Below are positions 1-40,357 of a DNA stretch of 40,357 bases, one piece after another. The position numbers were made by a program, and so were the translations under genes. Under the pieces are notes generated by a model. That model was not told where the DNA came from. It saw only the letters and a program-made list of their open reading frames with translations, and did no database searches. Positions within the stretch are counted from its first letter, which is position 1. The number at the start of each line of letters is the position of its first letter. This DNA comes from Candidatus Zipacnadia bacterium (lineage in GTDB: Bacteria; Armatimonadota; Zipacnadia; Zipacnadales; UBA5352), in assembly GCA_029820295.1 (NCBI GenBank), contig JALGVA010000039.1:1-40357 (forward strand). The letters are read 5' to 3'.

Positions 1-1368
1 CAGCATCCCCGTCGCGATGCCGAAGTAGATGAGCAGCGACAGCGCGTCGTTCATGGTGGTCACGAACGGGCCCGACGCCAGCGCCTCATCGACCCCGATG
101 CGGCGGAAGGCGACCGGCACGAAGCTGCCCACCATGATCCCCGTGCAGATGGCGCAGAACATGGCCAGCCCCACGATCAGTCCGTAGCCCGCCTCGCCCA
201 GCAGCAGCAAGCCCGCGCCGAAGGCGATCAACCCGCAGGCGAGCGCGATCAGCAGCGCGGTGGGGATCTGCCGCAGCACCAGCCGGCCCGCGCTCAGATC
301 ATCGATCAGGCCCAGCGCCATCGAGCGCACCGTGATCATCGACGACTGCAGCCCGGAGTTGCCGCTCATGGCGGTGATGACCGGGATGAAGGCCGCGAGC
401 ATCACCGCCTGCTCGAGCGTGCCCGCGAACAGGCGGATGACCGTGGCTGAGAGCAGGCTGGCGCCCAGGCTGATGAGCAGCCACGGCACGCGGCTGCGCG
501 CGGCGCGCCAGGGCGAGCGCGTGAGCAGGTCCTCGGCCGAGGCGCCCGCCACCGACGCCAGGTCTTCGGTGATCTCCTGCTGCAGCGCGTCGATGACGTC
601 GTCCATCGTAACCGCGCCCAGCAGCCGCTCGTGCGCGTCCACCACGGGGATCGAGGTCAGGTCGTACTTGTCTACCAGGCGCACGACCTCCTCCTGATCG
701 GTGTCGTGGTGCACGCGCACCGGGTCCGGGTCCAGGATCTTCGACAGCGGCATGTCGTCGCGAGCGTTGATGATGTCTACGAGGTCGACCGCGCCCAGAA
801 GCCGGCGCTCGTCATCCACCACGTAGACGCGGAAGACCGCCTCGGGGCGCACGTCGGTGTGCCGGATGTGCTCGAGCACGCCCTGCGCGGTCACGTCCGG
901 CGGCGACACGATCAGCTCGCTGGTCATGATGCCACCGGCGCTGTCCTCGTCGTAGTGCAGCAGCGCGGCCAGCTCGCGCGCCTCCTCCCGCGGGATGCGG
1001 TTGAGGATGCGGTGCTGCACGTCACTGGGCAAGGTGCTCATGGCGTCGGCGCCCGAGTCGGGGGGCATGGCGTCGATGATCTCCGCCAGCTCGCCCTCCT
1101 CGGTGGCGCCGGCGAGGTCGGCGGTGATGTCGTCATCGACCTCTTCGAGCACCACGCCTGACGCCTCGGAGTCGAGCAGCGCGAAGACCTTCGCGCGCTC
1201 CTCGGCCGTCAACTCGCCCATCGCGTAGGCGATGTCGATCGGGTGATAGCCGCTGATGAGACCTTCGAGGGCGCCACGCACCTCCGAGCGCGTCGCCGCG
1301 CGGATCGCGTCGGCGACGTCGGAGGCGCGCTCTCCTCCGACCTGCTTGATGTCTCCGGCTCGTGCCAC
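1..1368 (-). CDS. mgtE: Magnesium transporter MgtE (3' end cut by window edge)
   Basis: Mg2+ channel/transporter of the inner membrane. The translated minus strand gives an acidic N-terminal helical domain (about residues 1-125), a CBS-domain pair (about 130-255) and a C-terminal membrane domain from about residue 275. The membrane domain contains GNSGLQSSMITVRSMALG, which matches the conserved GN-G-Q loop of the MgtE family. CBS and N domains in this family sense cytoplasmic Mg2+ and gate the pore. I chose the GTG at 1368 because a GGTGGGAG stretch lies just upstream; an in-frame GTG at 1377 is possible. 456 codons are present against a usual length near 450, so only a few C-terminal residues should be missing. 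It starts 20 bp after the sugar kinase stop and is probably the last or next-to-last gene of that transcript. Confidence 0.93.
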   Translation of the reverse strand, partial: MARAGDIKQVGGERASDVADAIRAATRSEVRGALEGLISGYHPIDIAYAMGELTAEERAKVFALLDSEASGVVLEEVDDDITADLAGATEEGELAEIIDAMPPDSGADAMSTLPSDVQHRILNRIPREEARELAALLHYDEDSAGGIMTSELIVSPPDVTAQGVLEHIRHTDVRPEAVFRVYVVDDERRLLGAVDLVDIINARDDMPLSKILDPDPVRVHHDTDQEEVVRLVDKYDLTSIPVVDAHERLLGAVTMDDVIDALQQEITEDLASVAGASAEDLLTRSPWRAARSRVPWLLISLGASLLSATVIRLFAGTLEQAVMLAAFIPVITAMSGNSGLQSSMITVRSMALGLIDDLSAGRLVLRQIPTALLIALACGLIAFGAGLLLLGEAGYGLIVGLAMFCAICTGIMVGSFVPVAFRRIGVDEALASGPFVTTMNDALSLLIYFGIATGML

Positions 1369-1388
1369 TGCTCCCACCTCGACCGCAG

Positions 1389-2939
1389 CTACTGCTCCTC
1401 GACGTCCTCGGCGGCCTCGTGCATAAGGTCCTTCAGGCGCGAGTAGGTGGCCACGTAGCGTTCGAACAGCGCATCGTAGGTCGGCGCCCACAGCTCGTTG
1501 GGCTCGATCTCGCGAGTCACGCGCACCATCTGCTCGGACGCCTCCGCCATCGAGTCGAAGAGCCCCGCGCCCACCGCTCCGCACACCGCGGTCCCCAGCG
1601 CAGTGGCCTCGGGCTGCTCGGTCAGGTAGAGCGGCACCTGGCAGGCGTCGGCGTGGATCTGCAGCCACAGGTCGCTGCGCGTGCCGCCGCCGCAGGCGTA
1701 GATGCCGTCGGCCGAGTACCCCGTGGACGCCAGGTCCTCGAGGATGTGCCGGGTGCCCAGCGCTGTCCCCTCGTAGATGGCGCGCATCATGTGCCCGACG
1801 CCGTGGCGCAGGCTCAGGCCCCAGATGGCTCCCCGCGCCAGCGGATCGCGCAGCGGCGTGCGGTTGCCCTGCCAGTAATCGAGCAGCACCAGGCCCTCGG
1901 CTCCGGGCGGCACCTGCGCGGCCAGCTCGTCGAGCACATCGAACTGACTGCATCCGCGCTTCTGGGCATCGAGCTGCTCGCGGCAGGCGAAGTTGTCGGC
2001 GAACCACTTGACGATGCTGCCGGTGGCGGTCTGCCCGCCCTCGAGCACCCACGTGCCCTCGATGATCGCGTCCGGGAACGGCCCCCAGACCTTGCTGCCG
2101 AAGCGCGCCTGCGCGCACAGAGCCATGTGGCAGGTGGACGAGCCCATGACCAGCGCCATGCGCCCGGGCCGCACCACCGCCAGCCCAAGCATGGCCGCGT
2201 AGGCGTCGATGCCACCCTGGCCCACCGGTGTGCCCGGCGCCAGGCCGATCTCCTCGGCCGCGCGCAGCGTAATCTCGCCCTGGGTGTCGCCCATGGGCAG
2301 CGCGTCGCCGGGCCACTTCTCGCGCAGCTCGGACATGTCCAGCGTGGCCAGCAGCCGCTCGGGCCATCCCCCCTCGGGCGAGGCGTAGTTCCACTTGCAG
2401 GTGGCGGCGTTGAGTGAGGCGGTCCAGCGCCCGGTCAGCCGGTACATCAGCCAGTCCGTGCCCTCACAGATGACCTCGGCCTGCTCATAGGCCTCTGGCT
2501 CGTGGCGCTTGAGCCACATCGCCTTGGGGATCATCCACTCCGGCGATTCGGGCCCGCCGGCGTACTTGAGCACCGGATCGCCGGTCGCGGTGACCTCCTC
2601 GGCCTCCTCGTGGGCGCGCTGGTCCATCCACAGGATCGCCGGCCGCAGTGGAATGCTTTCGCGGTCGCACGCCACGACCGTGCACGCGGTGCCGTCGACG
2701 CTCACGCCCACCACGTCGCGCGGCTGCACGCCCGCCAGCCGCAGCACATCCGGCACGGTCACGCGCACCGCCTGCCACCAGTGCTCGGGGTTCTGCTCGG
2801 CCCAGCTCACCTCCGGGTACTCGATCGGGTAGGGGTGCGTGTCTGACGCCAGCATGTTGCCGCGTAGATCAAACAGCGCGGCGCGCAGGCTCTGCGTGCC
2901 GCAGTCGATGCCCAGCACATAGGGTCCGCCGGTGCTCAT
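1389..2939 (-). CDS. FGGY-family carbohydrate kinase (ribulokinase-like)
   Basis: ATP-dependent sugar kinase of 516 aa, a normal length for FGGY kinases. The N-terminal nucleotide-binding motif is visible as GIDCGTQSLRAALFD (residues 10-24). DGTACTVV and WMDQRA follow in the substrate-binding half, and the C-terminal ATPase lobe has ACGGGTRSDLWLQIHAD with the family's GGG-(T/S)-S-W pattern. The DGTACTVV and GGIDAYAAMLG motifs resemble ribulokinases and other pentulose kinases more than glycerol or xylulose kinases, but the substrate cannot be fixed from sequence. The ATG at 2939 follows a GAGGTGAG ribosome site. It lies 42 bp after the nitroreductase and 20 bp before mgtE. No pentose isomerase or epimerase is adjacent. 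Confidence 0.92.
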   Translation of the reverse strand: MSTGGPYVLGIDCGTQSLRAALFDLRGNMLASDTHPYPIEYPEVSWAEQNPEHWWQAVRVTVPDVLRLAGVQPRDVVGVSVDGTACTVVACDRESIPLRPAILWMDQRAHEEAEEVTATGDPVLKYAGGPESPEWMIPKAMWLKRHEPEAYEQAEVICEGTDWLMYRLTGRWTASLNAATCKWNYASPEGGWPERLLATLDMSELREKWPGDALPMGDTQGEITLRAAEEIGLAPGTPVGQGGIDAYAAMLGLAVVRPGRMALVMGSSTCHMALCAQARFGSKVWGPFPDAIIEGTWVLEGGQTATGSIVKWFADNFACREQLDAQKRGCSQFDVLDELAAQVPPGAEGLVLLDYWQGNRTPLRDPLARGAIWGLSLRHGVGHMMRAIYEGTALGTRHILEDLASTGYSADGIYACGGGTRSDLWLQIHADACQVPLYLTEQPEATALGTAVCGAVGAGLFDSMAEASEQMVRVTREIEPNELWAPTYDALFERYVATYSRLKDLMHEAAEDVEEQ

Positions 2940-2981
2940 GGTCAGCTCACCTCGATGACACAGTCTCGGCGTCGCGCGCGA

Positions 2982-3500
2982 TTACCAGCTCTCGCGGTGC
3001 ACGACGTCCATCGGCCCGGGTGGCTTGGGGCTCGGCCTTCCGGCCGGGTGGCCCAGGCTCACCAGCGCGAGCACGCGGATGTGCCCCGGAATGCCCAGCG
3101 CCTCGCGCACGTACTGCTCGCGCTCGAGGCCGGGGCCGTGGCCGCCCTCCTCGCCGCGGATGCCAACCCAGCAGGCGCCCAGGCCCAACGCGGCCGCCTC
3201 GATCAGCGCGTTTTCGAGCGCCGCGCAGGCGTCCTCGATCCACCAATGTGGCTGGCGCTCGGCGTCGGCGCAGAACGCCAGCACCACCGGCGACTGCGCG
3301 CAGAACCGCGCCCACTGATGCACGCCCGCCAGCGTTTCGCGCTTCTCCGTGTCGGTCACCACCACGATGTGCCACGGGCGCACATTGTTGGCCGTCGGCG
3401 CGCACAGCGCGGCCTCCAGGATCGCCTGCAGGTCCTCTTCGGCGACGGGCTCGTCGGTGTACGTGCGCACACTGCATCGCTGCCTGATCGCGTCAAGCAT
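2982..3500 (-). CDS. Nitroreductase family protein (first of two)
   Basis: FMN-dependent NAD(P)H oxidoreductase of the nitroreductase fold, 172 aa. The N-terminal FMN-binding signature RCSVRTYTDEP is at residues 8-18, followed by APTANNVRPWHIVVV, which fits the conserved AP-A-N-QPW phosphate-binding stretch. The C-terminal part has ALGLGACWVGI and the closing HRESW. The ATG at 3500 is preceded by GGAGGGGAG. Its first 8 bases overlap the plsC stop (ATGCTTGA), so the two are probably translationally coupled. The physiological substrate is unknown. A second nitroreductase lies at 18491-19006. Confidence 0.88.
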   Translation of the reverse strand: MLDAIRQRCSVRTYTDEPVAEEDLQAILEAALCAPTANNVRPWHIVVVTDTEKRETLAGVHQWARFCAQSPVVLAFCADAERQPHWWIEDACAALENALIEAAALGLGACWVGIRGEEGGHGPGLEREQYVREALGIPGHIRVLALVSLGHPAGRPSPKPPGPMDVVHRESW

Positions 3501-4200
3501 CCTGCTCCCCTCCGCTCTGCGTGTCGTGGGCCTGCCGCGCCCCGGCCATGAACGCCTGCTGCTCGGCCTTGAGCGCGCGCACGGCCTGCTCGGTCATCCT
3601 GGTCAGGCGCTGCAGCTCCTCCTTGCCGGGCTTCGCGCCGAACTGCAGCGTGTCGATGGGCTCCCCGAAGCTCACCGCCACCCGTCCGCGATGAAAGAAC
3701 GGCGAGCCGACGGGCATGACGACATCGGTGCCCGTAAGCGCGCACGGGATGATGGGCACACCTGCGCGCGACGCGGCCAGCGCCGCCCCCAGGTCGAACT
3801 CGCCAAGCCGCCCGTCGCGGGAGCGCGTGCCCTCCGGGAACATGGTCAGCAGCTCGCCCCCGCGCAGCAGCTCGATGGCGTTCTTGAGCGCGCGCGTGTC
3901 GGCCGCACCACGCTCCACCGGGAAGGCATAGCACTTGCGGATGATCCAGCCGAAGACCGGCTTGAACAGCTCGGACTTGGCGAAGTAGTAGGTCCGGCGG
4001 GGCATGGCGACCCCGACCACCGGCGGGTCCAGGAAGCTCAGGTGGTTGCTGGCGATGACCGCCCCGCCCTCGGCGGGCACATGCTCCAGCCCCGTCACGC
4101 GGAAGCCGCCGAGCAGGCGCAGGATCGCCGGCAGCGTCCACTGCACCATGCGGTAGTGCGGCCACGTCCACCTGCGCGGCGGCTCAGGCGTCCTGTTCAT
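3493..4200 (-). CDS. plsC: 1-acyl-sn-glycerol-3-phosphate acyltransferase
   Basis: Membrane-associated acyltransferase that makes phosphatidic acid from lysophosphatidic acid. Motif I is NHLSFLDPP, with the catalytic His53 and Asp58 in H-X4-D spacing. Motif III is FPEGTRSRDG at residues 121-130. The 235-aa length is normal for PlsC. ATG 4200 overlaps the cmk stop as ATGA, and its own stop overlaps the nitroreductase start, so it sits mid-operon. A cmk-plsC pair downstream of aroA is common in several Gram-positive-type lineages (recalled, not searched). Confidence 0.93.
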   Translation of the reverse strand: MNRTPEPPRRWTWPHYRMVQWTLPAILRLLGGFRVTGLEHVPAEGGAVIASNHLSFLDPPVVGVAMPRRTYYFAKSELFKPVFGWIIRKCYAFPVERGAADTRALKNAIELLRGGELLTMFPEGTRSRDGRLGEFDLGAALAASRAGVPIIPCALTGTDVVMPVGSPFFHRGRVAVSFGEPIDTLQFGAKPGKEELQRLTRMTEQAVRALKAEQQAFMAGARQAHDTQSGGEQDA

Positions 4201-4825
4201 GCGCGCCCCTCCAGCCGCTCGTGCAGCAGCTCAACCACGCGGTCGATGACCTCCTCGGCGCTCATCCCGTCGCTGTCCACCTCCACGGCATCCTCGGCCT
4301 TGCGCAGCGGTGCGATGGCGCGTGTGCTGTCGCGCTCATCGCGCGCGCGCTGGTCGGCCAGGATCTGGCCGAGGCGGTCAGGAACACCTTGAGCAGCGCG
4401 TTCGGGAAGACCACCGTGCCGATGTCGCGCCCCTCCATCACCACCGGCCGCGTCTGCGCCATGCAACGCTGCGCCGCCACCAGATGCTCGCGCACCGCCG
4501 GGATCGCCGAGACCGGCGAGGACAGGTTGCCCACCTCGGGCGTGCGGATCGGCTCTTCTACGTCCTCGCCGTCCACGAACAGGTGGCCGGCACCGCCGAC
4601 GTAGCGGAACTCGAACTGCAGCTCGCCCGCCAGCGCGCCGATCGCGTCATCGTCGCTGCCGACCTGCAGCCCCGCACACAACGCCCGGTAGGCGACCGCC
4701 CGATACATCGCGCCGGTGTCGATGTACGTGAGGCCGGCACGCTCGGCCACGCCACGGGCGACGGTGCTCTTGCCCGCGCCCGCGGGACCGTCGATCGCCA
4801 CCATGCACCCGATGCGCTCGCTCAT
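4197..4825 (-). pseudogene. cmk: Cytidylate kinase, reading frame broken by an internal deletion
   Basis: CMP/dCMP kinase. The first 152 codons are intact, with P-loop GPAGAGKST (residues 13-21), YIDTGAMYRA and EGRDIGTVVFPNA, and end at KVFLTAS. The remainder is in another frame, from QILADQRARDERDSTRAIAPL through to GRA and a stop at 4197 that overlaps plsC as ATGA. Compared with E. coli and B. subtilis Cmk from memory, about 17-20 residues are missing at the join near 4370-4376. These cover the arginine-rich LID helix that normally follows the FL-AS strand. Both halves are otherwise well conserved. Cmk is normally essential, so this may be an assembly error rather than a true pseudogene. 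ATG 4825 lies 13 bp after aroA with GGAGGG between. Confidence 0.85.
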
Positions 4826-4838
4826 GACAGCCCTCCGC

Positions 4839-6146
4839 TCACTCCTCCTCTTCGATGCACTCGGCGCCCAGCCCTCGCAGGGCCGCAGGGAATCCCGGGA
4901 AGGACGTCTCGATGCACTCGGCGCCCTCGATCACCGTCTCGCCCTCAGCGATCAGTCCCGCGACCGCCGCCGACATGGCGACGCGGTGGTCGTGGCGGCT
5001 GTCGATGGTGGCCCCGCGCAGCGGTGTCGCCCCGGTGATCTCCAGGCCGTCCTCGCGCTCGGCGACCTGCCCGCCCATCGCCCCGAGTACCTGCGCCATC
5101 GCCGCCAGGCGGTCGCTCTCCTTCACGCGCAGCTCGCCGGCGTCGCGGATGACCGTGGTACCTCCGGCCTGCGTCGCCGCTACGGCGAGCAGCGGCACCT
5201 CGTCGATCATGCGCGGGATCAGGTCGCCGCCCACCTCCGCAGCGCTCAGGGCTCCGGCGCGTGCGCTCACGTCGCCGACGCTCTCCCCCGCCTCCTCGTG
5301 GCGCCCGGCGATGCCGATGTCCGCGCCCATCGCCTGCAGCGCCGTCAGCAGCCCGGTGCGCGTCGGGTTGAGCAGCACCTCGCCGGTGGTGATGTGGCTG
5401 CCCTCGACCAGCAGCGCCGCCACCAGCAGGAACGCCGCGGAGCTGAAGTCGCCGGGGACGCGCATCGACCGCGCCTGCAGCGGCCGACCCGGGCGCAGCG
5501 TCACTGCGAGGCCGTCCACCTCGATGTCGGCGCCCATGGCCGCGAGCATGCGCTCGGTGTGATCGCGCGAGGCTGCCGGCTCAACCACGGTCGTCCGCCC
5601 CTCGGCCGACAGGCCCGCCAGCAGCACCGCCGACTTCACCTGCGCGCTGGCCATCGGCGAGTGGTACTCGATCCCACGCAGATGGCCGCCATGCACCGTG
5701 ACCGGCGGCATGCAGCGCTCCCCCCGGCCCTCGACGCGCGCGCCCATCTGCTCCAGTGGCCGCGCGATGCGGTCCATCGGCCGGCGCGAGAGCGACTCGT
5801 CGCCGGTGAAGGTGGTGGCGAACTCGCGGCCCGCCACCAGCCCCATCAGCAGGCGCATGCCCGTGCCCGAGTTGCCCAGCTCCAGCGGCCGGTCCGGCGC
5901 GTGCAGGTCGTCGAGCCCCTCGCCATGCACCTCGATGACGTCCGCGCCCAGGGGATCGATGTACACGCCCAGCGCGCGCAGCGCGTCGGCGGTGCGCAGG
6001 CAGTCGTCGGCCTGCAGGAACCCCTCAATCCGCCCCACGCCCTCAGCGACCGACGACAGGATCGCCGCCCGGTGCGAGATCGACTTGTCGCCCGGCACGC
6101 CGACCGACCCGGTCAGCGGCTCGCAGGCGCGCACGCGCAGCCTCAC
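4839..6146 (-). CDS. aroA: 3-phosphoshikimate 1-carboxyvinyltransferase (EPSP synthase)
   Basis: Sixth step of the shikimate pathway: joins PEP to shikimate-3-phosphate. 435 aa, full length. The N-terminal GDKSISHRAAIL (residues 19-30) carries the substrate-binding Lys21 and Arg26. ELGNSGTGMRLLMG at 89-102 is the PEP-binding loop and resembles class II enzymes. MIDEVPLLAVAA holds the catalytic Asp, and RVKESDRLAAM is the second PROSITE-type signature. The GTG start at 6146 overlaps the tyrA stop (GTGA), indicating translational coupling. cmk follows after 13 bp. Confidence 0.96.
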   Translation of the reverse strand: MRLRVRACEPLTGSVGVPGDKSISHRAAILSSVAEGVGRIEGFLQADDCLRTADALRALGVYIDPLGADVIEVHGEGLDDLHAPDRPLELGNSGTGMRLLMGLVAGREFATTFTGDESLSRRPMDRIARPLEQMGARVEGRGERCMPPVTVHGGHLRGIEYHSPMASAQVKSAVLLAGLSAEGRTTVVEPAASRDHTERMLAAMGADIEVDGLAVTLRPGRPLQARSMRVPGDFSSAAFLLVAALLVEGSHITTGEVLLNPTRTGLLTALQAMGADIGIAGRHEEAGESVGDVSARAGALSAAEVGGDLIPRMIDEVPLLAVAATQAGGTTVIRDAGELRVKESDRLAAMAQVLGAMGGQVAEREDGLEITGATPLRGATIDSRHDHRVAMSAAVAGLIAEGETVIEGAECIETSFPGFPAALRGLGAECIEEEE

Positions 6147-6973
6147 GTCTCGCCCATCCTCTCCCGGCAGGCGCGCGCGGCTTCGAGCAGCGCCGTCAGC
6201 GCGACCGCGTCGCCGCTCACCAGCGCATCGCGGTAGCGCTCCACCTCGGCGGTGAATTCGGCCAGCGCGGCCAGCACATCGTCGGCGTTGGTGAGCAGGA
6301 TCTCGCGCCAGACCTCGGCCGAGCCGACGGCGATGCGCGTGGTGTCGCGCAGGCCGTTACCGATGAAGTCGTCCTCGCTGCAGCACTCGCCCAGCGCACC
6401 CGCGAGCGCCGCCGCCACCAGGTGCGGCAGGTGGCTGGTGCGTGCGACGATGCGGTCGTGGTCATCGGCACCGACCACGACCACGCGCGCGCCGATGGCG
6501 TCAATGGTGGCGCGCAGGCGCTCGACCGCATCGCCGCTCGCGTCTCCGGGGGTGAGCAGCCAGGTCCGGCCACGGAAGAGGTTGGCGCGCGCGGCCATGA
6601 CGCCTGCCCGCTCGGAGCCGGCCATCGGGTGCCCGCCGACGAAGTCAACGTGCGCCGGCAGAGCGGCCGCCGCGTCCAGGATCGCGCGTTTGGTGCTGCC
6701 GGCGTCGGTGACGACGCAGCCGTCGGGCAGGGCGGGGGCGATGCGCGCGAAGACGTCGGGGATGGCCGCGACCGGCGTGGCGATGAAGATGAGGTCCGCG
6801 TCGCGCACGGCCTCAGCGGGGTCGGCGGTCGTGCGGTCGGCGGCGCCTACGTGCAGCGCCTCGAGCATCGTACGCTCGCTGCGCGCGACGCCCACAACCT
6901 CGCCCAGCACGCCGGCCTGCCGCCCCGCGAGGGCAAACGATCCGCCGATGAGGCCGATGCCGACTACCGCCAC
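6143..6973 (-). CDS. tyrA: Prephenate dehydrogenase
   Basis: Oxidises prephenate to 4-hydroxyphenylpyruvate for tyrosine synthesis. The Rossmann motif VVGIGLIGGSFA opens the protein. FIATPVAAIPD, TDAGSTKRAI, GGHPMAGSERAG and TSHLPHLVAAALA are typical of the family. About 276 aa with no C-terminal ACT domain, so no tyrosine-binding regulatory domain is present. The GTG at 6973 is the only standard start, but it lies far from the GGAGG near 7000. In-frame codons extend to CTG 6988 and would read L-I-F-E-R-V-A-V-V-G-I-G, very like the usual N-terminus, so a non-AUG start (CTG 6988 or ATC 6985) is likely. The aroF stop is only 16 bp upstream of that position, and tyrA overlaps aroA by 4 bp. Confidence 0.93.
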   Translation of the reverse strand: MAVVGIGLIGGSFALAGRQAGVLGEVVGVARSERTMLEALHVGAADRTTADPAEAVRDADLIFIATPVAAIPDVFARIAPALPDGCVVTDAGSTKRAILDAAAALPAHVDFVGGHPMAGSERAGVMAARANLFRGRTWLLTPGDASGDAVERLRATIDAIGARVVVVGADDHDRIVARTSHLPHLVAAALAGALGECCSEDDFIGNGLRDTTRIAVGSAEVWREILLTNADDVLAALAEFTAEVERYRDALVSGDAVALTALLEAARACRERMGET

Positions 6974-7004
6974 GCGCTCGAAGATCAGCGTCGCCGCCTC
7001 CGAT

Positions 7005-8027
7005 CTACACGTGCCGTCCGACCGCCTCCGCCACCTGCCGCACCTGCCGCATCAGCTCCGCGAACGCCGCCGGGGTGAGCGACTGCGGCCCATCGCTGAG
7101 CGCCTGGTCGGGCCGCGGGTGCACCTCGATGAGCAGCCCGTCCGCCCCCGCCGCCACCGCCGCCAGCGCCATCGGCGCCACCAGGTGGCTGATGCCCACG
7201 GCGTGGCTGGGGTCGGCCACGATGGGCAGGAAGGTCTCGCGTCGCGCCACCGCCATCGCGCTCAGGTCAAGCGTGAAGCGCGTCGCCGTCTCGAAGGTCC
7301 GGATGCCCCGCTCGCACAGGACGATGTCCAGCGTGCCGCCCGCGGCGATATATTCCGCCGCCTTGAGCCACTCCTCGATGGTCGAGGAGAAGCCGCGCTT
7401 GAGCATCACCGGCCTGCCGCAGTGCCCGGCCTCCTTGAGCAGATCGTAGTTCTGCATGTTGCGCGCGCCGATCTGCACGCAGTCGGCCACCTCGGCCACG
7501 CCGTCGAGCTGGCGCACGTCCATAACCTCGGTCACGATGGGCAGCCCGGTCTCCTCGCGCGCGGCGGCGAGGTAGTCCAGCCCCTCGCTGCCCAGGCCCT
7601 GGAAGCTGTACGGCGAGGTGCGCGGCTTGAAGGCGCCGCCGCGCAGGGCCGTCGCCCCGGCCTCCTTAACCGCCCGCGCGGTCTGCATCACCTGCTCGGC
7701 GCTCTCCACCGAGCACGGCCCGGCGATCACCCCCAGGTGCCCCCCACCCACGCGCGCGGGCCCGATCATCACCGTCGCCGGCCGCGGGTTGTACTCGCGG
7801 CTGATCAGCTTGTAGGGCTTGAGAATCGGCACCACGCGCTCGACCCCCGGCAGCACCGAGAACTGCCCCGCCACCACCTCCTTCTCGTGGTCGGGCGCGC
7901 CGATGGCGCCGATGATGGTGCGCTCCTCACCGCGCGAGATGTGATGGCCGTAGCCGCGCTCGCCCAGCCGCGCGACCACCTGCTCGACATCTTGCTCCGT
8001 GCTGTCCGGCCGCATGACGATGATCAT
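7005..8027 (-). CDS. aroF: 3-deoxy-7-phosphoheptulonate (DAHP) synthase
   Basis: First committed step of the shikimate pathway: PEP plus erythrose-4-phosphate. Residues 1-70 form a ferredoxin-like regulatory domain that starts [18 protein letters not shown]. The TIM barrel follows, with [35 protein letters not shown] and VADPSHAVG. This is the type I-beta arrangement with an N-terminal domain, as in Thermotoga. In that family the N-domain mediates feedback by Tyr or Phe, so allosteric control is expected but not proven here. 340 aa, full length. ATG 8027 lies 15 bp after the hisC stop with GGTGAG upstream. Confidence 0.95.
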
Positions 8028-8042
8028 GTCAGCTCACCAGCC

Positions 8043-9167
8043 TCAGCCCAGGCCCGGGCTCACCGTACGCCCGCCCAGGACCTCCCGCAGCGCCGTGATG
8101 AAGGTCTCATTCTGCTCGCGGGTGCCGATGGTCACGCGGATGAAGCTCGGCAGCCCGAATATCTCGCCGGTGCGCACGGTCACGCCCCGGCGCATCAGCT
8201 CGTCGAAGCACTCCACGCTGTCCATCCCGACGTCCACGAAGACGAAATTCGCCTGCGTGGGCACGAACTGCAGGCCCATCTGCTCGAACTGCGTGCTCAG
8301 GAACTCGCGGCCCTGGCGGTTGACGTCCACGCACCGGCGCATGTGCTCCACATCGCGCAGTGCGGCCACGGCGGCATCCTGCGCGATCGAGGACACGTTG
8401 AAGGGCTCGCGCACCTGCTTGAGCGCGTTGGTGATGTCCACCGGCGCGACACCGTAGCCGATGCGCAGGCCCGCCAGCGCGTAGGCCTTGGAGAAGGTGC
8501 GCAGCACCGCGCAGCGCCAACCCGCACGCACGTACTCCAGCGTGTCCGGGTAGTCGTCGGCGTCCACGTACTCCACGTAGGCCTCGTCGAAGACCACGAT
8601 GCACGTCTCGGGCACGCGCTCCATGAAGGCCGCGACCTCGTCGGCGCTGACGATCGTGCCCGTCGGGTTGTACGGGTTCGAGATGAAGACCAGCTTCGTG
8701 CGCTCGTCGATCGCGTCGGCCATGGCGTCGAGGTCGTGACGGAAGTCGCGGTGCTCGATCGCGCGCTCCTCGGCGCCCATCAGCCGCGCGGTGTGCGGAT
8801 AGAGCGCAAACGGCGGCGACGCGAACACCAGGTTGTCGGCGGGCTCGACGAAGGCGAGGCCGAGCATGTGGATGACCTCGTCCGAGCCGCGGCCGACCAC
8901 GATGGTCCCCGGATCGACGTCCAGCAGCGCCGCCAGCGCTGAGGTCAGGGCCGTGCACTGCGGGTCGGGGTAGATGTGTGCCTGCGCGGCGGACCGCGCC
9001 ATCGCCTCGATCACGTGCGGCGACGGGCCGATGGGGTTCTCGTTGGAGGCCAGCTTGGTGACCTGCTCTATGCCCAGCTCAGCCATGACCTCAGCCGAGG
9101 ACTTGCCGGGCGAGTAGGGCACGATCCGCCGCACGGTGTCGCGGATCAGCTCGTCTGCGTTCGCCAC
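8043..9167 (-). CDS. hisC: Histidinol-phosphate / aromatic aminotransferase (HisC family)
   Basis: PLP-dependent class II aminotransferase, 374 aa. KLASNENPIGPSP (residues 38-50), SNPYNPTG (163-170), DEAYVEY with the PLP-nitrogen-binding Asp194, and TFSKAYALAGLRIGYG with Lys227 as the Schiff-base lysine are all present. The family makes histidinol phosphate, and HisC-like enzymes often also transaminate phenylpyruvate and hydroxyphenylpyruvate. Its position between prs and aroF-tyrA fits either or both roles. No other his gene is in the window, so the aromatic role deserves weight. The GTG start at 9167 has an ideal GAGGAGGAG site 6 bp upstream. The prs stop is 37 bp upstream. Confidence 0.93.
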   Translation of the reverse strand: MANADELIRDTVRRIVPYSPGKSSAEVMAELGIEQVTKLASNENPIGPSPHVIEAMARSAAQAHIYPDPQCTALTSALAALLDVDPGTIVVGRGSDEVIHMLGLAFVEPADNLVFASPPFALYPHTARLMGAEERAIEHRDFRHDLDAMADAIDERTKLVFISNPYNPTGTIVSADEVAAFMERVPETCIVVFDEAYVEYVDADDYPDTLEYVRAGWRCAVLRTFSKAYALAGLRIGYGVAPVDITNALKQVREPFNVSSIAQDAAVAALRDVEHMRRCVDVNRQGREFLSTQFEQMGLQFVPTQANFVFVDVGMDSVECFDELMRRGVTVRTGEIFGLPSFIRVTIGTREQNETFITALREVLGGRTVSPGLG

Positions 9168-9204
9168 GTCGGTCTCCTCCTCAGTGCGTCCCGGCGGGGC
9201 GGCG

Positions 9205-10179
9205 TCAGCCGCGATCGACGATCTGCGTGAGAAGCTGGCTGACCGAGCGGTTCTCGTGAATGCAACGCACCGCCTGCGCCAGCAGCGGCGCCACCGAGAC
9301 CACGGTCACGTTGTCGGGCAACTGCGGCTGCGGCGGGATCGTGTCGGTCGTGTACAGCGTGCTGATGGCCGAGTCGCCGATGAGCTGTGGCGCGTCGCCG
9401 CACATGATGGCATGGGTGACGCAGGCGTTCACTTCGGTCGCACCCGCCGCCATGACCTCGCCGGCGGCGTTGACGATGGTGCTGCCGCCGAAGATGAAGT
9501 CATCGACCAGCAGCGCGCGCTTGCCCTGCAGGTCACCCACGGTCTCCACCGTGTGCGCCAACTCCACGTTCTCCTCCGGATGGCGCTTGAAGATCACCGC
9601 GATGCCGCAGCCGAGCTTGCGGGCGACATCGGTGGCGCGCTCCACGGCGCCGGCGTCGGGCGCGACGATCACGGTGTTGGCCCCGGTCAGCCCCTCCTGG
9701 CGGAAGACGTTGAGGAACACCGGCAGGTTGGGCAGGTGGTCCATCGGGATGTCGAAGAACCCCTGGATGGCGCCCTCGTGCAGGTCCATGGTCACGATGC
9801 GGTCTACGCCCGCAGCCACCGTCAGGTCGGCGACCACGCGCGCTGAGATGGGCTCACGCCCGCGGAACTTGCGCTCCTGCTTGCTGTAGGGATACCACGG
9901 GATCACGGCCGTGATGCGCTCGGCCGAGGCGCGGCGCGCGGCATCGATCATCAGCCACAGCTCCAGCAGTCGGTCGCTCACCTCGCCGCCGAAGGACTGG
10001 AAGATGAACACGTCATTGCCGCGCACGTTCTCGTGAAGCTGCACGCGGATCTCGTCGTTGGACCACTTGCCCACCGTGGCCTCGGACAGGCGCGTGTCCA
10101 GCACGTCCGCGACATCCCGGGCGAGCTGGACGCAGCCGTTCCCCGCGAAGATGTTCAGGTCGTCAAACGCCGGTCCCAT
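9205..10179 (-). CDS. prs: Ribose-phosphate pyrophosphokinase with variant PRPP loop
   Basis: Makes PRPP from ribose-5-phosphate and ATP, feeding histidine, tryptophan, nucleotide and NAD synthesis. 324 aa, normal for class I. WSNDEIRVQL, NVRGNDVFIFQS, SKQERKFRGREPIS (catalytic flexible loop, residues 99-112), MDLHEGAIQGFFDIPMDHL and APDAGAVERA are recognisable. The PRPP-binding loop reads VDDFIFGGST (225-234), whereas the usual class I form is DD-(M/L)-(I/V)-DT-(A/G)-GT, so the second Asp-Thr is replaced by Phe-Gly. The rest of the domain is intact. First gene of the long operon. ATG 10179 follows GGGAG by 8 bp. The promoter and a structured leader lie upstream. Confidence 0.93.
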   Translation of the reverse strand: MGPAFDDLNIFAGNGCVQLARDVADVLDTRLSEATVGKWSNDEIRVQLHENVRGNDVFIFQSFGGEVSDRLLELWLMIDAARRASAERITAVIPWYPYSKQERKFRGREPISARVVADLTVAAGVDRIVTMDLHEGAIQGFFDIPMDHLPNLPVFLNVFRQEGLTGANTVIVAPDAGAVERATDVARKLGCGIAVIFKRHPEENVELAHTVETVGDLQGKRALLVDDFIFGGSTIVNAAGEVMAAGATEVNACVTHAIMCGDAPQLIGDSAISTLYTTDTIPPQPQLPDNVTVVSVAPLLAQAVRCIHENRSVSQLLTQIVDRG

Positions 10180-10230
10180 GCCTCTGTCTCCCTGCCATGC
10201 GTGTTGGACGGCCGACCGTCTCCCCCACAG

Positions 10231-10259
10231 GAAAACGCCGCGGCTGGTGTCCGCGGCGT
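10231..10259 (-). terminator. Hairpin plus T4 in the prs leader (intrinsic terminator-like)
   Basis: On the minus strand a perfect 9-bp stem, ACGCCGCGG / CCGCGGCGT with a 7-nt loop, is followed at once by TTTTC. It lies about 50 nt upstream of the prs start and about 140 nt downstream of the predicted transcription start. No minus-strand gene ends upstream of it, so it is more likely an attenuator than an ordinary terminator. The U-tract is short, so termination efficiency is uncertain. Confidence 0.6.
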
Positions 10260-10310
10260 CGGGATGGTTCGGGATGAGGCGCTGCTAGCCGATCTCCCTC
10301 CGCCGCGGAC
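10249..10310 (-). promoter_or_regulatory. Candidate antiterminator pairing in the prs leader
   Basis: The minus-strand segment GTCCGCGGCG at 10310-10301 is exactly complementary to CGCCGCGGAC at 10258-10249, which forms the 5' arm and first loop bases of the leader hairpin. Pairing of the two would prevent the terminator hairpin. The segment lies inside the leader ORF, 10 nt past its last His codon. The GC content and the CCGCGG core raise the chance of accidental complementarity. Confidence 0.45.
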
Positions 10311-10362
10311 GGGGCGCGCAGTGACTATGATAGGCGTAATCGCAGCCCGACGCGGCGGCCAT
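10285..10362 (-). CDS. Candidate leader peptide with Tyr/His run upstream of prs
   Basis: A 25-codon ORF, ATG at 10362 and TAG at 10287-10285, begins about 36 nt into the predicted transcript. It encodes M-A-A-A-S-G-C-D, then YAYHSH at residues 9-14, then C-A-P-R-P and an arginine-rich end. Two Tyr and two His codons fall within six residues, in an operon that holds hisC, prs, aroF and tyrA. A weak site, GCGGGG, lies 8 nt before the ATG. The ORF could be chance; its support is the combination with the promoter, antiterminator segment and terminator hairpin. Confidence 0.4.
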   Translation of the reverse strand: MAAASGCDYAYHSHCAPRPRRREIG

Positions 10363-10403
10363 GGGAGCAACCCCGCAGGTCCGGGAGTGCAGCGCGTGTG
10401 CAT

Positions 10404-10432
10404 AAACTAACACAGGCCCATGGCCCTGTCAA
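10404..10432 (-). promoter_or_regulatory. Sigma-70 type promoter of the prs operon
   Basis: On the minus strand a -35 box TTGACA (10432-10427) and a -10 box TAGTTT (10409-10404) are separated by exactly 17 bp. The predicted start is near 10397, giving a leader of about 218 nt before prs. Confidence 0.75.
10412..10429. promoter_or_regulatory. 18-bp dyad inside the prs core promoter (possible operator)
   Basis: ACAGGCCCATGGCCCTGT is symmetric about CCATGG in 16 of 18 positions, with one mismatched symmetric pair. It covers half of the -35 box and the spacer, where a bound repressor would block RNA polymerase. No candidate DNA-binding regulator is encoded nearby. Confidence 0.4.
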
Positions 10433-10471
10433 GGCGCGCGTGACCGCCGCCGCACGGCCGCGCCGCCGGGC

Positions 10472-10500
10472 TTGACCCGGGCCGCCGCACGCCCTACAAT
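10472..10500 (+). promoter_or_regulatory. Sigma-70 type promoter of the cation efflux gene
   Basis: TTGACC at 10472-10477 and TACAAT at 10495-10500 are separated by 17 bp. The start is predicted near 10507, about 80 nt before the ATG. Its -35 box is 40 bp from that of the divergent prs promoter. Confidence 0.75.
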
Positions 10501-10588
10501 GCCTCTGCTCGGCCGCGGCTGGCGGCGCACACCTGCGCCCAGCACCGGCCGATTCGCGTCTCTCCACCCCACTGGAACAGGCGGCACC

Positions 10589-11536
10589 ATGGACATCCAG
10601 CAGCGGGCGAGAGTCACCACCCGCGTCGCGGCGCTCTCGGTGGCCTCGAATACCCTCCTCGTGGTCCTCAAGCTCGTGGTCGGCCTCGCCATCGGATCGG
10701 TGGCGGTCATCTCCGAGGCCGTGCACTCGGGCATGGACCTGGCGGCGGCGGTGATCGCGCTCTTCGCCGTGCGCGCCGCCGCCCGCCCCGCCGACGAGGA
10801 CCACCCCTACGGGCACGGCAAGGCCGAGAACATCTCCGGCACCATCGAGGCCCTGTTGATCTTCGGTGCGGCCGCGTACATTATCTTCGAGGCCGCTCGC
10901 AAGCTCATGGGCGAGCACGAGGTCGAGCGCCTCGGCTGGGGCATCGCCGTCATGGCGCTGTCGGTGCTGGTCAACATCATCGTCTCCGAGGTGCTCTTCC
11001 GCACCGCGCGCGCCACCGACTCAGTGGCCCTGGAGGCCGACGGCTGGCACCTGCGCACCGATGTGTGGACGTCCGCGGGGGTGCTGGGCGCGCTGGGCTT
11101 CATCTCGCTTACTGAGGTCTACCTGCCCGCGCTGCACTTTCACTGGATGGACCCGGCGGCCGCCATCGCCGTCGCCCTGCTGATCATCCACGCCGCGTGG
11201 AAGCTCACCGTCACCTCCGCCCGCGACCTCATGGACGTGGCCCTGCCCGAGGCGGAGGAGCAGATCATCTGCACTGTGCTCGAGGAGTGCCGCCCGCGCC
11301 TGTGCGGCTATCACAAGCTGCGCACGCGCAAGTCCGGCAGCCAGCGCTTCGTGGACGTGCACGTGCTGGTCGATCCACAGATGACCGTGGCCGCCTCGCA
11401 CGAGCTGGCCGACGAGATCGTGGCCGCCATCGAGGCCAGGCTGTCGCGTGCCGGCGTCGTGGTGCACATCGAGCCGTACGATGGTGCGGGCGGGGAGGGC
11501 TCAACGCCCGGGGTCAGTTCTCCCGCCGGCGGGTGA
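10589..11536 (+). CDS. Cation diffusion facilitator (CDF) efflux transporter
   Basis: Proton-driven divalent metal exporter, 315 aa. Six membrane segments can be followed between about residues 12 and 215. Metal-binding residues of the family are in place: SEAVHSGMD in TM2 (H46, D50), HPYGHGKAE (72-80) in the following loop, and DGWHLRTDVWTS in TM5. The cytoplasmic C-terminal domain has the ferredoxin-like fold pattern, with DVHVLVDP and ending near VVVHIEPY. The metal (Zn, Fe, Mn, Co) is not determinable. ATG 10589 was chosen because it starts at the amphipathic helix before TM1; its ribosome site AGGCGG is weak. The gene runs convergently into folB and overlaps it by 23 bp. Confidence 0.92.
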   Translation: MDIQQRARVTTRVAALSVASNTLLVVLKLVVGLAIGSVAVISEAVHSGMDLAAAVIALFAVRAAARPADEDHPYGHGKAENISGTIEALLIFGAAAYIIFEAARKLMGEHEVERLGWGIAVMALSVLVNIIVSEVLFRTARATDSVALEADGWHLRTDVWTSAGVLGALGFISLTEVYLPALHFHWMDPAAAIAVALLIIHAAWKLTVTSARDLMDVALPEAEEQIICTVLEECRPRLCGYHKLRTRKSGSQRFVDVHVLVDPQMTVAASHELADEIVAAIEARLSRAGVVVHIEPYDGAGGEGSTPGVSSPAGG

Positions 11537-11876
11537 TCTCAACCTCGGCGTAATCGATCAGCCCCCCGAGCGGCACACTGGCCTTGCGAACCCGCACCGT
11601 GACCTCCTCTACCGCGAAGCGGTCGAGAACGGCTTCGGCGATGGCGTGCGCAAAGGCCTCAAGCAGTCGGAAGCGATGGGACTCCTGGATCTGGGCGACG
11701 AGGTCGTATACCGCCTTGTAGTCCACGGTGTCGGCGACGGCGTCGCTCTCCCCCGCGGCGCGCAGATCCAGGCCGAGCTCCACGTCCACCTGAAAGCGCC
11801 CGCCGAGGTCGCGCTCGGACGCAGCCACCCCATGATGCCCGTAGAAGCTCATGTTGTGGATGCGTATCCTGTCCAT
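11514..11876 (-). CDS. folB: Dihydroneopterin aldolase
   Basis: Folate pathway enzyme that cleaves 7,8-dihydroneopterin. 120 aa, the usual size. GHHGVAASERDLGGRFQVDVEL near the N-terminus holds the conserved Glu and the strand pattern of the family. DTVDYKAVYDLV and LLEAFAHAIAEAVL follow, and the C-terminus has VRVRKASVPL with the catalytic Lys. ATG 11876 is 10 bp after the histidine kinase stop and has no clear ribosome site, so translation is probably coupled to the kinase. No other folate gene is nearby. Confidence 0.92.
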   Translation of the reverse strand: MDRIRIHNMSFYGHHGVAASERDLGGRFQVDVELGLDLRAAGESDAVADTVDYKAVYDLVAQIQESHRFRLLEAFAHAIAEAVLDRFAVEEVTVRVRKASVPLGGLIDYAEVEITRRREN

Positions 11877-11886
11877 GCCGCCGGGG

Positions 11887-13374
11887 TCAGCCCTCGGGCT
11901 GGCGCTTGGGGATGATGGAGCGGAAGGTGCTGCCCTCGCCCACGGTGCTCTCGATCTCCATGCGGCCGCCGTGGGCCTCGGTGACGCGGCGCGTGTACAC
12001 CATCCCCAGGCCGATGCCGCCCGCCTGCTTCTTCGACAGGTCGGTGCGGAAGCCGGCCTCCTTACCGATCTTCTCCAGCGCATCAGGCGGGATGCCGATG
12101 CCCTGGTCGGTGACCTCGATGGCCACGTGGTCGTCATCGACCTCGTAGACGCGGACGGTGATGGTCGTGCCGGTGTCCGAGTACTTGGCGGCGTTCTTGA
12201 GGAAGTTGTCGAAGATCGAGATGATCTTGCCGCGGTCGCCCTCGATAATGAGCTCGTCGGGGGCCTCCACGTCGAGGTTGTGCGCCATCAGGTAGTCGGC
12301 CAGCTCGGTGAGGATCTGGTTGAGCGCTTCGATCAGGTCGAACTCCTCGACCTCCAGCTCCAGCTCCTTGCCGGCGTGGATGCGCGAGATGTTGAGGGTC
12401 TCGGCGATGAGCCGGAACATGCGCGCGGACTGGATCAGGGCGGTCGAGATAAACTCCTCGATGATCTCCTGGTCTTCGGGCTGGATGCCACCATCGATCA
12501 TGACCTCGATGGTCTGCAGGTTGCCCTGGATGACGGTCAGCGGGGTGCGCAGCTCGTGCGCCACCTGCCCGGTCAGCTCTTCGGCCGCGGTGCTGAACGG
12601 GTTCTGGGTGAAGGCGAGGATGACCTGGCCCTCCTGGGTCATCTGCGCGCTGGCCGCGAAGGTCTCGTTGTTGCGGCTGGTGAACGAGGCGGTCGCCGTC
12701 CCCTGACCGTTGGCCCGCACCTCGGCCACCAGCTCGGTAAGCTGCTCGCCGTAGTCGATGCCCTGGATGGAGCGGCCCTGCAGCGGGTCGAGCCCGATCA
12801 CGTGCATGGCCGCGGCGTTGGCGACCAGCACCTCGTCGGTGGCGCTTACCAGCATCAGGCCCACGGGCACGGTCGAGAACGCGGCCTGGATGTCGTCGAA
12901 CTCGTCGAGCTGCTCCTCGACCAGCAGCGCCGCCGCCTGCCCCGACAGGGTCTCGGCCAGCTTGTAGTCGTCCTCATCGTACTGTCCCCCGCGCTTCTCC
13001 CACAGCGTCAGCACGCCCACCGGCCGCTGCACCGGCTCCTCTTCGCTCTCCAGCGGCTCGCGCTCCCACACGATGGGCATGACCAGCACCGGCGGCTGCA
13101 CGGTCAACTCATCGATGCGCGTGGCCTCGGTCAGCACCACCGGGCCCTTCCTCGCCAGCGCATCACAGACCGCCTTGGAGAACGGGAGGGTGGTGTCGAG
13201 GTCCACGTGGCCGAGCGAGTCGCGCGTGATGCCGTCGCGCCGGCTCACAACCGCCTGCGGGTGCAGGCGGTTGTCGGCGACGCCCAGTGAGAAGCACGCG
13301 GCGCCCTCGGTCTGGATGATCTGCGCGACCTTCTGCACAAAGCGATTGAGGATAGCGGACCGCACTGAGTTCAC
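11887..13374 (-). CDS. Sensor histidine kinase with GAF and PAS domains
   Basis: Soluble two-component sensor of 495 aa; I see no membrane segment or signal peptide. Residues 10-155 look like a GAF domain and 163-260 like a PAS domain. The H-box VAHELRTPLTVI has its phosphoacceptor at His273. The N-box IFDNFLKNAAKYS, G1 VTDQGIGIPP and G2 GGIGLGMVYT form the HATPase domain. No response regulator is encoded in the window, so it is an orphan kinase. The start is GTG 13374, which overlaps the stop of a short upstream ORF as GTGA. No ribosome site is evident. folB follows in the same transcript. Confidence 0.9.
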   Translation of the reverse strand: MNSVRSAILNRFVQKVAQIIQTEGAACFSLGVADNRLHPQAVVSRRDGITRDSLGHVDLDTTLPFSKAVCDALARKGPVVLTEATRIDELTVQPPVLVMPIVWEREPLESEEEPVQRPVGVLTLWEKRGGQYDEDDYKLAETLSGQAAALLVEEQLDEFDDIQAAFSTVPVGLMLVSATDEVLVANAAAMHVIGLDPLQGRSIQGIDYGEQLTELVAEVRANGQGTATASFTSRNNETFAASAQMTQEGQVILAFTQNPFSTAAEELTGQVAHELRTPLTVIQGNLQTIEVMIDGGIQPEDQEIIEEFISTALIQSARMFRLIAETLNISRIHAGKELELEVEEFDLIEALNQILTELADYLMAHNLDVEAPDELIIEGDRGKIISIFDNFLKNAAKYSDTGTTITVRVYEVDDDHVAIEVTDQGIGIPPDALEKIGKEAGFRTDLSKKQAGGIGLGMVYTRRVTEAHGGRMEIESTVGEGSTFRSIIPKRQPEG

Positions 13375-13421
13375 CTGCGCTGGGTCATGTCTGAGCCGAC
13401 GGGAACCGCCGGTACGTGCAT
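13371..13421 (-). CDS. Possible 16-codon upstream ORF coupled to the histidine kinase
   Basis: ATG at 13421 opens a short ORF reading MHVPAVPVGSDMTQRR whose TGA overlaps the kinase GTG start (GTGA). The ATG lies 5 nt after the -10 box, so it could be at or next to the transcript 5' end. It may load ribosomes for the kinase, which has no ribosome site of its own. It could equally be chance. Confidence 0.25.
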   Translation of the reverse strand: MHVPAVPVGSDMTQRR

Positions 13422-13426
13422 GGGGT

Positions 13427-13456
13427 ACTGTAGCCGAAGCGCGCCCGACAGGTCAA
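13427..13456 (-). promoter_or_regulatory. Sigma-70 type promoter of the histidine kinase-folB transcript
   Basis: On the minus strand TTGACC (13456-13451) and TACAGT (13432-13427) are separated by 18 bp. The start is predicted near 13420, about 46 nt before the kinase GTG. Confidence 0.65.
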
Positions 13457-13541
13457 GCGCGCTCGCCACACCGACCCGCCGGCCTATGTTAAGATTCTGC
13501 CGCCGTCGTGACCGATCGGACGTCCGCCCATACAGTACGCA

Positions 13542-14711
13542 TCAGTCCACGAAGAAGTGCAGGTCCTCCACGTTCACCGGCACCGGCGCGCCCAGGCGGA
13601 TGGACTCGATGGCCCGCCGGCTCAGGTAGGTCGCCCGCGCCCCGGCCCACTCGTCGATGGGCGAGGGTCGATCCTCGGCGACCGCTTCGGCGAAGGCCTC
13701 CAGAAGCTGGAAGTGGCCCTTGTCGGGGCTCAGGTTGGGCCACAGTTCGCCGCCGCTCTGCGCGTGCAGGCGCGCGCGCTCGTTGAGCTTGGCGACGTAG
13801 GCGTCGTGCCCGCCCTCCGGGCCGACCTCGGGCAGCTCGTCATGCTGGAGGTCGAAGTGGGTGATCTCAGGCTCCCCGCGCCCGAACACCTGGGTCTCCA
13901 CAAAGCACAGGTTCCGGAACAGCGCGAAGTGATCGGTCAGCTCGAACAGCTCCTTGGGGAAGCGGAAGGTGCCGGTGGGCGAGAACCAGATGCACGCGCG
14001 CGAACCGTCGGGAAAGTCCAGTGTGATTATGTGGCACAGCCGCGCGGTGCCGGTCGCGAACACGCGCACCGGCTCCTGGTCGAGCAGCCAGCAGGAGAGG
14101 TCCAGCCAATGGCAGGTCTCGCCGATGATCTGCCCGCCGCCGGTCATCCAATCGATGTGCACGGGACGATAGGTGCTCGATTCGTCGTTGATGCGGATGA
14201 GCAGCATCGACGCGTTCTCTTCGGGGAGCGTCGGCCGGTCCGCGGCCTCGATGAACTGCCCGGCGCCGACGCTCGGGCTGGCGCGGTGCGCCTGGTAGGC
14301 CGCGCGCATGTGCACCATCGACGGGGCGAAGCGCCGGTTGTAGTCCACGCACAACTTGACCCCGGCGTCCTTGACCGCCTTGCAGACCTCGTAGGACTCC
14401 TCCAGCGTCATGGTCATGGGCTTCTCGGCCATCACGTGCTTGCCGGCCTCGATCGCCCCGATCATCAGCTCGAAGTGCACCGCGTGCGGGACCGATAGCA
14501 CCACCATGTCCACGTCCGGGTCGTCGAAAACCTCGTCGGCGTCGGGCGTCGTGTATCGCGGCGCGTAGTGCTCCTCCACCCACGCCCGGTTCTCCTCGCT
14601 GCGCGAGCACCCGGCGAGCAGTTCAAGGCGCTCGGAGCGCGCGATGTTGGGGAAGTGCTGGGTCCTGGCGAAAGCGCCGCATCCGATCACTGCAGCCTTG
14701 ATGGTCTCCAT
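13542..14711 (-). CDS. Gfo/Idh/MocA family oxidoreductase
   Basis: NAD(P)-dependent sugar or cyclitol dehydrogenase-like protein, 389 aa. The Rossmann motif AAVIGCGAFARTQHFP is at the N-terminus. SVPHAVHFELMIGAIEAGKHVMAEKPM contains the family EKP signature, and CVDYNRRFAP follows. The C-terminal alpha/beta domain has GETCHWLDLSCWLL, where His and Asp take the usual catalytic positions. ATG 14711 has GAGGGAG 5 bp upstream. Reading upstream to 14771 adds only non-conserved residues. It stands alone between two intergenic gaps. The substrate cannot be inferred; inositol, scyllo-inosose and amino-sugar derivatives are common in the family. Confidence 0.92.
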   Translation of the reverse strand: METIKAAVIGCGAFARTQHFPNIARSERLELLAGCSRSEENRAWVEEHYAPRYTTPDADEVFDDPDVDMVVLSVPHAVHFELMIGAIEAGKHVMAEKPMTMTLEESYEVCKAVKDAGVKLCVDYNRRFAPSMVHMRAAYQAHRASPSVGAGQFIEAADRPTLPEENASMLLIRINDESSTYRPVHIDWMTGGGQIIGETCHWLDLSCWLLDQEPVRVFATGTARLCHIITLDFPDGSRACIWFSPTGTFRFPKELFELTDHFALFRNLCFVETQVFGRGEPEITHFDLQHDELPEVGPEGGHDAYVAKLNERARLHAQSGGELWPNLSPDKGHFQLLEAFAEAVAEDRPSPIDEWAGARATYLSRRAIESIRLGAPVPVNVEDLHFFVD

Positions 14712-14808
14712 CTCTGCTCCCTCGGACAACCGACCCGGATAGGTCGAGGTCTCTCCGACGTTGCCGCGCACGGCCGCGAACGTACGTCGGTGTGTGATTC
14801 ATCGCGCC

Positions 14809-14843
14809 GGGGCGCCGCACCTCCAGCCGATGTGCGGCGCCCC
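14809..14843. terminator. Perfect 12-bp inverted repeat between operons
   Basis: GGGGCGCCGCAC and GTGCGGCGCCCC flank an 11-nt loop. It lies 80 bp after the last membrane-protein gene of the nadA operon and about 100 bp before the oxidoreductase start. There is no T-tract on either side, so it would be a GC-hairpin terminator or an mRNA 3' stabiliser rather than a textbook intrinsic terminator. Confidence 0.5.
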
Positions 14844-14922
14844 ACCCGTCAAACATCCTTAACCTTGCGACGATCCCCGCAAGCCGCGCAAGTTCTCGTG
14901 CCGCCCGCGACGGCGCCTCGGA

Positions 14923-15612
14923 TCACACGTCCTCCGCCCGGCCGCCGGTGGCGGACGTCTCGCCACCGACACCCGCGTGGCTGCGCGCCGGCAGCGGGAG
15001 GCCCACCGCGATGCCCGCGCCGATCGCGGCCCAGACAGCGGCGGACACCGGGATGGCGAGCGGTGACGGCATCATGCCCGGCGCCGCCCCGAAGAGCAGC
15101 CGCCACGGCGCCTCGGCCAGCATCCCGAACACCCGCAGCATGACGCCGCCAGCCAGCGCCATGTCCCCCAGCAGGCCCTCGTGCATCCAGCAGTGCGCGA
15201 AGCAGTCGCCCAGCACACTCGCGAGCGCGGGCAGCAGCCAGCCGATCAGCAGCCCGGCCAGGGCGCCGGCGAGCAGCCGGCTGCGGCGCGTGGCGCTGCG
15301 CCGAGCGTCGCCGACGGCCAGCACGAAGACGCTGACCGCCAGGCCGATGACCGCCCACGAACCGGCGTTCACGGGCGCGAGTGGCCAGGTCGGCTGCGTC
15401 GTGTGCAGGCCCAGATAGAGCGAAGGCGCCTGCGCGATGTATACCCCGAGTGACCCCGCGCCCAGCACCGCGTCGCTCAGCCGGGGACTGTCACGCAGCG
15501 TCAGGGCGTACGAGCCGATGGCGGGGGCCACCAGCGTCGGCAATGCCCAGCAGAGAGCCACGCCCGCCAGCGTGCCGATGAGCAGCCACTTCGTCCTGCG
15601 CTGCGCAATCAT
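14923..15612 (-). CDS. Hypothetical polytopic membrane protein
   Basis: Unrecognised 229-aa protein with about five or six hydrophobic segments, starting with a basic MIAQRRTKW and TM1 at residues 8-33. Other segments lie near 95-120, 130-155 and 195-222. A Cys-rich patch, DCFAHCWMHEG, falls near the middle. ATG 15612 overlaps the stop of the previous membrane gene (ATGA) and has GAGGAAG upstream, so the pair is translationally coupled. Its place at the end of the cysteine desulfurase-nadA transcript may be incidental. No family assignment is offered. Confidence 0.75.
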   Translation of the reverse strand: MIAQRRTKWLLIGTLAGVALCWALPTLVAPAIGSYALTLRDSPRLSDAVLGAGSLGVYIAQAPSLYLGLHTTQPTWPLAPVNAGSWAVIGLAVSVFVLAVGDARRSATRRSRLLAGALAGLLIGWLLPALASVLGDCFAHCWMHEGLLGDMALAGGVMLRVFGMLAEAPWRLLFGAAPGMMPSPLAIPVSAAVWAAIGAGIAVGLPLPARSHAGVGGETSATGGRAEDV

Positions 15613-15875
15613 CGCTTCCTCACGAGCCTGATGATGGTCGCGCCTGCCATGCCCAGCAGCGCCCAGGCGATGACGGGCGCGATGAAGGCGATGACGACCG
15701 AGTCGGTGTGTCCGGGTGCGATGCGGCAGGCGAGGCTGTGCGGGAAGTCCAGGAAGGCGAGCAGGACCGGCGCGGTGTCGTTGAGCATCTGGCCGATGTC
15801 CAGGGACTGTGTGCGCCCGCGCAGGAGCATACCGGCGGCGCCGCCGACGAAGATGACCAGCAGCGGCAGGATCAC
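15609..15875 (-). CDS. Hypothetical small membrane protein
   Basis: Unrecognised protein with a hydrophobic N-terminal segment (ILPLLVIFVGGAAGMLL) and a C-terminal one (SVVIAFIAPVIAWALLGMAG) ending in basic LVRKR. GTG 15875 would start inside the first hydrophobic stretch. In-frame codons upstream read T-A-T-R-W-W-R-A-L-A-W-G-A-L-A-G and look like the true beginning. A GGGAG lies 6 bp before an ACG at 15935, so a non-AUG start is possible (108 aa). It begins about 20 bp after the nadA stop if that is right, and overlaps the next gene by 4 bp. Confidence 0.6.
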   Translation of the reverse strand: MILPLLVIFVGGAAGMLLRGRTQSLDIGQMLNDTAPVLLAFLDFPHSLACRIAPGHTDSVVIAFIAPVIAWALLGMAGATIIRLVRKR

Positions 15876-15954
15876 GCCGACGCCCAGCCCGGCGAGGGCG
15901 CCCCACGCGAGCGCGCGCCACCAGCGCGTTGCCGTCGGCTTCTCCCGTGGCGCC

Positions 15955-16860
15955 TCAGCTCACCTCGAGCATGCGCTCGACGGCGCGGCGTGCGCCCTCA
16001 GCCACGTCGGGATCGATGTCGATCTCGTACTGCATGTTCTCGAGCGACGCCAGCACCTTCGCGGCCGTGGTCTTCTTCATGTTCGGGCAGATGGTGTGCG
16101 GGATGATGTAGAAGATCTTCTCGGGCAGCTCCACCTGCAGGCGCTCGGCCAGCCCCTCCTCGGTGCCCACAATGGTCTCGCGCGCATCGGTCTCACGCGC
16201 GAACTTCGCCATGCCGCTGGTCGAGGCCACCAGGTCGGCCATGTCCAGCACCTCGCGACGCGCCTCGGGGTGGACCATGAAGATCGCGTCTGGATGCTGC
16301 TGCTTCATGTACTGCACGGTCTCGGGGCTGATGCGCACGTGCGTGGGGCAGTAGCCGCCCCAGGCGATGACCTCTTTGTCGGTGTGACGCGCGACCCAGT
16401 CGGCGAGGTGCATGTCGGGGATGAACAGCACGGTGTCGGCGTCCACCGACTCGACCACCTGCACCGCGTTCGAGGAGGTGCAGCAGATGTCCGACTCGGC
16501 CTTGACCTCGGCGGTCGTGTTGACGTAGGCCACCACCGGCGCGCCCGGGTGCTCGGCTTTGAAGCGCCGGAGCTGCTCGGGCGTGATCATGTCGGCCATC
16601 GGACAGCCCGCGCCGGGGTCGGGCATAAGCACGGTCCTGGCGGGCGAGAGCAGCTTGGCGGTCTGCGCCATGAAGTGCACGCCGCAGAACACGATCACGT
16701 CGGCGTCGGTCTGCGCCGCCTGCTGCGACAGGCCCAGCGAGTCGCCCAGGAAGTCGGCCAGCTCCTGAACCTCGAGGATCTGGTAGTTGTGCGCGAGGAT
16801 GACGGCGTTGCGCTCGGCCTTCAGCTCAGCGATGCGCCGCGCGATGTCTTCCGATGTCAT
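15955..16860 (-). CDS. nadA: Quinolinate synthase
   Basis: 4Fe-4S enzyme that condenses iminoaspartate and dihydroxyacetone phosphate to quinolinate for NAD synthesis. 301 aa. The three cluster cysteines are at C86 (GAGCPMAD), C171 (GGYCPTH) and C258 (TICPNMKK), the spacing expected for NadA. AHNYQ near the N-terminus and the MVHPEA motif are also typical. ATG 16860 is 30 bp after the cysteine desulfurase stop. No nadB or nadC is in the window, so iminoaspartate must come from elsewhere in the genome or from an aspartate dehydrogenase. Confidence 0.96.
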   Translation of the reverse strand: MTSEDIARRIAELKAERNAVILAHNYQILEVQELADFLGDSLGLSQQAAQTDADVIVFCGVHFMAQTAKLLSPARTVLMPDPGAGCPMADMITPEQLRRFKAEHPGAPVVAYVNTTAEVKAESDICCTSSNAVQVVESVDADTVLFIPDMHLADWVARHTDKEVIAWGGYCPTHVRISPETVQYMKQQHPDAIFMVHPEARREVLDMADLVASTSGMAKFARETDARETIVGTEEGLAERLQVELPEKIFYIIPHTICPNMKKTTAAKVLASLENMQYEIDIDPDVAEGARRAVERMLEVS

Positions 16861-16890
16861 GGCACTTCCCTCAGCGGGGCCTCCTGGAGG

Positions 16891-18042
16891 TCACCGGCGT
16901 GGGTACAGCGGCGACATGTTGCGCAGCCGCTGGATGATCGGCGGCAGCACCTCGAGCACCCGGTCGATCTCCTCGTCGGTGGTGTAGCGACTCAGGCTCA
17001 GGCGCAGGGAGCCGTGCGCGACCTCATGCGAGTAGCCCATGGCCAGCAGCACGTGCGAGGGGTCCAGCGACCCGGAGGTGCAGGCCGAGCCGCTGGAGCC
17101 CGCGATGTCCTGCATGTCCAGGGAGAGCAGGATACCCTCGCCCTCGATGTAGCGGAACAGGAAGCTGGCGATGTTGGGCAGGCGCAGTTCCGGGTGGCCG
17201 GACAGGATGACCTCCGGGATCTCGGCCATCACGCCCTCGATCAGCCGATCGCGCAGCGCGCGGATGCGCTCGATCGGTTCGGGGCCCAGCTCCGCGGCCA
17301 GCTCCACCGCGCGGCCAAAGCCGACGATGCCGGGAACATTCTCGGTGCCCGCGCGCAGGCGGTTCTCCTGCCCGCCGCCCTCGATCAGCGGGACCGGCCG
17401 GAAGCCCTTACGCACATAGAGCGCGCCCACGCCCTTGGGGCCGTGGAGCTTGTGGGCCGAGAACGCCGCGAAGTCCACGCCCAGCTCGTTGACGTCGATG
17501 GGCACCTTGCCGAGCGACTGGACCGCGTCGGTGTGCATCTTCGCCCCGGCCTCGCGGGCGATGGCCGCGATCTCCGCGATCGGCTCGATGGTGCCGACCT
17601 CGTTGTTTGAGTGCATGATCGCGACCAGCCGCGTGTCCGGGCGCAAGGCCTGGCGCACATCCTCGGGGTCCACGAGCCCGTTGCTGTCCACGGGCACGAC
17701 GGTCAGTTCGAAGCCCTCGTCCGTGAGCGCCTTGCAGGTGTGCAGCACGGCGTGGTGCTCGATCGGCGACGTGATCATGTGACCGTCGCCGAACTTGCGC
17801 ATCGTGCCCTTGATGGCGAGGTTGTCGGCCTCGGAGCCGCCGCCGGTGAAGATGACCTCGTCGGGGCGCGCACCGATATGGTCGGCAACCGCCTGCCGAG
17901 CCTGCTGCAGCGCGGCGGCAGAGCGGCCTGCCAGGGCGTAGACGCTGCTGGGGTTGCCGTACTCGTCCTGCAGGAACAGCGCCATCGCCTCGAAGACTTC
18001 CGGCGCGACGCGCGTGGTTGCCGCATTGTCGAGGTAGATCAC
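16891..18042 (-). CDS. Cysteine desulfurase (NifS/IscS family)
   Basis: PLP enzyme that removes sulfur from cysteine for Fe-S cluster assembly. 383 aa. It opens MIYLDNAATTRVAPEV. FTGGGSEADNLAIKG, HTDAVQSLGKV and SAHKLHGPKG with PLP-binding Lys198 are in place, and the group I mobile loop SSGSACTSGSLDPSH has active Cys321. The GTG at 18042 was chosen because GGAGGGG lies 6 bp upstream and the conserved IYLDNAATT follows directly; a longer reading to 18087 adds non-conserved residues. It is first in the transcript with nadA, whose Fe-S cluster it may supply. A matching promoter lies upstream. Confidence 0.93.
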   Translation of the reverse strand: MIYLDNAATTRVAPEVFEAMALFLQDEYGNPSSVYALAGRSAAALQQARQAVADHIGARPDEVIFTGGGSEADNLAIKGTMRKFGDGHMITSPIEHHAVLHTCKALTDEGFELTVVPVDSNGLVDPEDVRQALRPDTRLVAIMHSNNEVGTIEPIAEIAAIAREAGAKMHTDAVQSLGKVPIDVNELGVDFAAFSAHKLHGPKGVGALYVRKGFRPVPLIEGGGQENRLRAGTENVPGIVGFGRAVELAAELGPEPIERIRALRDRLIEGVMAEIPEVILSGHPELRLPNIASFLFRYIEGEGILLSLDMQDIAGSSGSACTSGSLDPSHVLLAMGYSHEVAHGSLRLSLSRYTTDEEIDRVLEVLPPIIQRLRNMSPLYPRR

Positions 18043-18135
18043 TCCGAACCCCTCCGCATGGCCGCAAGGCCCCGCACGCGTGGCCACGTATGGGCGATCT
18101 ACGCGCCGCGAGCCGGTGCCTTCAGGTCGCCGGGC

Positions 18136-18164
18136 ATATTACGCCGACGACCCGGAGACGTCAA
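18136..18164 (-). promoter_or_regulatory. Sigma-70 type promoter of the cysteine desulfurase-nadA transcript
   Basis: On the minus strand TTGACG (18164-18159) and TAATAT (18141-18136) are separated by 17 bp. The predicted start is near 18129, giving a leader of about 87 nt. Confidence 0.7.
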
Positions 18165-18261
18165 GGTTCGGGGGGGCGACGGTGTGAATCCGGAATGTGG
18201 GCATGAGCGACGGTTGACGCGGGGCGGAGGGCAACAGGCTTCTCCCCCGTCCCGATCCCGG

Positions 18262-18284
18262 GCGACCGCACACGACGCGGTCGC
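18262..18284. repeat. 8-bp perfect inverted repeat
   Basis: GCGACCGC and GCGGTCGC flank a 7-nt loop. It lies in the intergenic gap about 100 bp upstream of the promoter at 18164. Role unknown. Confidence 0.5.
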
Positions 18285-18356
18285 AGGCAGAAGGGGGCTT
18301 GCGCCACGTCGCGCATGCCGCCCCCCCCCGGCGCAGGTCGATCGGGCAACGCCGGT

Positions 18357-18431
18357 CCCCTCTCCTACCGGCGCACCGCAGGTGCGCCCAGGGGAAGGGG
18401 GTGGCCCGACGCAGTCAGGCCGGGGGTGAGG
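18357..18431. repeat. Intergenic repeat-like element with nested hairpin
   Basis: The outer arms CCCCT/AGGGG enclose a perfect 8-bp hairpin GGCGCACC-GCA-GGTGCGCC. The sequence continues into GGGGGTGGCCCGACG and GGCCGGGGGTGAGG. This layout resembles a GC-rich intergenic repeat of the type CCCTCTCC-hairpin-GGGAGGGGGTGGCCGA-GGCCGGGTGAGG that I recall from many bacterial genomes. Only one copy is in this window, so its repeat status rests on memory. Confidence 0.45.
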
Positions 18432-18490
18432 AGGTCGTCCTACCACCGGCCGATCATCCACGAAGCCTGAGCGGGGGGCCGCCCTGCGGG

Positions 18491-19006
18491 CTACGCCTGC
18501 CAGCGCTCGCGCATCACGATCTCATCCAGCGACAGCCGCTTCTTGCGTGGCGGCTCGGCGTCCGGGTAGCCGATGGGCAGCAGGCCGACCACGATCACCT
18601 CGTCCGGGATACCCAGCAGGTCCTTGACCCGCTCGGCATTGAAGGCGCCGATCCAGCACGTGCCCAGCTCCTCCTCGACCGCCACCAGCGTCATGTATGC
18701 CATGGCGATGGAGACGTCGAGCGGGAAGCAGTGCAGCCCGCATGACATGACGTGCTCGGTGGTGATCGCGCACGCGACGATGACCGCCGGCGCCTCGGCC
18801 ACGAAGGCCTGCCCGTTGGCGGCCTCACTCAACGCTCGGCGCATGTGCGGATCCTGCACGACGACGAAGCGCCACTCCTGCAGGTTGCGGGCCGAGGGCG
18901 CCAGCCGCGCCCCCTCGAGTACGCGCTCGAGTTTCTCCTCCTCGATCTCGAAGTCCTTGAACTTGCGCACACTGAAGCGATGCCTGATGGCCTCCATCAC
19001 CGTCAT
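18491..19006 (-). CDS. Nitroreductase family protein (second of two)
   Basis: FMN-dependent oxidoreductase, 171 aa. RHRFSVRKFKDFEI at residues 8-21 is the N-terminal FMN-binding signature. APSARNLQEWRFVVV is the conserved AP-A-N-Q-W stretch, and ELGTCWIGAF and GLLPIGYPDAEPPRKKR close the fold. The C-terminal phrase G-Y-P-x-P-P-(R/K)-K-(R/K) is typical of the group. ATG 19006 is 36 bp after a flavin reductase-like gene, which could supply reduced flavin or share its cofactor. An in-frame ATG lies three codons further on. Confidence 0.9.
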   Translation of the reverse strand: MTVMEAIRHRFSVRKFKDFEIEEEKLERVLEGARLAPSARNLQEWRFVVVQDPHMRRALSEAANGQAFVAEAPAVIVACAITTEHVMSCGLHCFPLDVSIAMAYMTLVAVEEELGTCWIGAFNAERVKDLLGIPDEVIVVGLLPIGYPDAEPPRKKRLSLDEIVMRERWQA

Positions 19007-19042
19007 CGGCGTTCACCCTTCATCTATGGATGGTGTGTGGCG

Positions 19043-19555
19043 TCAGCGCGGCTCGACCGCGGGTGCGCCGGGCGCGAACCGGCCGGCGAAGTTCAGCAGC
19101 GTCCTCGTGGGCTTCTCGGGCAGATGTGCGGCAACCACCTCACCCACGAAAATGGTGTGATCGCCGGCGGGGTAAGCCGCCCACACGCGGCACTCAAGAT
19201 TGATCGCGGCCTCGGCCAGCAGCGGCGCCCCGATCTCCTGTGGCTCGGCGGTCGGGATGTCGAACTCCTCGAACTTGCTCACATCCGCGCCCGAGCACGA
19301 GCCCGCGTACTTCACCAGCTCGGCCTGCGCCTCACCGGCCCAGGCGAAGACGAACTCGCCGGTTTGCTCGATGCACCGGTGCGTGTACCGCCCGGGGGCG
19401 ATGGCCACGCACACCAGGCGCGGATCGCCCGAGCAGATCATGCCCCAGCCCGCGGGCATCAGGTTGGGGCGGCCCTGTTCGTCGCGCGCGACGACCAGGA
19501 TGACCCACTCGGGGTACTTGTGCTGCATGGCCTCACTCGGACTGACGTTGCGCAT
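19043..19555 (-). CDS. Flavin reductase-like FMN-binding protein
   Basis: Split-barrel FMN-binding protein of the flavin reductase (DIM6/NTAB) type, 170 aa. NLMPAGWGMICSGDPRLVCVAIAPGR matches the family core, where the N-x-(M/T)-x-x-x-W and P-R/P-P-L phrases bind FMN. ECRVWAAYPAGDHTIFVGEV matches the C-terminal strand pair. ATG 19555 overlaps the ankyrin gene by 23 bp. With the adjacent nitroreductase it forms a small flavin-redox pair. Whether it reduces free flavin or binds FMN tightly is not clear from sequence. Confidence 0.87.
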   Translation of the reverse strand: MRNVSPSEAMQHKYPEWVILVVARDEQGRPNLMPAGWGMICSGDPRLVCVAIAPGRYTHRCIEQTGEFVFAWAGEAQAELVKYAGSCSGADVSKFEEFDIPTAEPQEIGAPLLAEAAINLECRVWAAYPAGDHTIFVGEVVAAHLPEKPTRTLLNFAGRFAPGAPAVEPR

Positions 19556-20405
19556 GGACGGCCTCCGCTTCCTCGAGGATGCGCGCGGTGGTCATCTGCC
19601 CCGCCTCCCGGGCGATCTGCGCGGCAGTGCGCGCCTGCCAGAGCACGCGCGGGTCCGCTCCGTGCTCGAGCAGCAGGCGCACCAGCTCGTCGTCGCCGTT
19701 GGCCGCCGCGGTGTGCAGAGGCGGGCGCACGAGGCGCGTGATCTCAGGGCCGGCGGCCGCCCCGCGCTCGAGCAGCTCGCGGGCGAAGTCGATGTCGCCC
19801 AGGCGGACGGCCTCGGTGAGCGGGCAGCGCCCGTCCCACGCGCAGCTCGTGTTGGGGTCGGCCCCGGCGCGCATCAACCTCTGCAGCACCTCGTAGTGCT
19901 CTCCGATGATGGCCCGGCGCACGGCCTCGGGTGAGGCAGTGGCCCCCGCTTCGAGCAGCACATCGACCATCGCGACATCGCCGCGCCGCGCGGCCGCCTG
20001 CAGGGCGGTGTCGCCGTCGGCATCGGCGGCGTTCACGTCGGCGCCGTCGGCGATCAGCGCGCGCACCCGTTCCATGTCGCCGCTGCCGGCCGCCGCCAGG
20101 AGCGGTTCGGCCCGCGCCTGCCGCCACAGCCTGTCACCGAGGCTGACCGTCAGCCACAGGAGCATGGCCGCCGCCAGCGCGAGGACCACCCGGGTCACCC
20201 ACGGGGTCACACGCATCGTCTCGGGCGCCAGTCCCTCCTCGGCCCGGTACGACAGGCCGATGTCCTCAGGGATGCTGGGGCCGAAGAGTCGGCGCAGCAC
20301 CGAACGCCGTCGCCTGCTCGTGCGCGCCTGCGCCGAGGCATTGCCCGGCCTGCGCCTGACGCGTGGCCGGCGGCGGCGGCCTTCGTCACCCCTCGATCCT
20401 GTCAC
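19533..20405 (-). CDS. Membrane-anchored ankyrin-repeat protein
   Basis: About 290 aa. A basic N-terminal region of about 60 residues precedes one membrane segment, WVTRVVLALAAAMLLWLTVSLG. Four to five ankyrin repeats follow on the far side, including ALIADGADVNAADADGDTAL, VDVLLEAGA, LMRAGADPN and PPLHTAAANGDDELVRLLLEHGADP. Ankyrin repeats mediate protein binding; no catalytic domain is present. The start is uncertain: GTG 20405 overlaps the isomerase by 20 bp, and GTG 20300 or an ATG just before the membrane segment are alternatives. It is coupled to the downstream flavin reductase by a 23-bp overlap. Confidence 0.75.
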   Translation of the reverse strand: MTGSRGDEGRRRRPRVRRRPGNASAQARTSRRRRSVLRRLFGPSIPEDIGLSYRAEEGLAPETMRVTPWVTRVVLALAAAMLLWLTVSLGDRLWRQARAEPLLAAAGSGDMERVRALIADGADVNAADADGDTALQAAARRGDVAMVDVLLEAGATASPEAVRRAIIGEHYEVLQRLMRAGADPNTSCAWDGRCPLTEAVRLGDIDFARELLERGAAAGPEITRLVRPPLHTAAANGDDELVRLLLEHGADPRVLWQARTAAQIAREAGQMTTARILEEAEAVHAQRQSE

Positions 20406-21177
20406 GCAGATACCCCAGGTAGCGCGCGTTGTCGCCGCGCGGGTCATTGCCCACCGGCGTCTCGAGCACCAGGTAATCCTCCCAGCCGATCTCCCGCAGC
20501 GCGGCCCCCACCGCGTCCCAGTCAACGTCACCCTCGCCGGGTGCTACGTTCCGCTTCTCCCGCGTCATGTCCTTGACGTGCACCTGCGCGAGCCCCCCCG
20601 CATCGTGGAGCACGCGCACCTCCGCCGGCCCGTCGTAGCCCAGCCACACGGCGTTGCCGATGTCGTAGTACACGCCCACGGCCTCGGAGCCGATGCGGTC
20701 GATGATCTCCAGGAAGGTGCGCGCCGGCACGGTACCCTCGAGGGCGAGTGTGACGCCTCGACTCTCGGCCTTGGGCGCGCAGCGGCCGATGCCCTCGATG
20801 GCGCGCTCGATGCCCTCATCGCCGCTCATCTGCTGCCTGCCGAAGAACGCGACCAGGATGCGCCGGATGCCCGCCTCCGCGCACATGTCAATCAGGTGCA
20901 GCATGAGTTCGACGGCCTCCGCACGCACCTCGGGGTCGTCGTCCGGGAAGCCGCGCAGGTTGTAGCGCCCGGCGATGCACGATGGCATCTCCAGCCCGTA
21001 GCGCTCGGACAGGCGCAGCAGCCGGCGCACGCCCTCGCGGCTGGCGATCAGCTCGGACTGCCACTCACGCTGGTTGAACGGGATCTCCAGTCCGTCGAAG
21101 CCGATCTCCGCGGCGATGCGGAACGAGTCCTCCATGTCATCGCCGAAACGGCCGCCCGCGATAATGCCCCACTTCAC
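20386..21177 (-). CDS. Sugar phosphate isomerase/epimerase family TIM-barrel protein
   Basis: Xylose isomerase-like TIM barrel (AP endonuclease 2 superfamily), 263 aa. GFDGLEIPFNQ, TLALEGT, VGVYYDIGNAVWLGYDG, VHVKDM and YLVLETPVGNDP supply the Glu, Asp, His and Glu residues that form the metal site in this family. It resembles hydroxypyruvate isomerases and L-ribulose-5-phosphate 3-epimerases, but the substrate is open. The GTG at 21177 has GAGGGAGGG 7 bp upstream and begins at the first strand (KWGIIAGGRF); the longer reading to 21222 is not conserved-looking. It is first in the transcript and divergent from the phosphate transporter. Confidence 0.88.
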   Translation of the reverse strand: MKWGIIAGGRFGDDMEDSFRIAAEIGFDGLEIPFNQREWQSELIASREGVRRLLRLSERYGLEMPSCIAGRYNLRGFPDDDPEVRAEAVELMLHLIDMCAEAGIRRILVAFFGRQQMSGDEGIERAIEGIGRCAPKAESRGVTLALEGTVPARTFLEIIDRIGSEAVGVYYDIGNAVWLGYDGPAEVRVLHDAGGLAQVHVKDMTREKRNVAPGEGDVDWDAVGAALREIGWEDYLVLETPVGNDPRGDNARYLGYLRDRIEG

Positions 21178-21318
21178 AGCCGGCCCTCCCTCGCTGGTAC
21201 TTCGTGATGTGACACAGTTCACCTGCCGGGGCGGCGGGGCCTCCCGGTCGGACGCCGCAGGCGCCGACGGAGGTGCCGGAGCGCAACGCGGCGAATGCCG
21301 CGCCTCGGTTGTGGAGGT

Positions 21319-21341
21319 TCGGCGCCCTGAGGGGGCGCCGA
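21319..21341. repeat. Perfect 9-bp hairpin upstream of the phosphate cotransporter
   Basis: TCGGCGCCC and GGGCGCCGA flank a 5-nt loop TGAGG. It lies about 110 bp before the GTG of the Na/phosphate cotransporter, in the divergent gap. No T-tract follows. It may be a leader structure or an operator; no promoter boxes stand out around it. Confidence 0.45.
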
Positions 21342-21451
21342 CGGGCGCGCCACGACTCTCTCCTCCCGGACGGCTGTCGCGCCACCATCACCGCCGCCCG
21401 CGCAGATGGCCCGTCGTGCCACGCGCGCCGATGGCGGCAGGCGAGGTCCTC

Positions 21452-23269
21452 GTGAACGAGATCAACTGGTACGAGATGATCGCCGGCAGCCTCGGTGGGG
21501 TCGCGCTCCTCATGTACGGCATCCGCATCATGGGTGACGGGCTGGAGAGCGCGGCCGGCAACGCCATCCGTCGCATCCTCGCCGCGCTGACCCGCAACGC
21601 CTGGCTGGGCTGCCTGGTGGGCACGGTCGTGACCGGCATCGTGCAAAGCTCGAGCGCGGTCACGGTGATGACCGTCGGCTTCGTGAACGCGCAGCTCATG
21701 ACCTTCCGCCAGGCGCTGGGGGTCATCTACGGCGCGAACATCGGCACCACGGTGACCGGCCAGATCATGGCCTTCCAGATTACCCAGGCGGCACTGCCCG
21801 CCATCGCCCTCGGCTTCGCCCTCAACTCCTTCGCGCGGCGCCGCCTGATCAAGCACCTCGGCCAGGGCATTCTCGGCTTCGGGCTGTTGTTCCTCGGGCT
21901 GATGCTGCTGAAGAGTTCAGTCGAGACGCTCAAGGAGAGCGAGTTCGCAGTCCGGCTCTTCACGGACTTCAGCGGCAACCTGATCATGGCCGTGGTGGCC
22001 GGCACGGTCGTGACCATGCTCATCCAGTCCAGCTCGGCCTCGCTGGGCATCACCATGGCCCTGGCGGCCAACAACCTGATCACCCTTGAGGCCGCCATCG
22101 CCCTGATGCTGGGCGACAATATCGGCACCTGTATCACCGCGCAGATCGCGTCCTTCGGCACCCAGCCGACCGCCCGTCGTACGGCCTGGGCGCATACCAT
22201 TCACAACATCGTCGGTGTCATCCTCGCGCTGCTGTTGCTCAAGTGGTTCACGCCCGCCATCCTGGCGGTCTCGCCGTCTGCCGAGGGCCTCGAGGTCGGC
22301 TCGAGCGCCTACCAGGCGGCCCTCCAGCGGCAGGTCGCCAACTCCCACACGGTCTTCAACATCCTCGACGCCCTGCTCTTCCTGGTCTTCAACGCCTGGT
22401 TCGCCGCCGCGCTGGAGCGCTGGATCCCCGACCGCCGGCGCCGGACGGTCGAGGCGGCGCACATCGACCGTCGTCTGCTCGAGACGCCGAGCGCCGCGGC
22501 GGGCGCGACCCTGCAGGAGCTGGGCCGGATGGCACGCGCCTGCCGGGCGCTGGTGCGCGACTGCACCGAGGCAATCCTCGCCCCGGAACGGGCCGACTTC
22601 GAGCAGCTTCGCGGCCAGGACGAAGCCATCGACCACCTGCAGGAGGCAATTACCGGCTATGTCGTGGAGCTGATGGAGGAGGACATCCCCGAGCAGATCT
22701 CCCGTCAGGTCCCGGCGATGCTGCACGTCACCAACGACCTTGAGCGCGTCGGCGATCACTGCAAGAATCTGCTGGAGCTGGCCGAGGAACGCCTGCAGGA
22801 GCACCTCGAGTGGACCGAGGCCGCCGACGTGAGCGTGCGCGAGATGGCCGCGATGGTGGACGACATGCTCGACCTGAGCATCCGTGCCTTCAACGGCGAG
22901 GACGGGCAGATCCCGGAGCAGATACTGGAGCTTGAGGAGATCGTCAACCAGGCGATGGAGCGTGGCCGCGCCGAGCACATGGAGCGGGCGCGGGCGGGCG
23001 TGTGCCTGGCGCTCCCGGGGGTGATCTTCCTCGACACGCTGATGAACTACGAAAAGATCGGCGACCACGTGCGCAACCTCGCGCACGCCTTCGCCGACGG
23101 GCTCATGGACGCCGGGGCCCAGCTTCGCACTACCGAGGCCGAGGAGGCCGAGCCCGCGCAGGTGGTGACGCCGCCCACGCGGCAGCCATCACTCCCCCTC
23201 GACCCCAACCGCGGTGACGGGGCCGAGGACGAAGTCGGGCCGCCGGGGCATGACGATGGCGGCGTGTGA
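21452..23269 (+). CDS. Na+/phosphate cotransporter with C-terminal PhoU-like domain
   Basis: Inner-membrane sodium/phosphate symporter of the NptA/YjbB type, 605 aa. The two inverted halves each carry the QSSSA motif, at residues 65-69 and 192-196, followed by GANIGTTVTG and GDNIGTCITA. After the membrane part (to about residue 360) comes a PhoU-like helical domain with HVTNDLERVGDHCKNL and LDTLMNYEKIGDHVRNL, the two metal-binding E/D-x-x-x-D repeats. The GTG at 21452 is chosen for the GAGG site 5 bp upstream; the ATG at 21431 has none. The last 81 bp overlap the convergent FG-GAP gene. Confidence 0.93.
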   Translation: MNEINWYEMIAGSLGGVALLMYGIRIMGDGLESAAGNAIRRILAALTRNAWLGCLVGTVVTGIVQSSSAVTVMTVGFVNAQLMTFRQALGVIYGANIGTTVTGQIMAFQITQAALPAIALGFALNSFARRRLIKHLGQGILGFGLLFLGLMLLKSSVETLKESEFAVRLFTDFSGNLIMAVVAGTVVTMLIQSSSASLGITMALAANNLITLEAAIALMLGDNIGTCITAQIASFGTQPTARRTAWAHTIHNIVGVILALLLLKWFTPAILAVSPSAEGLEVGSSAYQAALQRQVANSHTVFNILDALLFLVFNAWFAAALERWIPDRRRRTVEAAHIDRRLLETPSAAAGATLQELGRMARACRALVRDCTEAILAPERADFEQLRGQDEAIDHLQEAITGYVVELMEEDIPEQISRQVPAMLHVTNDLERVGDHCKNLLELAEERLQEHLEWTEAADVSVREMAAMVDDMLDLSIRAFNGEDGQIPEQILELEEIVNQAMERGRAEHMERARAGVCLALPGVIFLDTLMNYEKIGDHVRNLAHAFADGLMDAGAQLRTTEAEEAEPAQVVTPPTRQPSLPLDPNRGDGAEDEVGPPGHDDGGV

Positions 23270-25510
23270 GAAGAACGGGTAGACGCTCCACTCCACGCAC
23301 GCCAGGATGTCCGGTCGTCCGTCGCCGGTCAGGTCTCCCACCCACGGGTGCGGCCCGTGGTTGGTAACCTTGATCGGCTCTCCGAAGCAGCACAACGTCA
23401 CCGGCTCCTCAAAGACGGGGGCGGTCGGCGTGCCGCAGTTGCGCAGCAGGAAGATGCTGGCCACGCTCGGGTCGGAGCCCGCGCAACTGTACACGATGTC
23501 GATCAGCCCGTCCCCGTCCCAGTCCACGCACACGAAGCGCTCGCTCCAGTGCCGGCTGCCCACCACCAGAGACGCGTCGATCAGTCGCCCATCCGCCAGG
23601 CATAGTGGCCCCTCCTTGCGCAGGCGCAGCTCCCCCGCTTCGTCGCGGTACTGCGCGAAGAGCGTCAGCCTGCGCGTGAAGCCGTCGTGAGTCACCAGGT
23701 CCATGAGGCCGTCGCCGTTGAGGTCCGCGAAGCCTGCGCCGGTGCGCCAGAAGAACGGCCGCTCCTCCTCGTAGGGATAGGGGTAGTTCGGGACGTCGCG
23801 ATCCCCGGCCAGTTGCGCCGAGCGCGCCCGCTGCTCCGGGCCGTCGGGGTAGCCATCGCAGATGATCTGCCGCCGCTCGCCGAAGCGTGGCTGCTCACGC
23901 GTGCCGATGTTGCGGTACCAGAAGATGCGGTTGGTCTCGTTGGGCAGCATCAGGTCGGGCAGACCGTCACCGTCCCAGTCCACGAAGACCGGGTAGGGAT
24001 AGCCCATGTTGTGCCAGTGCTCGCCGCCCAGCACCTCATCACGCAGGATGCGGATGGGCTCACCGTCGGCCAGGATCGGCCGGGCCTCGGAGAACGCGGG
24101 GCGCTCCGTCGTGCCCTCGTTGATGACGATGCGTGGCCAGCCGTAGCCTCCGCCCACGAGCAGGTCGAGAGCTCCGTCGCCGTCCCAGTCGCACACGCAG
24201 GGCCATGCCTGGTCGCTCAGGGCGAGCACCGCCGACAGCGACTCGGCGCGCGCCGCCCGGCGGAAGCGCGGATCGGGGCCGACGACGGTCTGCTCGAAGA
24301 AGGTCACCTGCTGCCAGAGATCGTGGCCGACGATGATGCCGCGCCGCTCACCGTCCACCGCGGGCGCCACCGAGGTGCACCACCAACAGTCGATGTCCGC
24401 CAGCACGTGCGGCGGGCCGAAGCTCGGCGGGTCGCCGCCCTCATTGCGGCGCCAGGCCACGCGCTTGGCGCGCGCATCGCCCTCCTCTGCCGGCACCAGG
24501 CAGACCGCGTCCAGGCGGCCGTCGCCATCGACGTCCAGGAAGCACGCGCCTTCGCCGGCGTCGATCGCGACCGGGTCGGCAAGCGCCAGCGGCCAGCCAT
24601 CCGGGCTGGTGTTGCGCAGGAAGGTCCCGCCGACCACCAGGTCGATGGCCCCGTCGCCATCGAGGTCCACGGCGCGGCAGGGCGACCACCGCTCCATCCC
24701 GCGCGGCACGCTGCCGGCGGCGACGAAGATGGGCATGCCGCCTCCATCGCGTTCGCCGGAGTTGCGGAAGATGTGCAGCTCCTCGCCCCCACTCGGCGAG
24801 TACACGAGGTCGGGCAGCCCGTCGCCGTCGAGGTCCGCGAGGTCGGCGTGCATGTACACGCGGCTGATGTCGCGGAACTCCCGTGACCCGGGCTCGTCCA
24901 CGTAGCGCAGGCGCACCGGGTCGGCGACCTCGAGGGCCTCATCGCCGCCTACGCGCGGGAAGCAGAACACGCCGTCCCACGGTTCGCCCGGCCGCCAGGC
25001 GTAGTTCCAGCAGCCGACCAGGTCGGCGCGGCCGTCGCCGGTGAGATCAAAGAGGCCGCACAGCTTGATGGCCGTGACCGGCCGCGGCTCGCCCGCGTTG
25101 TAGCGCAGCAGGTCGCCGGTGCCGATCCTGGGCGTGTACCGCGTCCCCGCCGGCGGCGGACGCTGGTCGGCGGTGCTGAAGCGGATCTCGAAGCGCGTCT
25201 GCTGCGGGGACGGGATGACCCACTGCACCCGGCCGCGATCGCCGTAGCGGAAGCCCTCGCCGAGCGCATGCGGGATGGCCTCGCCGGTCTGCGCATCGAT
25301 GACTTCGATGGAGTCCGGGTCGAGCACACCGGGCAGGCCGGCGTCGGCGAGCACCTGTGCGAAGTCGATCTCCGGGTCCATGGGCACGTTCGGCAGTGGC
25401 AGCTCGGAGGTGACCGTCAGAGGGAGTGCCCAGCGTCCGGCGCCCGCCGCGGGCAACGCGGCGCACAGGAGCATGCAGGCGACCACGATCCATCCGGCGC
25501 ACGGGCTCAT
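23189..25510 (-). CDS. Secreted FG-GAP/VCBS repeat protein
   Basis: Exported protein of 773 aa with a signal peptide (WIVVACMLLCAALPAAGAG) and nine calcium-binding D-x-(D/N/T)-G-D-G-x-x-D repeats. These include DLTGDGRADLVG, DLDGDGLPDLVY, DVDGDGRLDAVC, DWDGDGALDLLV and DLNGDGLMDLVT. Such repeats form a beta-propeller like integrin alpha chains. The first 130 residues after the signal form a separate beta-rich domain. No enzyme motif or C-terminal sorting signal is seen. ATG 25510 has GGGAGGG 6 bp upstream and lies 38 bp after a sugar isomerase-like gene. The 3' end overlaps the convergent phosphate transporter by 81 bp. Confidence 0.9.
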   Translation of the reverse strand: MSPCAGWIVVACMLLCAALPAAGAGRWALPLTVTSELPLPNVPMDPEIDFAQVLADAGLPGVLDPDSIEVIDAQTGEAIPHALGEGFRYGDRGRVQWVIPSPQQTRFEIRFSTADQRPPPAGTRYTPRIGTGDLLRYNAGEPRPVTAIKLCGLFDLTGDGRADLVGCWNYAWRPGEPWDGVFCFPRVGGDEALEVADPVRLRYVDEPGSREFRDISRVYMHADLADLDGDGLPDLVYSPSGGEELHIFRNSGERDGGGMPIFVAAGSVPRGMERWSPCRAVDLDGDGAIDLVVGGTFLRNTSPDGWPLALADPVAIDAGEGACFLDVDGDGRLDAVCLVPAEEGDARAKRVAWRRNEGGDPPSFGPPHVLADIDCWWCTSVAPAVDGERRGIIVGHDLWQQVTFFEQTVVGPDPRFRRAARAESLSAVLALSDQAWPCVCDWDGDGALDLLVGGGYGWPRIVINEGTTERPAFSEARPILADGEPIRILRDEVLGGEHWHNMGYPYPVFVDWDGDGLPDLMLPNETNRIFWYRNIGTREQPRFGERRQIICDGYPDGPEQRARSAQLAGDRDVPNYPYPYEEERPFFWRTGAGFADLNGDGLMDLVTHDGFTRRLTLFAQYRDEAGELRLRKEGPLCLADGRLIDASLVVGSRHWSERFVCVDWDGDGLIDIVYSCAGSDPSVASIFLLRNCGTPTAPVFEEPVTLCCFGEPIKVTNHGPHPWVGDLTGDGRPDILACVEWSVYPFFSHAAIVMPRRPDFVLGPVTAVGVEGE

Positions 25511-25548
25511 CAGACGCCCTCCCGATGCGGCGCCGCTCCCGGGCGGGC

Positions 25549-26355
25549 TCACCGGCCGCGCCGGTCGCGCGCGCCGGTGATGCCCAGCACGTCGTTGAGG
25601 TAGCGCTTGTTGACGCGGCAGGAGTCGGCGGCGTCCAGCGACGTGTAATCGAGGTCCACGACCACCCAGCCCGCGAAGTCCGCCTCCTGCAACGCCCCCC
25701 AGCAGGTCGGGAAATCGACGAGGCCCGTGCCCAGCTCGGTGAAGCGGCGGTCCGGTCCGAGGTCCTTGAAGTGCACGTAGACGGTGCGGTCGGCGTGGCG
25801 GCGGATGGTTGCGGGCACGTCGAAGTCGCCGAGCGAAAGCTGCGCCGTGTCGGGCGTGAACCTGACGAGATCCGGGTCGGTGAGCGCCATCAGCCGCTCG
25901 AAGGGTTGCTCGTATTCGAAGATAGTGCCCCAGTGCTGGTGCCACGAGCAGGTCAGGCCGTGGCGCGCGCACAACCGGCCCATCTCGTCGGCGCCCTCGG
26001 CGGCGCGCCGGATCTGCTCCTCTCCCCCGCCCCCGTCCTTGGCGCCGCCGTCGATGAGGATCAGCCCGCAGCCGACCGCAGTGCAGAACCCGGCCAGTCG
26101 CTCGCCCCTGTCCAGCCAGTCGGCGACCTCGGCATCGTCGCGGAAGCCGCAGGTGTGATAGAGCCCGCTGAACACGAGGTCGGCGCCGTCGAGCAGCGCG
26201 CGCACCTCACCGGGGCGGTCGAACCACGGCTCGAGCACGCGCGCGGAGTACTCCAGCCCATCCCAGCCCTCCGCGCACACGGTGGTCAGCGACGCGACCA
26301 GCTTGTCGAAGCCCTCGCCGGCGAAGGTCGCCGGATGGTAGCCGAGCCTGATCAT
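25549..26355 (-). CDS. TIM-barrel sugar isomerase/epimerase-like protein (IolE-like)
   Basis: 268 aa of the xylose isomerase-like superfamily. It opens MIRLGYHPATFAGEGF, and EGWDGLEYSARV, CSWHQHWGTIFEY, VRFTPDTAQLSLGD and VHFKDLG follow, with AGWVVVDLDYT at the C-terminus. The HQHWGT phrase and the P-D-T-A-Q motif recall inosose dehydratases (IolE) more than the first TIM-barrel gene at 20386. Function is not certain. ATG 26355 follows a GAGGTG site. It is within 45 bp of both neighbours, so it is co-transcribed with AMMECR1 and the FG-GAP protein. Confidence 0.86.
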   Translation of the reverse strand: MIRLGYHPATFAGEGFDKLVASLTTVCAEGWDGLEYSARVLEPWFDRPGEVRALLDGADLVFSGLYHTCGFRDDAEVADWLDRGERLAGFCTAVGCGLILIDGGAKDGGGGEEQIRRAAEGADEMGRLCARHGLTCSWHQHWGTIFEYEQPFERLMALTDPDLVRFTPDTAQLSLGDFDVPATIRRHADRTVYVHFKDLGPDRRFTELGTGLVDFPTCWGALQEADFAGWVVVDLDYTSLDAADSCRVNKRYLNDVLGITGARDRRGR

Positions 26356-26396
26356 TGCTGCACCTCATGCCTCAGACCTTGCCGCGATCGAGGGCC

Positions 26397-26969
26397 TCAG
26401 TCGCCCTCGCCGAACACCTGCGTCGTGAAGACGTAGAGGTCGGCGCCGTGCCGCCAGGCGTCGGCGGGCAGGCCCGCCTTGTGCGCGCACAGGAGATTGA
26501 GCATCGTCTCGCGGTCCCAGCCCTGCTCGGGAGCCACCTGCGGGAGGAAAACCCCGCGACGCGCGCCCTGGGAGACCATCACGCCGTGCGTGCCGACCTC
26601 GATGTCCTCGGCGCTCTCGACCTTGCGCAGCGGCGACAGCACGCTGACCTCGATCTCGAGATCGTCCATCTCCGCCGGCGAGACCGGCGGGAAGCGCGGG
26701 TCCTGGGTGGCGGCCGAGACCGCCGACGAGCGCACGGCCGCCGCCAGGGGCTCGCGCGCCTCCAGCGTGCCGATGCAGCCACGGAGCTGCCCGTGCTTGT
26801 GCAGTGTCACGAACACCGCACGCGGCTCCGCGAAGACCGGCGCATCCGTGGGCAGATCGGGCAGCGTCTGCCTCGTGACCCACTGCTCGATGGTGTCGCG
26901 CGCGAGCTTGAGCAGCACCTGCTGCTGGTCCTCGGTCAGCTCGCCCTGCTCGGTGCTTTCCTGCGCCAT
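26397..26969 (-). CDS. AMMECR1 domain protein
   Basis: 190 aa covering one AMMECR1 domain. The hallmark LRGCIGT is at residues 62-68, followed by DPRFPPVSPAEMDDLEIEVS and GVMVSQGARRGVFLPQV, both characteristic. In many bacteria this domain is linked to Memo and a radical SAM protein; neither is in this window. The biochemical role is not established. ATG 26969 lies 74 bp after the phosphodiester glycosidase stop. Confidence 0.93.
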   Translation of the reverse strand: MAQESTEQGELTEDQQQVLLKLARDTIEQWVTRQTLPDLPTDAPVFAEPRAVFVTLHKHGQLRGCIGTLEAREPLAAAVRSSAVSAATQDPRFPPVSPAEMDDLEIEVSVLSPLRKVESAEDIEVGTHGVMVSQGARRGVFLPQVAPEQGWDRETMLNLLCAHKAGLPADAWRHGADLYVFTTQVFGEGD

Positions 26970-27043
26970 GCTCCGCCACCTTCCCCGGTGCGTCGAGTCC
27001 GTCCTCGCGTGCTGTCTTCGACGCGCGCGGCCGCTGCGCCTGC

Positions 27044-28879
27044 TCAGCCGCCGTCCGCTGCCGCCACCTGCCGGGTGAAGACCAGCAGCGCGTTCGACAC
27101 GCGCCGGGCCGCCCCGTCATCGGGCGTGTTGAGCATGCGCCCCCCAGCGACGAAGGTGGTCGAGCCGCCGCCGTCGAGGTTCATCGCCTGCCACGCCCCG
27201 AGCTTGATCATCGTGCCGGCGAGTTCCTGCAGGGTCATGCCGTCGCGCTCGCCGTCGCCTCCGACCGCCTCCACGGCCACCAGCAGCAGGCGACCGTCGC
27301 CGGTGATCCCGACCGCGGTGCGCGAGGCGGCGCCGGCGTAGACGTCCGGCCGGAAGCGCTCCGGCGCTGCGGTGATGTGCGGCCGGCCGTCCTTGACCAG
27401 GCGCGGCCCACCGCCGATGGCGTGGCGCAGGTCGGGCCAGGCGGGCTCGGTGCCCAGCTCGACGGTCGCGGTGGTGCCGACCTCCACCATGTCGAGGCTC
27501 GCGGCCATGCGCCCGATGCCCGAGAGCACGAAGCCGCCCTGAGGGATGGCGAGCGCGACGCCGTCGGTCTCCTTGCGCGTCACCACGCCCGACGCGTCCA
27601 CCGCCAGGCGCGTGCGGCCGCGCGCGCCCGAGACGACATCGCCCCAGCGGCGCGTGTACATGACCATCGTGTCCTGCTCGTCGTGCCCGCGGTTGAGCGC
27701 GCGCAGCGCCTGCGTGCCCAGGCCGCCGAAGACCACGCGCCCGCGGAAGTCCAGCCGGTCCATCAGCAGACGACCGTCGCGCGTGATGCCCAGCACGGTG
27801 CGCCCGCCCCGGGGCTCGCGGATCCACTCGCCGTCGATGACCAGCATCCCCAGGGGCGGGCCCTGCATGCTGAAGAAGCCGCCGTTGATGCCGCCCCAGG
27901 CGCCGCAGCCGGTGACCATGCGCGTGACCGTCGCGCGCCGGTGGATCGTGGGAGCGGCAAGAGCCGGACGGACGTCGATCGCCTGCGAGCGCGGATCAAC
28001 GTTGAGCACGTAGACCCGCACGTTGCCGCGCGGCGTGCAGAAGTTGCGCGTCTCGAGGATGCCCGCCGCCATGGGCAACGGCGCGACCGGCGTGGGCTGG
28101 GGCTCCGGCGGGATGTCCTCGGGACGGCGGAAGAGGTCCACCACGATGCGCGGCGGATCGCCCAGGCTGAAGACCGCCGGCGGCAGCTCCGAGCCGTGCC
28201 GGATCTCCACGCGGATGGTGTTGCTGGCGGTCGGGCCCTGGCGCAGATCGCTTACGAGCGGATCGTCGAAGCGCAGCAGACGCACGCCTCGCGCCCAGCC
28301 GCCCTCGTCTCGCGGCGCGGGCAGCTCGATGGTCAGGCAGCCGGGCTGCGCCCACCACGAGAATCCGGCCGGGCGGTCGAGGTCAAGGACCAGCCGGACC
28401 TTCCCGGGGTGAGAGCCGTGTCGCACATCGGTCGGCGCCGTGCCGGGGGTCGTGAGCACCCAGATGACCTCTCCGTCATCTGCGTGCCTGTGCGCGTCGA
28501 GGCCGAAGGCCTCCCCCAGCATCTCCACCGGTACCGCGATCCGCTCACCCACCGTCACACACGGATGGGCGGCGTGGCGCAGCTCCCCCTCGACGGCGTA
28601 CGCGCTCGCTTCCGGCCGCGTCAGCACCTCGACGCCGAAACCCCGCACGGTCCACGGCCCGCCCTCCTCGGGCGGCGCCACCGTGAGGCCCAGGCCGTGC
28701 TCGAGGGCGTCGGCGGTGAGCAGAAGCGCGCCGTCGTCGGTCACCAGCGCGCTTCCGGGATCGAGCGGGCCGCCGTTGACCAGCGCGGCGCAGGGGGTGA
28801 GGTCGGCGGCCGCGGCGGCGGCAGCCGCGATGATGGTCGCAGCCGCGAGGCCCGCCCTGATTGTGCGAAGCGTAGTCAT
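27044..28879 (-). CDS. Secreted phosphodiester glycosidase with AMIN-like and copper-amine-oxidase-like N-domains
   Basis: 611 aa. A signal peptide (residues 1-26) is followed by a copper amine oxidase N-terminal-like domain (about 32-145). An AMIN-like domain comes next (about 155-250, KVRLVLDLDRPAGFSWW and DPPRIVVDLF), then a NAGPA-type phosphodiester glycosidase domain (about 285-605). That last domain shows GGINGGFFSMQG, IGGGPRLVKDG and MNLDGGGSTTF, the family's catalytic signatures. AMIN domains usually bind cell wall, so it probably acts outside the membrane on envelope phosphodiester sugars; this is inference. ATG 28879 overlaps the dihydroorotase stop (ATGA). Confidence 0.9.
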   Translation of the reverse strand: MTTLRTIRAGLAAATIIAAAAAAAADLTPCAALVNGGPLDPGSALVTDDGALLLTADALEHGLGLTVAPPEEGGPWTVRGFGVEVLTRPEASAYAVEGELRHAAHPCVTVGERIAVPVEMLGEAFGLDAHRHADDGEVIWVLTTPGTAPTDVRHGSHPGKVRLVLDLDRPAGFSWWAQPGCLTIELPAPRDEGGWARGVRLLRFDDPLVSDLRQGPTASNTIRVEIRHGSELPPAVFSLGDPPRIVVDLFRRPEDIPPEPQPTPVAPLPMAAGILETRNFCTPRGNVRVYVLNVDPRSQAIDVRPALAAPTIHRRATVTRMVTGCGAWGGINGGFFSMQGPPLGMLVIDGEWIREPRGGRTVLGITRDGRLLMDRLDFRGRVVFGGLGTQALRALNRGHDEQDTMVMYTRRWGDVVSGARGRTRLAVDASGVVTRKETDGVALAIPQGGFVLSGIGRMAASLDMVEVGTTATVELGTEPAWPDLRHAIGGGPRLVKDGRPHITAAPERFRPDVYAGAASRTAVGITGDGRLLLVAVEAVGGDGERDGMTLQELAGTMIKLGAWQAMNLDGGGSTTFVAGGRMLNTPDDGAARRVSNALLVFTRQVAAADGG

Positions 28880-30213
28880 GGTCGCGTTGACAGGTCCACC
28901 GGTGGTCGGTCCGGGGCGAAGCGCCCGTCGCCGTAGACGGTTGCGCCGGCTACGAGCACGGCCTCGACTACGCCGGGCAGCTCGCAGCCGGCAAAGGGCG
29001 TATTGCGCCCCATGCTCTCGAAGCGCTCGGGCTCGACGGTCCAACGCGCGGCCGGGTCGAAGATCAGCAGGTCGGCCGGCGCCTCCACGTCGATCCTCCC
29101 CAGCCGGAGGCCCATCAGGGCGGCGGGGGCCGCGGTCAATGTGCGCAGCGCTTCGGGCAGACTCAGCAGCCCCGGCTCCACCAGCTCCGCGAGCACGACC
29201 GACAGCGCGGTCTCCAGCCCCACGATGCCAAAGGGGGCCTCCGCAAGCCCGCGCGCCTTCTCCTCCGGGGCGTGGGGGGCATGATCGGTGGCGATGATGC
29301 CGATGGTGCCGTCGCGCAGCGCGTTGATCAGCGCCTGCCGGTCCTCCTCGGTGCGCAGCGGCGGGTTCATGCGCGCGTTGGCGCCATGCTCGGCGACGGC
29401 CCGGTCGGTCAGCGCCAGGTAGTGCGGCGCGGTCTCCGCGCTCGGGCCATCAGGCCAGTCGCGCAGGAAGGCCGCGCCCGCCGCGGTCGAGAGGTGCGCG
29501 ATGTGCAGCGGGGGGCGGCCCGGCTCGTCCCACGCGTCGCGCCAGGCCTCGAGCGCACGCAGCTCGGTCTCCGGATGCTGGCCGGCCACGCCCAGCGCAC
29601 GTGACACCTCGCCCTCGTGCATCACGCCGCCGGCCGACAGCTCCTCGTCTTCCGCGTGCGCGATGAAGACCAGGCCCAGCTCGGCGCAGCGCAGCAGGGC
29701 CTCGCGCCGCTGCTCGCGCGTGCGCAGCATGAAGGCGTCATCGCTGATGGCCACGCAGCCGGCATCCGCCAGGGCCGCAAAGTCCGAAAGGGTCGCCCGG
29801 TCATTGCCCACGGTGGCGGCGCCGATGACGCCCACGCGGCACCACGCGCTGTGCCGAACGCGCCCGCGGATGTCGGCGACGGTCTCGGCGCAGTCAGGCG
29901 CGGGCGTCGTGTTGGGCATCGCGCCCACCCAGGTGAAGCCGCCGCGCACCGCCGCCCGCGTCCCCGTCTCGATGGTCTCCTTGTGCTCGCCGCCCGGCTC
30001 GCGCAGGTGCACGTGCACGTCGACCAGGCCCGGGCACACCACCATGCCCGAGGCGTCGATGACCGCTTCCACGGCCGGCGGGCTCTCCAGGCCAACAGCC
30101 ACGATGGCGCCACCGCGGACGTAGACGTCCGTGATCTCGTCGATCCCTGTCCCCGGGCAGACGACGCGCCCGCCGCGGATGGCCAGAGTCGTCTCAGATA
30201 ACATGCCGGTCAT
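28876..30213 (-). CDS. pyrC: Dihydroorotase
   Basis: Third step of pyrimidine synthesis: cyclises carbamoyl aspartate. 445 aa, amidohydrolase of the long class I type. DVHVHLREPGGEHKETI (from residue 65) gives the metal-binding His67 and His69 and the substrate Arg. MPNTTPAPD, AISDDAFML, FIAHAED and IATDHAPHAPEEK supply the further metal and catalytic residues. ATG 30213 is preceded by ACGGAG; a GTG at 30228 and an ATG at 30204 are alternatives. No pyrB is adjacent. The gene is translationally coupled to the phosphodiester glycosidase. Confidence 0.95.
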   Translation of the reverse strand: MTGMLSETTLAIRGGRVVCPGTGIDEITDVYVRGGAIVAVGLESPPAVEAVIDASGMVVCPGLVDVHVHLREPGGEHKETIETGTRAAVRGGFTWVGAMPNTTPAPDCAETVADIRGRVRHSAWCRVGVIGAATVGNDRATLSDFAALADAGCVAISDDAFMLRTREQRREALLRCAELGLVFIAHAEDEELSAGGVMHEGEVSRALGVAGQHPETELRALEAWRDAWDEPGRPPLHIAHLSTAAGAAFLRDWPDGPSAETAPHYLALTDRAVAEHGANARMNPPLRTEEDRQALINALRDGTIGIIATDHAPHAPEEKARGLAEAPFGIVGLETALSVVLAELVEPGLLSLPEALRTLTAAPAALMGLRLGRIDVEAPADLLIFDPAARWTVEPERFESMGRNTPFAGCELPGVVEAVLVAGATVYGDGRFAPDRPPVDLSTRP

Positions 30214-30233
30214 GCGCACTCCGTTCACAAACG

Positions 30234-30268
30234 CAGAAGGCCTCCCGTCGGAGGCGGGGGGCCTTCTG
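30234..30268 (-). terminator. Hairpin between the PKD protein and dihydroorotase genes
   Basis: CAGAAGGCC and GGCCTTCTG form a 9-bp stem, with a smaller GCCTCC/GGAGGC hairpin nested inside. It is 30 bp after the PKD stop and 20 bp before the pyrC start. On the minus strand the bases after it are CGTTTG, a poor U-tract, so it may only partly reduce read-through into pyrC. Confidence 0.5.
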
Positions 30269-30298
30269 TTGCTCGGTCATCTCCGTGTGCGCTCGCGC

Positions 30299-31447
30299 CT
30301 ACTCGGTGACCTTGACGTGGATCCGGTCCACGCGATCCACCCTCCTGCCCGCCGGGTCCTTCACCGTCAGCGTCACCACGTAGTATCCGGGGGTCAGGAA
30401 GGTCCACGATGTCTCCGCTCCGTAGCCCTCCTCCTGGATGCCGTCGAGGTCGTCGAAGTCCCAGACGTAGCTGGCGCTGACGCCCTCGGGCTGCGGCGCG
30501 GCCTCGAACGGCGTCATCCGGTCCACCGTGGTTGTGATGTTCTCACCCGCATCGGCGACCAGCGGCTGCTCCTCATAGCCCAGCTCCAGCTCGCCCACCC
30601 AGAAGGTCTCCTCGACATCGCCGAAGAGCGCGACATGCTGGATCGAAGATCCCGTCAGGTCAGCGCCCTTGAAGGCGCTCATCGGGACCACGACCTGCAC
30701 CCAGTCCTCGACGATCTCAGCGTAGTCGGCGAGCACGATCGGCCCCGAATCAACCGCACCCATGTCCGTGACCAGGAGCACGCGGAGCTGCTCAATCTTC
30801 GGTGGCGGGCCCTGGGGCACGCCGACCCCACCAACCGCGGGCCCCATCATGCCCGGCTCCATGCCCGGCTCCATGCCCGGCATCATCATCCCCGGCTCAG
30901 GCGGCATCCCCATCATCGCCGGGTCCTCGGGCGGAATCATCATGCCCGGGTCCACGCCCGGCTGTCCGGGCATCATGCCCGGCTGTCCCGGGATCATCCC
31001 CGGCTCCGGCGGCACCATGCCGGGCTCAGCGGGGAACATCCCGGGCTCGGCCGGCATCATCCCCGGCTCCGCCGGGAAGCCGCCCGGGCCCATCATCCCG
31101 CCCGGCCCGACCGGCGCCTGCTCCTCGGGCTCGTGGACCTTCACCACAAGCCGCACGTACCCGCCCTCAGGGTCGGACAGGAAGGTGTCCGCCGCGAGCG
31201 GCCGGGTCAACTGCAGGCGCCCGCCCTCGTAGAACCCCGTGGTCTCCACCCGCAGGGCCTCGCCCTCCAGGTAGCTCTCCTCCTCGTCAAGCTCGATGGT
31301 CCCCGAGCCCCAGCTCCCCAGCTCGGCGCCCTGCAGGGAGCCCGAGAACAGAACGGTCTTGCTGTCGGCGTGACCCGCCGCCAGGAGACCGAGCATCAGC
31401 ACGGCCGCAAAGGACAGAACCATCGCCGCTCTTCGCACCACGTTCAT
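30299..31447 (-). CDS. Secreted PKD-domain protein with Met/Pro-rich insert
   Basis: 382 aa, no recognised enzyme. A signal peptide (residues 1-26, cleavage after AGHA) leads into a beta-rich half-domain (27-108). Residues 111-215 are low-complexity repeats of P-x-x-P-G-M-M, for example PAEPGMM, PAEPGMF, PPEPGMI and PGQPGMM. A second beta-rich part (216-295) follows, then a PKD-like domain (about 297-382) with SYVWDFDD and LTPGYYVVTLTVKD. The two beta parts may be one carbohydrate-binding-type domain split by the insert (inference). Its ribosome site GAAGGG is close to the ATG at 31447. A promoter lies upstream and a hairpin downstream. Confidence 0.85.
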   Translation of the reverse strand: MNVVRRAAMVLSFAAVLMLGLLAAGHADSKTVLFSGSLQGAELGSWGSGTIELDEEESYLEGEALRVETTGFYEGGRLQLTRPLAADTFLSDPEGGYVRLVVKVHEPEEQAPVGPGGMMGPGGFPAEPGMMPAEPGMFPAEPGMVPPEPGMIPGQPGMMPGQPGVDPGMMIPPEDPAMMGMPPEPGMMMPGMEPGMEPGMMGPAVGGVGVPQGPPPKIEQLRVLLVTDMGAVDSGPIVLADYAEIVEDWVQVVVPMSAFKGADLTGSSIQHVALFGDVEETFWVGELELGYEEQPLVADAGENITTTVDRMTPFEAAPQPEGVSASYVWDFDDLDGIQEEGYGAETSWTFLTPGYYVVTLTVKDPAGRRVDRVDRIHVKVTE

Positions 31448-31546
31448 CACCCTTCGTCGTCTGGCGCGTCGGCCGCGGCCTGCGCGCATGCGCGCACGGC
31501 CTGCGAAGCGACTGTGTCCACGGGCCGCCCATGCGGCCTCCCGAAC

Positions 31547-31575
31547 ATTCTACCCGCCACGGCCGAATCCTGCAA
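31547..31575 (-). promoter_or_regulatory. Sigma-70 type promoter of the PKD protein operon
   Basis: On the minus strand TTGCAG (31575-31570) and TAGAAT (31552-31547) are separated by 17 bp. The start is predicted near 31540, giving a leader of about 93 nt. It probably serves the PKD gene, with read-through to pyrC and the genes beyond. Confidence 0.6.
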
Positions 31576-31668
31576 GCCATCAGTCCAGCCGAGGATCGGC
31601 CCATCGGCCTTGCGGGCGGCTACCTGGTCTGACGGTGCGCGTGGGGTGCGGGTTCCCGCCGGGCGCCA

Positions 31669-32811
31669 TCAGGCCAGCCGCACCACGACCTCTGAGTGCA
31701 GCGGCTCTCCCGTCGCGGTCAGGCGCAGGTGATCGCCCGCGATCTCCACCAGCCCCATCTCCGCCAGCGGCTCCGCACGCGCCAGCAGGCCCTCGACCCG
31801 TTCGCGGCCGTAGCGCGCGCGCAGTCCGTCGAGCGACACGCCCGCGGTCATGCGCAGGCCCATCATGACCGCCTCGAGCAGAGCATCATCCGGGTCGAGC
31901 CGCTCCGAGTAATCGCGCGCATCGCCGCCGCGCTCGAGGGCCGCGCAGTAGTCGTCGGGATCGCGCAGGTTCATGGCGCGCTCGCCATCGAGGTAGCTCC
32001 ACGCGCCCGCTCCCAGGCCCAGGTAGGGCTCGTTGCGCCAGTACGTGAGGTTGTGCCGGCACTCGAAGCCCGGGCGCGCGTAGTTCGAGATCTCGTATCG
32101 CTGCAGCCCCGCTATTGAGCACAGCTCCCCCGTGACCTCGCGCATCCCCAGGTGCTCGCCCTCGGGGACCGGCGCGATCTCCCCCTCCTCGACGCGCGCC
32201 GCCAGCGGCGTCCCCGCCGCCAGCTCCAGCCCGTAGGCCGACAGATGCTCGGGCTGCAGCGCCAGCGCGCGCTCCAGCGTCGCCCGCCAGCCCTTCACCG
32301 TCTGGCCCGGGAGGGCGTAGATCAGGTCGAGCGAGAGGTTCTCGAAGCCGGCCGCGCGCGCGCCCGCCACGGCCCGCTCAGTCTGCCGCGCCGTGTGCCC
32401 TCGGCCCAGCAGCGTCAGCTCGGCATCGTCGAAGGACTGAGCCCCCAGGCTGATGCGGTTGAAGCCGGCCTCGCGCAGAGCCGTCAGCTTCGCATCGTCG
32501 GCCGTCTCCGGGTTCGCCTCGGTGGCAACCTCCGCGTCAGGTTCTACGAAGAAGGCGTCACGCAGGCGCCTGAGCAGCCTCACGAGTTCGCGGGCTTCGT
32601 AGATGGTCGGGGTCCCGCCGCCGAAGAAGATCGTGGGTACGTGCGAGCCGCCGAGCATCTCCGCCCGGCGGTCGATCTCGCGGTGCAGAGCGTCGAGGTA
32701 GCGGGCACGGTCGGCGGGGGGCGCCGGCCGGGAGTTGAAGTCACAGTAGTGGCACTTGCGCGCGCAGAACGGCAGGTGGACGTAGACCGACAGATGCCGC
32801 TGTGCGCGCAC
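31669..32811 (-). CDS. hemW: Radical SAM heme chaperone HemW
   Basis: 380-aa relative of coproporphyrinogen III oxidase HemN. The radical SAM cluster motif is CARKCHYCDF, with C16, C20 and C23 in CX3CX2C spacing. FFGGGTPTIY, EANPET, RISLGAQSFDD and the HemW C-terminal domain with YEISNYARPGFECRHNLTYW follow. The short N-terminus and the cluster motif fit HemW, which inserts heme, rather than HemN. The GTG at 32811 directly follows the lepA TGA with no gap. Pairing of lepA with hemW is common in bacteria (recalled). Confidence 0.94.
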   Translation of the reverse strand: MRAQRHLSVYVHLPFCARKCHYCDFNSRPAPPADRARYLDALHREIDRRAEMLGGSHVPTIFFGGGTPTIYEARELVRLLRRLRDAFFVEPDAEVATEANPETADDAKLTALREAGFNRISLGAQSFDDAELTLLGRGHTARQTERAVAGARAAGFENLSLDLIYALPGQTVKGWRATLERALALQPEHLSAYGLELAAGTPLAARVEEGEIAPVPEGEHLGMREVTGELCSIAGLQRYEISNYARPGFECRHNLTYWRNEPYLGLGAGAWSYLDGERAMNLRDPDDYCAALERGGDARDYSERLDPDDALLEAVMMGLRMTAGVSLDGLRARYGRERVEGLLARAEPLAEMGLVEIAGDHLRLTATGEPLHSEVVVRLA

Positions 32812-34656
<1,845 letters not shown>

Positions 34657-34701
34657 CGGCTGAGCTATGCTACCCTTCCGCGTCAGGGGTCAGGTCGTCG
34701 T

Positions 34702-34751
34702 CGTGCCGTCCCGGGGGGGCGTGAGCGTAGTCGCGCCCCCCAAACGGCACG
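34702..34751. terminator. Long imperfect hairpin between murJ and lepA
   Basis: Outer arms CGTGCCGT (34702-34709) and ACGGCACG (34744-34751) are perfect over 8 bp. Inner arms GGGGGGCG (34714-34721) and CGCCCCCC (34734-34741) are also perfect over 8 bp. It lies about 90 bp after the murJ stop. No T-tract follows on the minus strand. It is probably a 3' structure of the murJ message. Confidence 0.5.
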
Positions 34752-34783
34752 GCAACGGCAACGACAGCGGCCCTGCGGGCCAC

Positions 34784-34805
34784 ACCCCGGCGGGGGCGCC
34801 GGGGT
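34784..34805. terminator. Perfect 9-bp hairpin after murJ
   Basis: ACCCCGGCG and CGCCGGGGT flank a GGGG tetraloop, 39 bp after the murJ stop on the minus strand. It is the first of two strong hairpins in this gap. No T-tract follows. Around it, short runs such as ACGGCAACGGC recur. Confidence 0.5.
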
Positions 34806-34843
34806 CACAACGGCAACGGCCGAACGGCACGGCGCCTCCGCGC

Positions 34844-36526
34844 CTACCCTCCGCGCGCGAAGCGCCGTGCCATCAGCGCCCAGGCCGAGGTCAGCTCGCG
34901 CAGGCGCATCGCGCGGGCGACCGCGAGGAAGGCCAGCGTGCCCGCGGTCATCGGCGCGAATACGACCACCGCCTGCATCAGCCGGCCCGCCGGCAGCGCC
35001 GGGCGCAGCAGCGCCAGCGCGCCCCACGTCACCGCCGTCAGCACCGCCGTCGCGGGCATCATGCGCAGGATCGAGTTCGCGATCTCCCGGCCGCCCAGCC
35101 CGCCCACACGCACCTGCAGCATGACCAGCAGCAGCAGCGCGTTGATGATGCCGGCGATGGACGTCGCCATGGCGAGGCCGGCCACGCGGTAGGTCCCCGC
35201 CAGCCAGATCGCGGAACTCAGGCAGGCGACCACCGAGAGCGCGCCGATCCACACCGGCGTCATGGTGTCGTGGCGGGCGTAGAAGGCGCGGGCGGCGATG
35301 TAGACGATCGCCAGGGGGACGATCCCGGCACAGAACCACAGGAGGGTCACCGCCACCTGCCGCACGCCCTCGTCGGTGAAGTTGTACCACAGCAGCTTCA
35401 CCGAGGGCTCCGCCAGTATCATCATAAGCGCGGTGGCCGGCAGGGTCAAGAAGACCACATTGCGGATGCCGAACGAGAAGTCTCTCTGGTACTGCTCGGA
35501 GTCCCCGCGCGCGAAGTGCTCGGCCAACGCCGGGAAGAGCGCGATGGCGATGCCCGCGCCGATGACGCGCGCGGGCAGCTTCCACAGGTGATTGGCGTAG
35601 TTGAGCGTCGAGACCCCGCCCTCGCCGTCCACGGCGTTGGCGAGTATCTTGGTGATGGCGAAGTTGATCTCGGCGATGGCCAGCCCCAGCATCACCGGCA
35701 GCGCCAACAGCACCACGCGCCGCACGCCGCGCGTGGGCCGGAAGACCGCCATCAGCCGTCCGCCAATGCCGCGCAACGCACCCATCTGCACCGCGAAGTT
35801 CCCGATGAACGCGCCCAGCAGCACCCCGTAGCCAAGGGTCATCGGGCCGGTGATCAGGCGCGGGGCGAGCAGCGCGGCGCCGATGATCGAGCAGTTGTAG
35901 ATGATCGGGCCCATGGCCGGCCAGAAGAAGTGTCGGCGGGCGTTGAGCGCTCCCATGAGCAGCCCGCCGAGCAGGAAGAAGAGCTGGGCCGGGAAGATCA
36001 GGCGCATGATCTGCGCGCAGATGGCCAGCGCCTCGGGGCGGCCGGGGCCGACCTCGCGCATGAGCCCGAGCGCCTCGAGGAAGGCGCGTACGCCGCCGGA
36101 CATCTCGCCCCCCGCCCACGAGGGGTTCACGAAGCGCGCCAGGGGCTCCGCCAGCAGTACGCCGGCGCCCGCGAGAATTGCCGCCAGCATTGACAGCAGC
36201 CAGAACAGCGCGCTGAAGGTGCGCCAGGCCCGGTCCTCCTCGCCCTTCGCCATCATCTCGGTGAAGACCGGGACGAAGCCGGTGCGCAGCGCTCCCCCGG
36301 CGACCAGGAAGTAGAGGAAGTCGGGGATGGTGGCGGCGTTGTAGAAGGCGTCGGCGACGACGGTGCGCCCGTAGACGTGGCCGATGGCGATGTCGCGGAA
36401 CATGCCGGTGATGGCGCTCGCCAGGGTGGCGAACATCATCAGGATGGCGGCATTGGCCATCCACGCGGTCGCGCCCGAGGAGGACTCCTCGGGCGCCGCG
36501 CCGGGCCGGATCGGCTGGTCGTCCAT
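34844..36526 (-). CDS. murJ: Lipid II flippase MurJ
   Basis: Polytopic membrane protein of the MviN/MurJ family, 560 aa, needed to flip the peptidoglycan precursor lipid II. GMFRDIAIGHVYGRTVVADAF with the conserved Arg, FVPVFTEMMAKG, LPARVIGAGIAIALFPALAEHFARGD, and about 14 hydrophobic helices support the call. ATG 36526 begins MDDQPIRPG. Upstream in-frame codons to 36628 read repeat-like intergenic sequence (PFPIAPRPFPIA) and are rejected as coding. No ribosome site precedes the ATG, and the -10 box ends 9 bp upstream, so a leaderless message is likely. lepA and hemW follow. Confidence 0.93.
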   Translation of the reverse strand: MDDQPIRPGAAPEESSSGATAWMANAAILMMFATLASAITGMFRDIAIGHVYGRTVVADAFYNAATIPDFLYFLVAGGALRTGFVPVFTEMMAKGEEDRAWRTFSALFWLLSMLAAILAGAGVLLAEPLARFVNPSWAGGEMSGGVRAFLEALGLMREVGPGRPEALAICAQIMRLIFPAQLFFLLGGLLMGALNARRHFFWPAMGPIIYNCSIIGAALLAPRLITGPMTLGYGVLLGAFIGNFAVQMGALRGIGGRLMAVFRPTRGVRRVVLLALPVMLGLAIAEINFAITKILANAVDGEGGVSTLNYANHLWKLPARVIGAGIAIALFPALAEHFARGDSEQYQRDFSFGIRNVVFLTLPATALMMILAEPSVKLLWYNFTDEGVRQVAVTLLWFCAGIVPLAIVYIAARAFYARHDTMTPVWIGALSVVACLSSAIWLAGTYRVAGLAMATSIAGIINALLLLVMLQVRVGGLGGREIANSILRMMPATAVLTAVTWGALALLRPALPAGRLMQAVVVFAPMTAGTLAFLAVARAMRLRELTSAWALMARRFARGG

Positions 36527-36535
36527 GGTGGGGTG

Positions 36536-36564
36536 ATGATAGCGCGTTATGGGGCGAATCGCAA
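36536..36564 (-). promoter_or_regulatory. Sigma-70 type promoter of murJ
   Basis: On the minus strand TTGCGA (36564-36559) and TATCAT (36541-36536) are separated by 17 bp. The start is predicted near 36529, only about 3 nt before the ATG. Confidence 0.6.
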
Positions 36565-36570
36565 GAGAGA

Positions 36571-36637
36571 CACCGCCGGCAATGGGGAAGGGGCGAGGGG
36601 CAATCGGGAACGGGACGGCGGACGGCAAAGGCGGACC
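36571..36637. repeat. GC-rich degenerate short-repeat stretch
   Basis: Between murJ and the coiled-coil gene the plus strand reads in imperfect units such as AATGGGGAAGGGGCGA, GGGGCAATCGGGAACGGGA and CGGCGGACGGCAAAGGCGG. It resembles a degenerate minisatellite of CGGGAA/CGGGGAA-type units often seen between genes in GC-rich bacteria (recalled). No gene is present in this short gap. Confidence 0.35.
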
Positions 36638-37780
36638 TTACGCCTCGGTCTGTTCCAGGCGCTCGATCTCCCGCAGCGCCCGGCGGGAGGCCTCCAGCTC
36701 GGTCTCAACATCCGCGATGATGGTGGCTTCGCGCGTCGCTGCAGTCTCGGAGGGCGTCGGCGTGGCGACCTCCAGCCGCGCGGTGTCCACCAGGTCCTCG
36801 ATGCGCTCGAGCTGCGCCAGGCAGGCACGCTGGTGACGCAGGTTCGCGGCGATCAGCCGCTCGAGGCGGTCCTGCGCGGCGATGGCGGCCTGGTACTCGC
36901 GTAGCAGGGCCTCATCGGAGGCGTCGGGCGCGGCGTCGCCGGGCAGCGTCGGGTTGCCCGCCTGCCGGCGCGTGTCGCGCACGGCCCGGCGCAGCCGCAG
37001 CACCAGGTCGGACAGCTCCCCCGCGCGCTTCGCCAGCGACGGCGCGTGCCAGCACAGGTCGGAGTACACGCCGCCGACCCTGTCCGCCTCGCGCGCCAGA
37101 CGCCCGCACTTGCCGCGGATGCGCTTGGCCTGTGCGCGCACCTGTCGGTCGGTGGGGCGATCTCCGGAGGCGCCCGGGCGTGACCAGCGCGCGATGAGCG
37201 CGGCGATGCCGCCGCCGCCCAGGATGGCGAGGCCGCCGGTGAGCAACGAGTTGATCGGGGTCGCCCCCGCACGGCCGCTGAGCAGGAAGCCGGCGGCCAG
37301 GGCCAGCGCGACGCCCGTCGTGGTCAGGAGGGCGAGGTCGCCGAGGCCGGCGTGGGTGATGCGCTCGGGGGCCTGCGCGGAGGATGGTGGCGGTGGCGGG
37401 CCGTCGGGCGTGCGCACCTCGATGCGCCGCGGAGGCCGGCGCTCGCGCCCCTCCTGGCGACGACCGTGGCGATGGCGCCGCCAGTACTCGCGCTCGACGT
37501 CAGCGTCGTCGTACTGGTAATCACGATCGCGGCGAACCCGCCGGCGCGTGGCCGCCCTGTAGATGAAGTAGCCGGCAACCCCCCAGGCGGCCAGGAAGAT
37601 GAGCCCCGCGCTGTGCACCGCCAGCGCCACCAGCGGCAGCAGCACGCCCACCACCATGGTGGCGACCAGCGCAACCACGCAGCCACCGACGATGCCCGCG
37701 ACCCGCGGCGCTGTGCGGTCGCGGCCCCTGCGGAACCACGGCAGGTCGTCGAGATCGATGTCGTAGCGCTTGCGCCTCAT
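36638..37780 (-). CDS. Hypothetical membrane protein with C-terminal coiled coil
   Basis: Unrecognised, 380 aa. Residues 1-25 are charged and cytoplasmic-looking. Two hydrophobic helices follow at about 27-50 and 55-76, then a very basic stretch (RRRVRRDRDYQYDD and on) with a proline run. Two more hydrophobic segments lie at about 147-165 and 177-197. The last 180 residues are charged helices with heptad-like spacing, rich in Arg, Glu, Ala and Leu, and likely form coiled coils. No catalytic motif is seen. ATG 37780 has no strong ribosome site. A weak TACACT box lies about 60 bp upstream and a palindrome between them. It stands alone between murJ and the DUF6785-like gene. Confidence 0.8.
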   Translation of the reverse strand: MRRKRYDIDLDDLPWFRRGRDRTAPRVAGIVGGCVVALVATMVVGVLLPLVALAVHSAGLIFLAAWGVAGYFIYRAATRRRVRRDRDYQYDDADVEREYWRRHRHGRRQEGRERRPPRRIEVRTPDGPPPPPSSAQAPERITHAGLGDLALLTTTGVALALAAGFLLSGRAGATPINSLLTGGLAILGGGGIAALIARWSRPGASGDRPTDRQVRAQAKRIRGKCGRLAREADRVGGVYSDLCWHAPSLAKRAGELSDLVLRLRRAVRDTRRQAGNPTLPGDAAPDASDEALLREYQAAIAAQDRLERLIAANLRHQRACLAQLERIEDLVDTARLEVATPTPSETAATREATIIADVETELEASRRALREIERLEQTEA

Positions 37781-37804
37781 GCTGTCGGCAACACCCGAAG
37801 GACC

Positions 37805-37816
37805 GGTGACGTCACC
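37805..37816. promoter_or_regulatory. 12-bp perfect palindrome upstream of the coiled-coil gene
   Basis: GGTGACGTCACC is a perfect 12-bp palindrome 24 bp before the ATG at 37780. It lies just downstream of a possible -10 box TACACT. It could be an operator, but short palindromes arise by chance. Confidence 0.3.
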
Positions 37817-37877
37817 TGAGTGTATCCGCCTGCACTGTTCGGCGCGACGGGCCGCCGGGCCTGCCCGCCGTCGGGGA

Positions 37878-39917
37878 TCAGCCGCCGAGGTTGAGGTAGT
37901 AGCGGAACGAGATGGTCGGGTCGATGAAGTAGTTGATGACGATGCGCCACAGGATGCCGCCGATGAGGACGTGGCCGAAGAACAGGCCGAGGAAGCCCGG
38001 CACGAGCCGGCGATAGGCGGGCAGGCTGCCGTAGCGCAGCGCCAGGCGCTGGACCAGCCACGCGACCAGGAAGGGCGCCCAGTAGGGCGTGCCGTCGCCG
38101 TAGAGGGTGCCGAGGATGATGCCGAGCGGGTGGAAGGGGAAGCTGGAGAGCATGGTGCGCGCCCACGTGACCAGCATGGTGAGCGCGAGGCCACCACCGT
38201 AGAAGCCCATGCGCAGCCAGTCGGGGCCCTGCGGATCCTGCAGCCCCCGGCTGAGCAGCACGTAGTTGCCGCGCGACCAGTTCAGCGCCCACGACCGCCC
38301 CGCCCGGCCGGTCTCCGCGCCGATCAGCCCCTGGCCGAACTTGTAGCCCACGTCGAGGTGGTACCAGAAGGTCAGCAGCAGGCCGACCAGGCACGCGAAC
38401 AGCATCAGCCACGCGAAACTGCTGCGCCGCGCGTGCACGAACTCGGGCAGCTTGAGGCCATCGGTGAAGGCCTGGGCGGCGCTGTGCCCGAAGACGGTGC
38501 GGCCGATATAGAACAACGCGTAGTAGAGCACCATCGACTGCGGGCCGCCGTAGCCGCGCAGGAAGCGGTTGCCGAGGAGCTGGATGGGCACGATGGTGTC
38601 GAAGCCATAGGGGTGGGTCCACAATACCGGCGGGCCGGCCTCAGCGCGGATGCGCGCGGCCACGAGCACGAACATGTAGAGCACCACGAAGTAGATGAGC
38701 AGCGTGCCGATGCGGATGCCGGCGTAGTTGAGCATCCACACCATGATGATGGTGCCGATGACCAGCCCGAGCACCTCGGCGCGGTAGGACATGGGCTCGC
38801 CGCGATCGTACTCGCCGGGCCCGCAGATTACGCTGCGCCCCACCCGGCGCAGGTGCGGGCGCGCGGCCCAGAGCATGAACGCCGTGAAGGCGATGCACGC
38901 GCCCGCCGAGACCTCCTGGTAGAACGGGAAGCCGCCGGCGCGGTAGCCCGCCTGCAGGCCGGTGACCTTCACCAGCTTCATGAACAGGTAGGTGGCGAGG
39001 GCGGTCGCGAGCACCTCGCCCGAGACCAGGTACGACAGCCCCCACACCTCCAGCGAGAAAGCGAAGTTCAGCGGGTGGAAGTACCGCCAGGGGGCATCGG
39101 CGATGCCGCGAGTGAGCACGAAGTTGCGCTCGATGCCGGGGACGGAAGGGTAGAAGGCGTGCAGGATGTTGATGCCGTTGAACAGCGCAGCCAGCCCGAA
39201 GCCGATCCACATCACCGGATCCCGGAAGAAACTCGCGGCGGTCGAGGAGCCCGAGAACCCGCCGGTGATCTCCAGCGGCAGGAAGAGCATCGGGTAGGTC
39301 AGGCGCTCGTTCTCGCTCCACTGACGGCGGAAGATCGCGACCAGACACAGCAGCGTGAAGATCAGCACCAGGCTGAAGGCCATCCACCAGCCCAGCGGCA
39401 CCAGCCACAGGTCCCAGGGGACTTTGCCGCTGGCGGTGCCCTCGAAGAAGCCCTTGATGACCCACGGGTCGTGGGGGATGTAGAAGTCCGGGTAGTGCTG
39501 GAACAGCTCGGCGTACTGATCGACGTCGGTCCCGTAGTACTGCGGGAACATGAGGTAGTGCAGGATGTAGCCGCCGCGCTCCATCGCCAGCGACGCGGCG
39601 ACGGCGGCGTAGACCAGCAGCAGCTCCCCGCGCGAGAACGGCGCGAGCACGGCGGGCAGACGGTGGCGACGGTGCAGCGCGCCCAGGCCGGCGTTGATGC
39701 CCTCGAGGATCAGCAGGAAGAGCAGCGCCGGGGCGGGCGGGACGACGTAGGGCACCCAGTTAATGCGCACGTAGCCCAGCCGCGTGATGCCCACATAGGT
39801 GGCGAACACCAGGATGACCGTCAGGGCGACGGCGCGCACAGTGAGGCTGCGCAGGTCGGGGGGACGGTCCTGGCTGCCGTCCGCGGCACGCGCGACGCCA
39901 TGCATGACGTGGCTCAT
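37878..39917 (-). CDS. Large polytopic membrane protein, DUF6785/DUF6784-like
   Basis: 679 aa with roughly 14 hydrophobic segments. Distinctive phrases are FSRGELLLVYAAVAASLAMERGG, MFPQYYGTDVDQY, WSENERLTYPMLFLPLEI, EAGPPVLWTHPYGFD and SFPFHPLGIILGT. I recall these from a family of uncharacterised membrane proteins (DUF6785 and DUF6784) common in Planctomycetes, Lentisphaerae and Armatimonadota, distantly like oligopeptide (OPT) transporters; the name is from memory. Substrate unknown. ATG 39917 has GGGAG 7 bp upstream. The longer reading to 40070 is not hydrophobic and is rejected. It is divergent from the EF-hand gene. Confidence 0.85.
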   Translation of the reverse strand: MSHVMHGVARAADGSQDRPPDLRSLTVRAVALTVILVFATYVGITRLGYVRINWVPYVVPPAPALLFLLILEGINAGLGALHRRHRLPAVLAPFSRGELLLVYAAVAASLAMERGGYILHYLMFPQYYGTDVDQYAELFQHYPDFYIPHDPWVIKGFFEGTASGKVPWDLWLVPLGWWMAFSLVLIFTLLCLVAIFRRQWSENERLTYPMLFLPLEITGGFSGSSTAASFFRDPVMWIGFGLAALFNGINILHAFYPSVPGIERNFVLTRGIADAPWRYFHPLNFAFSLEVWGLSYLVSGEVLATALATYLFMKLVKVTGLQAGYRAGGFPFYQEVSAGACIAFTAFMLWAARPHLRRVGRSVICGPGEYDRGEPMSYRAEVLGLVIGTIIMVWMLNYAGIRIGTLLIYFVVLYMFVLVAARIRAEAGPPVLWTHPYGFDTIVPIQLLGNRFLRGYGGPQSMVLYYALFYIGRTVFGHSAAQAFTDGLKLPEFVHARRSSFAWLMLFACLVGLLLTFWYHLDVGYKFGQGLIGAETGRAGRSWALNWSRGNYVLLSRGLQDPQGPDWLRMGFYGGGLALTMLVTWARTMLSSFPFHPLGIILGTLYGDGTPYWAPFLVAWLVQRLALRYGSLPAYRRLVPGFLGLFFGHVLIGGILWRIVINYFIDPTISFRYYLNLGG

Positions 39918-40062
39918 CTGCCGGCTCCCGGGAGGTGCTTCGTGGGTGGCTGACGCCGCCGGGTTCGCCGCAGGCGCGCGGATTCCTGCACCACCCGTGA
40001 ACCCGCGGGCAGGGCCGGGCGTCTGTGTCAGCGAATCGCCACACACCAGGAGGTGCCCCACC

Positions 40063-40357
40063 GTGAGCATGCGCAGACTGCTGGTCCTGACGGGAGCCGT
40101 GACGCTGCTGGGGGCGGCAGGAGTCTTCCTTTACGCCGCGCCGGGCGACGGCGCCGGGCAGGGCGCGGCGGACGCCCTCTTCACCCGCTGTGACACCAAC
40201 GGCGACGGCCAGATCGCCCGCGACGAGTTCCGGGGGGCCGACCAGGCCTTCGACCGCCTCGACGCCAACGATGACGGCGTCATCACCCGCGAAGAGGCCG
40301 CCGCGGCGCCGGCCGGCGGGCCGCAGGCCGGGCCGGGCGGGCAGGGCGGCCGGGGCG
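40063..40357 (+). CDS. Secreted EF-hand protein (3' end cut by window edge)
   Basis: First 98 codons of an exported calcium-binding protein. A signal peptide (residues 1-26) is followed by two canonical EF-hand loops, DTNGDGQIARDE at 44-55 and DANDDGVITREE at 67-78. A Gly/Pro/Gln-rich tract starts near residue 81 and runs off the window. GTG 40063 is preceded by AGGAGG 9 bp upstream; the ATG at 40069 is an alternative. EF-hand proteins with such tails are common in Planctomycetes and related groups. The gene is divergent from the DUF6785-like gene, 145 bp apart. Confidence 0.85.
   Translation, partial: MSMRRLLVLTGAVTLLGAAGVFLYAAPGDGAGQGAADALFTRCDTNGDGQIARDEFRGADQAFDRLDANDDGVITREEAAAAPAGGPQAGPGGQGGRG

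Follow-up and report, generated by a model that had tools for sequence, protein, structure and literature searches.

The window, a stretch of 40,357 nucleotides from the genome of Candidatus Zipacnadia (WS1, Armatimonadota), carries on its minus strand the gene series prs-hisC-aroF-tyrA-aroA. The genes were assigned from protein family models as follows.

9205-10179, minus strand: prs, ribose-phosphate diphosphokinase (PRPP synthetase); NF002320, 340 bits against a cut-off of 297
8043-9167, minus strand: hisC, histidinol-phosphate aminotransferase; TIGR01141, 345 bits against a cut-off of 276.55
7005-8027, minus strand: aroF, DAHP synthase; NF006421 and TIGR01361 above cut-off
6143-6973, minus strand: tyrA, prephenate dehydrogenase-like; matched best by families of prephenate/arogenate dehydrogenases, at E 1e-68 and weaker, with no curated cut-off exceeded
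4839-6146, minus strand: aroA, EPSP synthase; TIGR01356 above cut-off

Downstream of aroA, domain models identify cmk and then a plsC-like gene. The intergenic gaps from prs onward are 37, 15, 31, -4, 13 and 61 nt, and a single transcript is likely because these gaps are short. The cmk gene (4262-4825) looks damaged: its relatives align as residues 1-152 and from about residue 176 on. The approximately 23 residues missing near 4365-4370 may reflect a real deletion or an assembly error.

Ahead of prs lies a leader with the following elements.

10404-10432, minus strand: promoter read from the sequence, TTGACA (10432-10427), spacer of 17 nt and TAGTTT (10409-10404), extended -10 by TGT (10412-10410)
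10180-10397, minus strand: predicted leader transcript, about 218 nt from the predicted transcription start, placed by means of the promoter, to the prs ATG (10179)
10383-10386 and 10372-10377, minus strand: segment 1, predicted partner of segment 2, overlapping the ribosome site of the leader ORF (RNAalifold consensus, partner-swap test)
10285-10362, minus strand: leader peptide ORF of 25 codons, MAAASGCDYAYHSHCAPRPRRREIG; homologous ORF in all ten family genomes
10321-10338, minus strand: putative regulatory codons Y9 A10 Y11 H12 S13 H14 (TAC GCC TAT CAT AGT CAC)
10295-10310, minus strand: segment 2, predicted 5' arm of the antiterminator, core CCGCGG invariant in all ten family genomes
10249-10264, minus strand: segment 3, predicted 3' arm of the antiterminator (10264-10261 and 10258-10249) and 5' arm of the terminator (10259-10251)
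10232-10243, minus strand: segment 4, predicted 3' arm of the terminator with its T run; stem conserved in all ten family genomes

The GC stem with its T4 spans 10259-10231 on the minus strand, and the stem energy calculated for the terminator of the window leader is about -19 kcal/mol. The fragment GTCCGCGGCG (10310-10301) is the exact complement of CGCCGCGGAC (10258-10249). The promoter, the leader of about 218 nt, the 25-codon ORF whose residues 9-14 read YAYHSH, the GC stem with T4 and the 10-nt complement had been pointed out in a preliminary description of this DNA, and all of them are present on the minus strand as listed. To these elements we add an extension of the antiterminator by 4 bp (10298-10295 with 10264-10261) and segment 1, which had not been reported and which is predicted to pair with 10309-10295. 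The ribosome site of the window ORF is GGGG, the weakest of the ten family leaders; the other nine have GGAG. This ORF also has the fewest Tyr and His codons of the ten, tied with one relative.

Conservation and coding content of the leader

The family sample consists of ten genomes from six genera of one family, and those bearing names are metagenome-assembled. The same leader plan is found directly ahead of prs-hisC-aroF in every one of them. It comprises a TTGACA-17/18-TAnnnT promoter, a leader ORF of 25 to 29 codons, the sequence CCGCGG invariant just 5' of the stop codon, and a GC terminator stem with a T run. An alignment of related leaders had been proposed in the preliminary description as a check, and it gives the Tyr/His-rich ORF, segment 2 and the terminator in all ten genomes. 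The leader peptides of the relatives are MVGARHAHFRYHSYHGPRPRPRDLR, MTLLLARHHHYYRDAPVTPRRRESC, MSVASFLHSHYRHYAYHGLSPRRREFC, MAYLSTHDHYGCYYHPGPRPRRSETC, MGPAVLHLHYRHYAYHGARPRRRESC, MTKVPTAYHGYYPRHAYRPRRREFC, MTHPARHLHYRHYAYHGVYPRRRDLC, MMARISCWHGHYYAYYHHHGLCPRSRVTC and MMTRTRWAYCYPHLHRDRRPRRTAGC.

A covariance model of the leader scores 100-152 bits in the ten family genomes. Among the other 281 of the 291 genomes of the phylum that were searched with this model, nothing convincing was found, the maximum being 31 bits. In the two weak matches that were inspected (L253 and L142), none of the listed ORFs was seen to be a prs or aro gene.

The ten leader peptides contain 30 Tyr and 34 His in 250 residues, while 3.8 and 6.2, respectively, would be expected from the proteins of the window. 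With relatedness ignored, the probability of such an excess is 8e-18 for Tyr and 1e-15 for His. Each residue occurs at about 5-8 times its expectation and the enrichment is essentially confined to the frame of the ORF, the other two frames over the same DNA having 0-2 Tyr/His. There are at least two Tyr and at least two His codons in every family leader, and the number of Tyr codons per leader is 2-4. The codons TAT and CAT, which the genome uses less, account for 29 of the 64 leader Tyr/His codons, compared with 17 of the 128 such codons in nine genes of the window (P 2e-6). Synonymous Tyr/His codons therefore vary, while the residues stay. The choice of regulatory codons is expected to matter, and the TAT/CAT bias of the leaders fits this expectation (PMC1183508).

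The genes prs, hisC and aroF are adjacent and in this order in all ten genomes. The TIGR01141 cut-off is exceeded by one protein per genome, which in all ten is the HisC of the operon, and hisD is likewise present in all ten. As HisC is single and hisD is present, histidine synthesis needs the operon. PRPP is a starting substrate of histidine synthesis, aroF and tyrA belong to the tyrosine/aromatic route, and HisC-type enzymes in some bacteria also transaminate aromatic precursors. The operon thus contributes to histidine synthesis and, judged by the genes in it, to that of tyrosine as well. One leader for both residues is sensible, because histidine requires the HisC of the operon as well as PRPP, and aroF and tyrA serve the aromatic route. 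This agrees with the earlier suggestion that both amino acids are relevant products.

RNA pairings and the proposed switch

Segment 2 is complementary to segment 3 in all ten family leaders. For the consensus pairing, 94% of the cells pair, compared with 42-57% when the partners are slid. RNAalifold, applied without guidance, returns the pairing of the 5' UTR segment with segment 2 plus the terminator. In the predicted 1:2 hairpin, segment 1 is located in the 5' UTR rather than over the regulatory codons.

Conventional covariation on the consensus structure was not above shuffles in these ten genomes, where the stems hardly vary; the covariation counts are uninformative because the core stems (CCGCGG) are almost invariant. 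The partner-swap test compares pairing with the own partner and with that of another genome. For the antiterminator flanks the mean energies are -12.1 and -9.7 kcal/mol, respectively, and none of 20,000 permutations was as good. The same test gives P ~0.01 for segment 1 with segment 2, while two control pairings gave P 0.35 and 0.94. The preliminary description had called for compensated changes in both pairings, and the outcome speaks for its interpretation, within limits: the flanks match their own partners, but the core is invariant and ordinary covariation does not exceed that of shuffled alignments.

The effect of ribosome position was modelled by constrained folding, in which the ribosome was assumed to mask the RNA as far as 12-16 nt beyond the codon in the A site. 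The modelled probability of the 2:3 pairing is near 1 almost everywhere until the ribosome reaches the Tyr/His run, and within a few more codons it falls to 0. In seven of the ten leaders this probability is last at or above 0.5 at a codon no more than one codon away from the final Tyr/His codon. In two of the remaining three it is so exactly at a His codon that is followed by one more Tyr. The sequence CCGCGG begins 21 nt before the stop in all ten leaders, and with segment 2 at this fixed distance a ribosome at the stop codon would cover it. According to these models, the antiterminator can form only with the ribosome at or before the last Tyr/His codons, not at the stop. Folding in both states, another check put forward earlier, thus places the modelled switch point at the end of the Tyr/His run. 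In several genomes, however, equilibrium folding with the ribosome at certain stall positions gives the terminator precedence over the antiterminator. Because equilibrium does not always prefer the 2:3 pairing, the switch would have to be kinetic: segments 2 and 3 would pair before segment 4 has been transcribed. Segment 1 sits behind a stalled ribosome, which counts against a clear part for it in the switch.

The conserved anatomy, the folding geometry and the metabolic match support the Tyr/His attenuator interpretation of the preliminary description. On the strength of sequence comparison and folding models, it is very probable that the leader is a ribosome-mediated transcription attenuator with Tyr and His codons, controlling prs-hisC-aroF-tyrA-aroA. 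We infer ribosome stalling, termination, an either/or response and a role of segment 1 in the following manner. With an ample supply of both charged tRNA-Tyr and charged tRNA-His, the ribosome would pass the Tyr/His run, reach the stop codon and cover segment 2. Segments 3 and 4 would then form the terminator, and transcription would end before prs. A shortage of either tRNA would make the ribosome stall on a Tyr or His codon and leave segment 2 (10310-10295) free. Free segment 2 would pair with segment 3, the terminator would be blocked and the operon would be transcribed. In the absence of leader translation, a pairing of segments 1 and 2 is probable, which would hide the ribosome site of the leader and let the terminator form.

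A more specific proposal, which we regard as reasonably likely, is that of a two-input attenuator answering to Tyr or His. A single leader would then govern PRPP synthetase, the sole HisC and the entry enzymes of the tyrosine route in all ten genomes of one uncultured family, with prs moved ahead of hisC-aroF and with segment 1 tying the switch to the ribosome site of the leader. If true, this would be a natural two-input gate, explained by the shared aminotransferase and the need of histidine synthesis for PRPP. The leader would also offer a compact two-input switch for reporter work.

Alternative explanations and known attenuators

It is important to consider whether the pattern could have arisen by chance in GC-rich DNA. 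When the upstream leader is shuffled with its dinucleotides preserved, 15 of 2000 shuffles (0.75%) yield a complement of at least 10 nt to the terminator arm. The window ORF alone has 4 Tyr/His in 24 residues (P 0.014). The caution about chance in the preliminary description was fair for a single genome, because the Tyr/His content of the lone ORF is only mildly unusual, and the evidence from one genome is by itself suggestive only. However, the arrangement is kept in all ten genomes though the leaders have diverged to 63% mean column identity, and the invariant alignment columns are mostly within the functional segments. Chance as the sole explanation is already refuted by this comparison of sequences, and the probability left to it is negligible. 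Conservation of composition in ten family genomes would also be expected if the ORF coded for a small functional peptide, for example a metal-binding one rich in His and Tyr, with the terminator belonging to this small gene. However, the peptide shows free variation in length and in the order and spacing of its Tyr and His residues, whereas the RNA keeps a fixed geometry with respect to segment 2 and the stop. The C-terminal residues follow the conserved RNA: the last residue differs in the window genome and in G001, with the nucleotides GCTAG unchanged. The arms, in addition, show pairing with their own partners. A peptide gene of this kind is therefore very improbable.

The sensing of one amino acid only, for example tyrosine, with the other codons as tolerated fillers, is an unlikely but more serious alternative. 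Ribosome-mediated attenuators have been described mostly for single amino acids, and mostly from Proteobacteria and Actinobacteria. With its 2-4 Tyr codons each leader could respond to tyrosine alone, just as 2-3 Trp codons suffice in trp leaders (PMC1262725). On the other hand, Tyr and His are independently enriched, each with at least two codons in every leader, and histidine synthesis depends on an operon gene that is single per genome. The attenuator most likely reads both Tyr and His. Codons for Tyr, His, Asn and Asp (NAY) are read by queuosine-modified tRNAs, and the leader might accordingly sense the queuosine state, slow decoding by unmodified tRNAs opening the switch. This reading was rejected, since Asn and Asp codons are not enriched in the ten leaders (0 Asn and 6 Asp against 64 Tyr/His); the genes of the operon are also not those of a queuosine operon, and we consider it highly improbable. 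A direct RNA sensor is hardly to be expected either, whether a T-box, known to regulate tyrosine genes at the RNA level in other bacteria (PMC1262725), or a sensor of another ligand such as PRPP. The T-box covariance model has no match on the window leader or its nine homologues. Rfam at gathering score gives no match in the ten leader loci except an opposite-strand NiCo riboswitch in one relative, and the in-frame Tyr/His ORF would be unexplained by direct sensing. The NiCo riboswitch (RF02683; L140 1313-1408, minus strand, genome G006) lies close upstream of the leader.

The attenuator with both Tyr and His codons can be compared with well known systems. Like hisL, the his attenuator of Salmonella and E. 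coli, it has His codons in its leader peptide, an antiterminator and a terminator that exclude each other, and a histidine biosynthetic operon as target. It differs in mixing Tyr with His, in its target prs-hisC-aroF-tyrA, in the phylum and in having no Rfam leader match. The trp and pheA attenuators are similar in the switch by ribosome position, in aromatic codons and in a ribosome at the stop that hides segment 2. However, they respond to a single amino acid, Trp or Phe, and segment 1 of the Zipacnadia leader is in the 5' UTR over the ribosome site. One leader answers to several amino acids in the ilvGMEDA and thrABC attenuators. These combine the products of one branched pathway (Ile/Val/Leu and Thr/Ile, respectively), while the Zipacnadia leader would combine two pathways joined by one aminotransferase and PRPP. 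With respect to the target, the nearest precedent found is the uORFC-13-1 motif of Acholeplasma, a predicted uORF with Phe codon(s) and a terminator, which belongs to another phylum and is described upstream of aroF only (PMC8632094). The tyrosine T-box is similar as RNA-level control of tyrosine genes, but it binds tRNA directly and has no leader peptide. In a survey of Actinobacteria, His, Thr and Phe were found under attenuators, and Tyr is T-box-controlled in other species (PMC1262725).

The leader would work like the trp and his attenuators and shows their features at the level of sequence and folding, apart from the position of segment 1, yet it is not a sequence member of the Rfam families: those of the His, Trp and Phe leaders gave no match at gathering score in the ten loci. 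In the non-subscription literature searched, neither Tyr-codon leader peptides nor attenuation in Armatimonadota were found. The mechanism is classical. A double Tyr and His code, prs as the target and occurrence in this lineage, on the other hand, seem not to have been described before; the preliminary description had called a joint Tyr/His attenuator on prs unusual, which is in agreement.

Origin of the operon prs and other leaders of the lineage

In sister families prs is located elsewhere, often beside a tRNA-Gln gene. In the tree, the operon prs groups with the prs of the sister families on a long stem, where the program warns that long branches meet. This grouping suggests that the operon prs is probably the ordinary prs in a new location. 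The possibility that it is a recruited duplicate was rejected on the same grounds, the second prs being the divergent one. From these sequence comparisons, the leader appears to have arisen with the move of prs ahead of hisC.

The second, divergent prs occurs in nine of the ten family genomes (G000:C61:26770-27699, with homologues L103-L111), and no such leader was detected there. Most family genomes also have another DAHP synthase, which shares about 50% identity with aroF of the operon (G000:C326:24903-25910). No similar conserved leader was found near the second aroF in the family or at the aroF operons of sister families. The prs of sister family f5 (L112, L113) is preceded by a promoter-like sequence of its own and by another GC-rich leader, which lacks a Tyr/His ORF. 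The hisD loci of the family have no conserved His-only leader; there is one weak mixed His/Tyr match (L242), in a single genome.

Trp codons cluster in an ORF upstream of trpE in the window genome and eight relatives (WAWRW, in one case WGWWW), and GC hairpins follow this ORF. By its sequence, the trpE leader is a putative second attenuator in the lineage, one for a single amino acid. Together with the leader of prs, it would show attenuation as a working regulatory mode in the uncultured class Zipacnadia. The Trp leader peptide of the window genome is MSTHCCRQTVVRWAWRWRQRAA (L270, G000:C82, minus strand, with WAWRW at about 1773 of the reverse complement), and the corresponding loci of the relatives are L272, L258-L260 and L262-L265.
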